Of a stretch of DNA of 64,000 nt, positions 1 through 64,000 are shown one piece after another. The position numbers were made by a program, and so were the translations under genes. Positions within the stretch are counted from its first letter, which is position 1. Each line of letters starts with the position of its first letter. This DNA comes from Longimicrobiaceae bacterium (GTDB lineage Bacteria > Gemmatimonadota > Gemmatimonadetes > Longimicrobiales > Longimicrobiaceae). The stretch is taken from the NCBI GenBank assembly GCA_036375715.1, contig DASVBS010000083.1:1-64000 (forward strand), in the 5' to 3' direction. Below the pieces are notes generated by a model. The model saw nothing but the letters and a program-made list of their open reading frames with translations. It had not been told where the DNA came from and ran no database searches.

Positions 1-6
1 CGCTTC

Positions 7-975
7 GTGAGCCGGGGCGGCAAGGGGTGGATCACGGTGGCGCTGGGGGCCTGGGTGCTGGTGGGGCTGCTGGGGGAGAGCGGCGGCTGGGTGGAGGTGG
101 TGCGCAGGGGCACCGAGCAGGTCGCGGTGCGAGAGGCGGTCCACACCGGGAGCGCCGGGACCTCCGGCAGGGGCGCGAACGCGGGCTCCGGGACTGCTGG
201 AAGCGCCCGGACCACCGGGACCCCGGCCCTGTCCCCTACCGCAGTGGCCGGCACCGACACGGCCCCCTCCACTCCGCCCGCGCTCGCCGCACTGGATTCG
301 TCGCATGCCGGGACAGAGAGCAACACGGACAGCGGATCCCTGGCCAGCACCCAGCCGGAACCCACCGAGCAGGGTGCCGCCGGGCAGGGTTCCGCGGAAG
401 ACACAGTCACGGCGCGGGATTCGGCGGCCTCCGAGGCTCCCCCTTCCCCCCCGACGCCGCCGGATGCGCCCTGGATGGCGATCACCCAGGCGCACATCGA
501 CGCGCTGGACTTCAGCGATCTACCTCCGGATGAGGGCGTGGTGGCGCCGATCGCCAGCCGCGACGACCTGCTCCCCTACCCGGAGCTGGCAGAGGAGCTG
601 GAGTGCCTTCGCACCGAGCTGCTGCGTTGGGAGCCTGCGGCGGTGCGGGATCCGGTGCAGCGCGCCCGGAACCTCCTGATGGTGGCGGCCGTACCGGACG
701 CGACGCAGATGGAGTGGCTCGAGCCGTGGGTGCCGCTCGAGATCTTCGACTATCTGCGGGCGGACATCCACGAGCCCCACCTGAGCAAGATCCTCTACTG
801 GATCATCACCCACCCGAACGAGGGCGACGATTCGGCCGCCGACCAGCTACGTCCCCTCTGCATCGACGTGCAGGGTCGCGCCGCCGACACGCAGCTCCTG
901 CGCGAGCGGGTCGCCCTCTACGCGATGAAGCTTCTGGGCAGGCTGCAGGGCAAGATCAGAGTCGAGGGGGAGTGA
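7..975 (+). CDS. Hypothetical membrane-anchored or secreted protein, start uncertain
   Basis: A 322-residue protein of unknown function. Residues about 8-27 form one hydrophobic segment (signal anchor or uncleaved signal). A long low-complexity linker rich in Gly, Ser, Thr, Ala and Pro follows to about residue 155. The C-terminal 165 residues look globular, acidic and helical. I recognise no family. The GTG at 7 is taken as start, but the frame is open to the window edge, so the gene may begin upstream. It converges on the universal stress gene with only four bases between stop codons. Confidence 0.6.
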   Translation: MSRGGKGWITVALGAWVLVGLLGESGGWVEVVRRGTEQVAVREAVHTGSAGTSGRGANAGSGTAGSARTTGTPALSPTAVAGTDTAPSTPPALAALDSSHAGTESNTDSGSLASTQPEPTEQGAAGQGSAEDTVTARDSAASEAPPSPPTPPDAPWMAITQAHIDALDFSDLPPDEGVVAPIASRDDLLPYPELAEELECLRTELLRWEPAAVRDPVQRARNLLMVAAVPDATQMEWLEPWVPLEIFDYLRADIHEPHLSKILYWIITHPNEGDDSAADQLRPLCIDVQGRAADTQLLRERVALYAMKLLGRLQGKIRVEGE

Positions 976-979
976 AGCG

Positions 980-1894
980 TCAGGCGACGATTGCGCGCGG
1001 CACCGCTTCCTCCTCCTCGAGGCTCCGCCGGCGGGGCAGGCGTAGGCCGCGCGGCGGCCCGATCAGCAGAGGCCGGCGCGAGAGGTGAACCAGCTTGCCG
1101 TAAACATCGCCGGTAATCACCTGTCCGGGCACCGGGACGCCGTGGCTCCCCGCCGCGATCAGCTCGGCATCGACCAGCTCGGCCACGTGGAGGATCTCGT
1201 CGGCCGGGTCGCCGACGCGCATGTGCGCCTCGACCGCGACCGTTCCCGGAAGCTCGAGCTCGGTGGCCAGCTCGGTGAGCTGGCGCTCCACCGCCAGGTG
1301 GTCCGCCCGCGCGGGGGTGTCGCGCCGGGGAGTGACGTGGACCAGGTGTAGCTGCGCTCCAGGCTCGAGGTCCTCCATCGCCTCACGCGCGATCTCCAGG
1401 CTGTGGCGGGATAGGTCGACCGCCACCACCACGTTTCGCGGCAGCTCCTCATAACCCGTCGGAACCACCAGAACGGGTACGTTCAGGCGGCGAATGAGGT
1501 CGAGGAGCATCTCCCGGACGAGCCAGTGCTGCGCCGTATCGGCGTCGTCGAGACCCACCAGCACACGGCCGGCCTCGCAGTCCAGCGCGTAGCTGGCGAT
1601 CGTCCGCGCCACACCCCCCACCTGGACGGTGAGCGGCCAATCTTCCACCGCGCCGCCTACCTCCTGGAGCTGCCCGCGAACCCGCTCCCGCAGCGTGCGA
1701 ACAGCCGCCTCCGCGGGCGGCGGGCGCAGCGAACGCTGTGGATCGTCGCCCCGGACGATCCGCAGCGCGGCGGGATCGTGAACGGCAAGCACCTCCACCC
1801 GTGCCCCTTCCCGCTCGGCCAGCGCACGGGCCATTCGGAACACGCTGACGCCCGCGGGCCCCCCGTCGGCTGCCACCAGGATGGTCGGAGTCAT
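980..1894 (-). CDS. Universal stress protein, two UspA domains
   Basis: A 304-residue cytoplasmic protein with tandem UspA folds. The first begins MTPTILVAADGG, the second near residue 150 with RNVVVAVDLSRHS. The second domain ends in the nucleotide-binding type signature, seen as ELIAAGSHGVPVPGQ followed by G..Y.KLVHLSRRPLLIGP. The family binds ATP or responds to stress without a defined reaction. The ATG at 1894 is preferred over an upstream in-frame start at 1942 because the UspA beta-1 strand begins directly after it. It is a single gene with its own upstream gap. Confidence 0.9.
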   Translation of the reverse strand: MTPTILVAADGGPAGVSVFRMARALAEREGARVEVLAVHDPAALRIVRGDDPQRSLRPPPAEAAVRTLRERVRGQLQEVGGAVEDWPLTVQVGGVARTIASYALDCEAGRVLVGLDDADTAQHWLVREMLLDLIRRLNVPVLVVPTGYEELPRNVVVAVDLSRHSLEIAREAMEDLEPGAQLHLVHVTPRRDTPARADHLAVERQLTELATELELPGTVAVEAHMRVGDPADEILHVAELVDAELIAAGSHGVPVPGQVITGDVYGKLVHLSRRPLLIGPPRGLRLPRRRSLEEEEAVPRAIVA

Positions 1895-2194
1895 TCCCTG
1901 TCTTCCGTTACTGGTTTCACGCAGTGTCCCGCTTCGGGTCACCGCATCGTCCGGTCACGTCCCGTCGACCCTCGTCGACAGGATATCGCCAAGTATCGGC
2001 CGGACCGGTTGCTCAGGAGAGAAAGTGGTGTCGCCGCCGAGGCGGCGATGTAGGGTGACCCTGGTAGCTCGTGTCATCGAACACCCGCTTCCGTGGTCGG
2101 CCAGAGCACCGCGTCCGGCCGCACCACGGGAGCATTCCGCGTACCAGTTGAAAGACGAGCGAGACGGTGGGCGCGTTACTCGTGCGGGGCCGCT
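1895..2194. other. Intergenic region between stress protein and dehydrogenase
   Basis: This 300-base gap must hold the promoter of the stress gene and the 3' end of the dehydrogenase transcript. It contains an 8-base inverted repeat at 2031-2048 (TCGCCGCC / GGCGGCGA) and a GTCGAC...GTCGAC dyad near 1964-1979. Neither has a clear T-run. No reading frame here looks coding. Confidence 0.4.
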
Positions 2195-5119
2195 TCAGCG
2201 CGACGTCTCGGGCTGCTGGGCCACGTCGTCCGTTGCCAGCAGCTCGTCGAGCCCGCGCACCAGTTCGGCCTGCTCCTGCCGATTCTCGGCGAGCGCCACG
2301 CTGGCCGCCAGTGACTTCACGGCCTCGTCGCCGCCGATCGCCGCGACCCGGCGAACGGTGAAGGGAAGCATGTCCGGCAGCTCCGCATTCAGCGCCACCT
2401 GCAGCGCCCGGTCCATGTCGACCGTGGCCAGCGGCTCCGCGGCGTACCAGACCATCAGGGGGAGGTTGTGGTCCTCGGAATCCTCGACGCGGGCGGCAAG
2501 GGCTTCCACCGTCTCCCAGCGATCCTCAGGCGCGACCCGCTGCATCGCGGAGGCGAGGTAGAGCCGCACCACTGGCGAGGAATCCTCCGTGGCCATACGC
2601 GCCATGCGCTCCAGCGCGCGAGCCGGGATCTCGTGATCCTCCGCCAGGAACTGGATCGCCCAGGCGCGCACGTACTCTTCAGGATCGGACAGCAGACCGA
2701 TGAGGTCGCGATCGCTGAGTCCCTGCGTCACGTGTAGCGCCCACAGGGCACGCAGTCGATGCCGTACGTCGGTCTCCTCCCGTAGCATTCGCTTCAGCGC
2801 CGCGTGGACCTGCCGATCGGGGCCGCGCTCCTGGAGGATTCGGCGGGCGTGCCGCACGTACCAGTCGTTGCGATGAAGCTGCAACTGCACCAGCTCCAGG
2901 CTGGAGAGCGACTGCAGATCAACCGGTTCCCAGTGGTCGTTCACGTGGGAGACCTGGTAGATGCGACCCAGTGTCTTGTTGTGAACGTCGGGGTTGGGGC
3001 TGTGGCACTGGTTCTTGTCGTACCAGTCGATGAGCCACACCGACCCGCTCGGGCCGTAGCGCAGATTGATCATCTGCGACCAGGAGTCGTTGGCCACCAG
3101 GAAGTCCGGCCCGTGGCGACCCACGTATCCCGATCCCTGGCGCTCCAGGATGTCGGTGTTCGTGCGAGCGCCGTGCACGTTGTTCATGAAGATCCGGTTG
3201 CGGTACTCCTCCGGCCACGATCCGCCCAGATAGACCATCGCCCCGGCATGCGCGTGTCCGCCACCGACCGCTGCCGATCGGTTGTTCCCGGCATGCGGCC
3301 CGTAGTCACCCACCCAGTGCACGTGGTCGCCGTGCGACTTGATGTCTTCGAAGACGAAGGGGTTGAAGTGCTCGCCATCCTGCCGTTGATAGTGGGCGCC
3401 CTGGATGACGTGGAAGAAGTGGGGGATCACGCATCCGATCATGAACGCCTGCCCGTAGTCGTCGAAGTCGAGCCCCCAGGGGTTACTCCCCCCTTCGGCG
3501 AAGACCTCGAAGATTTTCTTCTGCGGGTGATAGCGCCAGACGCCCGCATTGATCTTCACCCGCTCCTCTTTGGGCGTCCCCGGCTTGCCCACCTCGGAAT
3601 TGGTGAACACTCCCTGCGTGCCGTACAGCCACCCATCCGGCCCCCACCGGAGGCTGTTCAACGTCTCGTGCGTGTCCTGGTAGCCCCAACCGTCGAGCAC
3701 GATCTCCGGCTCACCGGCCGGTTTGTCGGTCGCCGAGTCGATGGGGACGTACAGGAGGTACGGTGCCGCGCCCAGCCACACCCCGCCGAAGCCCACCTCG
3801 ATACCGCTGACCAGGTTCAGCCCCTCCATGAAGACCTTGCGTTGGTCGAGCGTGCCGTTCCCGTCGGTGTCCTCGAAGATCAGGATACGATCCTTCCCTT
3901 GCCCTTCGGGCGCTCGCACGGGATACGTCATCGCCTCCACCACCCATAGCCGCCCCCGGTCGTCCAGGGTGAAGGCGATCGGCCGCACCACATCCGGCTC
4001 CGCGGCTCCCAGCGTCACCTTGAACCCCTCCGGGACATCCATCGCCGCAACCGCGTCCTCACCGGAGTAGCCGCCTTCGGGGATGTAGTCGAGCGGCGGC
4101 AGGATCCGGATCTCGGAGGGATCGAGCTCGTTGGGGAACTGCGGCCGGGTGGGGTGCAGCCTGAGCGCATCGAATGCGATGTAGGCTAGCTTGTTGTCCT
4201 TGATGTAAGGGATCCCCGACATCCCGTGCTCGCGATCGATCAGGCGGACGTACACGTCCTCGCCCACATGCGGGCTCAGATCCACGACCACGGGCCGCAG
4301 CGTCGATCCCCCGTAACCCGAGATCTCGAAGAGCACGCTGTCGTCTTCGGCGCGGACGATCTCGACGCGGGTGTCCTTGAGGGCGCCGCCTGCGGTGCGG
4401 AAGGAGACGAACGGCTCGGTCACGGTGAAGGGCTCGGAGACAAGGGTACCCCTTGCCAGGTAGGTGATGGTGTCTCCGCTGCTCACCCAACGGCTCCCCT
4501 CGAAGCCGGTCACCCCCTGGGCGTTGTCTGCACTCCGCACCGCGTTCCCGGCAAACGCATCGCCTTCGGCGCGCCAGCCTTCGAGCGTGCCGTCCTCGAA
4601 ATCCACGTTGACGGGCTCGCCGTCATGGGTCGGCACCACGGCCGCGACCTCGGGACCCCCCTCCTCCAGCAGCTCGAACTTGCCCTCCATGCCCGCCGCG
4701 CGGTGGCCGGGAATGGTGCAGAAGTAGGTGTCGGGGCCGTCGGCGACGAAGGTGACAGACGCGCGATCGCCCACGTCCAACACCTCGCTGCTCTTGATGT
4801 CCATTCGCTCCAGGGCGATATCGTGCGTCAGCGCCTCCACTCCCACGATGGTGATGCGCACCCGCTCGCCTCGCGCGGCACGGAGCACGGGGTTGCGCAC
4901 GCCGTCGATCTCCCCGCCGACGCCGCGATACCCGAGCATCGACGCCTCCAGGACGAACTCCCGGTCGACGTCCTCGGCCGCCACCTGCTGCGCGCCCGCC
5001 GTCGCGGGCGCGAAACCGATGACGAGGAAGGCCGCCCACCAGAACGTCCATCGATAAGAAAGCCGGTGGGAAGCTCGAGCGGATGACGAGGAAGCGAGCC
5101 GATGGAGGAACGAGTACAT
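2195..5119 (-). CDS. Cupredoxin / PVC-type membrane-bound dehydrogenase / HEAT fusion protein
   Basis: A 974-residue exported protein. An N-terminal signal (to about residue 43, ending TAGAQQ) precedes a plastocyanin-like domain. Its probable type-1 copper ligands are His99, Cys134, His139 and Met144 (C-TIPG-H-RAAG-M). Residues about 165-335 form a beta-sandwich of carbohydrate-binding type (VDFEDGTLEGW...). A six-blade beta-propeller typical of PVC-type membrane-bound dehydrogenases runs from about 365 to 720. HEAT-like repeats fill the C-terminus. No CxxCH haem motif is present, unlike many relatives with a C-terminal cytochrome domain. The likely role is periplasmic sugar or polyol oxidation with copper as electron relay; this is inferred from the domains. 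Confidence 0.75.
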   Translation of the reverse strand: MYSFLHRLASSSSARASHRLSYRWTFWWAAFLVIGFAPATAGAQQVAAEDVDREFVLEASMLGYRGVGGEIDGVRNPVLRAARGERVRITIVGVEALTHDIALERMDIKSSEVLDVGDRASVTFVADGPDTYFCTIPGHRAAGMEGKFELLEEGGPEVAAVVPTHDGEPVNVDFEDGTLEGWRAEGDAFAGNAVRSADNAQGVTGFEGSRWVSSGDTITYLARGTLVSEPFTVTEPFVSFRTAGGALKDTRVEIVRAEDDSVLFEISGYGGSTLRPVVVDLSPHVGEDVYVRLIDREHGMSGIPYIKDNKLAYIAFDALRLHPTRPQFPNELDPSEIRILPPLDYIPEGGYSGEDAVAAMDVPEGFKVTLGAAEPDVVRPIAFTLDDRGRLWVVEAMTYPVRAPEGQGKDRILIFEDTDGNGTLDQRKVFMEGLNLVSGIEVGFGGVWLGAAPYLLYVPIDSATDKPAGEPEIVLDGWGYQDTHETLNSLRWGPDGWLYGTQGVFTNSEVGKPGTPKEERVKINAGVWRYHPQKKIFEVFAEGGSNPWGLDFDDYGQAFMIGCVIPHFFHVIQGAHYQRQDGEHFNPFVFEDIKSHGDHVHWVGDYGPHAGNNRSAAVGGGHAHAGAMVYLGGSWPEEYRNRIFMNNVHGARTNTDILERQGSGYVGRHGPDFLVANDSWSQMINLRYGPSGSVWLIDWYDKNQCHSPNPDVHNKTLGRIYQVSHVNDHWEPVDLQSLSSLELVQLQLHRNDWYVRHARRILQERGPDRQVHAALKRMLREETDVRHRLRALWALHVTQGLSDRDLIGLLSDPEEYVRAWAIQFLAEDHEIPARALERMARMATEDSSPVVRLYLASAMQRVAPEDRWETVEALAARVEDSEDHNLPLMVWYAAEPLATVDMDRALQVALNAELPDMLPFTVRRVAAIGGDEAVKSLAASVALAENRQEQAELVRGLDELLATDDVAQQPETSR

Positions 5120-5198
5120 GATCTTCGGTTCCGTGGAGCTGAGCTGTAGAGCTGAAAAGAGAAGAACCGCGCGCTCCTGATGCGGGGCGCGCCCGTCG

Positions 5199-6455
5199 TC
5201 AGCGGGTGGGTTGTGGCTGCGCCGCTTCCCAGGCGGCGCTATCCACGTATTGGACCTCGTGCAGCAGCACGGCAGTCATCCGCTTGTTCGCGATGACAAC
5301 GTCCGGCAGCTCGTCGGCGTTGACGTCTCCCACCACCACCTGCACACCCACGCCGGAGTCATCGTCGATCAGGTACGGCACGAACTCCACACCGCCATTG
5401 CCGTCGCGAACCGTCCGGAACCAGTAGATGACAGGAGGAGCGTCCGCATCCACGTCCCCGGTGGAGCCGTGCGCCCAGTGACGCTTTCCCGTCACGATGT
5501 CCAGTAGGCCGTCCCCGTCCATGTCAACGAGCTCCACTGCATGGAGCTGAGCGAAGCGGACGCCGTAGGGGTTGTCCGAGGGCTCATCGCCCATGATTTC
5601 GTGGCGGACGAAGCGGGTCCCCCCCGCGTCACCGACCTGCTCGAACCAGGCGAGGCCGTAGCCGTGGGCGTGGAGGCTGGTCACCACGTCGTTGTCCCCG
5701 TCGCCGTCCAGGTCGTAGACGTACATCTGCGCCCCGCCCTGTTCGGCAAAGTCGGCCGCGTGGCGGGTCCAGGTCTGACCCTCCTGCAGGGTGGCAGGCT
5801 GTTCCCACCAGCCATCCTTGTCCAGCACGTCCAGGCGCCCGTCTCCGTTCACATCACCGACACCCAACCCGTGCGTGAACTTCTGCCATCCGCCGTCCTC
5901 GCTGATGGGGCGGAAGGTCCAGGGGCGGGTCGGATCGCTCCAGTCCGGCTCAACGTAGCCGTACCTGCTACCGTGAATGCAGACGATCTCGGGCCGACCA
6001 TCTCCGGTGAGGTCGAGCCAGGCGGGAGACTCATTGTCGACACCTTGGAAGACAAGATGCCGCTCCCAGTGCCCCTCACCCGCCTCCCCGGGATTGCGGT
6101 ACCAGGACGCCTCCTCACCCGGGAAGCCGATGATGAAGATGTCGTTCCAGCCGTCGTCGTCGAAGTCGTAGACGTGGGCGAAGAAATTGTCCGAGTACCC
6201 TTCCGGATCGAAAGGCTTCGGGGGATAGTACTCGTGCCGCTCGGTGAACTCGGGACCGGCGTACCAGTACGGACCGGCCACGATATCCATCACCCCATCC
6301 CGGTTGAGATCCCCGTAGGTCGCCCCTTCCGCGTAGAAGGTCTCCGAGAGCACGATTTTGCGGAAGGAATGCAGCGCCGGTTCCGGGTTGGTAGCGGTGG
6401 CGGTGCATCCGGCGAACGCGGGCAAAGCACAGAGCAGCGCAGCGACTGGTCGCAT
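5199..6455 (-). CDS. FG-GAP/VCBS-repeat lipoprotein
   Basis: A 418-residue protein with a lipoprotein signal (lipobox LPAFAGC). At least five FG-GAP/VCBS-like repeats carry Asp-rich calcium loops, such as GDLNRDGVMDIV, YDFDDDGWNDIF, GDVNGDGRLDVL, YDLDGDGDNDVV and VDMDGDGLLDIV. It should form a surface beta-propeller. The ATG at 6455 is chosen over 6542 because the signal peptide starts there. Such proteins often sit beside PVC-type dehydrogenases, as here, and probably act in the same extracytoplasmic carbohydrate process; the ligand is unknown. Confidence 0.8.
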   Translation of the reverse strand: MRPVAALLCALPAFAGCTATATNPEPALHSFRKIVLSETFYAEGATYGDLNRDGVMDIVAGPYWYAGPEFTERHEYYPPKPFDPEGYSDNFFAHVYDFDDDGWNDIFIIGFPGEEASWYRNPGEAGEGHWERHLVFQGVDNESPAWLDLTGDGRPEIVCIHGSRYGYVEPDWSDPTRPWTFRPISEDGGWQKFTHGLGVGDVNGDGRLDVLDKDGWWEQPATLQEGQTWTRHAADFAEQGGAQMYVYDLDGDGDNDVVTSLHAHGYGLAWFEQVGDAGGTRFVRHEIMGDEPSDNPYGVRFAQLHAVELVDMDGDGLLDIVTGKRHWAHGSTGDVDADAPPVIYWFRTVRDGNGGVEFVPYLIDDDSGVGVQVVVGDVNADELPDVVIANKRMTAVLLHEVQYVDSAAWEAAQPQPTR

Positions 6456-6544
6456 GATCGGCTGATTCCTGGAAGGGGATGGCTGGGGACGTGGTCCGGT
6501 CCCAAGAATAGTCCCAACAATGCTCAACTCGCCACCGTCCAAGG

Positions 6545-7660
6545 TCAGGACACCGGGGCGAAGTCGATGATCTCCTTGATTCCAGTACGGTTCAGAGCCC
6601 GCTCCGCAAAGGCTTCCATCGGGTACCGCCCGGTGATCATACGCCGGAGCGCCTGAGGCCAGGCCGCGTCGAAGGCCGCCAGATCCTCGACCGCCGCGGT
6701 GAAGTCGTCGTGGCTCGCGTTCACCGTACCGGCGAGAACGAGATTCCCACCGACCATGCGGTTGAGCAGTGCGTCCGCTCCGACCTCGAGCCGCCCGCCG
6801 CCTCCCGTGGCCCCGGTGAGGATGAACACCCCGTTGGGACCCATCCGCTCTACCACCGCCAGCGTGAGCGCCGGCGCGCCCGCGGCCTCGTAGACCAGCT
6901 CGATTCCCCCGATCCGCTCGGCCAGGGCGTCCACGGGGACATCCCGGGCCGAGATGTAGGTCGCGCCGATCTCGCGGACCAGGGCGCCTCGGTTGCTCCC
7001 CTCCTCTTCGCGCGAATAGACGGTCACCTCACACTGCCGCAGCCGCAGGAGCATGGCGGCAAGCAGACCCACCGGTCCCGCCCCCAGGACGAGCGCCCGC
7101 CTCCCGTGCAGAATCTCGCGGTCGTCGGCATCTCGTAGCCACGGGAGCCGACGCTGAATGCTGACGTACTGGCGCAATCCCTTCTCGGCGATGGTCAGCG
7201 GCTCCACCAGGACGCCCGAGGCACGCAGTTCGACCGGAATACGATAAAGATATCGCTCATTCTCGGCGAAGCGCTCGCTCAGAAATCCATGGGCCCCGAA
7301 GATCCCGCGCTCTGTGTACCTGCCGGTCACGCAGTAGTCCTGCGCACCCGAGCGGCAAGCGGGGCAGCGGGCCTCCGGGCACGGCCTACGGACGGAAGGG
7401 ATCACCAGGTCGCCGGGCGCCAGCCCCTGCACCCCCTCCCCCACCGCCTCCACCACCCCGAGGGCCTCGTGTCCGAGAATCAGGTAGTCCTCCCCAGCAG
7501 GGGCGTACCCGAAGTGGAACGCGCACAGCTCTCCGTCCGTGCCGCATACGCCCACCTCCAGCGTGGTCACCAGCACCGAGGTCGGATGGCTGAGGCGAGG
7601 TTCCGGGTGGCGCACTACCCTCACCTCGCGGCTCGCGTGAAAGGCAGCGACTGCTTTCAT
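6545..7660 (-). CDS. Glucose 1-dehydrogenase-like zinc alcohol dehydrogenase
   Basis: A 371-residue cytoplasmic medium-chain dehydrogenase. Catalytic-zinc residues are Cys39 and the His64-Glu65 pair (GHEALG). The four structural-zinc cysteines are Cys94, Cys99, Cys102 and Cys110. The Rossmann glycine motif is ALVLGAGPVGLLAA. The sequence after the zinc lobe and the C-terminal half resemble archaeal-type glucose dehydrogenase. It should oxidise an aldose or polyol with NAD(P). The start ATG overlaps the upstream gene's TGA as ATGA, so translation is coupled; an in-frame start at 7741 would overlap that gene by 85 bases. Confidence 0.85.
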   Translation of the reverse strand: MKAVAAFHASREVRVVRHPEPRLSHPTSVLVTTLEVGVCGTDGELCAFHFGYAPAGEDYLILGHEALGVVEAVGEGVQGLAPGDLVIPSVRRPCPEARCPACRSGAQDYCVTGRYTERGIFGAHGFLSERFAENERYLYRIPVELRASGVLVEPLTIAEKGLRQYVSIQRRLPWLRDADDREILHGRRALVLGAGPVGLLAAMLLRLRQCEVTVYSREEEGSNRGALVREIGATYISARDVPVDALAERIGGIELVYEAAGAPALTLAVVERMGPNGVFILTGATGGGGRLEVGADALLNRMVGGNLVLAGTVNASHDDFTAAVEDLAAFDAAWPQALRRMITGRYPMEAFAERALNRTGIKEIIDFAPVS

Positions 7661-8724
7661 CGCGTCGGCACCAGCCCGTCGGGGACGAGCACGGCCTTGA
7701 CCAGCTCGCCGCGCCCCATCCCCTCGAAGCAGCTGCGCCAATCTTCCAGCGGAGCTACCCGGGAGACCAGCGGTCGCGGGTCCAGTACTCCCTTACCAAG
7801 AAGCTGCACCACCCGCTCCCACACCGGGTAGGTATGGCTGAAGCTTCCGCGGAGGGTGACGGCTTTCTGCACGAGTGGATCGAGAGAGTATCCGAGTGGC
7901 TGCGGCCCCCAGCCCACCTTGGTGATCTGCCCCTGCGGGCGGACCCAGCGCAGCGCTCCTTCCAGCGCGGCGGACGAGCCGCTCGCGTCGATCACCAGGT
8001 CGGCGCCGAACCCATCACCCAGCTCACAGAGCGCCTGGTCGACATCGTCCTCTCCCACCGTGAGCGTCAGCGTCGCCCAGTGCTCCCGGGCGAGCCGCAG
8101 GCGCTCGCCGTCGCGCTCGACGCCGACCACCACGACCTCCCCCGCTCCACGCAGCCGCGCGATGTGGGCGCACAGCAGACCAATCGGTCCGGGACCGATC
8201 ACCACCACCACATCACCCGGGCGCAGAGGGCTGCTTTCGACCACCGCCTCGTAGGCCACGCAGCAGGGCTCAGCCAACGCGGCAACCGCGAAATCGAGCC
8301 CCTCGGGGAGGCGATGGAGGCAGCGGGCCGGCACCCTTACGTAGGCCGCCATCGCGCCGTCCACGCCGTAACCGAAGCCCCGCCGGGATGGATCCAGATT
8401 GTACCGGCCTGAGCGACAGAATGGGGAGGTGAGGTCGATCTCAGCCGCGGTCTCGCTGACGACCCGGTCGCCGGGGGCAAAGCCTACGACTCGCTCTCCG
8501 ACCCGGTCCACCACACCACAGAACTCGTGACCCAGGACCACCGGCACGTTGACCGGCCACGATTGCGTGTTGTGGTACTGGTGCACATCGCTCCCGCAGA
8601 CCCCCACGGCGGCGACGCGTAGCAGCACGTCCTCGGGGCCGATCTCGGGGACGGGAATCTGCCGCAGCTCGCAGGCGCCTGGCGCGAGCTCGTAGTGCAC
8701 CAGGGCGGGCATCGTCATGGACAT
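7657..8724 (-). CDS. Zinc-dependent alcohol/polyol dehydrogenase lacking the structural zinc site
   Basis: A 355-residue medium-chain dehydrogenase related to sorbitol (L-iditol) and threonine dehydrogenases. Catalytic-zinc residues Cys43 and His66-Glu67 (GHEFCG) are present, as is the nucleotide motif VVVIGPGPIGLLCA. The lobe that usually carries four cysteines for structural zinc keeps only one (SPFCRSGRYNL), so that site is lost. It lies in the tight sugar operon, five bases after the decarboxylase-like gene, and is coupled to the next dehydrogenase. The substrate is unknown. The start at Met1 could also be Met3 or Met5. Confidence 0.85.
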   Translation of the reverse strand: MSMTMPALVHYELAPGACELRQIPVPEIGPEDVLLRVAAVGVCGSDVHQYHNTQSWPVNVPVVLGHEFCGVVDRVGERVVGFAPGDRVVSETAAEIDLTSPFCRSGRYNLDPSRRGFGYGVDGAMAAYVRVPARCLHRLPEGLDFAVAALAEPCCVAYEAVVESSPLRPGDVVVVIGPGPIGLLCAHIARLRGAGEVVVVGVERDGERLRLAREHWATLTLTVGEDDVDQALCELGDGFGADLVIDASGSSAALEGALRWVRPQGQITKVGWGPQPLGYSLDPLVQKAVTLRGSFSHTYPVWERVVQLLGKGVLDPRPLVSRVAPLEDWRSCFEGMGRGELVKAVLVPDGLVPTR

Positions 8725-8729
8725 CTGGA

Positions 8730-9482
8730 TCAGGGCAGCTTGTGCGCAGGGCTCCGCTTCACGCGGCTGACGAATTGGGAGATGATCTCGTGCAGAGCTT
8801 CGTCGTCGGCTCCGGGCTCGAACGCGCGATCGCTCACTGCCAACGGGGCTCCGATCACGGTAAGTGGTGCTCCGAGCGCCGGCGCGTGGGCCGCCTGCTC
8901 CAGCGAGAGGCCACCGACCGCCTGCAGCGGCAGGTCCACCGCCTGGCGAATGGCCGCGAGATCGTCGAGGGGAGACAGCCCCGGCCGGGCGTGGCGCTCG
9001 TCGAAGCCCGTGTGTACGACGATTACGTCCGCTCCCAGGTCGCGCATCTGACGGGCCGCGGAGACCTTGTCCTCGCAGAGCATCACGTCGGCCATGAGCA
9101 GACCGTCGTAGTCCCGGGCAGCGCGTGCGGCTTCCCGCACGGTGTGCTCATGTGCGACCGCCATGACCACGACGAAGGTCGCCCCGGCGCGGTACATCAT
9201 CTCCGCCTCCAGGTAACCGGCGTCCATCGTCTTCAGGTCCGCGATCACCGGATGATTGGGGAATCGTTCCGCCAGGGCGCGCACCGCGTGCAGGCCCTCG
9301 CCCAGAATCAGTGGTGTCCCCGCCTCCAGCCAGTCGACCCCCGCGCGCACCGCGATCTCCGCGGTGGCGATCGCAGTGGGGAGGTCGGGCAGGTCGAGGG
9401 AGATCTGGACGGTGGGGGTGCGCTCGCGCAGGCGACGCCGAAGCTGCTCGAGCCTGGTCACGATGTCAGGGTGGGAAGCCAC
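8730..9482 (-). CDS. 3-hexulose-6-phosphate synthase / 3-keto-L-gulonate-6-phosphate decarboxylase family protein
   Basis: A 250-residue TIM barrel of the orotidine-monophosphate-decarboxylase superfamily. Family marks are ISLDLPD, the phosphosugar loop EAGTPLILGEG and the metal/catalytic signature ADLKTMDAG (Asp-x-Lys-x-x-Asp). The C-terminal phosphate-binding loop is LQAVGGLS...VIGAPL. Members make hexulose-6-phosphate from formaldehyde and ribulose-5-phosphate, or decarboxylate keto-gulonate-6-phosphate to xylulose-5-phosphate. The usual Lys of the LIKAEG loop is Leu here. No 6-phospho-3-hexuloisomerase is nearby, so the reaction is open. The GTG at 9482 is the longest start; the GTG at 9461 would give a GTGA overlap with the upstream stop and may be the real one. 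Confidence 0.8.
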   Translation of the reverse strand: MASHPDIVTRLEQLRRRLRERTPTVQISLDLPDLPTAIATAEIAVRAGVDWLEAGTPLILGEGLHAVRALAERFPNHPVIADLKTMDAGYLEAEMMYRAGATFVVVMAVAHEHTVREAARAARDYDGLLMADVMLCEDKVSAARQMRDLGADVIVVHTGFDERHARPGLSPLDDLAAIRQAVDLPLQAVGGLSLEQAAHAPALGAPLTVIGAPLAVSDRAFEPGADDEALHEIISQFVSRVKRSPAHKLP

Positions 9483-10363
9483 TGCGCCATCTTCTCTCTC
9501 AGGAACGCTACGCTCCGGCGGAGATTCTCCATCCCCATCTCCACCGTCTCCCCCTCCCCGTCCTCGATACTGATCCAGCCGTCGAACCCGTGCTCGCCCA
9601 GGATGCGGAAGATCCGGTCATAATCGTTGAGGCCCTCCCCGATGACGCCGTGCCGCAGGATGCGGGCATAGCCATGGACAGGGTCGGCATCGAGCCGCTT
9701 CAGGTCCTCCACCGTGCCCCCTTTCAGGTAACGGTCGGAGGCGTGCACCGTCGCCACCCGATCGACGATGCGATCCAGCAGTTCGTAAGGATCGATTCCC
9801 GCGACGACGGCATTGGACGGATCGTACTGGGCGCACAGCCATGGACTCGGAAGCGCATCCAGAATCGCCAGGTAGCGCTCCCGACTCTGAGCGTACTCGG
9901 GGTAGTGCCAGTTGCCATCCTTGTAGTGGTTTTCCAGGCAGAGCACCACCCCCGCGTCCTCAGCATGCGGCAGCAGAGCTTCCAGACACTCAATCACCCA
10001 GCCCAGCCCCTCGTCTCCTATGCCCGGGCGTCTCTGCCCGGAAAGGACACGGCAGTACCGCCCGCCGAGGCGCGCGGCGACACCGATCATCCGCCGGGTC
10101 TCATCCACTTCCCTTCTGCGCTCCGTAGCGCTCTCCCGCACGAAATCGGGCGAATGGCAGAGCATCGGCATGCGGAGACCCACCGAACGGAGTCGTCGCG
10201 ATAGGGCGGAGAGATATTCGGACTCAAAGCTGTGCAGGAAAGCGGGATAGAGCTCGACCCCATCCACCTCCAGGGTGGCCGCGAGCTCCAGCCATTCATC
10301 CAGGCTCATCCGGTGCTCGATCAGCGCCGAGAAGAAGCCCTTGGGAAACACGGAGAGAGGCAT
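9458..10363 (-). CDS. Sugar phosphate isomerase/epimerase (xylose-isomerase-like TIM barrel)
   Basis: A 301-residue protein of the AP-endonuclease-2/xylose isomerase-like family. Metal-site segments are visible: VDGVELYPAF, LCLENHYKD, LCAQYDPSNAV, TVHASDRY and a C-terminal WISIEDGEGE. These enzymes isomerise or epimerise keto and aldo sugars, or dehydrate inosose, using a divalent metal. There is no signal peptide, so it acts in the cytoplasm. It is the second gene of the operon, 15 bases after the Gfo/Idh/MocA gene, and overlaps the next gene. Confidence 0.85.
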   Translation of the reverse strand: MPLSVFPKGFFSALIEHRMSLDEWLELAATLEVDGVELYPAFLHSFESEYLSALSRRLRSVGLRMPMLCHSPDFVRESATERRREVDETRRMIGVAARLGGRYCRVLSGQRRPGIGDEGLGWVIECLEALLPHAEDAGVVLCLENHYKDGNWHYPEYAQSRERYLAILDALPSPWLCAQYDPSNAVVAGIDPYELLDRIVDRVATVHASDRYLKGGTVEDLKRLDADPVHGYARILRHGVIGEGLNDYDRIFRILGEHGFDGWISIEDGEGETVEMGMENLRRSVAFLREKMAQWLPTLTS

Positions 10364-10378
10364 GAGGGCCCGCCCGGT

Positions 10379-11437
10379 TCAGGTGCCGATCTCTTCCCAC
10401 CCACCACTTTCCGCGGACCGGAAGATTGCGTCGATCACCTCCATGTTCCGGATGGCATCCTCGAGCGGCACCGGCGGGTGTGTGCCGGCAATCACGGCGC
10501 TCGAGAAGGCGTCGCCCTGCAGCGTGTACTGGTCGACGGGCGGAAACTCGATGATCTCGCCTCCCGCCGCGGGAGCGCTGCTGCCGTCATCGAGCACGAT
10601 GCGCACCGGCCGGTCCGGCGGAGCGTTGAAGGGAATCTCGATGTCGATACGCCCGCGCGTGCCAAAGATCTGCATCCGCTGGGCGGGCCCGAGTTGCGTC
10701 GAACAGGTGAAGGTCGCGTGGCCCGAGGGGAACTCCAGCATCACCGAGGTCAGTCGGTCGATCCCCATCTGCGGATCGCGCTCGATCATCGAGACCGCAC
10801 GTGTCGGCTCCTCCCCGTAGATGAAGCGCGACAGGTTCACCGGGTAGCAGCCGATGTCCATCAGCGCGCCGCCCCCGTACTCCAGCCGATTGCGAATGTT
10901 GTCCGGGTCCAGCTTGAAATAGCTGAAGTAGGCCGAGATCAGCCGCACCTCCCCGATCTGCCCCTCCTGGACCAGGCGGCGAGCCTCGATCCACTGGGGA
11001 TGGAGGCGGACCATGAAGGCCTCGCCGATCATCACGCCCGTGCGCTCGCGGATCGCGAGCAGCTCGCGCGCCTCAGCGGCATCCATCGCGATCGGCTTCT
11101 CGCAGAGGACGTGCTTCCCCGCCTCCGCCGCGCGCGCGGTCCACGGCACGTGAAGGTGGTTGGGAAGCGGGTTGTAGACGACCTGCACCTCCGGATCGGC
11201 GAGGAGCGCCTCGTAGGAGCCGTAGGCCCTGGCGATACCCAGCTCGCGCGCGACCTGCTGCGCTCGCGCCTCGTCGCGGGAGGCGATAGCGACGACTTCC
11301 GTCCAGGTACCACGCTGCAGGGCGGGGATCACCTTGGTGCGGGCAATGGCGGCAGTGCCCAGGATCCCCCATTTTACCCGCAGCGTCGGCTCCATCTCCC
11401 CGGCGATGGCTCCTGCGTCGGACAATCCTTGCGTCAT
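10379..11437 (-). CDS. Gfo/Idh/MocA family oxidoreductase
   Basis: A 352-residue NAD(P)-dependent sugar dehydrogenase. The N-terminal Rossmann motif is WGILGTAAIARTKVIPAL. The family cofactor and catalytic segment is HVLCEKPIAMDAAEA, and ALMDIGCYPVNLSRF provides the active-site Asp...Tyr-like segment. The ATG at 11437 has a strong GGGAGGAAG site just upstream, so an in-frame start at 11620 is rejected. It leads the minus-strand catabolic operon, and its probable substrate is the sugar or sugar lactone handled by the downstream isomerase and dehydrogenases. Confidence 0.9.
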   Translation of the reverse strand: MTQGLSDAGAIAGEMEPTLRVKWGILGTAAIARTKVIPALQRGTWTEVVAIASRDEARAQQVARELGIARAYGSYEALLADPEVQVVYNPLPNHLHVPWTARAAEAGKHVLCEKPIAMDAAEARELLAIRERTGVMIGEAFMVRLHPQWIEARRLVQEGQIGEVRLISAYFSYFKLDPDNIRNRLEYGGGALMDIGCYPVNLSRFIYGEEPTRAVSMIERDPQMGIDRLTSVMLEFPSGHATFTCSTQLGPAQRMQIFGTRGRIDIEIPFNAPPDRPVRIVLDDGSSAPAAGGEIIEFPPVDQYTLQGDAFSSAVIAGTHPPVPLEDAIRNMEVIDAIFRSAESGGWEEIGT

Positions 11438-11546
11438 GCCAGCTTCCTCCCCGGCTGCTGGTTGGCCCACGACCGACCCCTGCCGATTGAGATACGCACC
11501 GCCGTCGCCGGCTGCAAGTCGAATCGTAGGGGTTACACAAGCATCA

Positions 11547-11576
11547 TTGGCGCGGCAGAACGCACAGTCGTATTCT
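11547..11576 (+). promoter_or_regulatory. Candidate promoter for the glycerophosphodiesterase gene
   Basis: TTGGCG at 11547-11552 and TATTCT at 11571-11576 are separated by 18 bases. The start codon is about 67 bases past the expected transcription start. It is a moderate match to a housekeeping-sigma promoter in a 212-base gap between divergent genes. Confidence 0.35.
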
Positions 11577-11649
11577 TGGCGCACTTCCAACCGTCGCGCG
11601 AACGGCCGCGTACCGATCATCGATTCTCATCGACGGAGGCTTGCCGAAT

Positions 11650-12492
11650 ATGAAGAAGTGGATCTGCCTGGCCGTGACCGCCGCGGCCTTGTCGGCCTAT
11701 CCGGTCCCCAACGCCGCTGCGCAGCAGGTGGAGTTGATCGCTCACCGCGGGGAATCGGCGGACGCTCCCGAGAACACCCTTGCCTCCGTCAACCTCGCCT
11801 GGGAGCGAGGCGTTCCCGCCGTCGAGATCGACATCCACCTGACCAGGGACGGCCGGCTCGTGGTGATGCACGACCCCAACGCCAAACGGACCACGGGGAT
11901 CGATCTGGTCCTGAAGGAGAGCACGCTGGACCAGCTCGAGGGACTGGATGCCGGCCGCTGGAAGGGCCAGAAGTGGGCGGGCGAGCCGGTGCCGACGCTG
12001 GAGCAGGTCCTGGCCACCGTGCCCCAGGGCAGGAAGCTCTTCATCGAGGTGAAGGTGGGGGCGGAAGCGATCCCGGCGCTCGAGCGCGCGATCCAGCTCT
12101 ACGCGCGTGACCGGGAGGGGCTGGTAATCATCAGCTTCCAGGCAGACGCCATCGCGGAGGCCAAGCGCCGTCTGCCGGACATCCCCGCCTACTATCTGGC
12201 CAGCTTCAAGCAGGACTCCACTACTGGAGAGTGGACTCCGACCCTGGACGAATTGATTCGCCTCGCCCGCGAAACCAAGGCGGATGGCCTGGACCTCTCC
12301 TACAAGGGGCCCGTCGACGCCGAGTTCGTGCGCCGGGTGAAGGAGGCGGGTCTGGGGATGTACGTCTGGACCGTGGACGATCCGGAGGTTGCGCGCCAGC
12401 TGGTCGAGGCCGGCGTGGACGGAATCACCACGAACCGGGCGGCCGCCCTGGCGGAGGAGTTGACAATTGCCACTGCCGGATCACAGAATTGA
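11650..12492 (+). CDS. Secreted glycerophosphodiester phosphodiesterase
   Basis: A 280-residue GDPD TIM barrel with a signal peptide (cleavage near NAAAQQ). Catalytic hallmarks are the His-Arg of LIAHRGES with AxENT, the metal glutamates in AVEIDIHLTRDGRLVVMHD with the catalytic His, and a metal-site Glu in LFIEVKVG. It hydrolyses glycerophosphodiesters to glycerol-3-phosphate and an alcohol in the periplasm. The ATG at 11650 is chosen because GGAGG lies at good spacing; a TTG nine bases upstream is too close to that site. Its stop codon overlaps the rpsU promoter. Confidence 0.92.
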   Translation: MKKWICLAVTAAALSAYPVPNAAAQQVELIAHRGESADAPENTLASVNLAWERGVPAVEIDIHLTRDGRLVVMHDPNAKRTTGIDLVLKESTLDQLEGLDAGRWKGQKWAGEPVPTLEQVLATVPQGRKLFIEVKVGAEAIPALERAIQLYARDREGLVIISFQADAIAEAKRRLPDIPAYYLASFKQDSTTGEWTPTLDELIRLARETKADGLDLSYKGPVDAEFVRRVKEAGLGMYVWTVDDPEVARQLVEAGVDGITTNRAAALAEELTIATAGSQN

Positions 12493-12517
12493 AATCTGCC
12501 GAAAAACCTGATAGATT
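12489..12517 (+). promoter_or_regulatory. Promoter of rpsU
   Basis: TTGAAA at 12489-12494, exactly 17 bases of spacer, then TAGATT at 12512-12517. The -35 hexamer overlaps the TGA stop of the upstream gene. The predicted leader to the GTG start is about 60 bases. The spacing and hexamers fit a housekeeping-sigma promoter. Confidence 0.6.
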
Positions 12518-12583
12518 GAAGGAACGAGGCGGCGCTTCACACTTCGGTGATGTCCGCATCTCGTTTACAGGGAAAGGATTACA

Positions 12584-12799
12584 GTGGTAGAGATCGAGCT
12601 CGCGGAAACCGATCGCCTGGACTGGGCACTGAAGCAGTTTCGTCGGAAGATGATTCGCTCCGGCCTGTTCAAGGATATGCGCCGGAAGCGTTTCTACGAG
12701 AAGCCGAGCGAGGCCCGCAAGGCTAAGGCGAAGGCCGCAGAGCGCCGCCGTCACAAGGATCGCAAGCGCGCCGCGCGCGCTCGACGTCTGGACTTCTAA
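12584..12799 (+). CDS. rpsU: 30S ribosomal protein bS21
   Basis: A 71-residue highly basic protein. The family core is visible as DRLDWALKQFRRKMIRSGLFKDMRRKRFYEKPSEARKAKA, followed by an Arg/Lys-rich tail. bS21 binds the small-subunit platform near the 3' end of 16S rRNA and helps initiation. It starts with GTG preceded by AAAGGA at suitable spacing. It is a single gene with its own promoter and a strong terminator. Length and sequence are typical. Confidence 0.96.
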   Translation: MVEIELAETDRLDWALKQFRRKMIRSGLFKDMRRKRFYEKPSEARKAKAKAAERRRHKDRKRAARARRLDF

Positions 12800-12826
12800 C
12801 ACCCACTAGGGGTCCGTCAACGTCGC

Positions 12827-12866
12827 AGGGGAGGGACCGGGCACCAAAGCGCCCGGTCCCTCCCCT
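12827..12866 (+). terminator. rpsU terminator hairpin
   Basis: A perfect 16-base-pair stem (12827-12842 with 12851-12866) and an 8-base loop begins 27 bases after the rpsU stop. No long T-run follows. It may also serve the convergent VOC gene. Confidence 0.75.
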
Positions 12867-13008
12867 GTTCGTGCTGCAGGCAACCCAACTTCCAGTCCGC
12901 TCACCCAGCATTTTGAAACGGCAGCGGTCGCGGGCGTGAACTGGCGGGCGCATCGGGATCCCCGTCGCACCCGCCGCTCAATCGCCGCTGGCGAGCGATC
13001 TATCCCGT

Positions 13009-13028
13009 GGTTCGCCTCTCAGCGAACC
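13009..13028 (-). terminator. Hairpin downstream of the VOC gene
   Basis: GGTTCGC / GCGAACC, 7 base pairs with a 6-base loop, lies 9 bases beyond the VOC stop on the minus strand. Outer GTGG and CCAC bases can extend it imperfectly. There is no T-run. Confidence 0.4.
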
Positions 13029-13036
13029 GCAACCAC

Positions 13037-13468
13037 TCAGCCGGCCTTGGCCGCTTCGGCCGCCTGATCCGGGATGGCGCTCGGGTCCATGTAGAAGACC
13101 TCCCAGAGGTGACCATCCAGGTCCTGGAAGGCATGCTGGTACATGAAGCCGTAGTCCTGCGGCTCCCGAGGAACCCGGGCTCCCGCCTCCCGCGCCAACC
13201 GAACGTGCTCGTCCACCTCTTCCCGACTGTCGAGGGCCACCGCAATGGTGACCTCGATCCCCTTGTGGGCGTCGATGATCTCCTTGTCGGTGAAGGTGCG
13301 GAAGTAGTCCTCCACCAAGAGCATCGCGTAGTTGTTCTCGCCGATGATCATGCAGGTGGCGTTCTCGTCGGTGAACTGGGGATTGAAGGTGTACCCCAGC
13401 TTGGTGAAGAACTCCACCGAGCGATCCAGATCCTTCACCGGCAGGTTGACGAAAAGCTGGCGTGCCAT
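13037..13468 (-). CDS. VOC (glyoxalase/bleomycin-resistance-like) family protein
   Basis: A 143-residue protein of the vicinal-oxygen-chelate fold. It begins ARQLFVNLPVKDLDRSVEFFTKLGYTF and ends with GFMYQHAFQDLDGHLWEVFYMD, the usual metal-site strand with terminal Glu. The subfamily resembles lactoylglutathione-lyase-like proteins of unknown substrate. The ATG at 13468 has GAGGAG upstream and fits the domain start; six upstream codons are not needed. It is a single gene with hairpins at its 3' side. Confidence 0.88.
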   Translation of the reverse strand: MARQLFVNLPVKDLDRSVEFFTKLGYTFNPQFTDENATCMIIGENNYAMLLVEDYFRTFTDKEIIDAHKGIEVTIAVALDSREEVDEHVRLAREAGARVPREPQDYGFMYQHAFQDLDGHLWEVFYMDPSAIPDQAAEAAKAG

Positions 13469-13578
13469 TGCAGTCTCCTCTGGCAAAAGTGGCGTGTCGG
13501 AGGACCTCCATCCCTCCGTGCTACCCTGCGTCGGGCGACGCCCAGCGATTTCGACAACGGCCCGCCCCGGGAGGAATG

Positions 13579-13600
13579 ACGGGCGGCTCGCACCGCCCGT
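13579..13600 (-). terminator. Terminator hairpin of the DUF5648-like gene
   Basis: ACGGGCGG / CCGCCCGT, 8 base pairs with a 6-base loop, starts about 10 bases after the stop at 13611 on the minus strand. Confidence 0.5.
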
Positions 13601-13610
13601 TCACAAGTGA

Positions 13611-14438
13611 TCAGAGCTTGGTGGGCGCCTGGTTCACGATCTCGGGATCGCCCACGATATCCTCGGTGTGCCCGTTCAGGCGGACGCCGACCATGTACTT
13701 GTAGTCCTTGCCTCGAGTGGTGCAGCGGGCACGTACCTGGACCCGCTCATCGTGGATCTCGGGCTCGTCGAAATCCTCTTCACCCTTGTGGATCTTGAAG
13801 TCGGTGAAGACGAACGAGCAGGTCGGAGCCGGCACGAACTCCAGGACGCTGCCGTAGGCGAGATTCACGGTCGAGGGGTCGAAGGTCCAGTCGAACTGGG
13901 CGTTTCCTTTCCTCTTTCCCTTTCCATTCTCCCGGGGGCGAACGCTGACCCGAACCGGCACCCGCTCCGAGGCATAGAAGGCGGGTTGCTCCTCGCGAGT
14001 CCAGCCTTCCACTTCCGGGTCCACGCTCAGCGCGTAATTCTCGCGAGAGGTGTCCTGCTTGTAGCGGTACACCGGCGGAGCGCCGTCTTCGACATCCTCC
14101 GCGTGAGCCCAGAAAGCCACGTAAGGCCGCTTCTTCCAGCCAGGGCCGTCCGGCCGATCCTTGTCGAGCGAGTAATAGTACTGGTGACGGTTGCGCGTGC
14201 AGCGGTGGAATTCGTAGACCGGCTGCAGCTCTTCACGCACGACCCCGTTCTCCATCTGGTCGCTCCAGGCGTAGAAGGCCACCCCTTCGCAGATCCACTT
14301 CGTTTCCGGATCCTCGTTGTCTTCGCCCGGATGCGGATTCGGGCATGGCGTGGGTTCGCGCGAGAATCGATAGCGCCGCACGGTCGCTCTGCTGCCCTTC
14401 AACTCCGCCCGCAGTCGATAGATGGGTACGATCGCCAT
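13611..14438 (-). CDS. Hypothetical protein with DUF5648-like repeats
   Basis: A 275-residue protein without signal peptide. It holds three degenerate units of the pattern Y-R-[polar]-...-H/Y-Y-Y...GW/W...FYA/FWA: VPIYRL...WICEGVAFYAW, QPVYEFHRCTRNRHQYYYS...VAFWAH and PPVYRYKQD...GWTREEQPAFYAS. This resembles DUF5648, a repeat found in secreted or lysozyme-linked proteins. The C-terminal 110 residues form a different beta-rich domain with no match I recognise. Function is unknown. It is a single gene with its own terminator and no partner nearby. Confidence 0.65.
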   Translation of the reverse strand: MAIVPIYRLRAELKGSRATVRRYRFSREPTPCPNPHPGEDNEDPETKWICEGVAFYAWSDQMENGVVREELQPVYEFHRCTRNRHQYYYSLDKDRPDGPGWKKRPYVAFWAHAEDVEDGAPPVYRYKQDTSRENYALSVDPEVEGWTREEQPAFYASERVPVRVSVRPRENGKGKRKGNAQFDWTFDPSTVNLAYGSVLEFVPAPTCSFVFTDFKIHKGEEDFDEPEIHDERVQVRARCTTRGKDYKYMVGVRLNGHTEDIVGDPEIVNQAPTKL

Positions 14439-14562
14439 GATCTGGAGATGATGGGTGGATGTGAACAGGATCGCTCCGCGTTGCCGCGAAGCGAGGGTAG
14501 AGACGCCCGGTTATTCCGCCCGGGCATCCGTGAGAGCAATCGGAAGGCGAAGCCCTCGGGGT

Positions 14563-17361
14563 TCAGCGAGGGGAATCGGGGAGCAGACCGCTGCGCCTGG
14601 CGAGGGCGACGAATTCAGGCTGCCGATAGCCGCGGGCCAACAGGTCATCGACCAGTGGACGTGCCTCCTGCATGCGGCCCAGGTACATCAAGGCCCGTGC
14701 TCTCGTGGCGAGCCGGTCCACCCCTCCCTCCTCCCCTTCGTCACCTTCTACCGCCAGGATCGCCTGCGTCCACGCCTCGCGCGCTTCAGTGTCGCGCCCG
14801 AGGGCCGACAGGGCGCGGCCGAGGTCCAGGTAGGCGTGTCCCTCCACGCCCTGCGTCACCGCGTCCCGCTGCTCCAGCAGCGGGCGCAGGACGGAGAGCG
14901 TCCTCTCTACCGCTTCCACCGCCGCCTCCGGCCGGGACTGCGCATACACGCTGGCGAAAGCCGCTTCCGTCTTGGCGAGCTCCTGTCGATAGACAACGCC
15001 GGACGGCTCGCGCTCCACCAGGCGGAGCAGAATGTCGCGACTTTCCTGCATTGCCGCCAGTCCTTCCTCCTCGCGCCCGCTTGCTACGAGACCGAGGCCG
15101 CCCAGCCGGGCGCTCACTGCCAGGCCCCGTTGCCATCCGGCGTTCTCGGGGTCCCAGTTCGCCAGTTCCCGCTGGATGGACCAGGCTTCCAGCCGATGGT
15201 CGAGCGCCTCGTCCTCCTGCCCCACAGCCGCGAGCACTTCGCCGAGATAGCTGTGTGCCAGCGACAGCAGCCGCTGTGCGTGGCGGTCCTCAGCGTTCTG
15301 CTTCGCAATCTCCTCGCGAACCGCAAGCTCGGCGCGGAAGTGCTCCAGCGCCGCAGCGAGGTCGCCCCAGCGCTGTTCGGCCACAGCGAGCTTGTTATAA
15401 GCGGTCGCGAGCGCCGACCGGTACTCGACGTTCTCGGGATCCAGGCGGGCGAGGCTTTCCTTCAGCTGCAGGCTCCGATTGTACTCGTCGATGGCCCGTC
15501 GGTCGCCGAGCTTCTCCAGCGCGCTTCCGATGTTGCCGTGCGCGTAGCTCAGCTCCATCCGGTACACGCGGTTGTCGGGGTCGGAGTCGAATAGCCGCCG
15601 GACGTGCCTGCGATATTCGTCGAAGTGACCGAGTGCGGCGGTGAAGTCGCCGCGCTCGAAGCTGATGTAGCCTAGCCAGAAAAAGTCCGTCGCCAGCGCG
15701 AGTCGCCACTCGGCATTGGTCGAATCCCGGCGCACGAGATCCGTGCTCACGGCATGCGCATCCTGGAAAGTGCTGAGGGCCGCCGCGAGGTTCCCCCGTT
15801 GCAGCTGCACGTCGCCCAGGAGACGGAGTTGCTCGGCGCGGCGGAGCAGCTCGCGCTCACTGAGCTGCTCCGCCGGCACCGCGGCGAAGTATTCCCGGGC
15901 TTTGGAGGCGACGTCGTCGAGAAGGTCGAGACGCCCGATGGGAACCAGCTTCTCCCGCAGGTCCCCCAGCATGTAGCCGATCAGGTCTTCCGCCTGTCCC
16001 TGGCGGAGCTGGGCCGCCCCCCGTGCTTCCCGCAGGAGACGGTTCTGCATGAAGGTGGTACCGACGAAGCCGCCGAGCAGAAGGGTCAGGGCGGCGGACA
16101 TGGAGACGACCAGTCGATGGCGGCGGACGAACTTCGTCGTGCGATAGGCGATCGACTCCCCACGAGCCAGCACCGGTAGCCCCCGACGATAGCGCCGGAT
16201 GTCTTCGAGGAGCTGCTCGGCCGACTGGTACCGACGCTCGGGCTCCTCGGCGAGGGCCTTGAGGGTGATGGTGTCGAGGTCGCCGCGCAGCTGCGCACGC
16301 AGGCGCTCGGGGGTGGTGCCGCGCCGAGCGGCGATCTCGACGGCGGAGATCACCGGCTCGCGCTCGTCCCCGGTGCGGACCGGACGAACCACTGTGGAGC
16401 TGGGTCGCCCCATGCCGGTGTCGAGGCCGAAACGATCCTGCGTGCGCCGACCGTGACGATCGACCGGCCGCCTTCCCGTGAGCAGCTCGAAGAGAATGAC
16501 CCCGAGCGAGTAGACGTCCGTCGCAGTGGTGACGGCGTTCCCGTCGATCTGTTCGGGAGAGGCGTACTCGGGGGTCAGCAAGCGCATCTCCGTGCGCGTG
16601 CGCGGCGCGAGCTCCGGGCGCGAGGGGTCCAGCAGCTTGGCGATGCCGAAATCCAGCAGCTTCACCACCCCGTCAGCGGTCACCAGGATGTTCGAGGGCT
16701 TCAGATCCCGGTGAATGACCAGATTGCGGTGGGCGAACTGGACCGCCGTGCAGATCGTCTCGAACAGCCGCAGGCGGGCGTCGACGGAGAGGCGTCGCGC
16801 ATCGCAGTACTCCGTGACCGGCTCCCCCGCGATGTACTCCATCACGAGGTAGGGGCGGCCATCCTCAGCGGCCCCTCCGTCGTACAGCCGTCCGATGTTG
16901 GGATGCTCGAGCGCGGCGAGGATCTGGCGCTCGTAGCGGAAGCGCTGGAGCACCTCGTCGGTGTCCATCCCGCGCTTGACGAGCTTCAGCGCGACCTTCT
17001 TCTCGAACTCATCGTCCGCCCGCTCGGCGAGGTAGACGGCGCCCATCCCGCCACGGCCGAGCACACGGATCAGTCGGTACGGCCCGATCCGCCCTCCACC
17101 CGGCAGCGCCTCCATCTCCTCCCGCTCGAGCGTGACCCGCAGGTCCTCCACGAGAGGCTCCGCGAACTGCGATACGGATTCACCCAGCGCGTGCTCCGCC
17201 TCGTCGGCGCTCTGCAGGAGCGCCTGCACCTCCTGGAGCAGTTCGGGATCGTCGCGACAGCGCTCTCGCAGAAAGGCCGAGCGCTCCTCGGGCTGGCATT
17301 CGAGAGCCGCCTCGAAGAGCGCGTCGATCTGCCGCCAGCGTTCGGGGGTCAGCGATCGCAT
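14563..17361 (-). CDS. Transmembrane serine/threonine protein kinase with TPR repeats
   Basis: A 932-residue protein. An N-terminal 80-residue helical region precedes a complete kinase domain: glycine loop GRGGMG (102-107), Lys126, catalytic loop HRDLKPSN (217-224), DFG (237-239) and PEYASPEQ. One membrane helix lies at about 417-437, and the C-terminal 480 residues are TPR-type helical repeats. The kinase should be cytoplasmic and the TPR part extracytoplasmic. It lies 30 bases after a sigma factor gene in the same orientation, a pairing common in Acidobacteria and Gemmatimonadota, so the two are probably one regulatory unit. Confidence 0.92.
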   Translation of the reverse strand: MRSLTPERWRQIDALFEAALECQPEERSAFLRERCRDDPELLQEVQALLQSADEAEHALGESVSQFAEPLVEDLRVTLEREEMEALPGGGRIGPYRLIRVLGRGGMGAVYLAERADDEFEKKVALKLVKRGMDTDEVLQRFRYERQILAALEHPNIGRLYDGGAAEDGRPYLVMEYIAGEPVTEYCDARRLSVDARLRLFETICTAVQFAHRNLVIHRDLKPSNILVTADGVVKLLDFGIAKLLDPSRPELAPRTRTEMRLLTPEYASPEQIDGNAVTTATDVYSLGVILFELLTGRRPVDRHGRRTQDRFGLDTGMGRPSSTVVRPVRTGDEREPVISAVEIAARRGTTPERLRAQLRGDLDTITLKALAEEPERRYQSAEQLLEDIRRYRRGLPVLARGESIAYRTTKFVRRHRLVVSMSAALTLLLGGFVGTTFMQNRLLREARGAAQLRQGQAEDLIGYMLGDLREKLVPIGRLDLLDDVASKAREYFAAVPAEQLSERELLRRAEQLRLLGDVQLQRGNLAAALSTFQDAHAVSTDLVRRDSTNAEWRLALATDFFWLGYISFERGDFTAALGHFDEYRRHVRRLFDSDPDNRVYRMELSYAHGNIGSALEKLGDRRAIDEYNRSLQLKESLARLDPENVEYRSALATAYNKLAVAEQRWGDLAAALEHFRAELAVREEIAKQNAEDRHAQRLLSLAHSYLGEVLAAVGQEDEALDHRLEAWSIQRELANWDPENAGWQRGLAVSARLGGLGLVASGREEEGLAAMQESRDILLRLVEREPSGVVYRQELAKTEAAFASVYAQSRPEAAVEAVERTLSVLRPLLEQRDAVTQGVEGHAYLDLGRALSALGRDTEAREAWTQAILAVEGDEGEEGGVDRLATRARALMYLGRMQEARPLVDDLLARGYRQPEFVALARRSGLLPDSPR

Positions 17362-17391
17362 CGAGGAACTGCGAGAGGAGCAGGTCGCCCG

Positions 17392-17988
17392 TCAGCGGGC
17401 GGGGCGCGGGGTCGGGTCGGGGCCGCTCTCGGGCCGCATGGCGCGGAAGAGCCAGGCGCGTGCGCGTGCCCAGTCGCGCTTGACCGTCGGAACAGAGAGA
17501 TCCGTAACGCTCGCGATCTCTTCGTAGGTGAGACCGCCGAAGAAGCGATACTCCACCAGCTGCGCCAGACGGCTACTGTAGGCCGACAGCTGCTCGAGCG
17601 CCTCATTCAAGGCGAGGAGATCCGCCGCCTGCTCGTCCACCGCCAGCTGCACCGACTCGATCGGCACGGCCTCCTCCGCCCCGCCGCGCTTCTGGGCGGT
17701 GCGTGAGCGAACGTGGTCGATGAGGATGAAGCGCATCGCCCGCGAGGCGAGCGCGAGGAAGTGGGCGCGATCCTGCCACTCCATCCGGCTCTGGTCTACC
17801 AGGCGGAGATACGCCTCGTGTACCAGCGCCGTCGTGTTCAGCGTCTGACCCGAACGGTAGCGAGCAAGCCGCTGGTGCGCCGCCTGACGGAGGTCCTCGT
17901 AGACGTGCGCGTACAGGTGGTCGAATGCGGCTCGACTTCCTCCGCGGACATCACGAAGGAGCTGCGTCGTGTCTGGCTGGCTGGCCAT
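17392..17988 (-). CDS. ECF-type RNA polymerase sigma factor (kinase-linked group)
   Basis: A 198-residue sigma-70 family protein. Region 2 is seen as FDHLYAHVYEDLRQAAHQRL...NTTALVHEAYLRLVD...ALASRAMRFILIDHVRSR; region 4 as YRFFGGLTYEEIASVTDLSVPTVKRDWARARAWL. This group has its usual partner in a serine/threonine kinase rather than an anti-sigma factor, and one follows directly downstream. The ATG at 17988 is chosen because family similarity begins there; it lacks an obvious ribosome binding site, and an upstream in-frame start at 18036 cannot be excluded. Confidence 0.9.
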   Translation of the reverse strand: MASQPDTTQLLRDVRGGSRAAFDHLYAHVYEDLRQAAHQRLARYRSGQTLNTTALVHEAYLRLVDQSRMEWQDRAHFLALASRAMRFILIDHVRSRTAQKRGGAEEAVPIESVQLAVDEQAADLLALNEALEQLSAYSSRLAQLVEYRFFGGLTYEEIASVTDLSVPTVKRDWARARAWLFRAMRPESGPDPTPRPAR

Positions 17989-18259
17989 AGGGGTGGGGGA
18001 TCGAGAGCCGACTAACCGCCGACGGAGATACATCACCGCCGAGCCATCTCAATTTATCCTCAACCCCTCGAAGTTCAAGTCATTCCGGGACACTGGCGTC
18101 GATGATCCTTTCCGCGGCCCGCTCCCGATAAAAAGGAAGAAGGCTCAAAGGCACCGCGCCGCCCGTCTCCGCCCTCCTACCCCAAGAAACGGTTTCCCGC
18201 TCGTCATCCTACCACATCCCCCAGATCGAACCTACCGAACATCCTCCTTGGCGGAGACG

Positions 18260-18278
18260 GGGGCCGCGGCGCGGCCCC
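18260..18278 (-). terminator. Hairpin after the small membrane protein gene
   Basis: GGGGCCGC / GCGGCCCC, an 8-base-pair GC stem with a 3-base loop, lies just past the stop at 18285 on the minus strand. No T-run follows. Confidence 0.4.
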
Positions 18279-18284
18279 GGTCGG

Positions 18285-18671
18285 TCAGGAGGAACCCAGA
18301 GGCCAGAACCAGCGACGGCGGCGCTGCGTCTGCCAATCGGTGAGGGCGGTTACGATCATCGTCACGCCGGTGAGAGCCAGGAAGAAGTTGCGCGCTCTGT
18401 GCTCACGAGCGAAGCCCATCACCCAGGGGAGGAGCGGCAGCGCGAACCCGAGGGCAACATCCGTGGCGCCGTGGACCCTCAGTGGGACCGCGCGCTTGAG
18501 GGCGGGTGGATAGTCCGTCAGGGCCGAGAGGGCGAGATAGCTCGCCGCTAGAGAGTAGGTAGCCAACGCCGCGCTCTTCGGGAAATCGAGCACCCGCGGC
18601 GCGGCAAGCGCAGCCGCCATGGTCGAGTAATCCAGCGCCCCGTGCACGGTCGGCGAGATGGGTCTGTTCAT
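18285..18671 (-). CDS. Small integral membrane protein
   Basis: A 128-residue protein with about four hydrophobic helices: around YSTMAAALAAP, AALATYSLAASYLALSAL, ATDVALGFALPLLPWVMGFA and NFFLALTGVTMIVTALTDW. A basic tail follows. I recognise no specific family, although proteins with this layout (SPW-type) are widespread. The ATG at 18671 is used; ten further codons are open upstream. Function is unknown. Confidence 0.7.
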   Translation of the reverse strand: MNRPISPTVHGALDYSTMAAALAAPRVLDFPKSAALATYSLAASYLALSALTDYPPALKRAVPLRVHGATDVALGFALPLLPWVMGFAREHRARNFFLALTGVTMIVTALTDWQTQRRRRWFWPLGSS

Positions 18672-18694
18672 GATCGCTCCAGGGTAGACGTTCG

Positions 18695-18718
18695 GCCTCA
18701 CGAATCTTTCCGTGAGGC
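18695..18718 (-). terminator. Hairpin between asmA-like and membrane protein genes
   Basis: GCCTCACG / CGTGAGGC, 8 base pairs with an 8-base loop. It lies about 100 bases past the AsmA stop and 24 bases before the next start, so it could end the AsmA transcript. Confidence 0.45.
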
Positions 18719-18815
18719 AGAACGCATGCCCTGAAGACCCCCTGGCTTCAGACCGGAAGAGTCCCGGATCGTACTTCCAGGAGACCCCACCCCCTTCCGA
18801 TGGGGCCTCGCCGGA

Positions 18816-21617
18816 TCAGCCCGGCGCCACCGTGTCGGAGGGCGCGGCCGAATCGGCGGGAGCCGCCTCGGGAGCATTCGTGCTGTCCTCCGCGGCGGCT
18901 GGCGCACGCGCCCGACCGAGACCCCCGAAAAGGCCGCGAATCTGGCCCTGCACCCGTTCCCGCACGGCGGCGCCGATCTGCTCGGGGGCGACGGGTACTG
19001 AATCTCCCAACACCCGTTCGGCGACCTCGGCGGCGGCGCGCTTCGCCGCACTCTGCGCTTCCTCCGTCGCCCGCTGGCGCGCCACCGCGAGGGCCTGGTC
19101 TCTCGCCGCGGTGAGATCCAGCGCAATGGCCGGCTCGGTTACGTTGCCCGTGATGCGCAAGCCGATAGGCACCCGTCCCTGCTGTCCGGCCAGGGCGGCC
19201 GCCGCGCTTCTCACTTGCTCGCTTGCCGCCGACGCTAGCTCCGGGGAGAGGTTGGCCACCAGGCCAAGGTCGAGCTTGCCCCCGAAGTCGAACGAGCCGG
19301 CCAGTTCCGTATTCACTCCCGGAGAAACCTGAACCGCCCGCTCGAGCGTGACCAGCGGCCCCGCAATGAGGTACTCTCCCGCCCACTCGCGGAAGGCGAG
19401 GGTGTCGAAGCTCTGCAATCCGAGCCTTTCGCCGACTCGCGCCAGCAGCGGCCAGTTGGTCAGGGCCCCCGAGGTGAGCGCCAGCTGCCCCGACGAGCGC
19501 ACCGTGGGCCGCACGGGCAGCATGTGCTCGTCGAGCTGCAGCGAAGCGTCACCATCCACCGTCAAGAGGCCAGACAGGTGCCCCTGGAACGGAGTAAACC
19601 GCGAAAAGAAGTCTCCGGCGCCGACGTTTTCCAGGTGATAAACCGCCACGAGGGTCGCGTCCTGTTCACCCCTCTCGAGGGCGAGCCCCAGCTCCACCGT
19701 TCCCCCCATGAAGCCGAAGCGGAGCCGCGGTGCGCTGATCGCCGAGGGGGAGCTCTCCAGGTTCGCCTCGAGGTTTTCGTAGACCAGGCCGTTGCGCACG
19801 AGCCGATCGGCGGTCACCGATCCCCGGGCGCGCAGACGGGGTAGCTCGGGTAGCGAGATTCCCAGCTCCTCGGCAACCTCGGCGGCGGATTTTCCGTTGA
19901 TCGAGCGATCCGCCAGCCGCGCGAAGAGCAGGGGAGTGTACTCGGACTCGGATGGACCGAGCAGCGCATCCAGGTCCAGCACGCCGGCACGGGCGTCGAA
20001 ATCCACCATTGCGATCGCGCTGGTGTCTCCCAGCGCCACCGGCAGCCACTCGCGAACCGTCGCCGCCAGGTTCACCCGGCTCTCGCCGAACGCGAGCGCC
20101 GCCTGTTCGATCCGCACTTCCTCGCCGGCAAATCGCACGGTGCCGCTGGAAACCTGGATCGGCTGCTGGATTGAGGGCAGCGCGGCACGCACACCGCCAA
20201 TCGAGATCGTCCCCTCGAGTGTCGACTGCGCCGGATCGGAGGGGCGGAGTCGACCGCGCAGGTCGAAGGGCAGGGCACCCGAGGCCTGGATCGGCTCCTC
20301 GCTCTCCGCCATTGCGAGCAGGTCCTCGACGGGAGCCGTGCCCCGCGCCGCGAAGTCGACCACGGGCGCGGCGAGATCGTTCACCCGCAGGGCCAGCGAG
20401 AACGGCTCACCGAAGAGGCTGCCCGTCACCCCCTCCGCCGCGACCGCCTCGTTCGAGAATTCCACCTGCCCACCGGTCCTCGCCAGCAGCGCCACTCCGT
20501 CGCGAGAGACGGAGACGTCACGCAACTCCACCACCCCCTCCACCCTCGGCAGGGTGTCCGGGGTGAGGGGGCCACTGACCCGCGCGGCGATGCTCGCCCG
20601 CCCGCCGTAACCGAACTCGACCGGCGAAGGCCGGGCGCCGGAGACGCTGTCCGTTTCCGTGCCCGCTTCCGCGGTCCGATTTGCAAGCAGTTGCGCGAGG
20701 AAGCCTTCCGGCAGCGAACGGGCGAGGTCCTCGAAGCTGAATTCCTCGGCGCCAAGCTCGAGCTCGGCGCGGCGAGCGAGGGAATCCGACACAGAGAGGA
20801 TACGCCCGCTGCCGCTCAGCACGAGGCGCTGCAGCTCGAGCCGCAGCTTGGCCAACTCAAGGCGATCCGCCTGCCGATCCAGCTCCGCATCGTGGTCGAT
20901 GGCGAAGCGCACCCCCCGCAGGGGCGCGGCGAGACGCCCGGGCAACTCCGCGTCGACGCTGTCACTGGACAGCGAGCCGCTGAGCCCGATGCGGGCCAGA
21001 GACCCCTCGGCCACGCGTCCCTCGAGGTGGAGGGTCTGCTCGAGACCGTGGATCGACACGTCCGTGCCGTCCCGCTGGTCCGTGTAGCGGAGCCGGCCGT
21101 CGTGGATCCGGAACTCGTCGATGGAGAACTCGATGTCCGTGGTGGACGGCGCCGATTCTTTCTCGTCCCCGCTACCAAAGGGCAGGTTGAGCGCACCGGT
21201 GGAGTCCACCACCAGGTGGATGTCGGGCCGCTCGATGGCGATCTCCCGCACGATCACGTTGCCGGAGAAGAGCGGAAGGATCCGGGGACGCAGAAGGATC
21301 CGATCGACCGCCGCGACCGGCGCGCCGTCAGGGCCTACGCGGGCGCTTTGCAGCGCTACGGCCGGGCTCGGCCAGAAGTCGAGATCGAGGTCCCCGATTG
21401 CGACGGGGACGCCGAGGGCCTTCTCTGCCCGCTCCGCCGCGACGCGAGCGATCAGCTCCCTGGGCAGCAGCAGTGCTGCGGCGCCGAGTAGAGTCAGCGG
21501 GACCAGCAGCACGACCGCAATGCCGATTGCCGTCCAGCGCAACCAGCGGCCTTTCAACGGGGAGGCGGAGGCGCTCTCTCCGCCCGCTTCGGAGGAAGGT
21601 TTCAATGGGTCGGTCAC
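18816..21617 (-). CDS. AsmA family outer-membrane-biogenesis protein
   Basis: A 933-residue protein with one N-terminal membrane helix (about residues 29-53, WTAIGIAVVLLVPLTLLGAAALLL) and a large periplasmic part. The AsmA start pattern is visible as KALGVPVAIGDLDLDFWPSPAVALQSARVGPDGAPVAAVDRILLRPRILPLFSGNVIVREIAIERPDIHL. A C-terminal AsmA-type domain contains QLALTSGALTNWPLLARVGERLGLQSFDTLAF. AsmA/YhdP proteins are thought to bridge the envelope for phospholipid transport. The last 100 residues are Ala-rich and disordered-looking. It is transcribed alone, towards a hairpin at 18695. Confidence 0.88.
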   Translation of the reverse strand: MTDPLKPSSEAGGESASASPLKGRWLRWTAIGIAVVLLVPLTLLGAAALLLPRELIARVAAERAEKALGVPVAIGDLDLDFWPSPAVALQSARVGPDGAPVAAVDRILLRPRILPLFSGNVIVREIAIERPDIHLVVDSTGALNLPFGSGDEKESAPSTTDIEFSIDEFRIHDGRLRYTDQRDGTDVSIHGLEQTLHLEGRVAEGSLARIGLSGSLSSDSVDAELPGRLAAPLRGVRFAIDHDAELDRQADRLELAKLRLELQRLVLSGSGRILSVSDSLARRAELELGAEEFSFEDLARSLPEGFLAQLLANRTAEAGTETDSVSGARPSPVEFGYGGRASIAARVSGPLTPDTLPRVEGVVELRDVSVSRDGVALLARTGGQVEFSNEAVAAEGVTGSLFGEPFSLALRVNDLAAPVVDFAARGTAPVEDLLAMAESEEPIQASGALPFDLRGRLRPSDPAQSTLEGTISIGGVRAALPSIQQPIQVSSGTVRFAGEEVRIEQAALAFGESRVNLAATVREWLPVALGDTSAIAMVDFDARAGVLDLDALLGPSESEYTPLLFARLADRSINGKSAAEVAEELGISLPELPRLRARGSVTADRLVRNGLVYENLEANLESSPSAISAPRLRFGFMGGTVELGLALERGEQDATLVAVYHLENVGAGDFFSRFTPFQGHLSGLLTVDGDASLQLDEHMLPVRPTVRSSGQLALTSGALTNWPLLARVGERLGLQSFDTLAFREWAGEYLIAGPLVTLERAVQVSPGVNTELAGSFDFGGKLDLGLVANLSPELASAASEQVRSAAAALAGQQGRVPIGLRITGNVTEPAIALDLTAARDQALAVARQRATEEAQSAAKRAAAEVAERVLGDSVPVAPEQIGAAVRERVQGQIRGLFGGLGRARAPAAAEDSTNAPEAAPADSAAPSDTVAPG

Positions 21618-21697
21618 GGTTCCTCTAGGTTCTGGGCGAGGACTAATACCGGGGTAGGCGCACCCCCGGTTCCTCCCTTACCCCCTAGAACGCGGAA

Positions 21698-21727
21698 GAG
21701 GTCGGCTTCCTGGCGGAAGCCGACCTC
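21698..21727 (-). terminator. csp terminator
   Basis: A perfect 13-base-pair stem (21698-21710 with 21715-21727) and a TGGC loop, 29 bases beyond the csp stop. On the minus strand it is followed by TTCCGCGTTC, a weak T-rich tail. Confidence 0.7.
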
Positions 21728-21756
21728 ATCTCACAACCGACTTGACCCGCGAAGGA

Positions 21757-21966
21757 TCAGCCGAGCCGGACGACGTTCTCGGCAGCGGGGCCCTTCTGGC
21801 CCTGAACCACGTCGAATTCGACCTGCTCGCCCTCGGTCAGCGTCTTGAAGCCGCTGCCCTGAATGGCGGTGTGATGGACGAAGCAGTCCTTCGAACCGTC
21901 CTCGGGCGTGATGAACCCGAAGCCCTTGCTGTCGTTGAACCACTTCACCGTTCCGGTGGTACGCAT
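21757..21966 (-). CDS. Cold shock protein (CspA family)
   Basis: A 69-residue OB-fold RNA chaperone. RNP1 is KGFGFIT and RNP2 is CFVHHTA; it begins [12 protein letters not shown] and ends with [12 protein letters not shown]. It melts RNA structure and supports translation in the cold or during growth. Length is typical, and AAGGAG lies just upstream of the ATG. The gene has a strong promoter about 190 bases upstream and therefore a long leader, as in cold-inducible csp mRNAs. Confidence 0.95.
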
Positions 21967-22079
21967 CCCAACTCCTTAGTGTGTGACCGACTCTCGAGGT
22001 GCGGGTGCTCCGTACCACCGATCGCCTGTACTGTTCGCGGGCAGCGACGTCCCCCGCTCCTGGACGACGAGCGATCAAC

Positions 22080-22107
22080 AAAAAACCCGGGACGCGTGCG
22101 GCCCAGG
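22080..22107 (-). promoter_or_regulatory. Terminator-like hairpin with six Ts in the csp leader
   Basis: On the minus strand CCTGGG pairs with CCCGGG (one G-T wobble) around a 10-base loop, directly followed by TTTTTT at 22085-22080. It lies inside the predicted csp leader, about 46-73 bases after the predicted start site. It could be an attenuator or the 3' end of a short RNA. Confidence 0.5.
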
Positions 22108-22159
22108 TATCTTCAGCGCTAGGCTCTCGACCGAAGCCGAGGTTGTGCTCGTGGGTTCA

Positions 22160-22187
22160 AAGATAGCGACAACCTACGTGGTGTCAA
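22160..22187 (-). promoter_or_regulatory. Strong promoter of the cold shock gene
   Basis: A perfect TTGACA (22187-22182) and TATCTT (22165-22160) with a 16-base spacer, on the minus strand. It would give a 5' leader of about 187 bases before the csp ATG at 21966. Confidence 0.6.
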
Positions 22188-22300
22188 GTGCGCCATGCCC
22201 GGAAATCGCGTGATGACGGTAGGCGTATGGCGGGCCACCATCTTGCGTGAGAGGGACCGACCGGGACGGATGCTTCATCCCTCCAACGAGGAAGGTCCCT

Positions 22301-22732
22301 ATGCAGCACCACGCAGCCGAAGGAGACACGGTCCGGGTGCACTATACCGGCATGCTCCCGGACGGGACCATTCTGGAGACGTCGCACGGCGGAGAGCCCC
22401 TGGAATTCACGCTGGGGCGCGGGGAGGTGATCCCCGGCCTGGAGCACGCGGTGACCGGAATGGCTCCGGGGGAGCGCAAGTCCGTGTGGATCACCCCGGA
22501 CCAAGCCTACGGGCCGCACCAGGACGACCTGCTGTTGATGGTGGACCGCAGCCGCTTCCCGGACCACATCCAGCCCGCGCCGGGGCAACGCCTGCGGATG
22601 CGGCGCGAGGGGGTCCCGCCCGTGATGGTGACAGTCGTCGAGGTGGACGACGACGAGGTGATCCTGGACGCCAACCATCCGCTTGCCGGGCGAGACCTCA
22701 CCTTCGACGTGCAGCTGCTGGAGGTGATCTAG
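22301..22732 (+). CDS. FKBP-type peptidyl-prolyl cis-trans isomerase (SlyD-like)
   Basis: A 143-residue protein. FKBP core motifs are GDTVRVHYTGMLPDGTILETS, EPLEFTLGRGEVIPGLEHAVTGMAPGERKSVWITPDQAYG and the C-terminal LTFDVQLLEV. An insert-in-flap domain (about residues 70-115) replaces the short flap, which marks the SlyD/chaperone type. The His-rich metal tail of SlyD is absent. It assists folding around prolines in the cytoplasm. The ATG at 22301 has GAGGAAGG upstream; a frame open from 22247 is not needed. Its stop overlaps the convergent neighbour's stop. Confidence 0.92.
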   Translation: MQHHAAEGDTVRVHYTGMLPDGTILETSHGGEPLEFTLGRGEVIPGLEHAVTGMAPGERKSVWITPDQAYGPHQDDLLLMVDRSRFPDHIQPAPGQRLRMRREGVPPVMVTVVEVDDDEVILDANHPLAGRDLTFDVQLLEVI

Positions 22733-23586
22733 AGCGAGGCCAGGACCTGACGCATGTACGCGAAGGACTCCTTCATCCCCGGGAGCGGGTTCCGAGCATC
22801 GATCTCGTACTCGAGGTTCACCGAGTACGCGTAGTTCATCTCCACAAGCTGCCGGAAGATGTCGGGAATCGGGATCTTGCCGCGCCCCACGATCACCTGG
22901 CTGTCGCGGTCGGTGAGGTCGGCGAGATCCTTCATGTGCATGTCGAGCACGCGTGGGCCCGCATCGCGCAGCACCTGCACGACATCCGTCCCCGTGCGGA
23001 CGGTGTGTCCCACATCCACACACAGCCCCATCCGGGCGTCCATCCCCTCGATATGTCGTAGAGCGTCGTAGGGCGACGGATAGTGGCGATCCTCTGGACC
23101 GTGGTTGTGAATCGCCACCAGAATGTCGTATTCCCGCGCGAATCTCTCGATGCGCGGCAGGATGGCCGGATCTGCCGTGATGACGATCAGCGGCATTCCC
23201 GCGCCTCGAGCGTAATCGAAGTACTTCCGCACCTCCTCGTCGGTGTCCTCCTCGAAGGTGATGGTGCCCCCGCCGACAATCTGGAGTCCCGCCGCCTCGA
23301 ACTCCGCCCGACCGGCGGCGAGCTCTTCCAGGCTCAGATCGTACGGGAGATGGAAGGACTTGATGTTCACGTAGGGGGTGCCCAGCTCCTTGATCATCTT
23401 GATCGCTTCCGCGCGCGGAAACTCGCGCAGCGAGTAGCTCGCCACGCCCAGCTTCAATGCTTCCGCACGACGAGGTTCGAGCGCGGGGAGCGACCCCGGG
23501 TTCACGGCAAGACCGAGCGCGGCTCCCGCCGCACCGACAGCCGCCCGCTTGACGAAATCGCGACGCGAGGTTCCTTGCTGCGACAT
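22729..23586 (-). CDS. Tat-exported sugar phosphate isomerase/epimerase-like protein
   Basis: A 285-residue protein with a twin-arginine signal (TSRRDFVKRAAVGAAGAALG). The mature part is a xylose-isomerase-like TIM barrel: KLGVASYSLR, VNIKSFHLP, DILVAIHNHGPEDRHYPS, MGLCVDVGHT, LDMHMKDL and SVNLEYEID. It probably acts on a sugar in the periplasm with a bound metal. The ATG at 23586 has AGGAG upstream; the frame is open far beyond, to 24468, but that part is the shadow of the NfeD gene. Confidence 0.87.
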   Translation of the reverse strand: MSQQGTSRRDFVKRAAVGAAGAALGLAVNPGSLPALEPRRAEALKLGVASYSLREFPRAEAIKMIKELGTPYVNIKSFHLPYDLSLEELAAGRAEFEAAGLQIVGGGTITFEEDTDEEVRKYFDYARGAGMPLIVITADPAILPRIERFAREYDILVAIHNHGPEDRHYPSPYDALRHIEGMDARMGLCVDVGHTVRTGTDVVQVLRDAGPRVLDMHMKDLADLTDRDSQVIVGRGKIPIPDIFRQLVEMNYAYSVNLEYEIDARNPLPGMKESFAYMRQVLASL

Positions 23587-23638
23587 GCTCCGACTCCTGA
23601 GGATCTGGAGGGACAGCGGAGGGTTACCAGAAAGTAGC

Positions 23639-23668
23639 ATTCTACGCTCGCGGCTAGCACCTCGACAA
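23639..23668 (-). promoter_or_regulatory. Candidate promoter of the Tat-exported isomerase gene
   Basis: TTGTCG (23668-23663), 18-base spacer, TAGAAT (23644-23639) on the minus strand, about 45 bases before the ATG. It lies between divergent genes. Confidence 0.4.
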
Positions 23669-23742
23669 TGCGGGTCGAGAAGCTTGCGCTGTCCCGCTCC
23701 GGGCTCGAGCTTCCACGTGCAAGGGGCCATCCTGGTAACGAT

Positions 23743-25104
23743 ATGTCTCTCACGCGCTTCCTGTCCTTGAGCCTGCTTGGCGCCGCCGTCCTGGCAAGTG
23801 CCTCGCCGGTGTTCGATGGTGCCGCGGCCGTGATGGCGCAGCCGGCGCCTTCCACCGCCGAGAGGCAGGTCTATCGAATTCCGGTGACCGGCGTGGTGGA
23901 GATGGGCCTGGCGCCGTTTGTTGAGCGCTCGCTGGATGAGGCCGAGGAGGCCGGTGTGGCGGCCGCGATCCTGGATATCGACACCCCGGGAGGCCGGGTG
24001 GACGCGGCGGAACAGATCGCGGACGCGATCAGCGACGCCAGGATCCCGGTCTACGCCTACGTGAACCGTCGCGCCCTCTCCGCCGGGGCGCTGATCGCCC
24101 TGGCGACGGACGGCATCTTCATGCGGCCCGGATCTACGCTCGGCGCGGCCACGCCCGTCACCGGTGACGGTCAGAAGGCGAGCGAGAAGGTGGTCAGCGC
24201 GATGCGGTCCGAGTTTCGGGCGCTGGCGGAGGCGGCGGGGCTCGACCCGCGGGTGGCCGAGGCCATGGTCGACGAGGACGTGGAGATCCCCGGCGTGGTG
24301 GAAGCGGGCAAGCTGCTCACGCTCAGCACTGCCGAAGCGGTGGCGGTGGGCTACGCGCGCGAGGTAGCGGACTGGGATGCCCTTCTCGACGTCCTGCAGG
24401 TGCCGGGCGCGGCGGTGGTAGAGACCTCTCCCAACTGGGCGGAGCGTGTCGTGCGCTTCCTCACGCATCCGCTGGTATCCCCGTTCCTGCTTTCACTGGG
24501 CTTCCTCGGGATTCTCATCGAGATCAAGACTCCCGCCTTCGGCCTGGCGGGGCTGGTGGGACTCGGGTCGCTCGCGCTCTTCTTCGGTAGCCACCTGATC
24601 GTGGGGCTTGCCGGCTGGGAGGTGCTGATCCTCCTTGGCGCGGGCGCGATCCTCCTGCTTGTAGAAGCGCTGGTGCTGCCAGGCTTCGGCGTGGCGGGCA
24701 TCCTCGGGATTGTGGCTGTGTGCGGCGCCATCCTGCTCAGCCTGGTGGGGCAGATGCCAACCTTCACCGATCTCCTGGTGGCGCTCCAGGTGATGGGAAC
24801 CGCCGTGCTGATCGTCGGCTTCGTGGGCTGGCAGCTCGTGAAGCGCTTGCCGAATGATCGTCGAGCGCATCGCCTCTTCCACCAGGACTCGCTCCGGCGC
24901 GAGCTGGGCTACGTCTCCAGCGCGAGCCGCGAGGATCTGGTCGGGACCGAGGGCGTGGCGCTTACCGACCTGCGCCCCTCCGGCACCGCGCGTTTCGGAG
25001 AGGAGACTCTGGACGTGGTATCAAGCGGGACCTTTGTACGGGCGGGCACGCCTGTCCGCATCGTGCGGGCGGAAGGCTACCGCCACGTGGTGGAACCGCT
25101 CTGA
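23743..25104 (+). CDS. NfeD family membrane serine protease (ClpP-class)
   Basis: A 453-residue protein. A signal peptide (to about residue 40) precedes a ClpP/SppA-like domain: IDTPGGRVDAAEQI, then NRRALSAGALIALATD with the likely nucleophile Ser in Leu-Ser-Ala-Gly, and a Lys in DGQKASEK as possible general base. Four or five membrane helices follow, then a C-terminal OB-fold NfeD domain (LVGTEGVALTDLRPSGTARF...DVVSSGTFVRAGTPVRIV). Such NfeD1b proteins pair with stomatin/flotillin-like partners, and floA is directly downstream. The ATG at 23743 begins the signal peptide; the frame opens at 23668. Confidence 0.93.
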   Translation: MSLTRFLSLSLLGAAVLASASPVFDGAAAVMAQPAPSTAERQVYRIPVTGVVEMGLAPFVERSLDEAEEAGVAAAILDIDTPGGRVDAAEQIADAISDARIPVYAYVNRRALSAGALIALATDGIFMRPGSTLGAATPVTGDGQKASEKVVSAMRSEFRALAEAAGLDPRVAEAMVDEDVEIPGVVEAGKLLTLSTAEAVAVGYAREVADWDALLDVLQVPGAAVVETSPNWAERVVRFLTHPLVSPFLLSLGFLGILIEIKTPAFGLAGLVGLGSLALFFGSHLIVGLAGWEVLILLGAGAILLLVEALVLPGFGVAGILGIVAVCGAILLSLVGQMPTFTDLLVALQVMGTAVLIVGFVGWQLVKRLPNDRRAHRLFHQDSLRRELGYVSSASREDLVGTEGVALTDLRPSGTARFGEETLDVVSSGTFVRAGTPVRIVRAEGYRHVVEPL

Positions 25105-25188
25105 TCCTCCGACCGTCGCCGAGCGCCGCCGGCCGGATTTGCCTCCGGCCGCGCTCGGCCGTTCGATCCCGTTCCCAACTCGGAAACC

Positions 25189-26190
25189 ATGGACATGCAA
25201 GAGTTCGCCTTCGTCAGCACGCTGCTGGTCATCGGGCTGGCGGTACTCGTCGTCGTGATCATCGCCCGGTTCATCCCGATCGGCTTGTGGATCACGGCCT
25301 TCGCGTCAGGAGTCCGGCTCTCCTTCCTCAACCTCTTCGGGATGCGCTTTCGCCGGGTCGATCCGCGCCAGATCGTGCTGCCGCTGATCGCCGCGACGAA
25401 GGCGGGGCTCGAGCTGAACGTGAACGAGCTCGAAGGCCATTACCTCGCGGGTGGCAACGTCAGCCGCGTGGTCGCGGCGCTGATCTCCGCGGACAAGGCA
25501 AACATCGCGCTCTCCTTCCAGCAGGCCGCGGCCATCGACCTCGCGGGCCGAGACGTGAAGGAGGCGGTGGAGACGTCGGTCAACCCGAAGGTGATCAACA
25601 CGCCGCGGGTGGCGGCGATGGCGAAGGACGGGATCCAGCTGATCGCGCTGGCGCGCGTGACGGTGCGGGCGAACATCAATCGCCTGGTCGGCGGCGCGGG
25701 AGAGGAGACGATCCTTGCCCGGGTGGGCGAGGGGATCGTCTCTACCATCGGCTCGAGCGAGACGCACAAGGCGGTACTCGAAAATCCGGACGCCATCTCC
25801 AAGACGGTGCTCGCCAAGGGACTGGACGCCGGCACCGCCTTCGAGATCCTCTCCATCGACATCGCCGACGTTGATGTCGGAAAGAACATCGGCGCGGAGC
25901 TGCAGACCGACCAGGCAGAGGCCGACAAGCGCATCGCCCAGGCTCGGGCGGAGGAACGACGGGCCATGGCAGTCGCGCTCGAACAGGAGAACAGAGCGCG
26001 GGTCGAGGAAGCGCGGGCGAAGGTCGTGGAGGCGGAGGCGGAGGTCCCACGGGCGATTGCGGAGGCGTTCCGCAGCGGGAACCTGGGCATCATGGACTAC
26101 GCGCGCTACCGCAACCTGCTGAGCGATACCGCCATGCGAGAGGCCATCGCCAGGCCTGAGACAAGCAGCTCCGACGGATCGACGAGTTGA
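25189..26190 (+). CDS. floA: Flotillin-like protein FloA
   Basis: A 333-residue membrane protein. It starts with a hydrophobic hairpin (residues about 8-42), followed by a PHB/SPFH-type region and a C-terminal coiled coil rich in Ala/Glu ([36 protein letters not shown]). The family signature [38 protein letters not shown] is clear. It organises membrane microdomains in the cytoplasmic membrane. It lies 84 bases after nfeD and four bases before a small membrane gene, the standard nfeD-floA arrangement. Confidence 0.95.
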
Positions 26191-26193
26191 GCC

Positions 26194-26784
26194 ATGGACA
26201 TCGTTGAGCTTCTCGTACTGCTGGCATTCATCCTGTTTCCGCTCCTGCAGTCGGTCCTGGAGAAGCTGGGTGGGGCCGGCCGACGCGGACTTCCACCGGA
26301 CGTAGATCTCCCGCCACAGGACCGAGCTGACACGGGAGGACCGCTTTCCACGCCCGACGCCGGGATGAGCAGCGACACCTCGGCCGGCCACGAGGCGGAA
26401 GAAGGTTGGTCGGCGGGATGGGGCAGATGGCCCTCCGATACGCTGGAGGATCTCTCCGCGGAGGAGGTTGTGACCGAGGAGGTGGCGGAAGAGATCGTCG
26501 CCCGCCAGCGCCGGCTGGGGGAGTCCGTTACGGTGACCGAGGCAGCCCGGGTGACGGTGCCGGTGGTGTCGCTCGAATCAGTGCAAGCGGAACCCGCGGA
26601 ACGCCTGGCAGGCGTGAAGCCGATTCAACGACTGCCACCGCCCACGATTCGTCGACGGCCGCTGCACCCCACCATCCGCGGCGTCGGCTCGCGCTCCGAG
26701 CTGCGGCGCGCAATCGTCCTGGCAGAGATCCTGGGCCCGCCGCGGGGACTCGAAGATATGGGGGTTCCGGGGTTGAGGCCCTGA
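26194..26784 (+). CDS. Hypothetical membrane-anchored protein of the nfeD-floA operon
   Basis: A 196-residue protein. The first 24 residues are hydrophobic (DIVELLVLLAFILFPLLQSVLEKLG), and the remainder is hydrophilic and probably cytoplasmic. The C-terminus (RSELRRAIVLAEILGPPRGLED) is a short pattern also seen at the ends of many Gemmatimonadota and other bacterial hypothetical proteins. No domain is recognised. Three bases separate it from floA, so it belongs to the same transcript and may be a FloA/NfeD partner. Confidence 0.75.
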   Translation: MDIVELLVLLAFILFPLLQSVLEKLGGAGRRGLPPDVDLPPQDRADTGGPLSTPDAGMSSDTSAGHEAEEGWSAGWGRWPSDTLEDLSAEEVVTEEVAEEIVARQRRLGESVTVTEAARVTVPVVSLESVQAEPAERLAGVKPIQRLPPPTIRRRPLHPTIRGVGSRSELRRAIVLAEILGPPRGLEDMGVPGLRP

Positions 26785-26828
26785 CGGCCCCAACGGCGGC
26801 TACCCCGAACATGCCTGGAAAACGAGAG

Positions 26829-26861
26829 GGCCCCGAAGCGACTCCGATTCGCTCCGGGGCC
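26829..26861. terminator. Terminator between the floA operon and the response regulator
   Basis: A 13-position stem with one mismatch (GGCCCCG.AGCGA with its complement) and a 7-base loop. It lies between convergent genes and can serve both. Confidence 0.65.
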
Positions 26862-26894
26862 TGTTCGTTCGCGGGCTGGCGGCCCGCTCCACCT

Positions 26895-27290
26895 TCAACT
26901 CATCACCACCGCGTCAGGGGAGGCCTCCAGAAAGCGCCGCACCTCCGCGACAACGCTGCGGGGCGACACCGGCTTGGCCAGGTACCCATCGAACCCTGCC
27001 TCTTCGGCTCGCTCCCGGTCTTCCGGCTGGGAGTAGGCAGTCAGCGCGACGATGGGGATACGCGCCGTGCTTTCCGACGACTTCAACTGGCGGGCGACCT
27101 CCAGACCGTCCACCACGGGGATGTCGATGTCGAGAAGAATCAGGTCCGGCTTTGTTTGCTGAGCCATGCGCACCCCGGTCTCGCCGTCGCTTGCCACAAG
27201 GACATTGAAACCGAAGTGCTCCAGGATCGTGCGGTAAATATTGCGATTGTCCTCATGATCCTCCACCAGGAGGATGGTTCCGTTGGTCAC
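26895..27290 (-). CDS. Single-domain response regulator (CheY-like)
   Basis: A 131-residue receiver with no output domain. It begins TNGTILLVEDHEDNRNIYRTIL with the acidic pocket Glu-Asp. The phospho-acceptor Asp is in LILLDIDIPVVDG, the Thr in IVALTAYS and the Lys in YLAKPVSP. The GTG at 27290 is preferred over the ATG at 27320 because AAAGGGGAG sits at ideal spacing before it. No kinase is adjacent, so the partner is unknown; the several orphan kinases in this window are candidates. Confidence 0.9.
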   Translation of the reverse strand: MTNGTILLVEDHEDNRNIYRTILEHFGFNVLVASDGETGVRMAQQTKPDLILLDIDIPVVDGLEVARQLKSSESTARIPIVALTAYSQPEDRERAEEAGFDGYLAKPVSPRSVVAEVRRFLEASPDAVVMS

Positions 27291-27582
27291 ACGATCTCCC
27301 CTTTGGATAAATAGTCGCACGTCGGCAATGCCTCGTGCGACTCACTTGGGATCCTGAATCTCAGTAGCCCCTTCTGCTACACGTGGGCGGGCCACGCGGT
27401 TCCGGATCGAGCCCCCGACGGGGGCAGGGTAGGGTATCGAGTTTGCAACATGGAGCCTGGTGGGAAGGCGAGATCGAAGGTGGAACCGGGCACGAAAATC
27501 CGCTTGCAAGGGAAGGTTGCATGGACCTCACAGAGGAGGCGCCCTCGGTCGCAGGCGCCTCCGCCCGATCGGAGGTGCGGCG

Positions 27583-27804
27583 ATGGAGCTGATGATCGGC
27601 TTTGCCGGTGTGGGGCTACTCCTCCTCATCGGTGCCCCCGCCCTGGCGCGGCTCGTGGTGGGCCGTGAGGGCGATCCCGGGGGCCTCACTCGCATCTTTC
27701 AGGGCATCGCCGTCATCCTGCTGCTGGTGGCGCTCCTCGTTCGCCCCCACCAAGAAGAGACGGCGGCGTTTCCGCCGCCGCCTGACATGACCGGAGAACG
27801 CTGA
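27583..27804 (+). CDS. Small two-helix membrane protein
   Basis: A 73-residue protein with two hydrophobic segments (MIGFAGVGLLLLIGAPALARLVV and IFQGIAVILLLVALLV). A short Pro-rich tail follows. GGAGG is well placed before the ATG at 27583; a frame open from 27460 has no coding look. The function is unknown. It converges on the sigma factor gene with 11 bases between them. Confidence 0.6.
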   Translation: MELMIGFAGVGLLLLIGAPALARLVVGREGDPGGLTRIFQGIAVILLLVALLVRPHQEETAAFPPPPDMTGER

Positions 27805-27815
27805 TCCTCCGCGGC

Positions 27816-28502
27816 TCAGCTCAGCGAGATCGGGAGCAGAGCCTGGAAGGCGTTTCGTGCCCGGAAGAGCCGGCTCTTCACCGTCCCCACCGGCACGCCG
27901 ATCGCCTCGGAGATCTCCTCGTACGTCCGGTCCTCGACCTCCCGCATCACGAAGGGGATGCGGTGGTGATCCTCCAGCTGATCGATGGCCTCCTCGATCG
28001 CTTCACGCAGCTCACCCCGGTAGGCAAAGCGCTCCGGGTCCACGCTGTCACTCTCGAACTCGACCGGTCGGGGCGCCGTGCCCTCGGCTCGCAGGTCGCT
28101 GAACGCCGTCTCGCGCCTGCGGGAGCGATTACGGTACTCGTTCTTGAGCAGATTGCTCGCGATCGTGTAGATCCAGGTCGAGAACTTCCGCCCGGAGTCA
28201 TAGCGCTCGCGCGCGCGATGCACGCGCAGGAAGGTGTCCTGGGCCAGATCCTGCACGCGCTCTTCGTCCTTTAGCCGCTTGAACAGGAACCCTTTGATGA
28301 GCGGCTCGTATCGGTTTACCAGGTTTGTGAATGCCTCATGGTCTCCCTCCTGGTAGAGCTCGAAGAGCTCCTCGTCCGGGAGACCGCTGTAATCGACGGG
28401 ATCCGCCTCGGCCGGGACGGGCGCTACGGTCCCTGCCCCCGAGCTATGCTCGAGCACGGGCGCGACCGCCGTCGTCGAATAGCGCCGGAGTGTAGTAGTC
28501 AT
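27816..28502 (-). CDS. ECF RNA polymerase sigma factor
   Basis: A 228-residue sigma factor. A 45-residue disordered N-terminus precedes region 2 (LFELYQEGDHEAFTNLVNRYEPLIKGFLFKRL...QDLAQDTFLRVHRARERYDSGRKFSTWIYTIASNLLKNEYR) and region 4 (LEDHHRIPFVMREVEDRTYEEISEAIGVPVGTVKSRLFRARNAFQ). It resembles stress-type ECF factors. No anti-sigma gene is adjacent. Its promoter probably lies in the AT-rich stretch 28530-28610, divergent from the met operon. Confidence 0.93.
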   Translation of the reverse strand: MTTTLRRYSTTAVAPVLEHSSGAGTVAPVPAEADPVDYSGLPDEELFELYQEGDHEAFTNLVNRYEPLIKGFLFKRLKDEERVQDLAQDTFLRVHRARERYDSGRKFSTWIYTIASNLLKNEYRNRSRRRETAFSDLRAEGTAPRPVEFESDSVDPERFAYRGELREAIEEAIDQLEDHHRIPFVMREVEDRTYEEISEAIGVPVGTVKSRLFRARNAFQALLPISLS

Positions 28503-28653
28503 GGATACAATCTAAGCAAAAGTGCCCCGGAAAGCCACCTCCGCGGGCACTCTTAATGACATCTTAACCAATTTACTTACATACGTTTACCCCGAAACAT
28601 CCCAAAGTTCCGACCCCCCGGCCGATCTCTGGCCTCGGTGCGGCGATTGCTCC

Positions 28654-28682
28654 TTGACGGTTCGAGGAGGCCCCGTTAGACT
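28654..28682 (+). promoter_or_regulatory. Promoter of the metY-metX operon
   Basis: TTGACG at 28654-28659, a 17-base spacer, then TAGACT at 28677-28682. Transcription should start near 28689, about ten bases before the SAM-II-like element. Confidence 0.65.
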
Positions 28683-28699
28683 AGCCGGTGCGCCTTGCG

Positions 28700-28750
28700 C
28701 CGCGGCGATTTGTAGCGATTGCTCCGCGTAATAAATGTGCTAAACCGCGG
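28700..28750 (+). ncRNA. SAM-II-class riboswitch upstream of metY
   Basis: The segment matches the SAM-II aptamer blocks in order. P1 5' strand is CGCGG (28701-28705), then GATTT (28707-28711), ATTGC (28718-28722), P1 3' strand CCGCG (28724-28728), and CGTAATAAATGTGCTAAA (28727-28744). Five base pairs form P1. The pseudoknot helix is short here: GCG 28715-28717 can pair with CGC 28746-28748, or TAGC with GCTA at 28739-28742. SAM-II aptamers bind S-adenosylmethionine and repress methionine genes. The element lies between a promoter and a terminator hairpin, directly before metY and metX, which fits that role. Confidence 0.82.
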
Positions 28751-28751
28751 G

Positions 28752-28782
28752 GGGGTCCCGCGCGGTCGCTGCGCGGGACCCC
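28752..28782 (+). terminator. Terminator hairpin in the met leader
   Basis: A perfect 12-base-pair stem (28752-28763 with 28771-28782) and a 7-base loop, followed by TTTCCTGCTT. It begins one base after the SAM-II-like element and 213 bases before the metY ATG, so it is well placed as the expression platform. The CCGCGG at 28745-28750 between the two could join either structure. Confidence 0.7.
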
Positions 28783-28977
28783 TTTCCTGCTTAGCCGTCG
28801 AGCCCGAAAGGGCGCCCGCGCACCCGCTGGACACGTCGGTCCGCGCCTCACCGCCCGGTCCAAGGCGATCCTTCCGCAGGAGAGCTGGTGGCGTGCGCGT
28901 CGATCCGCACGACGGTCGCTGCGACCCGATCGCCCGGCCTCTCCGCTCCGAGCAGGTCGGGCATTTCCTTTACCTAG

Positions 28978-30318
<1,341 letters not shown>

Positions 30319-30396
30319 GCGGGCGCCGGAGATGGACGGCGCGGTGAGTCACCGCGTCGTCCATCGAATTCTCTTCAGAAGATCGGAGGCCGTAGG

Positions 30397-31392
30397 ATGA
30401 GCGGGAGAACACTCCGGACCCACCATCTGCCCGAGTTCCGCCTGGAATCGGGCGAGGTGCTCACGGAGGTCGTGCAGGCATACCACCTGGACGGCGAGAT
30501 CAACGCGTCGCGCGACAACCTCGTCATCGTCTTCCATGCCCTCACGGGCTCGGCCGATGCCGTGGGTGACTGGTGGAGCGACGTGTTCGGGCCCGGCCGG
30601 GCGATCGACACCCACCGGTATGCCGTGCTGTGCACGAATCTTCTCGGCTCCTGCTACGGTACGACCTTCCGTCGGCCCGAGCCGGGACGCCGACCCCTGA
30701 TCACCCCGCGCGACCAGGCGCGGCTGATCCACGCGCTCGTCGAGGAGTTGGGCATTCGCTCCGTGGCGCTCACGGCGGGGGGGTCGCTGGGAGGGATGGT
30801 GGGGCTCGAGTTTGCCGCTTCCTATCCCGAGCTCACCCGGACCTCAGTGATCTTCGCCGCTCCGGCGGCGCACACCGCCGCGGCGATCGGCTGGAATCAC
30901 ATCCAGCGGCAGGCAATCGCCCTCGGAAGCGAGCAGGGGCTGGCCGTGGCCCGGATGGTCGGGATGATGACCTACCGAACGGCGGTGGAGTTCCAGGAGC
31001 GGTTCGGTCGGGAACGCGGGCCGAACGGCTTCCAGGTCGAGTCGTATCTCAACCACCAGGGGGAGAAGCTCGTGAAGCGCTTCGACCCGGAGAGCTACCT
31101 GATGCTGATGGACGCCATGGACGCGCACGACGTGGGGCGCGGACGCGGCGGCTTCGTCGAAGCCCTGCGCGCGGTTCGCGGCAGGTTGATCGGGGTCGGC
31201 ATCCCCGGAGACATCCTCTACTCGGATGAGGACGTACGAGCCTGGACCGATCCCGTCGGCGCGGAGTACCGGCAAATCGACTCGATTCACGGACACGACG
31301 CCTTCCTCATCGAGGTGGACCAGGTGGCAGCGATCCTGGCAGACGCCCTCGAGGAAGCGACCCCTTCGGCCCGTCTGGCGACCGGTGCCTGA
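30397..31392 (+). CDS. metX: Homoserine O-acetyltransferase (MetX family)
   Basis: A 331-residue alpha/beta hydrolase. Family motifs are VIVFHALTGSADA, NLLGSCYGTT, nucleophile elbow GGSLGGMVGLEFA (Ser), catalytic Asp in IPGDILYSDEDV and His in GHDAFLIEV. It transfers an acetyl group from acetyl-CoA to homoserine, supplying MetY. The sequence is a little shorter than many MetX proteins, and acyl or substrate preference cannot be settled from these residues. It follows metY by 78 bases and overlaps the next gene. Confidence 0.9.
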   Translation: MSGRTLRTHHLPEFRLESGEVLTEVVQAYHLDGEINASRDNLVIVFHALTGSADAVGDWWSDVFGPGRAIDTHRYAVLCTNLLGSCYGTTFRRPEPGRRPLITPRDQARLIHALVEELGIRSVALTAGGSLGGMVGLEFAASYPELTRTSVIFAAPAAHTAAAIGWNHIQRQAIALGSEQGLAVARMVGMMTYRTAVEFQERFGRERGPNGFQVESYLNHQGEKLVKRFDPESYLMLMDAMDAHDVGRGRGGFVEALRAVRGRLIGVGIPGDILYSDEDVRAWTDPVGAEYRQIDSIHGHDAFLIEVDQVAAILADALEEATPSARLATGA

Positions 31393-32194
31393 CCTGGGGC
31401 TGTGGCTCGGCCGCCGCTTCCAGAGGCGAGCGCTTCGCGCCGATGGCGGACGGGAGGCGCCCCGCGACCCGCCACGAAGAGCCGTCCCTCCCTGGAAGCG
31501 CTGGCTGCTGGCGATCGCCGCGCTCCTGGTCGCCGGACTCCTGCTGACACTCGCCGAACACGAATTCCTATCCCCGCTCACCCGCTGGTTCGCCAGCCTG
31601 GGGGCAGCCGCTCCGATCACCTTCATCCTCCTCTACATCGGCCTCACCGTCGCACTCGTCCCCAATTCGTTCCTCACCGTAGCCTCCGGCGCGCTCTTCG
31701 GGTTCGTCTGGGGGACAGTGTACTCCTTCGTCGCGTCGGTGCTGGGCGCCGCTGCGGCTTTCCTCGTCTCGCGCTACCTCCTCCGGGATCGGCTCGCCCG
31801 CAGGATGCTCGCAGAGCCTCGCTTCCAGCGCGTCGACCGCGCTATCTGCCGCCGCGGCCTCCGGGTGGTGCTGCTGATCCGCCTCTCCCCGGTTCTCCCC
31901 TTCTCGCTCCTCAACTATGTTCTCGGCCTCAGCCACGTGCGCTTGCGCGACTACCTGTTGGGATCGATTTCGATGCTCCCGGGCACCGCGCTGTACGTGT
32001 ATCCCGGGATGGTCGCGGGGGAGTTGATCGCGGTCGGCACGGGGCGGGCGGAGCTGCGGGAGACCGCGCACTACGTCTCCCTCGCCGCGGGCCTGGCCCT
32101 GACCGCCATCGCCGTCGTCCTGCTGACCAGGACGACGCAGCGTGCCCTGCGCGAAGAGACCGCGGCCGCGGAGGCGGCGACCGGACCGGGTTGA
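31385..32194 (+). CDS. VTT/TMEM64-domain membrane protein
   Basis: A 269-residue membrane protein with five or six helices. The VTT core is seen in PNSFLTVASGALFGFVWGTVYSFVASVLGAAAAFLVSRYLLRD and RLSPVLPFSLLNYVLGLSHVRLRDYLLGSISMLPGTALYVYPGM. The family includes TVP38 and DedA-like lipid scramblase or transport proteins. The GTG at 31385 overlaps the metX stop by eight bases and is preferred over an open frame from 31226, which lies inside metX. It is probably co-transcribed with the met genes; a functional link is not known. Confidence 0.83.
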   Translation: MPDLGLWLGRRFQRRALRADGGREAPRDPPRRAVPPWKRWLLAIAALLVAGLLLTLAEHEFLSPLTRWFASLGAAAPITFILLYIGLTVALVPNSFLTVASGALFGFVWGTVYSFVASVLGAAAAFLVSRYLLRDRLARRMLAEPRFQRVDRAICRRGLRVVLLIRLSPVLPFSLLNYVLGLSHVRLRDYLLGSISMLPGTALYVYPGMVAGELIAVGTGRAELRETAHYVSLAAGLALTAIAVVLLTRTTQRALREETAAAEAATGPG

Positions 32195-32347
32195 ACCGGT
32201 ACGTTGGGTGAGCCGGTGCGCTTACCGCCGTGCACCTGCGGGCTTGTCCTGATGTGGACTGAATCCTGCCATCAGGCTCGCGCCATGCGCCCGGTGATCC
32301 GACACCCGAGGGGCGCCGTCGATCTGAACACTCTTCGAACAATCGTG

Positions 32348-32737
32348 ATGCGGAGCACCGTTACGATTCTTCTGCTGCTGACGTCGCTGGTGGTCGGCGG
32401 CTGCAGCGACTCGACAGGACCCCAGACCTTCTCGATTTCGGGTACCTGGACGAGCGTCGGCTTCGCCGGGGCGGACTTCAGCATGACGGTCGTGGAGACA
32501 GCGCGGGCAGTGGAGGGGGCGGGCTACCGCATCACCGGAGGCCAGGCCACGGCATACCGGGTGTTCGGCGCGAACGCGGGCCAGCGCGCTTCCCTGCTCC
32601 TCGATTTCGACGACCAGGAGGACATCAACTTCGAAGGCACCTTCGAACGACAGGAGAATGCGACAGTCCTGGAGGGGCTGCTCTTCGGGGGAGGATACAG
32701 CGGCGCGCCGATCACCTTTCAGCGCGAGGAGAACTGA
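32348..32737 (+). CDS. Hypothetical lipoprotein
   Basis: A 129-residue protein. The signal peptide ends in the lipobox LVVGGC, and the mature start is CSDSTGP, a pattern common in lipoproteins of this phylum. The mature part is a small beta-rich domain (SGTWTSVGFAGADFSMTVVE...FEGTFERQ) of no recognised family. The ATG at 32348 begins the signal peptide; the frame is open from 32204. It ends ten bases before the convergent histidine kinase. Confidence 0.75.
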   Translation: MRSTVTILLLLTSLVVGGCSDSTGPQTFSISGTWTSVGFAGADFSMTVVETARAVEGAGYRITGGQATAYRVFGANAGQRASLLLDFDDQEDINFEGTFERQENATVLEGLLFGGGYSGAPITFQREEN

Positions 32738-32746
32738 GGCAAGCGG

Positions 32747-34093
32747 TCAGATCGGCAGCGGAAGGGTGAAGTAGAAGGTGCTCCCGGCGCCGGCGACGCT
32801 GTGCACCCAGCACTCGCCTCCATGAGCCTGCACCAGCCCGCGCACGATGGTCAGGCCCAGCCCTGAGCCGGCGGAGCGCCGCTCACTCGACGCTCCGCGC
32901 CAGTGGCGATCGAACACGTGTGGAAGGTCCTCTGCCGGAATTCCCTCGCCATCGTCCTGCACACAGAACCTCACCACTCCAACGTCCTCCACGGCGGTGA
33001 CGGCAATCCGCCCACCCCGCTGAGTGAAATCCAGTGAGTTGGTCACCAGGTTCGAGAGCACCTGGACGATACGGATATGGTCGGCCAGGGGCGGCACCTC
33101 GAGCTCGGGAAGATCGACGGACCAGCGAATCCCCCGCTCCTGTGCCAGCGGGGCGAACATCTCGTGGATCTCGAAGGCGAGGGCGGTCATGTCGAGCGGA
33201 GCCAGGTGCAGGGAGAGCCTGCCCTTTTCGATGTTCTCCGCGTCCAGGAGGTCCTGCACCAGCCGTTGCATGTGCTCCAGCGAACGACGGATGCCGATGA
33301 TCTGCTTGCGAGCCTGCTCCCCTGCCAGCTCATCCGGCCCCAGACCGAGCAGCAGATCCGAGTGCATCATGGCCGAGTGGAGCGCGTTTCTCAGGTCATG
33401 CGAAACCACGCCCAGGGTCCGGTCGCGTGCCAGCGCCTCCCTGCGAGCCTCGCGGTACAGGCGAGCGTTGTCCACCGGGAGCGCGGCGCGACGAGCAAGC
33501 TCCTCCACCGTGGCGAGGTCTTCCTCGGTGTAGGGCGGAGCGTCGCCGCTGCGTGCGAGGCTGATGGTGCCGAGGGTCTTTCCGCGGGCGATGAGCGGCA
33601 CGATCAGCACGGAGGTGAGGCCAAGCTCCCGCAGGCGCACGCCGTGAGGGCTGGCCCCGGTGAGACTGGCGAGATCGTCATCTCCCACATGCGCCATCAG
33701 ACGTGGCTGGCCGGTGCGCAGGACCTCGACCACCGGGTTGCGGCTCGAGGGGCCAATCGGCAGGAGGCGGAGAATCTCCAGAAGACTGGGCTCCCGGCGA
33801 ATGTCGCTGTGGGCGATTCCCAGGGCGCGAATCTCGCCGGCATCCTCGACATGGACGACGCAGTACTCCGCCAGAAAGCCGGTGCAGAGGCGCGCCACGC
33901 TCTGGATGGTCTCCCGATAGTCCAGGGAGGAGCCGAGAACCTCGCTCACGCGGGAGAGGAACTGCTCCCGATCTGTCGGCTGCGGGAGGGAAGCAACAAC
34001 GCCCGCAGGAGCCGACGGCTCTATGAGAGAGCCAGCAGCTCCGATAGAAGGCGGATGGACGGCCTCCGCGGCGAGGTCGCGGTGATTCGACAT
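32747..34093 (-). CDS. GAF-domain sensor histidine kinase
   Basis: A 448-residue soluble kinase. An N-terminal GAF domain (about residues 35-195, from REQFLSRVSEVLGSSLDYRETIQSVARL to ARRAALPVDNARLYREA) is followed by HisKA with VVSHDLRNAL (phospho-His) and a complete HATPase: NLVTNSLDF (N box), DDGEGIP (G1) and GSGLGLTIV (G2). It has no membrane helix. The ATG at 34093 is supported by its position before the kinase-type sequence, but its ribosome site is weak, and in-frame codons run to 34288. No response regulator is adjacent. Confidence 0.9.
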   Translation of the reverse strand: MSNHRDLAAEAVHPPSIGAAGSLIEPSAPAGVVASLPQPTDREQFLSRVSEVLGSSLDYRETIQSVARLCTGFLAEYCVVHVEDAGEIRALGIAHSDIRREPSLLEILRLLPIGPSSRNPVVEVLRTGQPRLMAHVGDDDLASLTGASPHGVRLRELGLTSVLIVPLIARGKTLGTISLARSGDAPPYTEEDLATVEELARRAALPVDNARLYREARREALARDRTLGVVSHDLRNALHSAMMHSDLLLGLGPDELAGEQARKQIIGIRRSLEHMQRLVQDLLDAENIEKGRLSLHLAPLDMTALAFEIHEMFAPLAQERGIRWSVDLPELEVPPLADHIRIVQVLSNLVTNSLDFTQRGGRIAVTAVEDVGVVRFCVQDDGEGIPAEDLPHVFDRHWRGASSERRSAGSGLGLTIVRGLVQAHGGECWVHSVAGAGSTFYFTLPLPI

Positions 34094-34372
34094 CTCGGTC
34101 GGAGGAGTGCGGAGGGGACAGGATCGGAGCTCGCCACGCGGTACCGCCACAGTAATGGCGAGCCGCGGCGGCGGGAGTGACTTAGGGACGGTACCCGCGT
34201 GAAAGATGTCTCGCGCGGGGCTTTCCGTCAACGTGGTAGAAGGTGAGCTCGTTCGCTTGCGGCGGCTTCCCGTGGAAGTTCGATTCACGGGTGTCCCGTT
34301 TCAGGACTTCAGCCCCGGAAGAACCGATGCACGCATCCGGGCGCCCGCAGCGGAAGGTCACAACAAGCAGAC

Positions 34373-35371
34373 ATGTCGCATACCTGGCTCTGGATCGTCT
34401 TCAACATCTTCGTCCTCGGCATGCTCGCGGTGGACCTGGGCGTACTCAACCGAAAGGCCCACGTCATCGGAGTCAGGGAGGCGGCTCGCTGGACAGCCGC
34501 GGTCGTGACCGCGGCGGCGATTTTCAACTTCGGCATCTTCTACTTCGAGGGGACTCACCGCGGGCTCGAGTTCCTCACCGGCTATCTGATCGAGCTGGCC
34601 CTCTCCGTCGATAACATCTTCGTCTTCATCCTGATTTTCTCCTATTTCCAGGTGCCGCGGCAGTACCAGCACCGGGTGCTGTTCTGGGGGATTTTCGGGG
34701 CGCTGGTCATGCGCGGGGCGATGATCGGAGCGGGGGCACTGCTCATCCAGCAGTTTCACTGGATCATCTACGTCTTCGGCGCGTTCCTGGTCTTCACGGG
34801 CATGCGCATGCTCACGCAGGACGAGGAAGCGATCGAGCCCGAAGCTAATCCGTTTCTGAAGCTGATGCGGCGGTTCATGCCGATCAGCCGGTCGTACGAT
34901 GGGCAGAAGTTCTTCACGCACATCCACCGGGGAGAGGTCCTCCGGCGGGCGGCGACTCCCCTGCTGGTCGTGCTGGTGTTGGTGGAGACCACCGACCTGA
35001 TCTTCGCGGTCGATTCGATTCCCGCCATCTTCGCGGTTACCCAGGACGCGTTCCTCATCTACACCTCGAACGTGTTCGCCATTCTGGGGTTGCGCTCTAT
35101 GTACTTCCTGCTGGCGGGGGTCATCGAGAAGTTCCACCTCCTGAAGTTCGGTCTGGCGATCGTATTGATGTTCGTGGGGGTGAAGATGCTGCTGACGTAC
35201 TTCGACCTCCACATCCCCATCCTGATCTCGCTGGCAGTCGTGGCCGGCGTGCTGACCTCCTCGGTCGTGCTGTCGCTTCTGATTCCCAGCCGTGAGAAGG
35301 GGCCGGAGCTGCCCGGCGACAACCCTCCGCCGCCACCCATCCCCGACGAGGCCAGCGCAGGAGGGGGCTGA
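34373..35371 (+). CDS. TerC family membrane protein (Alx-like)
   Basis: A 332-residue protein with about eight or nine membrane helices. TerC signatures are ALSVDNIFVFILIFSYF with paired acidic residues, and VLVETTDLIFAVDSIPAIFAVTQDAFLIYTSNVFAILGLRSMYF. Family members are linked to manganese export and tellurite or pH response. A hydrophilic loop and a Pro-rich cytoplasmic tail are typical. I saw no yybP-ykoY (manganese) riboswitch in the 279-base region before it. It ends in a large hairpin at 35398. Confidence 0.92.
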   Translation: MSHTWLWIVFNIFVLGMLAVDLGVLNRKAHVIGVREAARWTAAVVTAAAIFNFGIFYFEGTHRGLEFLTGYLIELALSVDNIFVFILIFSYFQVPRQYQHRVLFWGIFGALVMRGAMIGAGALLIQQFHWIIYVFGAFLVFTGMRMLTQDEEAIEPEANPFLKLMRRFMPISRSYDGQKFFTHIHRGEVLRRAATPLLVVLVLVETTDLIFAVDSIPAIFAVTQDAFLIYTSNVFAILGLRSMYFLLAGVIEKFHLLKFGLAIVLMFVGVKMLLTYFDLHIPILISLAVVAGVLTSSVVLSLLIPSREKGPELPGDNPPPPPIPDEASAGGG

Positions 35372-35397
35372 ACCACCAAAGAAACGCAGAGGTCGCG

Positions 35398-35447
35398 GAG
35401 GGTTACACGGAGGGCAGGGGCTCGTCTGTACCCTCCGTGTAACCCTC
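35398..35447. terminator. Large hairpin between terC-like and DUF445 genes
   Basis: A perfect 17-base-pair stem (35398-35414 with 35431-35447) and a 16-base loop. Outer AACCAC (35371-35376) and GTGGTT (35457-35462) can also pair. It lies between convergent genes and probably terminates both. The A/G-rich and C/T-rich arms look like a dispersed intergenic repeat. Confidence 0.6.
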
Positions 35448-35477
35448 TGCACCCCTGTGGTTCTCTTGTTCCGTAGC

Positions 35478-36722
35478 TCAGAGAAGCTGCGAGATCGTGT
35501 GCAGGATCAGCCCGACCAGCCCGCCGACCAGCGTACCGTTGATGCGGATGAACTGCAGGTCCCTTCCCACCTGAAGCTCGATCTTGCGCGAGGTGTCATC
35601 CGGATCCCATTGCGCGACCGTGTTGGCGATCAGGTGGCCCACCTCGTGGCGGTATTCCTCCGCGGCCGAGATAACCGCCCGTTCCGCCCATCCGTTGACC
35701 TTCGACATCAGCTCCGCATCCTCCTGCAGTGTCTCACCGAAGCGGATGATGGCCCGCTCGATCGGCGGTGTGAGGTCGGAGTCCCGACCCGGCTCGGGGG
35801 GTAGTAGTGCCTTCTTGAGGTCCCCCCACAGCCGCCGCGAGAAGCTGTCCATCGCGGCGCTGCGCAGCAGCTCGTCCTTGAGGCTCTCGCCGCGGGCGAT
35901 CAGCTCCGGTGAGGTCTTCAGCTTTTCGACGGTGACGTCGACCAGCTCGCTGAATCGCTGCCGGATTGGATGTTCGTGATCGAGCCGCACCTCGTGGATG
36001 GCGTTTTCGGTGCCGTTGAGGACTTTGCGATAGATTTTCTCGTCGATGGGGGCGGGTACCCACCATGGGATTTCACGCTCGATCCGCTCGCGCAGGTGGT
36101 CCTTGTTGTCCTCCAGCAGGCGCTCGAGCAGAGCCAGGGTGCCGTCGAGCAACTCCTGTCGGCGCGGCCCGCTGAGCAGCATCGCCAGGGCATCCGCCAC
36201 CAGCGGCGTTGCCTCGGTGGCCGAGAGCCGGTTGCCCACCTGCTTCTCGATCAGCGCCTCTACCTCGCTGTCGGGAAGCGCCTGGATCATCACCCCCAGG
36301 GCGCTGGTGGCGTGACTGGCCACGCGGTGGGCGTTCTCCGGCTGCTGCAGCCACTCCGATAACTTCTCCCCGACGCGCATCGAGCGGACCCGGGCCTCGA
36401 GGACTTCCGTGGAGAGGAAGTTCCGCTCCACGAAGCGCCCCAGGCTGCCGCCAATGCGGTCCTTGCGGGTGGGTACGATCGCCGTATGCGGGATGCGAAT
36501 GCCGAGCGGATAGCGGAACAGCGCCGTCACCGCGAACCAGTCGGCGATTGCGCCGACCATGGCGGCCTCGGCGGTCGCCCGGATGAAACCAACCCAGAGA
36601 AAGCGGTCCTCGAAGAAGCGGGAGACGAGGAAGACGAGTGCGGCGGCGCACAGGAGGCCTGTCGCGATCCGCCGCATCCGGTTGAGTTGAATCTGTTTCT
36701 GTGTTTCCTCCGGCAGCTGCAT
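35478..36722 (-). CDS. DUF445 domain-containing membrane protein
   Basis: A 414-residue protein. Two N-terminal helices (RIATGLLCAAALVFLVSRF and EAAMVGAIADWFAVTALFRYPLGIRIPHTAIVPTRKDRIGGSLGRFVERNFLS) carry the DUF445 start signature. A long helical region follows, and one C-terminal helix (FIRINGTLVGGLVGLILHTISQLL) closes the protein. Function in bacteria is unknown. The start codon at 36722 directly follows the TonB-C gene by 16 bases, so these may share a transcript. Confidence 0.9.
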   Translation of the reverse strand: MQLPEETQKQIQLNRMRRIATGLLCAAALVFLVSRFFEDRFLWVGFIRATAEAAMVGAIADWFAVTALFRYPLGIRIPHTAIVPTRKDRIGGSLGRFVERNFLSTEVLEARVRSMRVGEKLSEWLQQPENAHRVASHATSALGVMIQALPDSEVEALIEKQVGNRLSATEATPLVADALAMLLSGPRRQELLDGTLALLERLLEDNKDHLRERIEREIPWWVPAPIDEKIYRKVLNGTENAIHEVRLDHEHPIRQRFSELVDVTVEKLKTSPELIARGESLKDELLRSAAMDSFSRRLWGDLKKALLPPEPGRDSDLTPPIERAIIRFGETLQEDAELMSKVNGWAERAVISAAEEYRHEVGHLIANTVAQWDPDDTSRKIELQVGRDLQFIRINGTLVGGLVGLILHTISQLL

Positions 36723-36738
36723 GCGTGATTCCGCCGTG

Positions 36739-37128
36739 TCAGAAGCTGAACGAGATCTCGGTCACGGCGGTCACGGCGTTGCCCGAGGGATCCCGAGCGG
36801 GCTCGAAGCGCCAGTCCATCGCGGTGCGACGCAACTGCGACTCGAACGAGCCCGCGTCCGTGGGCGTGGCCACATCCAAGGAGCGGACGCGGCCCTCACG
36901 ATCCACGGTGAGCTGCAGCGTCACCGTCTTCCCCCGGAGAGAGGGGGGCGCGGGAGGAGGCAGGAAGACTGCCCGCGGAACCGGGGGCCGGATCCCGCCC
37001 GTCCCCCTACCGCCACCCGTGCCCGGTCCCACACCGGAGCCGATTCCGCCACCCGAACCACCGCCACTCCCCCCGCCAGAACCCGGACCTCGACCCGACC
37101 CCAGCCCTCCCAGGGCGGGCAGCCCCAT
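36739..37128 (-). CDS. TonB C-terminal-domain protein without an obvious membrane anchor
   Basis: A 129-residue protein. A Gly/Ser-rich linker (to about residue 45) and a Pro-rich stretch precede a TonB-type C-terminal domain: VTLQLTVDREGRVRSLDVATPTDAGSFESQLRRTAMDWRFEPARDPSGNAVTAVTEISFSF. Normal TonB proteins start with a membrane helix; here no start in this frame adds one. The ATG at 37128 is the first good candidate; the frame runs upstream into the pyrophosphatase gene. It may be a decayed gene or a soluble variant. Confidence 0.5.
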   Translation of the reverse strand: MGLPALGGLGSGRGPGSGGGSGGGSGGGIGSGVGPGTGGGRGTGGIRPPVPRAVFLPPPAPPSLRGKTVTLQLTVDREGRVRSLDVATPTDAGSFESQLRRTAMDWRFEPARDPSGNAVTAVTEISFSF

Positions 37129-37159
37129 GTCGTCTACTCGCAGGAGGCTCCGGCCTCGC

Positions 37160-39583
37160 TCACGTGGGAAGCGCCGGCGCTGGAGGCTGGACCGGTGCCA
37201 CCGGAGCCTCCACATCGGCCGTCCGAATCCGCATTCCGTAGAAGGAGCGCCAGATGAAGTAGAGCCCCGCCACGAAGAACAGGGCAGCCAGCGTAGCGCT
37301 CAGGCCCCGCGTGAGCTCTACGGCCAACTCCACGGCCAGCAGGCCGAAGAGGGTGGTGAACTTGATGATGGGGTTCATCGCGACGGACGAGGTGTCCTTG
37401 AAGGGGTCACCCACGGTATCGCCCACCACGGTCGCCGCGTGTAGTTCGGTACCCTTCTCCTGCAGGTTCACCTCCACGAGCTTCTTTGCGTTGTCCCACG
37501 CTCCGCCGGCGTTCGCCATGAAGATCGCCTGGTACAGGCCGAACACCGCGATCGATATCAGATACCCGACAAAGAAGAAGGGTTCCAGACAGGCGAACGC
37601 GAGCGTGGTGAAGAAGACCGCCAGGAAGATGTTGAACATCCCCTTCTGCGCATAGGTCGTACAGATCCCCACGACCCGCTTCGAATCCTCCAGGGAGGCG
37701 CGGTCTGTGGCGGTCAGATCGATGGTGCGCCGGATGAACTCCACCGCTCGGTAGGCGCCTGTGCTCACCGCCTGGGTGGACGCGCCGGTGAACCAGTAGA
37801 TCACCGCGCCGCCGCAGATCAGACCTAGCAGGAAGGGGGGATACAGCACCGACAGCCTCTCCAGGTTCTCGGTCAGGCCACCGGTGAGGAGGACAATGAT
37901 CGAAAAGATCATCGTGGTGGCGCCGACCACCGCAGTCCCGATCAGGACCGGCTTCGCCGTCGCCTTGAAGGTGTTCCCCGCCCCGTCGTTCTCCTCCAGG
38001 AAATGCTTCGCACGGGCAAAGTCGGGCCGGAAGCCGTGCTCACGCTGGAGCTCCTCTTCGACTCCCGGGAGCGCCTCGATCATCGAGAGCTCGTAGATGG
38101 ACTGCGCATTGTCGGTGACCGGGCCGTACGAGTCCACCGCGATCGTAACCGGCCCCATTCCCAGGAAGCCGAAGGCGACCAGCCCGAAGGCGAACACCGG
38201 CGCGGCCACCATCAGCTCCGCGAGCCCCACGGTGCTCACCAGGTACGCGATGGTCATCAGCGCGGCGATGGTGATGCCGAGCCAGAATGCGCTGAAGTTT
38301 CCAGCCGTCATCCCGGAAAGGATGTTCAGCGAAGCTCCCCCTTCGCGGGAGGCGGTCACGATCTCCCGCACGTGAGCCGCGCTCGTCGAGGTGAAGATCT
38401 TCACGACCTCGGGAATGACTGCCCCGGCAAGGGTACCGCAGCTGATGATGGTCGCCAGCTTCCACCAGATCGAGCCGTCTCCCATCTCGGGAATCAGCAG
38501 ATAGGAGACTACGTACGTGCTCAGGATGGAGATCAGCGAGGTGAGCCAGACGAGGCTGGTGAGCGGTGCCTCGAAATCCATCGTGTCGGCGGTGCCGTAC
38601 CGGGCGCGAGCCATCGCTCCGTTGACCGCGTAGGAGAGCACGCTGGTCACGACCATCATCACGCGGAGCGCGAAGATCCACACCAGCAGCTGCACCTGGA
38701 CGGCGGGATCCGGCACCGCCAGCAGGATGAAGGTGATGAGGGCGACGCCGGTAACGCCGTAGGTCTCGAATCCATCGGCGCTCGGGCCCACCGAGTCGCC
38801 GGCGTTGTCGCCGGTGCAGTCTGCGATCACCCCCGGGTTGCGGGCATCGTCCTCCTTGATGTTGAAGACGATCTTCATCAGGTCGCTGCCGATGTCAGCG
38901 ATCTTGGTGAAGATCCCGCCCGCGATGCGCAGGGCCGCGGCACCAAGCGATTCTCCGATCGCGAACCCGATGAAGCACGGTCCCGCGTAGTCCGCCGGAA
39001 CGAAGAGCAGGATCGCGAGCATGATCAGCAGCTCCACGCTGATCAGCATGGTACCAATGCTCATTCCCGCCTGAAGGGGGATCGCGTAGGTCGGGAACGG
39101 TCGGCCGCGAAGGCTGGCGAAGGCGCTGCGGGAGTTCGCGAAGGTGTTCACGCGGATCCCGAACCAGGCCACCCCCGCGCTCCCGGCGATGCCGATCAGG
39201 CTGAAGAGCAGGATCACCAGCACCCGGGAGAGCGGGAAATCCCGCAGCACCCCGAAGTAGACCACCATGATGGCGCCGATGAAGAGCTCCAGCAGGAGGA
39301 TGAAGCGGGCCTGCGTGTAGAGGTAGGTCTTGCAGGTCGCGTAGATGAGCTCCGAGACCTCCTTCATCGAGCGATGGACGGGCAGCCGCGATAGTCGCGC
39401 GTAGATGTAGAGGCCGAAGAGCAGTCCGCCCACGCAGACCAGGATGCCGGCCATGAGCAGCTGTCGGCCGGTCAGGCCGAGGAAGCTCTGGCTTGCGAGA
39501 TCGGGGAGGACGAGGGAGGCCTCTCCCCCTGGGGAGGGGGATGCCTGGAGGATGAGCGCGGCCGCGAGCGTCGATAGCGCCAT
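37160..39583 (-). CDS. hppA: Membrane-bound proton-translocating pyrophosphatase (divergent)
   Basis: An 807-residue protein with about 16 membrane helices. Conserved active-site segments are EDDARNPGVIADCTGDNAGDSVGPSADGFETYG, DSYGPVTDNAQSIYELS and GGAWDNAKK...GDTVGDPFKDTSS. The GNTFKAT segment carries Lys where K+-independent enzymes have it. Several positions differ from textbook members: DIGSDLMKIVF instead of DVGADLVGKVE, and PVLIGTAV after the GNT motif. It hydrolyses pyrophosphate and pumps protons (possibly Na+-affected) across the membrane. The ATG at 39583 is chosen over 39613 because it begins the first helix. Confidence 0.88.
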   Translation of the reverse strand: MALSTLAAALILQASPSPGGEASLVLPDLASQSFLGLTGRQLLMAGILVCVGGLLFGLYIYARLSRLPVHRSMKEVSELIYATCKTYLYTQARFILLLELFIGAIMVVYFGVLRDFPLSRVLVILLFSLIGIAGSAGVAWFGIRVNTFANSRSAFASLRGRPFPTYAIPLQAGMSIGTMLISVELLIMLAILLFVPADYAGPCFIGFAIGESLGAAALRIAGGIFTKIADIGSDLMKIVFNIKEDDARNPGVIADCTGDNAGDSVGPSADGFETYGVTGVALITFILLAVPDPAVQVQLLVWIFALRVMMVVTSVLSYAVNGAMARARYGTADTMDFEAPLTSLVWLTSLISILSTYVVSYLLIPEMGDGSIWWKLATIISCGTLAGAVIPEVVKIFTSTSAAHVREIVTASREGGASLNILSGMTAGNFSAFWLGITIAALMTIAYLVSTVGLAELMVAAPVFAFGLVAFGFLGMGPVTIAVDSYGPVTDNAQSIYELSMIEALPGVEEELQREHGFRPDFARAKHFLEENDGAGNTFKATAKPVLIGTAVVGATTMIFSIIVLLTGGLTENLERLSVLYPPFLLGLICGGAVIYWFTGASTQAVSTGAYRAVEFIRRTIDLTATDRASLEDSKRVVGICTTYAQKGMFNIFLAVFFTTLAFACLEPFFFVGYLISIAVFGLYQAIFMANAGGAWDNAKKLVEVNLQEKGTELHAATVVGDTVGDPFKDTSSVAMNPIIKFTTLFGLLAVELAVELTRGLSATLAALFFVAGLYFIWRSFYGMRIRTADVEAPVAPVQPPAPALPT

Positions 39584-39608
39584 AGGTGACCCGCCTGGTG
39601 AGAGGATT

Positions 39609-39633
39609 GGCACGGTCCACCCTGGACCGTGCC
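39609..39633 (-). terminator. Hairpin upstream of hppA
   Basis: A perfect 11-base-pair stem with a 3-base loop (GGCACGGTCCA / TGGACCGTGCC), 26 bases before the hppA start and 140 bases after the permease stop. It could end the permease operon or form part of the hppA leader. Confidence 0.45.
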
Positions 39634-39773
39634 TGGTGGATTTATCCGATGCGCATCTCTAGTCGCCAGAGGATGCTGCCGGGGCCGCCTGCCCGACCGG
39701 GGAACGCTGCATCAGACTGTGGTGGCGGCTGTAGGTGAAGTAGACTTGCGGACGAAGAGGCTCAAGAGCCACC

Positions 39774-41132
39774 TCAATTCGGGTCGAGAGGACCTTCTAA
39801 CCGCTCAGCCCCCGCGATCGGGACTCGGCGGAACCGCTGCCAGACATAGAACACCGGAACTCCCAGCAGGATCAAGCCGAAGCCGGCCAGCGTGGACCGC
39901 GGCTGCTCCACCACTGCGTTGAGCAGCATGGCCAGCGAAGCGACCAGGAAGATCAGCGGCACCCAGGGATAGCCCACCACCCGGTACGGACGCGGCAGGT
40001 CGGGTCGGCTGCGCCGCAGGAGGAACACCGCCCCGACCGCCAGGGCGTAGAAGGGCCAGATGCCGAGGATGAAGGCATCGGCGAGCTGCTCGAAGGTGCG
40101 TACTGAGACATAGCCGATCCCCAGCGCGGCCGCGAGGGCGATGGCGGCCCAGGGGGTTCGATAGGTCCGATGAACCCGGGCGATCGGACGGAAGAACAGC
40201 CCGTCGTCCGCCATGGCGAAGAAGATCCGGGGCCCGGTCATGGTAGCCCCGTTGAGGGCCCCGAACGCGGACAGCATCACCATCGCCGCGACCACGGCCG
40301 CACCGGCTTCCCCGAAAATCCGCCGTGCGGCGTCCGCCGCAACCAGAGGTCGCCCCGACATGTCATCTACCGAGAGCACGAACAGGTAGGCGGCGTTCAC
40401 CACAAGGTAGATGACGATGATCGCCAGCGTTCCACCGAGGAGGGCTCGTGGCAGCGTCCGCGACGGATCCCGCACTTCTCCACCCATGAAGGTGAGGTCG
40501 GCCCACCCGTCGTAGGCCCACAGCACGGCGATCAGCGCCACCCCGAAGCCGCCCCACGTGCGTGGGCTGAGCTCGGTGGGGCCGCTAAACGCGCCGAGCG
40601 AGGGATCTCCCAGCAGGAACGCAAGGCCCGCGAGCCCCACCAGTGCCCCCACCTTCGCCACGGTGGAGAGGTTCTGCACCATCGAGCCCCAGTCCACCGA
40701 GCGGATGTTGGCGGTCGCCAGCGCCAGGATCGCCGCCGCGGCCACGATTCGCACCCCGGTCCCGCTCATGGGCACGAACTCCTCGACGTACTCCGCGAAG
40801 AGCATGGCGATCGCCCCGAGGGCGGAGGGACGGATCACCACCAACTCGGTCCAGCCGAAAAGGAAGGCCGGCAGCGGCCCGTACGCTTCCCGCAGGAAGA
40901 CGTAGATGCCCCCGGAGCGCGGGAACATCACCGCCAGCTCCGCGATGGTCAACGCCCCGACCAGAGCGACCAGGCCCCCGATCACCCAGAGCAGCGCGAT
41001 CGCCCCCACCGTGCCCACGTCCTCCGCCACCACGCTCGGAACCCGGAAGATCCCGCTCCCGATGGTGGATCCCACCAGTACGGCCGCCGCGCTCCAGACG
41101 CCCAGGCGCCGCGGAAGGCGATCCTCCTGCAT
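39774..41132 (-). CDS. APC family amino acid permease
   Basis: A 452-residue protein with 12 membrane helices. It opens with LGVWSAAAVLVGSTIGSGIFRVPSVVAEDVGTVGAIALLWVIGGLVALVGALTIAELAVMFP, the APC substrate-site signature GSGIF. LAT/YfnA-like features include SLWAYDGWADLTF and ARIFFAMADDGLFF. It moves amino acids across the cytoplasmic membrane. The start ATG shares one base with the upstream TGA (TGATG), so it is translationally coupled to the preceding permease. Confidence 0.9.
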   Translation of the reverse strand: MQEDRLPRRLGVWSAAAVLVGSTIGSGIFRVPSVVAEDVGTVGAIALLWVIGGLVALVGALTIAELAVMFPRSGGIYVFLREAYGPLPAFLFGWTELVVIRPSALGAIAMLFAEYVEEFVPMSGTGVRIVAAAAILALATANIRSVDWGSMVQNLSTVAKVGALVGLAGLAFLLGDPSLGAFSGPTELSPRTWGGFGVALIAVLWAYDGWADLTFMGGEVRDPSRTLPRALLGGTLAIIVIYLVVNAAYLFVLSVDDMSGRPLVAADAARRIFGEAGAAVVAAMVMLSAFGALNGATMTGPRIFFAMADDGLFFRPIARVHRTYRTPWAAIALAAALGIGYVSVRTFEQLADAFILGIWPFYALAVGAVFLLRRSRPDLPRPYRVVGYPWVPLIFLVASLAMLLNAVVEQPRSTLAGFGLILLGVPVFYVWQRFRRVPIAGAERLEGPLDPN

Positions 41133-42700
41133 CAGTGCCCCGGTCCCACCCCTATATCCGCCGGAGCGGGTTCTTCACCCCGCCCCAGACGGCTGCGGCG
41201 GTAGCCGTAGAACACGTAGATGACCAGTCCCGCCAGCAGCCAGACGATGAAGCGCTCCCAGGTGATGCGCGGGAGCTGAACCATCAGGAAGCCGCACGAG
41301 ACGATGGCTGCGGGGGCCACCAGCCACACAGCCGGAGTGCGGAACGGCCGATGTCGGTCCGGCTCACGGATGCGCAGCACCATCACTCCGAGCGCCACCA
41401 GCACGAAGGCGAAGAGCGTCCCGATGTTGGTCAGCTCGATCACCTCGTTGATGTTGGCGAAGGCGGCAAAGAACGCCACGAACACCCCCGTGAGCACCGT
41501 GGTCACCATCGGCGTGCGGAAGCGGGGATGCACCCTCGCCGCCCAGGGCGGGAGCAGCCCGTCGCGGGCCATCGAGTAGAAGATGCGCGGCTGTCCGAGC
41601 TGGAACACGAGAAGCACCGAGGCCATCGCCACTACCGCACCGAAGGAGATCACCCCGGCGGCCCAGTGGTACCCGCGCTCGGTGAACGCCTGCGCCAGCG
41701 GATCGGCGGTGCCGTGCTGCGTCCACGGCACCAGGCCGGTCATCACGAGGGTGACCACGACGTAGATCGCGGAGGTGATCCCGAGCGACCACATCATCGC
41801 GCGCGGCATATCGCGCTGCGGGTTAGTCGCCTCCTCGGCGGCCGTGGAGACCGCGTCGAAGCCGATGTAGGCGAAGAAGATCAGCGCGGCACCGGCGGTG
41901 ATTCCCTGCCAACCGTTGGGTGCGAAGGGCACCCAGTTCTCCGGCCTTACCCAGAAAGCCCCGATGGCCACGAAGAACACCAGGATGCCCAGCTTGAGCG
42001 CCACCATCGCCGTGTTCGCCCAGGCGCTCTCGCGAATTCCGACCACGAGGACCCAGGTGATCAGGGCCACGATGAGGACCGCGGGGAGGTTGAAGATGAT
42101 GGGGATGCCCAGCAGCTCCGGGGCGTTGGTCCACGCGCTCGCCGCCTCCAGGGTAGAGGCCGCAGTGATGGATGGATCGGCCTGCACCGCCTGATAGGCC
42201 TGGAAGGCGGTGCGGGGATCGGTGGCGAGCCATTCGGGGAAGCCGAGGCCGAAGCCCCGCAGCAGGGTCTGAAAATAGGCGGCCCAGGACACGGCGACCG
42301 CGATGTTCCCCACCGCGTACTCGATGATCAGGTCCCAGCCGATGATCCACGCCACCAGCTCGCCCAGCGTGGCGTAGGCGTAGGTGTACGCGCTGCCGGC
42401 CTGCGGGATCAGTGAGGCGAACTCAGCGTAGCAGAGAGCCGCGAAGCCGCAGGCGATGGCGACCAGAAGGTAGGAGACCACCAGCGCCGGTCCGGCCCCG
42501 GGGTGGTGCGGCCCACCCGCTACCGCGGTCCCTGCTCCGGAGAAGATACCGGCGCCGACGATCGCGCCCACACCCAGCGCGGTGAGCTGCCAGACCCCCA
42601 GGCTACGCCGCAGGTCGGAGGGCACGACGCCGCTCGCCTCGACCTCCGCAGTGATCTGCTTGCGCCGGAAGAGTCGCGCGAAAACCGACTGCGCTACCAT
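41132..42700 (-). CDS. APC superfamily amino acid permease (cationic transporter type)
   Basis: A 522-residue protein with 12-14 membrane helices. Signatures are GVGAIVGAGIFSGAGTAVAGGPHHPGAGPALVVSYLLVAIACGFAALCYAEFASLIPQAGSAYTYAYATLGELVAWIIGWDLIIEYAVG and FFAYIGFDAVSTAAEEATNPQRDMPRAM, both typical of CAT-type transporters. Substrates are probably basic or broad-range amino acids. Its start overlaps the upstream DedA stop as TGATG. The operon carries two different permeases. Confidence 0.92.
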   Translation of the reverse strand: MVAQSVFARLFRRKQITAEVEASGVVPSDLRRSLGVWQLTALGVGAIVGAGIFSGAGTAVAGGPHHPGAGPALVVSYLLVAIACGFAALCYAEFASLIPQAGSAYTYAYATLGELVAWIIGWDLIIEYAVGNIAVAVSWAAYFQTLLRGFGLGFPEWLATDPRTAFQAYQAVQADPSITAASTLEAASAWTNAPELLGIPIIFNLPAVLIVALITWVLVVGIRESAWANTAMVALKLGILVFFVAIGAFWVRPENWVPFAPNGWQGITAGAALIFFAYIGFDAVSTAAEEATNPQRDMPRAMMWSLGITSAIYVVVTLVMTGLVPWTQHGTADPLAQAFTERGYHWAAGVISFGAVVAMASVLLVFQLGQPRIFYSMARDGLLPPWAARVHPRFRTPMVTTVLTGVFVAFFAAFANINEVIELTNIGTLFAFVLVALGVMVLRIREPDRHRPFRTPAVWLVAPAAIVSCGFLMVQLPRITWERFIVWLLAGLVIYVFYGYRRSRLGRGEEPAPADIGVGPGH

Positions 42701-43359
42701 CAGGCCTGCCCCGCGCTCGCCCGGGCCTTCATTCGGCGCTGGTTGACATACTCGATGATGGGCGGTACGACCGAGACCACGATGATCGCGATCACCACCA
42801 GCCCGAAGTTTTCCTGGACCACGGGGATGTTTCCGAAGAAGAAGCCACCGAAGAGGAAGAGCGTGATCCAGAGGAGTGCACCGGCCACGTTGAAGAACAC
42901 GAACCGGGAGTACTCCATTCCGCCCGCGCCGGCCACGAAAGGAGCGTACGTGCGCACGATCGGGATGAAGCGGGCGATCACGATCGTCTTGCCACCATAA
43001 CGCCTGAAGAAGTGCTGCGTCCGCTCGAGGTGCTCCTGCTTCAGAAAGCGGAAGCGCCCGTCGAAGGCGTGCACGCCGACCTTCGAACCGATCCAGTAAT
43101 TGAGCTGGTCGCCGCTGATGGCGGCCCCGAGGAGCAGCAGGTAGAGCGGTGCGATGGCGAGAGCCCCCTGCGCGGTGATTGCGCCCGCCGCGAAGATGAG
43201 CGAGTCACCCGGCAAAAAAGGGGTGACCACCAACCCCGTCTCGCAGAAGATGATCAGGAAGAGGATGGCGTAGGTCCACCCCCCGTACTGGCTCACGATG
43301 GTTGTGAGATGTTCGTCGACGTGCAGGACGAAGTCGATGAGGGTCTGCAGGAATTCCAC
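42700..43359 (-). CDS. DedA family membrane protein
   Basis: A 219-residue protein. The DedA/VTT signature is FCETGLVVTPFLPGDSLIFAAGAITAQGAL and then FRRYGGKTIVIARFIPIVRTYAPFVAGAGGMEYSRFVFFNVAGALLW. DedA proteins transport lipids and support envelope homeostasis and proton-motive force. The GTG at 43359 (VEFLQTLIDFV) is chosen because the family begins there; the frame runs to 43467 without features. It leads the three-gene coupled operon. Confidence 0.9.
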   Translation of the reverse strand: MEFLQTLIDFVLHVDEHLTTIVSQYGGWTYAILFLIIFCETGLVVTPFLPGDSLIFAAGAITAQGALAIAPLYLLLLGAAISGDQLNYWIGSKVGVHAFDGRFRFLKQEHLERTQHFFRRYGGKTIVIARFIPIVRTYAPFVAGAGGMEYSRFVFFNVAGALLWITLFLFGGFFFGNIPVVQENFGLVVIAIIVVSVVPPIIEYVNQRRMKARASAGQA

Positions 43360-43497
43360 GGGTCTTCGGCCTCGTTTCCCGCAGGTGCGGGGTTGGGGTC
43401 GAGCCCCGCAGGCGCGGGGCGAGTTGCCGCTGAGTATACTCGCGGACCACTGGGAAACGCCAGCCATTGCATCAGATAGGCGCTTCTACCATCAACA

Positions 43498-43535
43498 CGA
43501 CGAGGCCGCCGGCGGCAATGCGGGCGGCCTCGTCG
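43498..43535 (-). terminator. Terminator after the hybrid histidine kinase
   Basis: A 13-base-pair stem (CGACGAGGCCGCC / GGCGGCCTCGTCG) with a 12-base loop, 32 bases beyond the kinase stop on the minus strand. It separates the kinase from the DedA operon. Confidence 0.6.
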
Positions 43536-43566
43536 CGGAACCGATCCGTCGGGTTGAAGCGACCGT

Positions 43567-45228
43567 CTATTCCTGCGCGAGTCGGGCCTGGGCCTCGATC
43601 ACTTGCGCCACTTCGGCCAGCTCGAAGGGTTTGAGCAACACCGGGATGCCCGCACGTTCGATCTCTTCGGGGACCCTGGAGCCGTGCGGCTCGCCGGTCA
43701 TCAGGATGATTCTCTCCTCCAGCCGCCCGCCGCGGTCACGCAGACAGCGGATCAGCTGCTCGCCGTCGAAGCCCGGCATCCGTAGATCGGCAATCACGAT
43801 GTCGTAGCTGTCCTCGAACGCGCACCCGTTCATCAGTCGTAGAGCGGCCGCGCCGTCCGTCGCCTGATCGACGCGGTGCCCGCGACGCTCGAGGTAGCGT
43901 GCCAGCGAGAAGCGAATCGGCGCCTCGTCGTCGACTACGAGCACACGAAGGCCGTGGCTGGCCACAGGCTCGTCGGCCGCCAGCACACCCGCGACGTCCT
44001 CCTCCTGGATGGGGAGCTCGATCGTCACGATGGATCCCAGACCCACCCTTCCGCTCGCTTCCATTCGGCCCCCGTGGTGGGCCACGATGCTCTCGATCAG
44101 ACCGAGGCTGAGGTTGAAGGTGTCACCCGCGGCCTGAGGGACGTCGAAATCGCCGACAGATCCGAAATGCTCCGGAACTATCCCTCTGCCGGAATCCCGT
44201 ACGGAGAAGCGGACCGCGGTTGCGCTGGCGGAGGTGGTCAGGATGATCTCGCGGCGGCCCTCCCACCCCTCTAGCGATTTCACTGCGTGGGTGAGCAGGT
44301 GCGACGCAACGTGCTCCAGGTGCGACCGGACGGCGTGCACCGGCGGGAGTTGCCGCGCGAGCTCCTCGCGCAGGGCGATGCGCTCGACTCGCAGCTCCTG
44401 CCTGCGGCCATCCAGAACCTGCCGTACCACCTCGTTGAGGTTCACCAGCTCCTTGGCCATCGCGGCCTCGGAGCTCTGCCGCGCGACCATTCGCAGGTCT
44501 CCGACGATCCGTGCAGCGCGATGCGCCTCGCGCTGCACGATCTCGAGCGCCTCGCGATCCTCGTCCGAACGGGGATCCAGGAGCAGGAGCTCCGCGAAGC
44601 TCTTGATGGAGGTGAGCGGGTTGTTCAGCTCGTGGCAGAGGCTGCGCAGGAGAGGAGCGATCGACGCGAGGCGATCGCCTCCACGGCTCGGGGTTGCCTC
44701 GGCAGCGTCCTGCGTCGGGGCCGACCCCGCCGTCTGAAGCTGACAATGGAGCCGGTCGACCTCACGCGAGAACACCAGGGCAAGGTCTCGCATAAGGGCG
44801 CGCTCTTCCTCATCCCACGGTCCTTCCTCCCGTAGCGCCGCAAAACGACCTCCGGATGCACCGGGGAGAGGAAGACAGGCGAAGGCGAGCGGGCCGGCCT
44901 CGCGGACCGCCGGAAGGAGCGAAGACGCAGTCAGCTTCTGGACCGAATCCAGCCATCGCTCCTCCTCGTCGGGCGAGTGCTCGAGCAACAGTTGGGCGAG
45001 CCGCTCGATCGGGACCCGTCGTCCCTCCACACCCCGGGGCCAAACCTGGGGGCGGGCCGCTCCCGGTTCTTCCAGAACGATAATCCCGGGGAACAGGCGC
45101 TCGGCCAGGCGTACCTGAAGCGAATACGGCTCTGCATCGGAGTGAGCGCGCGACTCCGCGTGATGTCCGTCCCGCGCGAGGTGGCGCGCGCGACGCGGGG
45201 CGATCGAGTACTGTTCGAGCGCGGACAC
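43567..45228 (-). CDS. Histidine kinase with C-terminal receiver and degenerate ATP-binding site
   Basis: A 553-residue soluble protein. An N-terminal variable sensor region (to about 185) is followed by HisKA with His199 (CHELNNPL), an HATPase-like domain and a receiver with Asp433-Asp434, phospho-Asp481, Thr511 and Lys533. The ATP-binding N box reads HLLTHA (310-315) where NxxxNA is normal, and the G2 motif is NLSLGL. Both Mg-ATP asparagines are therefore missing. It may be a degenerate kinase or a phosphotransfer protein. The start at 45228 is the first in frame. Confidence 0.85.
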   Translation of the reverse strand: MSALEQYSIAPRRARHLARDGHHAESRAHSDAEPYSLQVRLAERLFPGIIVLEEPGAARPQVWPRGVEGRRVPIERLAQLLLEHSPDEEERWLDSVQKLTASSLLPAVREAGPLAFACLPLPGASGGRFAALREEGPWDEEERALMRDLALVFSREVDRLHCQLQTAGSAPTQDAAEATPSRGGDRLASIAPLLRSLCHELNNPLTSIKSFAELLLLDPRSDEDREALEIVQREAHRAARIVGDLRMVARQSSEAAMAKELVNLNEVVRQVLDGRRQELRVERIALREELARQLPPVHAVRSHLEHVASHLLTHAVKSLEGWEGRREIILTTSASATAVRFSVRDSGRGIVPEHFGSVGDFDVPQAAGDTFNLSLGLIESIVAHHGGRMEASGRVGLGSIVTIELPIQEEDVAGVLAADEPVASHGLRVLVVDDEAPIRFSLARYLERRGHRVDQATDGAAALRLMNGCAFEDSYDIVIADLRMPGFDGEQLIRCLRDRGGRLEERIILMTGEPHGSRVPEEIERAGIPVLLKPFELAEVAQVIEAQARLAQE

Positions 45229-45499
45229 GTCCGATGGTTCCGGGAAGTAGGCTTACGGTGAATGCGACAGACCCGTGGGGTCAGTATCGGCACACTGAGC
45301 GGGTTCCGTTAGCAATGAGGAGTGGGAGGGCGCCCCAAAGGTCTGGAGGGACAGTCGGAGGGACTTGGATCTGGCTGTCGGTGTAGCTCCGCGAGTCACG
45401 CTGTCCCGGGAGGGCACAGCGACAGGCGACCGCGCCAGGCGTGCGTAACGGATGGCGGAGTTCGGCTACATCTACTGAAGAGTACCGAAGAGGGCGCTA

Positions 45500-46219
45500 T
45501 CAGGCCGCGCGGAAAGTGATCGGGACGTGCACGAGGATTCGCACCGGTCGCCCGGCCATCATGGCCGGTCGGAAACGAAGCACGCGAGACAGCCTCAGCG
45601 CCAGCCGGTCGAGTGACCGGACGCCGCTGGATTTCAGGATCTCGGCCTTTTCAACCATGCCGGACTCGTCGATCCAGAAAGCGACCTGCACCACGCCCGT
45701 CGCGCCGCTGTACTCGAAGATTCGCTGGTACTGGGTTTCCAGGAAACGCTTGAGCTCTTCGCGATTGCGGATCTCCGGGCGCACGATGTAGGGCGCAAAG
45801 GCCTTGTAGTCGAGCCACTCGTCCTGCTCGGTGCGGATAGGGGGGGTGACTTCGACTTCGAGGTCCTCGAAGGTGGAGAAATCCGGCACTTCGATCGGCG
45901 CGTCCAACTTGATGTCGAGGTCCCGCAGATCGACGGTCGGCAGCGCCGGCACCGGGATGTTGGGAACCGACGCAATGCCACCGCCATCCACCAGCGCGCC
46001 GATGCGGATGAGCTGCAGAAGCTCGCCAGAGGAGGGGCCAGTCGGAGGTGCCTGGAACTCCACCCGCATTTCGGGACCGGCGAGCAGAGCCGCCCCGTGC
46101 ACCCCGGCGCCGAGGACGGTGGCTACCCAGACAAGCGAGCCCCAGCGGCCCTTGAGGCGGTCGTTCGCCGTGGCCCGCGCGCGGACCATCGTTCCCCGGT
46201 GAGTCGGTTTCCCTGCCAT
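45500..46219 (-). CDS. TonB-like energy transducer protein
   Basis: A 239-residue protein with one membrane helix near residue 25-45 (SLVWVATVLGAGVHGAALLA). A proline-poor periplasmic stretch holds acidic beta-type sequence (PTVDLRDLDIKLDAPIEVPDF), and a C-terminal TonB domain follows (GVVQVAFWIDESGMVEKAEILKSSGVRSLDRLALRLSRVLRFRPAMMAGRPVRILVHVPITF). It should energise outer-membrane receptors. The ATG at 46219 is used; ATG 46189 has the better GGGGAA site and may be the real start. The frame continues to 47233 but is a shadow there. Confidence 0.75.
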   Translation of the reverse strand: MAGKPTHRGTMVRARATANDRLKGRWGSLVWVATVLGAGVHGAALLAGPEMRVEFQAPPTGPSSGELLQLIRIGALVDGGGIASVPNIPVPALPTVDLRDLDIKLDAPIEVPDFSTFEDLEVEVTPPIRTEQDEWLDYKAFAPYIVRPEIRNREELKRFLETQYQRIFEYSGATGVVQVAFWIDESGMVEKAEILKSSGVRSLDRLALRLSRVLRFRPAMMAGRPVRILVHVPITFRAA

Positions 46220-46495
46220 GGCCGAGAGCCTCGTCTGCCATCGAAGGGCGGGGAGCACCCGGCAATGGCTGGATGGGGTCACGATCGGCCGCGCACCTCG
46301 TTTGCGCCCCCAATGCGCGGCGCGACAAGGCTTTACGGAGGCGGGGCTGTAGCAGGGGATGTGCCCCATGGAGGAGCGACCCCCCGTGTGTGTCGAACAG
46401 TTGGACGCATGCGTGCGTGACTGCGCGAAACGAAACTCTGTCCCACCTCGCCGGTACAATCGCAGAGGAGTCACAGCCAACGCGGGAGCAATCGC

Positions 46496-47212
46496 ATGAT
46501 TCTGCCGAATGTGAGAGCGACCTTCGGGCGGCGGGAAGCTGAGATCCTGCTGTCTCTGGCCGGTCCGGACGGCGAGCGACGGCTGAACGAGGAGGGGATC
46601 GACTCCCTGCTCGATGATCCGGCGCTCGTACGTGCGCTGCTCCGTCGGCAGGGGATCGACACGACCTCCGCTCCGCTCGTCTTCTACCTGCTGGTGCGGC
46701 ACGCCCTGCTCGAGCGGGAGATCCACGATCGCCGGCTGGCGGATTACACCGCGGCGGTGCTGCTGGAATTCGGCCGGGTAGGCCGCGGCATTCACAAGGA
46801 TGACGATGAGGCGATGCCGATGAGCCTCTACCTCGTGGACATTCTGGCGGAGATCGAGCGAGCGCGGGGCGAGCGCGAGTTCAAGCTGCGCACGCACCTG
46901 GGGAACCTCGCCCTGTGGCTGGCCGGAATCTTCCCGGATTACATCACCCATCGGGTGCAGCGCCGTGGCGCCCCGCCGCTCAGCTACTACGACGAGCTTG
47001 GAGCGGCCAGCTTCCGTAGCGCCGCGGGGATGGATCTCGCTCTGCGCTACGGCGTCGGCGACGTGCTGGTGCGCGCGGCGGACGAGTTCACCCGCATCCG
47101 TTCGGCGCTCAACGGCCTCTCCGACGCCCTCTTCTTCCCCACCCCGAAAGACGCCGTCGAGCGGGTCCTGCGCGAGGTGGCGGATCGCTTTCATCGCAAC
47201 CTGGAAGGCTGA
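46496..47212 (+). CDS. Conserved hypothetical protein
   Basis: A 238-residue soluble, mostly helical protein. It begins MILPNVRATFGRREAEILLSLAG and contains FKLRTHLGNLALWLAGIFPDYITHRVQRRGAPPLSYYDELGAASFRSAA, which is distinctive but not linked by me to a named family. GGGAG precedes the ATG. It lies 38 bases before the cytidine deaminase gene in the same orientation, so it may belong to that operon. It has no signal peptide. Confidence 0.72.
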   Translation: MILPNVRATFGRREAEILLSLAGPDGERRLNEEGIDSLLDDPALVRALLRRQGIDTTSAPLVFYLLVRHALLEREIHDRRLADYTAAVLLEFGRVGRGIHKDDDEAMPMSLYLVDILAEIERARGEREFKLRTHLGNLALWLAGIFPDYITHRVQRRGAPPLSYYDELGAASFRSAAGMDLALRYGVGDVLVRAADEFTRIRSALNGLSDALFFPTPKDAVERVLREVADRFHRNLEG

Positions 47213-47250
47213 GAACGACGGGTTCTCCGCCACTCACCGGAGCCTCCACA

Positions 47251-47703
47251 GTGACAACCGACAGGCAGGGCCCCGGCGATTCGCTGGACCCGCACCTTGC
47301 CCGCAGACTGCTCGAGCAGGCGCGGGCCGCGCGGGCCCATGCGTATGCCCCTTACAGCGACTTCCCGGTCGGCGCCGCCCTGCTTTCGAGAGACGGGCGC
47401 ATCTTCACGGGGGTCAACGTCGAGAATGCCTCCTACGGCCTCTCCACCTGCGCCGAGCGCGCGGCCGTGGTAAGTGCCGTCGCGGCCGGGACGAGAGGCT
47501 TCACCGCCATCGCCGTGGTCGGCCCGGAGGACGGCAGGGCCTGCCCCCCTTGCGGCGCCTGCCGGCAGATCCTCCACGAGGCGGACCCCGAGATGCTGGT
47601 CATCACCGAGGGCACGTCAGGGCCGGTGATCACCCCGCTGCGGGCGTTGCTTCCCTCTGCGTTCGAGCGGTCGGACGTGCGGCGTCGATCGGTGCAGCCA
47701 TGA
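47251..47703 (+). CDS. cdd: Cytidine deaminase
   Basis: A 150-residue homotetramer-type enzyme. Zinc and catalytic motifs are TCAERAA (Cys and catalytic Glu) and PPCGACRQ (two Cys). The N-terminus YAPYSDFPVGAALL and the loop NVENASYGLSTC are typical. It deaminates cytidine and deoxycytidine to uridine forms for salvage. It starts with GTG at 47251. The stop overlaps the next ATG (ATGA), coupling it to the phosphorylase. Confidence 0.95.
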   Translation: MTTDRQGPGDSLDPHLARRLLEQARAARAHAYAPYSDFPVGAALLSRDGRIFTGVNVENASYGLSTCAERAAVVSAVAAGTRGFTAIAVVGPEDGRACPPCGACRQILHEADPEMLVITEGTSGPVITPLRALLPSAFERSDVRRRSVQP

Positions 47704-49034
47704 CTGGCGAGAGCAGCCACGCGCCGCGCATGCGCGCGATCATCGAGCGAAAGAAGGCGGGGCTCCGTCTGAGCGCGGACGAGCTGGCCACTATCTGCAA
47801 TGGGGCCGTTGCCGGCTCCATCCCGGACTACCAGCTCGCTGCCTGGCTCATGGCGGTCTGGTTTCGCGGGCTGGACGCGACCGAGACGCTCGAGCTCACG
47901 CGGGCGATGGTAGCCACGGGACGCACGTTGGACTGGACCGGGATCGACCGGCCGGTGGTGGACAAGCACAGCACTGGCGGCGTCGGAGACAAGACCTCGC
48001 TGGTGCTGGTGCCCCTCGTGGCGGCCGCCGGCCTTGCCTTCGTGAAGATGTCGGGACGCGGCCTCGGTCTCACCGGCGGGACGATCGACAAGCTGGAGGC
48101 GATCCCGGGCTTCCGGGTGGAGCTGGCGCCGGATGAGCTGAGGCGTCAGGTCGAGCGCATCGGGTGCGCACTGGTCAGCCAGAGCCCCGACCTGGTTCCT
48201 GCCGACGGGGTGCTGTACGCGCTCCGCGACGTGACCGCGACCGTGGACTCCGTGCCCCTGATTGCCAGCAGCGTAATGTCCAAGAAGCTCGCGGCTGGCG
48301 CGGGCGCCATCGTCCTCGACGTGAAGTACGGAGCCGGGGCTTTCATGGGAACCATCGACGAGGCCCGGGAGCTGGCGCGGACGATGGTGCGGATCGGGAC
48401 AGAGGCGGGGCGTCGGGTCCGGGCGGTGATCAGCCCGATGCACCGACCGTTGGGCCGCGCCGTCGGTAACGCCCTGGAGGTGGAGGAAGCCATCGAGACG
48501 CTGCGTGGGGAGGGACCCGCAGATCTGTGGGAGCTCGCGCTGCAGCTCGGGGCGCAGCTCATGACGATGTCCGGGGTGAGCGACCCGGAAGAGGCCGCGG
48601 TCAGGCTGCGCCGCATCCGGGATTCGGGCGAGGCGCTTCAGCGCTTGCGGGAGCTGGTCGAGGCGCAGGGAGGCGATCCCTCCGTCGTAGACGATCCGGA
48701 TCTCCTTCCTTCGGCGCCCATCGTGACAATGGCGACCGCGCCGAGGGCGGGATGGGTCGCCGGTGTAGATGCGGGCGCCGTCGCAGAGGCGGTGCTGAGG
48801 CTGGGTGGTGGCAGGGAGGTAAAGGGAGCCGCAATCGATCCCGCGGTGGGAGTGGTGGTGCTGCGGAGCGTCGGCGAGCGAGTCGAGGCGGGAGAGCCGC
48901 TCGCGGAGGTGCACGCCCGCTCCGAGGCAGATGTTCACGCGGTCCTCTCGCGGCTGGCGAGTGCGTTCAGCCTCGTCGATCGGGAGGATGCGTGCCCGCC
49001 GGAGCCCGAGCTCGAGTGGATCGACGATTCCTGA
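47700..49034 (+). CDS. Pyrimidine-nucleoside / thymidine phosphorylase
   Basis: A 444-residue enzyme. The family signature KHSTGGVGDKTSLVLVPLVAAAGLAFVKMSGRGLGLTGGTIDKLEAIPGF binds phosphate and nucleoside, and the Lys/Ser site is near SSVMSKKLAAGA. A C-terminal alpha/beta lobe follows, with the usual GREVKGAAIDPAVGVVVLRSVGERVEAGEPLAEVHA pattern. It converts uridine or thymidine and phosphate to base plus (deoxy)ribose-1-phosphate. It is translated from ATG at 47700, overlapping cdd, and together they form a salvage unit. The deoA/pdp subtype is not certain. Confidence 0.94.
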   Translation: MTGESSHAPRMRAIIERKKAGLRLSADELATICNGAVAGSIPDYQLAAWLMAVWFRGLDATETLELTRAMVATGRTLDWTGIDRPVVDKHSTGGVGDKTSLVLVPLVAAAGLAFVKMSGRGLGLTGGTIDKLEAIPGFRVELAPDELRRQVERIGCALVSQSPDLVPADGVLYALRDVTATVDSVPLIASSVMSKKLAAGAGAIVLDVKYGAGAFMGTIDEARELARTMVRIGTEAGRRVRAVISPMHRPLGRAVGNALEVEEAIETLRGEGPADLWELALQLGAQLMTMSGVSDPEEAAVRLRRIRDSGEALQRLRELVEAQGGDPSVVDDPDLLPSAPIVTMATAPRAGWVAGVDAGAVAEAVLRLGGGREVKGAAIDPAVGVVVLRSVGERVEAGEPLAEVHARSEADVHAVLSRLASAFSLVDREDACPPEPELEWIDDS

Positions 49035-49049
49035 TCGCGCAGGAGAGGC

Positions 49050-51713
49050 TCAGCCCTGCGAGGCGGCGTTCTCCCGAATGCGAATCGTACGCGCCAGCTC
49101 GTCCCGCGCCTGCAGCAGCTTCAGGCGGATATCGTCCGGTAGGTCGCTGGTCTCGGCCAGGAATCGATCGACCAGGGCGAGCGCTTGCGGGCCGGTCCGG
49201 GAGGCGACGAAGCTGTCGACCCACTGTGGGAGGAAGAAGATCCGCCGGTTTTCCCGAATCCAGGTGAGCTTCGAAAGGGCCTCTTCCAGGAACGATAGGG
49301 TGAGGCCCTCCTGCTCCGGGTGGTTGAAGGCCGACAGGCTGGCCGTCGCCCATTCCTCGTTCAGGCTCGCATCCTCCAGGTAGCGACGGAAGTACTCCGC
49401 CTTCGCGTCGCGGTCCGGGCGGGCAGCACCGGCGATGAAAGCCTGTCTCGCCCCCTCCTGCGTTGCATCGCGCCGCGCCTCCGCCCGGAGGATCGAATCG
49501 GCGCTCTCGTGCCCCATCGCTACCAGCGTGCGAACCGCGGCCCACCGACTGGGCTGGGCCAGCGGCGCGCCATCGAATAGCCGTCGCTCCGCAAGCAGGT
49601 CCTCCAGCACCCGCAGCGCCCCCTCGCCGCGCGCCCCCGCCAGCAGCGCATCTAGCCGGCCCTTTCTCAGGTCATAGCTGTCGCCGGCCGCATCCATGCC
49701 TTGCACCAGCAGCTCCTCGAATTCGCGTCGCCACGGATCGGTACTCTCGTCGAGGTAGCGGTCCAGCGCGACCCTGGTTCGGCTCAGCAGGAACTCGGCG
49801 ATCTGTTCGTCCTCTTCGGCGAGGAGCTCGCGCAGCACCGCGGCGACGAAGCGGTCCGGTGCGACCCGGCCCGCGCGCACACCCTCCCACAGCGATCCCC
49901 AGACTAGCGTGCGCAGGAGATCGTCCTCCAGGGAGCCCACGTTCTCGATCAGGTGCTCCGTGCTGCGCTCGTCGAGGAGGAAGATGCCGTAGCCGAAGTC
50001 GCCGTCGTTGGCGAACACGTAGTCCGGTGCGGGCAGCCCCACGGCCTCGCCCACGAGGGTTGTGTCTCCAGTGAGCTCAATGGGAAGGAGCCTGTCCTGT
50101 CCGTTCGCGTAGCCGAGTCGTACCCGGACCCGCCCCGGCCACGAGGTCGCGTCGCTGTCCGGCAGCGGGCCGGCTGGCCGCTGCACCAGGCTTAGCGCCG
50201 ACACCACTCCATCGCGGATCTCCAGCTCGGCTTCCACCTCGGGCACACCACGCGACAGGATGTATCGTTCGCCGAATTCCGTAAGGGATCGGCCGGACGC
50301 ATGCTCCATCTCCTCCAGCAGATCCCGCCAGGTGAAGGAGTCGAACTCAAACCGCCGCAGCAGCCTCTGCACACCGGCGCGGAAGGCTTCCTCACCGACG
50401 AGAAAGTTCAACTGCTTCAGGATGGAGGGCGCCTTGTTGTAGACGATCGGTCCGTAGTTGCTCTTCGCCAGATCGAGGTTGGACAGCGCCTGCCAGACGG
50501 GGGTGGTCCCACTCGTCGCGTCCACACGATACGCCGGCGGCTTGTTCTGGAGGTAGAACGTCTTCCAGGCACCCGTGCCGGGGTTGAGGGCGTCCTGCAT
50601 CCGCGCGGCCATGTAGGTGGCGAACCCCTCCTTGAGCCAGAGATCGTCGAACCACTGCATCGTGGCCAGGTCGCCGAACCACTGGTGTGCGATCTCGTGG
50701 TAGATGGTCGCGTCACGAGCGAGTCGCTCCGGCAGCGTAGGGGGCTCGCGGAAGATGAAGCGTGATTCGTTGTAGAAGATGGCCCCCGGGTGCTCCATCC
50801 CGCCGAAAGGAAACGCCGGCGCGAGGAGCAGATCGAGCTTCTCGAAGGGATACGGATGGTCGAAGTATTCCTCCAACCATTGCAGCGCCCTGCGGTTGCG
50901 GGCGAGGAGAGTGTCCGCGTCGACCTCGGCGGCGCGGGAGCGGCGGGCGTACAGCGTCATCGGCACCGCGCCGGCGCTGTCGGTCCAGGTCGCCCACGGG
51001 CCTACCGCGAACGCGGCCAGGTAAGTACTGATCGGAAGGGTGGGACGGAACCGGACCCAGCGGGCGTCGGCGAGGCTGACGCTGTCTTCGAGCGGGGCGT
51101 TGGAAACGGCAATGGTACCTTCGGGCATCGTCAGCTCGAGCTGGACCATCGCCTTGAGATCGGGCTGATCGAACGACGGGAACAGCTGGCTCGCGTCGGA
51201 GGGAACGAGCAGGGTGTAATGATAGGTGTCTCCACCTGAAGCCGAAGAGGCGGAATCGGCGGCTTCGACGAACCTGACGACGCTCGCCCCGGCGGCCGCC
51301 ACGGGCGACATGAAGCGTATGTCGACCATGTTCGGCCCATCTAAAAGGTGTTCCTCGGGGACGATGATGTGCCCGTTGACCCACGCCGCGTTCTTCACCT
51401 CTGTCTGGTTGGCGAAGAGATCGGTCACGGAGAGGCCGCGGAAATCCAGCACAAGGTGCCCTGCCCCGGGTGCGCGCTCGAAGAAGATGGTGACGTCGCC
51501 GCGCACCCAGGTGCTGTCGGTGAGATCGAGGGCGAGATGGTAGGCGACGTTGCTGATCGTCTGCGAACGAAGGCGGGCCAGGTCCTGAGGCACGCCGGGG
51601 CGGACCAGCGGTCCGACCTGCACCGGCTCAACAACCTGAGGTCGGGGAGGGGCGCATGCGGTGAAGGTCAGCACGATGAGCGCGACACGACCGACTACGG
51701 CCGATCTCCACAT
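49050..51713 (-). CDS. M1 family metallopeptidase (aminopeptidase N-like lipoprotein)
   Basis: An 887-residue protein. The lipoprotein signal ends LTFTAC with Cys20. The substrate-side GGMEH (304-308) replaces GAMEN, and the zinc site HEIAH (339-343) is followed 19 residues later by Glu362 (KEGFATYM). The later 480 residues are helical repeats and a C-terminal ERAP1-like region. It trims N-terminal residues from peptides at the cell surface or periplasm. No ribosome site is clear before the ATG. It converges on the nucleoside phosphorylase with 15 bases between. Confidence 0.92.
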   Translation of the reverse strand: MWRSAVVGRVALIVLTFTACAPPRPQVVEPVQVGPLVRPGVPQDLARLRSQTISNVAYHLALDLTDSTWVRGDVTIFFERAPGAGHLVLDFRGLSVTDLFANQTEVKNAAWVNGHIIVPEEHLLDGPNMVDIRFMSPVAAAGASVVRFVEAADSASSASGGDTYHYTLLVPSDASQLFPSFDQPDLKAMVQLELTMPEGTIAVSNAPLEDSVSLADARWVRFRPTLPISTYLAAFAVGPWATWTDSAGAVPMTLYARRSRAAEVDADTLLARNRRALQWLEEYFDHPYPFEKLDLLLAPAFPFGGMEHPGAIFYNESRFIFREPPTLPERLARDATIYHEIAHQWFGDLATMQWFDDLWLKEGFATYMAARMQDALNPGTGAWKTFYLQNKPPAYRVDATSGTTPVWQALSNLDLAKSNYGPIVYNKAPSILKQLNFLVGEEAFRAGVQRLLRRFEFDSFTWRDLLEEMEHASGRSLTEFGERYILSRGVPEVEAELEIRDGVVSALSLVQRPAGPLPDSDATSWPGRVRVRLGYANGQDRLLPIELTGDTTLVGEAVGLPAPDYVFANDGDFGYGIFLLDERSTEHLIENVGSLEDDLLRTLVWGSLWEGVRAGRVAPDRFVAAVLRELLAEEDEQIAEFLLSRTRVALDRYLDESTDPWRREFEELLVQGMDAAGDSYDLRKGRLDALLAGARGEGALRVLEDLLAERRLFDGAPLAQPSRWAAVRTLVAMGHESADSILRAEARRDATQEGARQAFIAGAARPDRDAKAEYFRRYLEDASLNEEWATASLSAFNHPEQEGLTLSFLEEALSKLTWIRENRRIFFLPQWVDSFVASRTGPQALALVDRFLAETSDLPDDIRLKLLQARDELARTIRIRENAASQG

Positions 51714-52005
51714 CGATCAGTCTGTTCTGGCGGGGTTGGGTGATCGATCCGGCGAAGCCATCCCGGTGCCGGGTCGCAAAGACCCTGTCGGGCAGAGCTC
51801 GAAGGCAAGGGGGGCGGTATTCACCGGCAGACGAGCACCGGGTCGAAGCGAACGTAGAAGCGGCTTGCGACGGAGGCAAGCGGTCGACTGTCTCGGCGAA
51901 CCCGTCCGACCCATAGCTCACCTTGCCTCGCGCTGGAGTGGTATCTAGCTTTGCTCAGTAGTCTCCCTCATCCATCTCCCGCCTTTCCTCGATCCGCCCG
52001 GCGCT

Positions 52006-53559
52006 ATGAAAGCTCTGCTGGTCGAGACGGACGGCTCCAACTCTGTCCTCCTTGGCGAGCTCCTGGGCAGTTCCGGGTGGGAGATCCATGCCGTTTCCGC
52101 TGCCCACGCAACTGCCCGTTTCCGCGAGTGCCCCTGCGGCCTGGTGATCCTCGCAGGTCCTATCGAGGCCTGCGCGGGACTGGCGCCGTGTCTCCGTGCA
52201 CTCCCGGGTGGGGAGGAAGCGTGGATCGTGGCCCTGCACGACGGCGGCGACGGCTTCGAGGCGCTGCTGGAAGCGGGAATCGACGATATTCTCGATCCGC
52301 AGGGCTCACCCCGACTCCTGGCTGCCCAGATCGCCCTGGTCGAGCAGCGAGTCAAGCGACACTCGGCTTCGAACCGCGACGATCTGATCCGCGTTTTCGA
52401 GCGGGCTCTGCGGGAGAGCGAAGTCCGGTACCGTGCGCTCTTCGACCAGTCGCCGGTGGGCGTCTTTCTCTGCGATCGTTCGCTCCGCATTACCGACATC
52501 AACGAGCGGCTGCGACAGATCACCGGTCTGCCGCGCGGCACCATGGTGGGGATGAGCCTGCGGGACGAGGAGTATCCTCCCGTCCCCGGACTGCAGGACG
52601 CCGTCGTGGGTGAAACAGCCTTCTACGACGGCCCGTACCTGCATCCCGATGGATCGCAGCTGTGGGTCACGGTGCGATACGCTCCGCTGCGCGATCCCGA
52701 TGGTGTAGTAGTCGGAGGAATGGGCGTCGTCGAGGACGTCTCCGAGCAGCACAGGGCGGAGCAGCGCCTGCACCTGCAAACCGCGGAGCTGGAGCGGGTG
52801 AACGAGATCCTGCGCGAGCGAACGCTGGCGCTGGAAGACGCGATGCAGGCGCGAACGCGGCTGTACACGTCGATGAATCACGAGCTCCGCACGCCCATCA
52901 GTGCCATCATGCTCTATCAGGAGCTGTTGATGAGCGGCGCGCTCGGCAGCCTGACGTCGGAGCAGCACCAGGCAATCGAGAGGTCGCACAACGCCACTCG
53001 CCACCTGCTCGAGCTCGTCTGCGACATCCTCGACCTCTCGAAGCTGGAAGCGGGACGCCTGGTGCTGAATCCATGCGAGACCCGGCTGGACGAGTTGCTG
53101 AACGATCTGATGGGAACCATGCTGCCAGTCACCGAGCGGTACGGGTCCAGGCTCGTCCTGGAGGTGGAACCGGACCTGCCGGCGGTGCGTACCGATGCGC
53201 AGCGAGTGCGACAGATCCTGCTCAATCTCATCTCCAACGCCGCGAAGTTCGGTGGCGGTCGGCCGATCGCGGTACGCTGCAGCTCAGGGGAGGACAACAC
53301 GGTCGTCATCGAGGTGATCGACGAGGGAATCGGCATCGCCAAAGAGGACATCGAGCGAATCTTCGACGACTTCGTGCAGGTGGGCAGCCCGCCGGAGACG
53401 GGGACGGGGCTGGGCCTCTCCATCTCACGCCGTCTAGCCACCCTGCTGCAGGGGACGCTGGGGGTGGACTCCACCCCCGGAGTGGGGAGCACCTTCCGCC
53501 TCACGCTCCCCGTGACCTTCGGCGCCACCGGCCCCGTCGTGCTCGATGTCGCGAACTGA
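52006..53559 (+). CDS. PAS sensor histidine kinase with an N-terminal pseudo-receiver
   Basis: A 517-residue soluble protein. Residues 1-115 have the receiver fold but lack the phospho-Asp (Ala50 in LVILAG) and the conserved Lys (Asp97 in DILDPQG). A PAS domain lies at about 132-250 (RYRALFDQSPVGVFLCDRSLRITDINERL). HisKA (MNHELRTPISAIM) and a full HATPase (NLISNAAKF, DEGIGI, GTGLGLSIS) follow. The kinase should be active, while the receiver is non-phosphorylatable. It overlaps the next gene by 14 bases. Confidence 0.9.
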   Translation: MKALLVETDGSNSVLLGELLGSSGWEIHAVSAAHATARFRECPCGLVILAGPIEACAGLAPCLRALPGGEEAWIVALHDGGDGFEALLEAGIDDILDPQGSPRLLAAQIALVEQRVKRHSASNRDDLIRVFERALRESEVRYRALFDQSPVGVFLCDRSLRITDINERLRQITGLPRGTMVGMSLRDEEYPPVPGLQDAVVGETAFYDGPYLHPDGSQLWVTVRYAPLRDPDGVVVGGMGVVEDVSEQHRAEQRLHLQTAELERVNEILRERTLALEDAMQARTRLYTSMNHELRTPISAIMLYQELLMSGALGSLTSEQHQAIERSHNATRHLLELVCDILDLSKLEAGRLVLNPCETRLDELLNDLMGTMLPVTERYGSRLVLEVEPDLPAVRTDAQRVRQILLNLISNAAKFGGGRPIAVRCSSGEDNTVVIEVIDEGIGIAKEDIERIFDDFVQVGSPPETGTGLGLSISRRLATLLQGTLGVDSTPGVGSTFRLTLPVTFGATGPVVLDVAN

Positions 53560-54181
53560 GATGGCGGAGTCTTCCTCTCTCCCTCCGACACCGGCGGCGC
53601 TCCGAATTCGCCGCGAGTACACCATCGCCCGCCTCTGCGAGCACTTCGCGCGGGATCACCTGGAGGCCGAGGAGCTGGAAGACCTGATCGACCGGGCGCA
53701 CAAGGCGGAGACGCTTGCCGCGCTGGACAACCTGCTCGTCGGGCTGCCGGAGCTCACCCCCACCCCACCGGTTCACGCCGCGAAGACCTCGCTGGCGACT
53801 CGCGATGCCAACCAGGTGGTGGTCGCGATCATGGGGGGCGCGGAACGGAAAGGTTCGTGGGCACCGCCCGAGAACCTTTACGTGGTGGCGGTGATGGGCG
53901 GCACTCTGCTCGACTTCCGTGAAGCGCAGCTCGGTCCGGGAGTTACGACCGTCAACGTGCTCGCTCTCATGGGCGGGGTGGAGATCATCGTGCCCCCCGG
54001 GCTGCGGGTGGAGAGCCACGGAATCGGGATCATGGGAGGGTTCGGCCACGCCACGCAGCGCGCCGAGGCAGCGGAGGACGGCCCGGTGCTACGCATCACC
54101 GGCGCGGCGATCATGGGCGGAGTCGAGATCAAGGAGAGGCCGACTCGACGGGAGCTTCCGCGCAACGGGCAACCTCGCTGA
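53546..54181 (+). CDS. DUF1707 and LiaF-like C-terminal domain protein
   Basis: A 211-residue protein. The N-terminal DUF1707/SHOCT-like helix pair (AALRIRREYTIARLCEHFARDHLEAEELEDLIDRAHKAETLAALDNLLVGLPEL) precedes a beta-helical LiaF/DUF2154-type region with repeated VAIMGG-type turns: QVVVAIMGGAERKG, YVVAVMGGTLLDF, VNVLALMGGVEIIVPPG and AIMGGVEIKE. LiaF-like proteins modulate envelope-stress two-component systems. No membrane helix is present. The ATG at 53546 lies within the kinase gene; ATG 53561 is also possible. The overlap suggests it acts with the upstream kinase. Confidence 0.82.
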   Translation: MSRTEMAESSSLPPTPAALRIRREYTIARLCEHFARDHLEAEELEDLIDRAHKAETLAALDNLLVGLPELTPTPPVHAAKTSLATRDANQVVVAIMGGAERKGSWAPPENLYVVAVMGGTLLDFREAQLGPGVTTVNVLALMGGVEIIVPPGLRVESHGIGIMGGFGHATQRAEAAEDGPVLRITGAAIMGGVEIKERPTRRELPRNGQPR

Positions 54182-54544
54182 GGCGAGGCCGGCCTTCCCG
54201 CTAGCCCCGATTTGCAACACTGTTGCTGGAGCGTCGTTGCTGGAGCCCGGGGAGGCACCCGCCGTCCCGGGCGCGTATGTTTCGCGCGTACGAAGCTGGG
54301 CGGCGCCTGTTCCGGAGTGTGCACGCGTGTGCATATGGCGCACGTCCGCACGATCCTGTACCTTTGGGCGTTTGAATGCCCGACGATGCGGGGGGAGGTG
54401 CGCCAGCCTCTTCCCGCATTGCTTCTGATGCCCCGGCATCCCCCGAAAGTGAGCCCGACTCACCCACCGCTCCAGCCCGCCGGACGGAGCGGCTGACGGG
54501 TTGCGTACGGCCGCCATACAGGCGGCATCTGATGAGGAGGAACC
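54182..54544 (+). other. Intergenic region before pntAA
   Basis: This 363-base gap holds no convincing gene. It contains a GCCCGGG / CCCGGGC stem (54245-54251 with 54266-54272) that may end the DUF1707 transcript, a direct repeat of GTTGCTGGAGC near 54221-54245, and a TGTGCACGCGTGTGCA-type dyad near 54318-54333. The pntAA promoter must be here, but I could not assign hexamers. Confidence 0.4.
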
Positions 54545-55687
54545 ATGGTGAAGATCGCGGTGCCGAAGGAGACGCTGCCCGGAGAGACCCGAGTCGCTCT
54601 CGTGCCGGAGAGCGTCGCCAGGCTGGCCAAGGCCGGCGTCGAGGTCGCGGTGCAGAGCAACGCCGGCCAGGCTGCGAGCATGCCCGACGAAGCCTATGAA
54701 AAGGCCGGGGCAACAGTCGTGAGCGATCTGGCATCGCTCTACTCCGGCGCCACCGTGATCGCCAAGGTACAGCGTCCGAGCCGCGAGGAGATCGGCCAGA
54801 TTCCTTCGGGTAGCACGCTGATCTCGCTGCTTCAGCCCGGCTTCGACGATTCCCTCTTCGAGCAGCTCGACCGTGCCGGGATCACGGCCCTCGCCCTGGA
54901 GAAGGTACCGCGAATTACCCGCGCTCAGTCGATGGACGTCCTCTCGTCGCAGGCGACCGTTGCGGGTTACAAGGCCGCGCTGATCGGCGCGATGCACCTG
55001 GACAAGTTTCTCCCCATGCTGACGACCGCGGCGGGGAGCATCCCTCCGGCCAAGGCATTCATCATCGGCGCCGGCGTCGCGGGACTGCAGGCGATCGCCA
55101 CGACCCGGCGGCTGGGCGCGATGGTATCCGCCTTCGACATCCGCCCCGCGGCTGCCGAGCAGGTGCAGAGCCTGGGCGCGACCTTCGTGGCGTCGGAGCT
55201 GGTGTCGGCGGAGGCGGAGACCGAGGGCGGCTATGCGAAGGAACAGTCGAGCACCGAGCAGGAGCGCACGCTGGCCGCCATCGGGGCGCACATCCCCGCC
55301 ATGGACCTGGTCATCACCACCGCTCAGATCCCGGGGCGGCCGGCACCGCGACTGATCACCGCCGAAATGGTTCGCTCGATGCGCCCGGGATCGGTGATCG
55401 TCGACCTGGCTTCGGAGACCGGCGGCAACTGCGAGCTGACACGCGCCGGGGAGACGGTCGTGGAGAACGGGGTGAAGATCATCGGCCCCGTCAACCTCGC
55501 GGCCACGCTGCCGCTGCACGCCAGCCAGATGTTCAGCCGCAACGTGCTCACTCTGCTGCAGCACCTGATCCGCGAGGGATCTCTGACCATCGACCTGGAA
55601 GACGAGATCGTCGGGCCGATGTGCGTTGCGCGCGGAAGCCTCGAACTGGCTTCCACGGGACAGGGTGCTTCACCCGAGCAGAGTTGA
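54545..55687 (+). CDS. pntAA: NAD(P) transhydrogenase alpha subunit, NAD(H)-binding part
   Basis: A 380-residue subunit of the split transhydrogenase. It starts KIAVPKETLPGETRVALVPESV (alanine-dehydrogenase/PntA N-terminal domain), with the NAD-binding motif AFIIGAGVAGLQAIATTRRLGAMVSAFDIR and the loop DLVITTAQIPGRPAPRLIT. It binds NADH peripherally and transfers hydride to NADP on PntB, driven by protons. AGGAGG precedes the ATG. The gene is first in the three-gene operon. Confidence 0.95.
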   Translation: MVKIAVPKETLPGETRVALVPESVARLAKAGVEVAVQSNAGQAASMPDEAYEKAGATVVSDLASLYSGATVIAKVQRPSREEIGQIPSGSTLISLLQPGFDDSLFEQLDRAGITALALEKVPRITRAQSMDVLSSQATVAGYKAALIGAMHLDKFLPMLTTAAGSIPPAKAFIIGAGVAGLQAIATTRRLGAMVSAFDIRPAAAEQVQSLGATFVASELVSAEAETEGGYAKEQSSTEQERTLAAIGAHIPAMDLVITTAQIPGRPAPRLITAEMVRSMRPGSVIVDLASETGGNCELTRAGETVVENGVKIIGPVNLAATLPLHASQMFSRNVLTLLQHLIREGSLTIDLEDEIVGPMCVARGSLELASTGQGASPEQS

Positions 55688-55721
55688 GCCGGCGCTTCAT
55701 CGATCGACCACTGGAGCTGAG

Positions 55722-56006
55722 ATGACCGAGAGTCTGATAACGGGGATCGTGGTCTTCGCCCTGGCCACCTTCCTCGGATACGAGCTGATCCAACGGGTTC
55801 CTCCGACCCTCCACACCCCGCTGATGTCGGGTGCCAACGCGGTGAGCGGCATCACTATCGTGGGCGCCCTGGTGATCGCGGGTAGCGGGCACGGCTGGAT
55901 CTCGAGCGCGCTAGGCTTCGTCGCGATCGTCTTCGCCATGATGAACGTGGTGGGCGGCTACGCCGTGACCGATCGGATGCTGCAGATGTTCCGCAAGGAG
56001 CGCTGA
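55722..56006 (+). CDS. pntAB: NAD(P) transhydrogenase alpha subunit, membrane part
   Basis: A 94-residue protein with three membrane helices (TGIVVFALATFLGYELI, SGITIVGALVIAGSGHGWISSALGFVAIVFAMMNVVGGYAVTDRML). It forms the proton channel with PntB. The ATG at 55722 has GGAG upstream; the frame extends from 55626 but that part overlaps pntAA. One base separates it from pntB. Confidence 0.93.
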   Translation: MTESLITGIVVFALATFLGYELIQRVPPTLHTPLMSGANAVSGITIVGALVIAGSGHGWISSALGFVAIVFAMMNVVGGYAVTDRMLQMFRKER

Positions 56007-56007
56007 C

Positions 56008-57417
56008 ATGAACAATCCGGCATTGGTTACGCTGGCCTATCTGGTTGCAGCGTTCCTGTTCATCATCGGCCTGAAGCGGTTGCAGAGCCCGGCCACGGCT
56101 CGACGTGGTAATATGATCTCGGGCGCGGGGATGCTGATCGCGATCGTGGTGACTCTCTTCGATCGCGCCATCGTCTCCTACGGGACCATCATCGCGGGCC
56201 TGGTGGTGGGATCGCTGATCGGGCTGATCATGGCTCGTTCGGTCAAGATGACGGCGATGCCGCAGATGGTCGCCCTGCTGAACGGCTTCGGGGGCGGTGC
56301 GTCGCTCCTCGTGGGGTCAGCCGAGCTCCTGCGGGAGCAGCTTCTCGGCCAGCAACTCCCGTTCGCCACAGCGCTCACCATTCAGCTCGCAATCCTGATC
56401 GGAGCGGTCACGTTTACCGGGAGCATCATCGCCTTCGCGAAGTTGCAGGAACTGATGACGGGGCGGCCGATCGTGTTCGGCGGACAGAAGGTGGTGAATG
56501 CCCTCATCTTCGTGGCGATAGTCGCCTTGGCCGTCTACCAACTGGTTACTCCGGATACCGTGCTGGCGGCTTTCTACGCCGTGGTCGGTCTGTCGCTGCT
56601 GCTGGGGGTGCTGCTGGTGATCCCGATCGGTGGCGCCGACATGCCGGTGGTGATTTCGCTGCTGAACTCGTATTCGGGAATCGCCGCGGCGATGACCGGG
56701 TTCGTGATCGAGAACACCGTATTGATCATCTCCGGTGCGCTGGTCGGCTCGTCCGGCATTATCCTGAGCCAGATCATGTGCCGGGCGATGAACCGTTCGC
56801 TGACCAACGTGCTGTTCGGGGCGTTCGGTGCGGTACAGGCGGGCTCCAAGCGCAGTGCCGAGGGTCTCACGGTCCGCACCATCACCCCGGAGGATGCCGC
56901 AATCCAGCTCGCCTATGCGCAGCAGCTGGTGGTCATCCCCGGCTACGGGATGGCCGTTGCGCAGGCACAGCACCAGGTGCGGGAGCTGGCGGAGCTGGTG
57001 CAGAAGAGTGGCGGGGACGTGAAGTACGCGATCCACCCGGTGGCCGGGCGGATGCCGGGGCACATGAACGTGCTCCTCGCCGAAGCGAATGTGCCCTACG
57101 ACCAGCTCATCACGGATGTGGACGAGGCCAACGCGGTGTTGGAGCGGGCGGACATCGTCCTGGTGATCGGCGCCAACGACATCGTGAATCCGGCGGCGCT
57201 GGAGGACCCGGGTTCGCCGATCTACGGCATGCCGATCATCCGCGCCGACCTTGCGCGCCACGTGATCGTGATGAAGCGAAGCATGGGAAGCGGTTTCGCC
57301 GGCATCGAGAACGACCTGTTCTACCGCGAGAACACCTCGATGCTGTTTGGCGATGCCAAGGCTTCCCTGACGGCGCTGATCAGCGAGATCAAGCAGGAGA
57401 TTGGAGCGGCGGCGTGA
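56008..57417 (+). CDS. pntB: NAD(P) transhydrogenase beta subunit
   Basis: A 469-residue protein. About nine membrane helices are followed by the NADP-binding domain III: LAYAQQLVVIPGYGMAVAQAQHQVRELAELV, VKYAIHPVAGRMPGHMNVLLAEANVPYDQ and LVIGANDIVNPAALEDPGSPIYGMPIIRADLARHVIVMKRSMGSGFAGIENDLFY. It completes the proton-driven NADPH-forming enzyme. The stop overlaps the pentapeptide gene's end by 29 bases in convergent orientation. Confidence 0.96.
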   Translation: MNNPALVTLAYLVAAFLFIIGLKRLQSPATARRGNMISGAGMLIAIVVTLFDRAIVSYGTIIAGLVVGSLIGLIMARSVKMTAMPQMVALLNGFGGGASLLVGSAELLREQLLGQQLPFATALTIQLAILIGAVTFTGSIIAFAKLQELMTGRPIVFGGQKVVNALIFVAIVALAVYQLVTPDTVLAAFYAVVGLSLLLGVLLVIPIGGADMPVVISLLNSYSGIAAAMTGFVIENTVLIISGALVGSSGIILSQIMCRAMNRSLTNVLFGAFGAVQAGSKRSAEGLTVRTITPEDAAIQLAYAQQLVVIPGYGMAVAQAQHQVRELAELVQKSGGDVKYAIHPVAGRMPGHMNVLLAEANVPYDQLITDVDEANAVLERADIVLVIGANDIVNPAALEDPGSPIYGMPIIRADLARHVIVMKRSMGSGFAGIENDLFYRENTSMLFGDAKASLTALISEIKQEIGAAA

Positions 57418-57952
57418 AGCTCGGGGTCCGCGGCCGCTCGGCCGCGGGGTCGTCTCGGGTGTAGAGAACGAGATCCTGGAGCTGGCGCGCGGACAGATGG
57501 GGCTCGAGGCAGCGGAAACCCTCGCGGTCGATGCGTGCCCCACGTAGCTCCGTCCTCCACATCTCGACGCCGTCGAGGCGCGCTCCGACCAGGTCGGCGT
57601 CGGTCAGATCGGCCTCCCGCAGCCGGGCCCATCGGAGGTCCGCCAGCGCGAGGCTGGCGTGCGTGAGCTGGGCCGTCTCGAGATGGGCGTGGGTGAAGCG
57701 CGCGCCCAGTGCGGTCGCGTGGGAGAGGTCTGCGCCTTCCAGGCAGGCCCAGGCGAGGTTGGCGCCGCGCAGGTCTGCCCCGCGGAGATTCGCCCCGCGC
57801 AGGTTCACCCGCTCGAGGTCGGCGCTACGAAGCGAGGCTCCTTCCAGGTTGGCACCTTCAAGGTTCTCACCGCTCAATTCTATCGGGGCTTGTGCCCGAA
57901 GCCTCGCCTCGAGCTCCGAGTCGGAAATCGTCCGTGGCTTCGTGTTAGGCAT
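57389..57952 (-). CDS. Pentapeptide-repeat protein
   Basis: A 187-residue protein. About 20 A(D/N)LxX repeats run through the middle: GENLEGANLEGASLRSADLERVNLRGANLRGADLRGANLAWACLEGADL and on. They should fold as a right-handed quadrilateral beta-helix. A C-terminal acidic tail lacks the pattern. The ATG at 57952 has AGGAG just upstream. Function is unknown; some relatives bind DNA gyrase. Its start and the HAD start are only 19 bases apart in opposite directions, so each promoter must overlap the other gene. Confidence 0.85.
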   Translation of the reverse strand: MPNTKPRTISDSELEARLRAQAPIELSGENLEGANLEGASLRSADLERVNLRGANLRGADLRGANLAWACLEGADLSHATALGARFTHAHLETAQLTHASLALADLRWARLREADLTDADLVGARLDGVEMWRTELRGARIDREGFRCLEPHLSARQLQDLVLYTRDDPAAERPRTPSFTPPLQSPA

Positions 57953-57971
57953 GTCAGACTCCTGAGGGAAC

Positions 57972-58667
57972 GTGCAACGACTGGTCCTCTTCGACATCGA
58001 CGGCACGCTGCTGTCCGCGGCCGGCGCGGCAGGGCCACCCTTCCGCGCCGCGCTGGAGCAGGTGTTCGGGACGTCCGGACCAATCGATGGCTACTCCTTC
58101 GCCGGCCGAACGGACCCGCAAATTGCGCGCGAGCTGCTCGGCCTGGCGGGGCTCGACCGGGAGCGGATCGAGCACGACCTGGACCGGATCTGGGAGATCT
58201 ACCTGGCCGGCCTGCGGGACACCCTCGCCCGGATTCCGGTGCGCGTGCTCCCGGGGGTGCCCCGCCTGCTCGATACGCTGGAGGCGGACCCCGCCGCGAT
58301 CCTGGGCCTCCTGACGGGGAACATGCGGGAGGGAGCGCGGCTGAAGCTGGAAGCAGCGGAGTTGGGGTTCGACCGCTTCGTGGTCGGCGCCTTCGGCTCC
58401 GACCACGCCGACCGCCCCGAGCTCCCCGCCCTGGCCGTGCGGCGGGCCGAAGAACGGTTCGGCCACCGCTTCGACGGCAAGTCGGTGGTGATCATCGGCG
58501 ATACACCCCGCGACATCGCCTGCGGCGCCCACCTCGGCGTCCGCACCATCGCCGTCGCCACCGGCTCATACTCCCGCGCCCAGCTCGCCGACTGCGGGCC
58601 GGACTACGTGTTCGACAACCTGGCGGACACGGAAGCGGTGTGCGAGGCCATCTTCAGCGAACTCTGA
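57972..58667 (+). CDS. HAD family hydrolase (phosphoglycolate-phosphatase-like)
   Basis: A 231-residue protein. HAD motifs are DIDGTLL (nucleophile Asp), LLTGNM (motif II Thr), Lys in DGKSVVIIGDTPRDI and the acidic pair GDTPRD. The cap domain lies between them. It probably hydrolyses a small phosphate ester such as phosphoglycolate. It starts with GTG at 57972, preceded by GAGGGAAC. It runs divergently from the pentapeptide gene. Confidence 0.9.
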   Translation: MQRLVLFDIDGTLLSAAGAAGPPFRAALEQVFGTSGPIDGYSFAGRTDPQIARELLGLAGLDRERIEHDLDRIWEIYLAGLRDTLARIPVRVLPGVPRLLDTLEADPAAILGLLTGNMREGARLKLEAAELGFDRFVVGAFGSDHADRPELPALAVRRAEERFGHRFDGKSVVIIGDTPRDIACGAHLGVRTIAVATGSYSRAQLADCGPDYVFDNLADTEAVCEAIFSEL

Positions 58668-58679
58668 CGCGGCGGTGGC

Positions 58680-58934
58680 GAATTACGAATTACGAATTAC
58701 GAATTACCAAGAACTCTATCATTCCTCGACCACCTCATCCGATCCTCGACCTTGTCACCCGAACAAAGCGCCGGGTCGCAAGCTGGCATCCTCGCGTCGC
58801 GCGATCCTCCGCTGGCGCTCAGGATGACCGGGGTGCTCCGGGTGACAGTGTGTGTCTCCGAATGCTGTTAGTAATTCGTAATTCGTAATTGCTGCGGGCG
58901 CCCCCAATTCAAAATTCAAAACTCAGAATTGCCC
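58680..58934. repeat. Composite intergenic inverted-repeat element
   Basis: Four direct copies of GAATTAC (58680-58707) face two and a half inverse copies (GTAATTC, 58871-58890). A 9-base inverted pair TGTCACCCG / CGGGTGACA (58753-58761, 58839-58847) lies inside. CAATTC...GAATTG (58906-58931) ends it. The AT-rich arms stand out in GC-rich surroundings. No reading frame looks real. It resembles a dispersed or miniature repeat, but I cannot see other copies in this window. Confidence 0.6.
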
Positions 58935-59495
58935 CTAGAAGACAGTCACCCCCAGCAGCACCTGGTCCCGCTCGAGTCGGTCGTCCTGGTCCTCGTCGGC
59001 GGAGGTGCTCATGCGCCGCCACTGGGCGTCGAGGCCGATGAGCGGGGTGACCTGGAAGCGGACGCCGAGCTGGTAGCCGAGCTGTGACCGTCTCTTGTCC
59101 TGGATCTCCAGGTCGGGATCGGTCACGTTGTCCTGATCCAGAACACCGAGTCCCGCGTGCACACCCGCATAGGGCGAGATGGGCAGCATCGGCAGCCGGA
59201 GGAAGTAGTTCACCTCTCCGAGGACGGTGAACTCGCGCGAGTCGAAAGCCTCCTGGTCGCTCTTCGCCGTATAGCCGGAGATCCCCACTCCCAGCCCCAC
59301 CGGTAGCACCAGCTCTGCCCCGAGGCCGAAAGCGTCGGCATCGGGGAGCTGCCGCGACTCACGCGCCTCCTCGGCGGCGGAGGAGTTGACGATGTAGTGC
59401 CCCTTGAGGGCGAAGCCGTTCTGTGCGCTCACCGGCGTGATCGCCGCGGAACCGAGCACGAGGACAACCGCTGACAGGATCGCACCACGCATCAT
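58935..59495 (-). CDS. Outer-membrane beta-barrel protein
   Basis: A 186-residue protein. A signal peptide (cleavage near TPVSAQN) is followed by alternating hydrophobic beta-strands (LVLPVGLGVGISGYTA, LGYQLGVRFQVTPLIGLDAQWRRM) and ends with terminal Phe (VLLGVTVF). This fits a small eight-strand barrel of the OmpA/OmpW or porin-like type. Ligand unknown. ATG 59495 has AGGGGATAGAG upstream; the next ATG at 59492 is also possible. The frame continues to 59663 without features. Confidence 0.75.
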   Translation of the reverse strand: MMRGAILSAVVLVLGSAAITPVSAQNGFALKGHYIVNSSAAEEARESRQLPDADAFGLGAELVLPVGLGVGISGYTAKSDQEAFDSREFTVLGEVNYFLRLPMLPISPYAGVHAGLGVLDQDNVTDPDLEIQDKRRSQLGYQLGVRFQVTPLIGLDAQWRRMSTSADEDQDDRLERDQVLLGVTVF

Positions 59496-59663
59496 CTCTA
59501 TCCCCTGGTTCGTGTGCAACGCCCTCGCGGGTCCTCCGCCCGCGAAGGTCGTTGTCCGACCCCACCGCCCCGCGCATGGTTCCACCGGCGGTGTGCCGCG
59601 CCGCGCACAAGGGCCCGCGCGTGCGGCCGTCCCAACCCGCTGATGTGGCGGTCCCCTAATCAC

Positions 59664-59880
59664 TTAGACTGATCCCGAAGAATCGCAAGGCGGTTCTCTC
59701 GCAAGGAGACGATTGGGCCTGGCCGGCCTCCTCCCGAAGCGCACCCCGTGCGCCTCGCGCGCCGGGTCGCAGGCGACAAGAGCGGCGATGCCGGCCTCGT
59801 CGTCGATGACAAGGATGTCGGAGGGGGGAGCTATCGCTCCGGGCTGTGAGTCGATCCCGGAGATGAAGCTAGTGGGGGCG
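59664..59880 (-). pseudogene. Possible response-regulator receiver remnant
   Basis: In one minus-strand frame the sequence SDILVIDDEAGIAALVA appears, which is the N-terminal strand and acidic pocket of a response regulator. It is followed by an unrelated Arg-rich tail and has no good start codon or phospho-Asp region. It directly follows the histidine kinase gene at 59924. It may be a truncated or frameshifted cognate regulator, or chance. Confidence 0.35.
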
Positions 59881-59923
59881 GTTGAGGATGAGGATGAGGT
59901 AGCAGCGGTGCGGAGCGCAGGCC

Positions 59924-61612
59924 TCACGCCTCGCTTACCCGCAAGGGAACGCGCACGGTGAAGAAGCTTCCCTCTCCGAGTCGGCTCTGGACCCGGATCT
60001 GCCCTCCGAGAAGCTCAATCAACCGCTTCGAGATGGTCAGCCCCAGCCCCGTGCCTCCCGCGCGCCGCGTGGTCGGCTGGTCGACCTGCCAGAAAGGCTC
60101 GAAGATCCGGTCGTAGTCACGCGCGGCCACCCCGATCCCGGTGTCACCGACCACCACCTCGAGGTGATCCCCATACACCTCCGCGCTGAGACGGATTCCC
60201 CCTTCTTCCGTGAACTTGACCGCATTGGAGAGCAGGTTGAGCAGGACCTGCAGCAGCTTCTCCGGATCGGTCTCGATCTCGGTGTCCTGCGAGGGTCCCT
60301 CCACGTCGAGGCTGAGGCTCTTGTCCAGCGCAAGGGGCCGAATGATCACTTCGGCCCGCCGGAGTAGCTCGCTCACCGCCACAGTCTGCCGCCGGATCTT
60401 GGCTTCGCCGGCCTCCAGACTGGCGACCGTCAGGATCTCCTCGATCAGCTCCTGCAGATGCTTCGCCGATACGGTGATGCGCTCGATCTGCTCGCGCTGG
60501 GCGTCGGTGAGCGGTTCCGGGATCCCCAGTTCCAGCAGCTCGGCGTAACCGATGATGGCGGTGAGCGGTGTGCGTAGCTCGTGGCTCATCACCGCGAGGA
60601 AATCGCTCTTGGCCCGACTCGCTGCCTTGGTCTCGTGGTACAGCCGCGCGTTGTCGATCGCCAGGGCGGCACGGGCAGCCAGCTCGCGGGCGAGCTCCAG
60701 TTCGCGCGTACCGTAACGGTGATCCTGACGCGCCGAGGCAAAGGTGAGCGCGCCGATCGTTTTGCCCCTCGCGATGAGCGGAACGATCATGATTGATCGC
60801 GCGCCGAGACGCCGGAAGAGCGCAAGGTGCTCGCCATCAGCAGCGACGCGCTCCAGTCCCCTGCCATCGCTCTCCATAGCCAGCTCCGGCTCGCCGGTCC
60901 GCAGAACGCGGGCGACTCCCCCCGAAGCGTTCACATCCCGAGGGCACCGCAGGGCGAGAGCGCTGGCGACCTCCTCCGGGATCTCCGGGCCATGCTCCAC
61001 CGCCACCCGGTCCACCCTCCCTGACTCCCCCAGGATATCCACCGCACACCAGTCCGCGAGCTCCGGAACCGCCAGCCGGGCGACGTTGCGAAGAGTAGTT
61101 CCGTAGCTCAGCGAGGAGACCAGGGCCGCGCTGGCCTCGGCCAGGATGCGCCGGCTACGCTCGACCGACCGCTCCTCCGTGACGTCCACGATGGTGGCAA
61201 TCGCGGCGACGACGCGCCCCACCTCGTCGCGGATCGGGGTGGTGCTCATGCGGACGACTCCGCGCGTGCCGTCGAGCCGGAGGATCTCCAGCTCCTCTCC
61301 CTCGAGGGCCACGCCTTCGGCGACCGTGCGCACCAGGGGCCACTCGTCGATCTCGTAGGGTCGCCCATCCTGGTGGAAGGCGACCCAGCTGCCAAGCTCG
61401 TCCTCAGCGAAGGGGGTTGCCGATGGCAGGCGCCACACCGCGGCGGCCCGCTCGTTGTGGAGGACGATCCGCCTGTCCGCGTCGATGACCAGCGCGGCAA
61501 GGGGGAGATGCGGGATTACAGCCTCGAAGTGGGCCAGGGCCGCGGGGAGCGGCACCGGCGCCGCACCCTCACGAACGGCTCTACGCTCCGCCCCGCCTGA
61601 CCTTTCCATCAT
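59924..61612 (-). CDS. PAS-GAF sensor histidine kinase
   Basis: A 562-residue soluble kinase. A PAS domain (about 28-145, ALVIDADRRIVLHNERAAAVW...DVTEERSVERSRRIL), a GAF domain (about 155-315, ending ARELAARAALAIDNARLYHET), HisKA (MSHELRTPLTAIIGYAELLELG) and a full HATPase (NLLSNAVKF, DTGIGV, GTGLGLTIS) are in order. It resembles the kinase at 32747. Its cognate regulator is not visible; a remnant lies downstream. Start at 61612. Confidence 0.92.
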   Translation of the reverse strand: MMERSGGAERRAVREGAAPVPLPAALAHFEAVIPHLPLAALVIDADRRIVLHNERAAAVWRLPSATPFAEDELGSWVAFHQDGRPYEIDEWPLVRTVAEGVALEGEELEILRLDGTRGVVRMSTTPIRDEVGRVVAAIATIVDVTEERSVERSRRILAEASAALVSSLSYGTTLRNVARLAVPELADWCAVDILGESGRVDRVAVEHGPEIPEEVASALALRCPRDVNASGGVARVLRTGEPELAMESDGRGLERVAADGEHLALFRRLGARSIMIVPLIARGKTIGALTFASARQDHRYGTRELELARELAARAALAIDNARLYHETKAASRAKSDFLAVMSHELRTPLTAIIGYAELLELGIPEPLTDAQREQIERITVSAKHLQELIEEILTVASLEAGEAKIRRQTVAVSELLRRAEVIIRPLALDKSLSLDVEGPSQDTEIETDPEKLLQVLLNLLSNAVKFTEEGGIRLSAEVYGDHLEVVVGDTGIGVAARDYDRIFEPFWQVDQPTTRRAGGTGLGLTISKRLIELLGGQIRVQSRLGEGSFFTVRVPLRVSEA

Positions 61613-62168
61613 GGTCTACCCTGCAGCGTAACCACGCTCAGGCGAGAAGCGCTGAGAAAGGCCACCGGCATCATCGATTCCGGATCGGGCAGCAAAGGGG
61701 AGACCGACATGCTCTCACGGGTGTGCCGCGCCACGAGTCAAGTATCCACCGCCTCACCCCGCCCCGGGCGTCTCGGACAACATGGGGCTTTGCGGGGTCT
61801 TCGCCAAGGGAAGACGTCCAGGCGTTCATGCAGCGCGGCGGGAACCACACGTGGATAGATCTCGGGCAGGAGACCATCCGCTCCAGTCGCGAGGCCATGA
61901 TCATCGTGGATGAGATCCCAGCACACGAACCACAGTGTGTCGTCCCTGAACCTGAACGACGTGGTGCGCACCGCCGCCTCTGGAACGGCGCCGCGGCGAT
62001 CTATGGGATCTATGGATAAGGACTGCCAAGGGGGTGCTGATGGTCACTACGAGGCAGGACTGACAACCAGATCCCCACCCCGGGCGCCTCACGGCGCCCG
62101 CCCCTCTCCGGTGATAAGAGGGTGGCGCGCCGTAGAGGCGCGCCGGGGTGAGGATGAAAGGACCGGGC
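61613..62168. other. Intergenic region with tandem hairpins
   Basis: This 556-base gap holds no convincing gene; a short frame at 61738-61971 on the minus strand has no match I recognise. At its right end, downstream of the SusD gene, are two hairpins: CGGGCGCC / GGCGCCCG (62081-62088 with 62093-62100) and GGCGCGCC / GGCGCGCC (62124-62131 with 62137-62144). They probably terminate the SusCD transcript. The kinase promoter must lie on the left side. Confidence 0.5.
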
Positions 62169-63818
62169 TCAGTAGCCCGGATTCTGGGCCAGGTTGGAGT
62201 TGAGATCGCGCTCCCCGACCGGAATCGGCCAGAGATAGTCGCGCGGAGACGAGAAGCTCCGCTGCCAGGTTCCGAACACGGTGACGATCTGGCCGTTCTC
62301 CCAGATATCCATGCCTGCGGGCTGCCCCGGCATGACCTCCTCGGCGATCTTCCAGCGGCGAATGTCTGCCAGCCGCAGCCCCTCGGTGCCGAGCTCCACG
62401 GCCCGCTCGTTCCGCACCAGCTCAATCGCCTGTTCCTGCGAGGTGAGCGTCACCTCCGGCATGCCCACTCGATCGCGGAGCTGGTCGAGCGCCGCCTTCA
62501 CGCTCGGGTCACTCCACTCGCCCAGCTCGATCCTGGCCTCGGCATACATCAGCAGCACGTCCGCGTAGCGCATCTTGATGATGTTGAGGCCACTGTTGTT
62601 ACGCTGATCCTCGTCCTGTGGATCGACGTACTTCTTCATCACGAAACCGGTCTCCGTGTTGTTGAAGTTGCTGCGATCCAGACGATCGACCGTGGGGCTG
62701 TTTGGATACGGGTTGAAGACCGCGCCGTTGAACTGCGCCCCGGGGAAGATGACCGTCGCGTACAGGCGCGGATCACGATTGGCGTACATCCCCAGCGACA
62801 CGACCTTCCCGTTCTCGATCACGGGCGGGGACGGATCGTAGAGCGGCGACTCCTCGATCGTGAGCCCGTCCGTCATTCGGTACTCGTCGACCAGCGCCCG
62901 CGTCGGGGCGAGGTCGACCACACCGCCCATGGAGTGCGGGGCAAACCAGCCGAAGGCGCCCCAGCCGTTCACGCCCTGCACGTGCTGGTAGTCGAAGATG
63001 ACCTCCGGGCTGCCCTCACCCGCATAGGTAAAGAGCTCGGCGTAGTTCGGATGGAGCGAGTAGACCCCCGACTCCATGACGTCCTGCGCCGCGTCGGCCG
63101 CGATGCGGAACAGCTCGTTCGCGCGCGCGGCGTTGCCCTCCGTGTACTTGTTGTAGCTCGCCTCATACAGCGCCGCGCGCGCAAGGTACGCCAGCGCGGT
63201 CCCCCGTGTGGCGCGCCCGTATTCCGCCGCCGGCCAGCGATCCGGCAGCCCCTCCGCGGCCGCGCTCAGGTCGGCGAGCACGAAGTTGATCACTTCTTCC
63301 CGCGACGCCCGAGTCGCTTCGCGCGCTTCCTCAATGGTGGGAACCTTGTCGTACAGCGGCACGCCTCCGAAGAGCCAGAGGAGCTCGTGATAGAAGTAGC
63401 CGCGGAGGAAACGCGCCTGCGCCTGGATCTGCGTCCTGAAGTCTGGCGAGAGCTCTGCCTCGGTGGTCTCCAGCCGCGTCAGGATTTCGTTGGCCCGGCT
63501 GATGCCTTCGTACAGCCGTGCCCAGATGCCCGCGGACCAGCCGCTGGTCGCATCCTGGTGGCCCATCGCGTAGGCGTGGTTCACCGTCCAGTCCTTCTTC
63601 GAGTACAGGTGGTCCGAGGCGCCGTCGATGAAGAACTGGTCCGTGTCCAGGACGTTCCGGTACGCCGCGTTCACCGCCATGGTGAAATCTCGTTCCGTCT
63701 TCCAGAAGATGGCGTCCGAGATCTCATCCTGTGGCAGCGTCGTCAGGAACTCGTCGTCGCACCCGGTGGCTCCGACCGCCAGACCGAGCGCCAACGCAAG
63801 AATGAATGGTCGTCTCAT
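62169..63818 (-). CDS. SusD/RagB family outer-membrane nutrient-binding lipoprotein
   Basis: A 549-residue lipoprotein with signal and lipobox VGATGC (Cys20). SusD features are ISDAIFWKTERDFTMAVNAAYRNVLD (N-terminal start), TPR-like helices and the C-terminal segment RAVELGTEGLRLADIRRWKIAEEVMPGQPAG...YLWPIPVGERDLNSNLAQNPGY. It binds oligosaccharides or peptides and passes them to the SusC TonB-dependent channel encoded just upstream. ATG at 63818 begins the signal; the frame extends to 63941 without features. Confidence 0.94.
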   Translation of the reverse strand: MRRPFILALALGLAVGATGCDDEFLTTLPQDEISDAIFWKTERDFTMAVNAAYRNVLDTDQFFIDGASDHLYSKKDWTVNHAYAMGHQDATSGWSAGIWARLYEGISRANEILTRLETTEAELSPDFRTQIQAQARFLRGYFYHELLWLFGGVPLYDKVPTIEEAREATRASREEVINFVLADLSAAAEGLPDRWPAAEYGRATRGTALAYLARAALYEASYNKYTEGNAARANELFRIAADAAQDVMESGVYSLHPNYAELFTYAGEGSPEVIFDYQHVQGVNGWGAFGWFAPHSMGGVVDLAPTRALVDEYRMTDGLTIEESPLYDPSPPVIENGKVVSLGMYANRDPRLYATVIFPGAQFNGAVFNPYPNSPTVDRLDRSNFNNTETGFVMKKYVDPQDEDQRNNSGLNIIKMRYADVLLMYAEARIELGEWSDPSVKAALDQLRDRVGMPEVTLTSQEQAIELVRNERAVELGTEGLRLADIRRWKIAEEVMPGQPAGMDIWENGQIVTVFGTWQRSFSSPRDYLWPIPVGERDLNSNLAQNPGY

Positions 63819-63829
63819 CGTTATCGCTC

Positions 63830-64000
63830 TCAGAAGCTGATGTCGGTGCCGATGCTGAAGACGCGAGTCTGCGGGTAGTAATCGGGAATGGGGTCCGGAT
63901 ACTCCGGATCCAGCCCGATCCCCATGTTGTGCCACGTCCACAGGTTCTTGGCGGTGAGGTAGATGCGCATGCGCTGCGCGCCCAGCCTCCCGGCGACCGA
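63830..64000 (-). CDS. SusC/RagA family TonB-dependent receptor, C-terminus (partial)
   Basis: The minus-strand frame open from the window edge encodes 56 residues ending ...RIYLTAKNLWTWHNMGIG, DPEYPDPIPDYYPQTRVFSIGTDISF and a stop. This is the last beta-strand region of a SusC barrel, with terminal Phe. The rest of the gene lies outside the window. It precedes SusD by 11 bases, the standard SusCD order. Confidence 0.85.
   Translation of the reverse strand, partial: SVAGRLGAQRMRIYLTAKNLWTWHNMGIGLDPEYPDPIPDYYPQTRVFSIGTDISF

What the first reader, a model, noticed from the sequence alone, without database searches (positions are those of the whole stretch)
28654..28782. SAM-II-class riboswitch with terminator before metY-metX outside alphaproteobacteria
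Promoter, SAM-II-like aptamer blocks (P1 CGCGG/CCGCG, GATTT, ATTGC, CGTAATAAATGTGCTAAA) and a 12-bp terminator stem follow each other within 130 bases and precede metY and metX. This class is known mainly from alphaproteobacteria. Here a terminator hairpin, rather than only the ribosome site, looks like the expression platform. The pseudoknot helix is unusually short.
Basis: partly seen in the sequence, partly recalled or inferred. Interest (0 to 1): 0.85.

Follow-up and report, generated by a model that had tools for sequence, protein, structure and literature searches.

The report
SAM-II riboswitch-terminator before metY-metX, Gemmatimonadota
The leader of two methionine-making genes in a Gemmatimonadota bacterium carries a genuine SAM-II-type RNA sensor that very probably stops transcription when S-adenosylmethionine is plentiful; it belongs to a known class but to a lineage that the standard Rfam models miss at their cut-offs.

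Summary
Window 28696-28751 holds a SAM-II aptamer with every nucleotide of the known SAM pocket. A promoter precedes it and a strong GC-rich hairpin follows, about 210 nt before metY-metX. It scores only 20.1 bits with Rfam RF00521 and 15.7 with RF01726, both below gathering, but a covariance model built from relatives only, without this genome, finds it at 72 bits, E 1.5e-17. P1 and a 3-bp pseudoknot helix P2 show compensatory changes. The genome is Gemmatimonadota and has a second copy before metK; relatives carry the same type mostly before metK or metX.

The new mechanistic point: the 3' strand of P2 (CCGC) is complementary to the loop-side half of the terminator's 5' arm (GCGG). This antiterminator folds in 25 of 26 loci, with compensated changes. 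SAM should hold that strand in P2 and so let the terminator form.

SAM-II outside alphaproteobacteria, and SAM-II with terminators, are already published, so the headline novelty fails; the short P2 is normal for this subgroup. I call it a new, Rfam-missed member of a known class with a testable switch. Ligand binding and termination are inferred, not shown.

The parts
28654..28682 (+). sigma-70-like promoter (TTGACG, 17 nt, TAGACT); transcript start expected about 28688-28690
   Evidence: consensus scan, 9/12, 0.1 expected in shuffles; start site inferred
28701..28728 (+). P1 helix: CGCGG 28701-28705 with CCGCG 28724-28728
   Evidence: 100% paired in 20 relatives, 3 of 5 pairs with two-sided changes
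28707..28711 (+). GAUUU: third strand of the SAM-II triplex (U10-U12 equivalents)
   Evidence: alignment to RF00521/RF01726; roles from SAM-V/SAM-II structures (PMC6061858)
28715..28717 (+). 5' strand of pseudoknot P2 (GCG)
   Evidence: covariation over 41 distinct P2 combinations and within Gemmatimonadota
28718..28722 (+). AUUGC: pocket strand (A19, U20, U21 equivalents)
   Evidence: invariant in 20 Gemmatimonadota relatives
28739..28744 (+). GCUAAA: pocket strand (U44, A45, A46, A47 equivalents)
   Evidence: invariant in 20 Gemmatimonadota relatives
28746..28748 (+). 3' strand of P2 (CGC); the proposed switching strand shared with the antiterminator
28744..28766 (+). antiterminator hairpin ACCGCG-G-GGG/CCC-G-CGCGGU, mutually exclusive with P2 and with the terminator
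   Evidence: folds at -16.6 kcal/mol, z -2.4; same hairpin in 25 of 26 loci
28750..28785 (+). terminator-like hairpin (12 Watson-Crick pairs plus wobbles) followed by UUUCCU
   Evidence: -34 kcal/mol, z about -5; long hairpin in 23 of 26 related loci
28983..28987 (+). AGGAG ribosome-binding site of metY, about 200 nt after the terminator
   Evidence: sequence
28996..30318 (+). metY, O-acetylhomoserine aminocarboxypropyltransferase (440 aa)
   Evidence: TIGR01326 653.9 bits, cut-off 495.1
30397..31392 (+). metX-like homoserine O-acyltransferase (331 aa)
   Evidence: TIGR01392 E 1.2e-87 over positions 3-350, though below that model's curated cut-off

Best explanation
This is a SAM-II riboswitch controlling metY-metX by premature transcription termination. 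When SAM is scarce, the 3' strand of pseudoknot helix P2 (ACCGC, 28744-28748) pairs, as soon as it is transcribed, with GCGGU at 28762-28766. That makes an antiterminator hairpin which occupies the 5' arm of the terminator, and RNA polymerase reads on into metYX. When SAM is abundant, it locks GAUUU, AUUGC and GCUAAA into the SAM-II triplex and holds the same strand in P2 (28715-28717/28746-28748). The antiterminator cannot form, the 28750-28785 hairpin does, and transcription stops. Shown: sequence, homology, covariation of P1 and P2, conservation of the antiterminator and of the terminator-like hairpin. Inferred: SAM as ligand, actual termination, OFF direction.
For: Full-length hits to RF00521 and RF01726, weak but in the right place and order. 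R2 model made without this genome: 72 bits, E 1.5e-17. All 20 same-family genomes have RF00521-like hits; 113 of 395 phylum genomes match R1. P1/P2 pairing 97.5%, covariation score above all 500 shuffles. P2 across 41 combinations: 125 pairs, shuffle mean 103.7, maximum 121. Downstream genes are metYX here and metK or metX in most relatives. Antiterminator in 25/26 loci, with compensated changes such as GCGC/GCGC in L172 and L174, CGAA/UUCG, CGAG/CUCG, CCGGG/CCCGG; native halves pair better than swapped halves, 3/10000 permutations as good. At transcript ends 28767-28770 the minimum-energy fold contains exactly this antiterminator. No SAM-I in the genome.
Against: Score is below the gathering cut-off of both Rfam families. 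The U-tract is short (UUUCCU), and the strict terminator scan missed the hairpin. Once the 3' arm is made, the terminator (-34) is far more stable than the antiterminator (-17), so control must be kinetic. The permutation tests ignore relatedness. CCGC is nearly invariant, so much of the antiterminator support comes from the inner helix. No ligand or expression data.
Confidence: 0.8

Rival explanations
1. The aptamer is a true SAM-II sensor but acts mainly on translation or RNA stability; the hairpin is a constitutive or weak terminator (as at Sinorhizobium metA, where a terminator lies after a translational SAM-II).
For: Weak U-tract; the Sinorhizobium metA case in PMC9373788; one relative, L038, has the aptamer with no proper terminator and a start codon close by.
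Against: The ribosome site is about 200 nt beyond the hairpin. The P2-strand antiterminator is kept in 25 of 26 loci.
Confidence: 0.1
2. A SAM-II-fold variant that senses a related metabolite rather than SAM.
For: Some Gemmatimonadota relatives change pocket or near-pocket letters (GAGUU, GCUUU), so the pocket is not frozen in the phylum.
Against: The window keeps every pocket letter (U10, U11, U12, A19, U20, U21, U44, A45, A46, A47 equivalents). Targets in this genome are metYX and metK, and even several GAGUU forms precede metK.
Confidence: 0.05
3. A chance or decayed resemblance beside an ordinary upstream terminator.
For: Sub-threshold Rfam scores.
Against: 72 bits with a model that never saw it, and a second intact copy before metK in the same genome.
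Confidence: 0.02

Closest known systems
SAM-II riboswitch, Rfam RF00521 (SAM_alpha)
   Same: P1, GAUUU third strand, UUGC and GCUAAA pocket strands, pseudoknot P2, methionine genes, terminator after P2
   Different: 20.1 bits, under the 36-bit cut-off; P2 is 3 bp with one bulged C, where about 60% of SAM-II riboswitches have a 5-bp P2a (PMC6061858); letter before UUGC is A
SAM-II long loops, Rfam RF01726 (Bacteroidetes, marine)
   Same: AUUGC/GCUAAA layout with one bulged base and 3-bp P2; one core pattern retrieves both groups
   Different: 15.7 bits, under the 44-bit cut-off; GC-rich P1 with shorter loops; a strong terminator-like hairpin, which the Bacteroidota matches lack
Sinorhizobium meliloti metZ SAM-II riboswitch (PMC9373788)
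   Same: SAM-II aptamer followed by an intrinsic terminator, predicted SAM-induced termination
   Different: Alphaproteobacterium; details of its antiterminator were not available to compare
SAM-V riboswitch, Rfam RF01826
   Same: Nearly identical SAM pocket and H-type pseudoknot (PMC6061858)
   Different: No RF01826 match here at E up to 5; SAM-V is translational

Membership tests
SAM-II class (RF00521 / RF01726) | P1 stem enclosing the GAUUU...UUGC loop | tested here: met
   P1 100% paired over 20 relatives with two-sided changes at 3 of 5 pairs
SAM-II class (RF00521 / RF01726) | Pocket letters GAUUU, AUUGC, GCUAAA | tested here: met
   All present in the window; pocket roles in PMC6061858
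SAM-II class (RF00521 / RF01726) | Pseudoknot P2 supported by covariation | tested here: met
   3 bp, fourth pair not supported
SAM-II class (RF00521 / RF01726) | Located before methionine/SAM genes | tested here: met
   metY-metX here, metK at the second copy
SAM-II class (RF00521 / RF01726) | Binds SAM and rejects SAH | not testable with these tools
   Needs in-line probing or calorimetry
Rfam RF00521 as curated | Score at or above 36 bits | tested here: not met
   20.1 bits
Rfam RF01726 as curated | Score at or above 44 bits | tested here: not met
   15.7 bits
SAM-V (RF01826) | Covariance match to RF01826 | tested here: not met
   No match at E up to 5
Intrinsic (Rho-independent) terminator | GC-rich hairpin followed by a U-run | tested here: inconclusive
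   Hairpin strong; U-run only UUUCCU, and the strict scan did not list it

The most novel reading that the evidence does not exclude
Gemmatimonadota hold a separate SAM-II lineage between RF00521 and RF01726. In it the ligand-held pseudoknot strand is itself the antiterminator strand, and the aptamer-terminator unit is used as a portable cassette, including in a phage and before genes outside methionine metabolism, with pocket variants that may have shifted specificity.
Probability: 0.3. Interest if true: 0.55.

Novelty: new member of a known kind. Interest (0 to 1): 0.4.

Why it matters
It extends SAM-II to a phylum where current curated models miss most of this subtype, so annotation there is incomplete. 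It also gives a precise, covariation-backed wiring diagram (P2 strand versus antiterminator) for SAM-II transcription control. In 2007 that mechanism was called not yet experimentally established (PMC2258182), and the metZ switch of Sinorhizobium is described as a prediction with supporting expression data (PMC9373788).

Tried and rejected
Gathering-threshold Rfam scan of the window: no hit at all, so class membership had to rest on relatives. SAM-V: rejected, no match. A SAM-I switch elsewhere in the genome: none. A metH-type SAM-II like that of sister genomes in the window's genome: not found with one pattern. Translation control as the main mode: unlikely, because the ribosome site is about 200 nt away. 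A fourth P2 pair: rejected, 19 of 41 against 18.3 in shuffles. L056, L127, L128 and L154 were set aside by eye as probable chance pattern matches; L085 contains a gathering-level SAM-V hit just downstream, and L085, L114, L140 and L141 were left out of the P2 set without further study. Literature searches pairing SAM-II with Gemmatimonadota found nothing, but the library is partial.

Full report
What is there. Window 28654-28785 reads, in order, promoter (TTGACG-17-TAGACT), SAM-II aptamer, GC-rich hairpin and UUUCCU. A stretch of about 210 nt then leads to AGGAG-metY at 28996, followed by metX at 30397. The promoter is the only sigma-70-like site in 28500-29000, with 0.1 expected by chance. 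metY passes TIGR01326. metX is clearly MetX-like but below the curated cut-off of its best model, and is short at 331 aa.

Is it SAM-II? Rfam at gathering threshold finds nothing in the whole window. With relaxed thresholds the locus is a full-length match to RF00521 (20.1 bits, E 0.03 for 501 nt) and to RF01726 (15.7 bits). Across the window's whole genome the RF00521 match is the only one at E below 1, yet four to ten of 14 control genomes also ring at such loose levels, so Rfam alone would not settle it. Relatives do. All 20 genomes of the same family carry RF00521-like elements. A model built from 20 relatives, with neither copy of this genome, scores the window element 72 bits, E 1.5e-17, and a second copy at G000:C79:12486-12541 scores 72.5 bits. 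An open reading frame of 381 aa starts 127 nt after the GCTAAA of that second copy; read by eye it is S-adenosylmethionine synthetase, metK.

Taxon. The window is therefore Gemmatimonadota, by inference.

Distribution. A core pattern with gaps gave 106 genome records: mostly Bacteroidota, then Gemmatimonadota, Nitrosomonas, a few others and some chance hits. The six Bacteroidota records tested pass RF01726 at gathering level. Of six named Gemmatimonadota records only L082 passes a threshold (RF00521, 42.8 bits). A further relaxed scan of 20 Gemmatimonadota loci gave about 20-36 bits for most aptamers that were detected at all. In a phylum draw 113 of 395 genomes matched model R1 at E <= 0.001, including more RF00521-like forms at lower score.

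Structure. P1 and P2 were counted on the 20-sequence alignment: 97.5% of cells paired, covariation score 0.216 against 0.086 in shuffles, and a collapse when the partner is slid. Because GCG/CGC is nearly fixed in Gemmatimonadota, P2 was also tested over 41 distinct P2 combinations from Gemmatimonadota, Bacteroidota, Nitrosomonas and Neomarinimicrobiota: 125 standard pairs, shuffle mean 103.7, maximum 121 of 2000, with only three pairs supported. Mapping to the SAM-V/SAM-II structures (PMC6061858; the numbering transfer is mine), the window retains every pocket letter: U10/U44 for the adenine, U11-A45-U21 for the sulfonium, U12-A46-U20, and A19/A47 for the amino-acid end.

Platform. The hairpin is very stable (-34 kcal/mol; 0 of 200 shuffles). 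In 26 Gemmatimonadota loci a stem of at least 10 pairs was found in 23, whereas the Bacteroidota matches with a long stem had none more stable than about -7 kcal/mol (that script's second group also contains other Gemmatimonadota and Nitrosomonas, which do have hairpins). The key finding is a third hairpin. In 25 of 26 loci the segment from the end of the aptamer to the end of the terminator's 5' arm folds so that the P2 3' strand pairs inside, or at the edge of, that 5' arm. The letters change in step: CCGC/GCGG, GCGC/GCGC (L172, L174), CCG/CGG when P2 itself changes (L181), and inner helices CGAA/UUCG, CGAG/CUCG, CGGG/CCCG, GUGGGA/UCCCGU. Native halves pair better than halves swapped between loci (-16.0 vs -14.5 kcal/mol; 3 of 10000 permutations as good). 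Relatedness inflates this test. Stepwise folding of the window leader puts exactly this antiterminator in the minimum-energy structure when the transcript end is at 28767-28770, and the terminator takes over as its 3' arm emerges. The energies ignore the pseudoknot and SAM.

Mechanism. SAM holds CCGC in P2, so the antiterminator is lost and termination follows: an OFF switch. Its direction matches the biosynthetic targets and published SAM-II behaviour. Termination itself, SAM binding and the kinetics are inferred. The weakest link is the U-tract.

Comparison with the literature. Corbino 2005 (PMC1273637) already noted a promoter just before P1, frequent terminators, and occurrences in other proteobacteria and Bacteroides. 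Barrick and Breaker 2007 (PMC2258182) found terminators to be the usual SAM-II platform in alpha- and betaproteobacteria. RF01726 covers Bacteroidetes (PMC2864571). Sinorhizobium metZ is predicted to work by termination (PMC9373788). No held paper mentions SAM-II together with Gemmatimonadota. The verdict is a real, probably functional SAM-II riboswitch of a lineage under-detected by Rfam, with known class and known platform type, and a well-supported specific switching strand.

Noticed in passing
G000:C79:12488-12536 (L186): A second SAM-II element of the same type with its own antiterminator/terminator precedes metK in the window's genome.
   Followed up: yes
L153:6442-6482 (-) and L155:6693-6733 (+): The same aptamer-terminator unit lies on IMG/VR contigs; L153 also encodes an SU10-type portal and major capsid protein. 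It points against the structural genes, toward a 72-aa ORF. A phage-borne SAM-II switch with no methionine gene seen.
   Followed up: partly
L163, L187, L165, L169, L170, L172, L174 (GAGUU); L179, L180, L182 (GCUUU): The otherwise universal GAUUU is changed; in GAGUU it is the letter facing U44 beside the SAM adenine. Several GAGUU forms still precede metK. Possible altered affinity or specificity.
   Followed up: partly
L179:1495-1713; also L180, L182, L191; L148: Two SAM-II aptamers in tandem, the first with a terminator, precede a MoxR-like AAA ATPase. A homologous ATPase follows a SAM-II in a Neomarinimicrobiota contig (L148). Tandem SAM-II is known (PMC9481103), but this target looks unusual.
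   Followed up: partly
L002, L004-L007, L012, L032, L193, L194, L199: Other Gemmatimonadota SAM-IIs show GCCGCC on the P2 5' side complementary to GGCGGC in the terminator 5' arm, suggesting a different antiterminator wiring.
   Followed up: partly
L011, L017, L023, L040 and similar: Same-family genomes carry another SAM-II form before metH, with a long GAGUCGGG/CCCGCACUC hairpin that overlaps P2; some have AAUUU in place of GAUUU.
   Followed up: no
L038, L187, L189 (Cys-rich small proteins), L045 (ATP-grasp-like protein by eye): SAM-II elements before genes not obviously linked to methionine; L038 lacks the antiterminator and a proper terminator.
   Followed up: no
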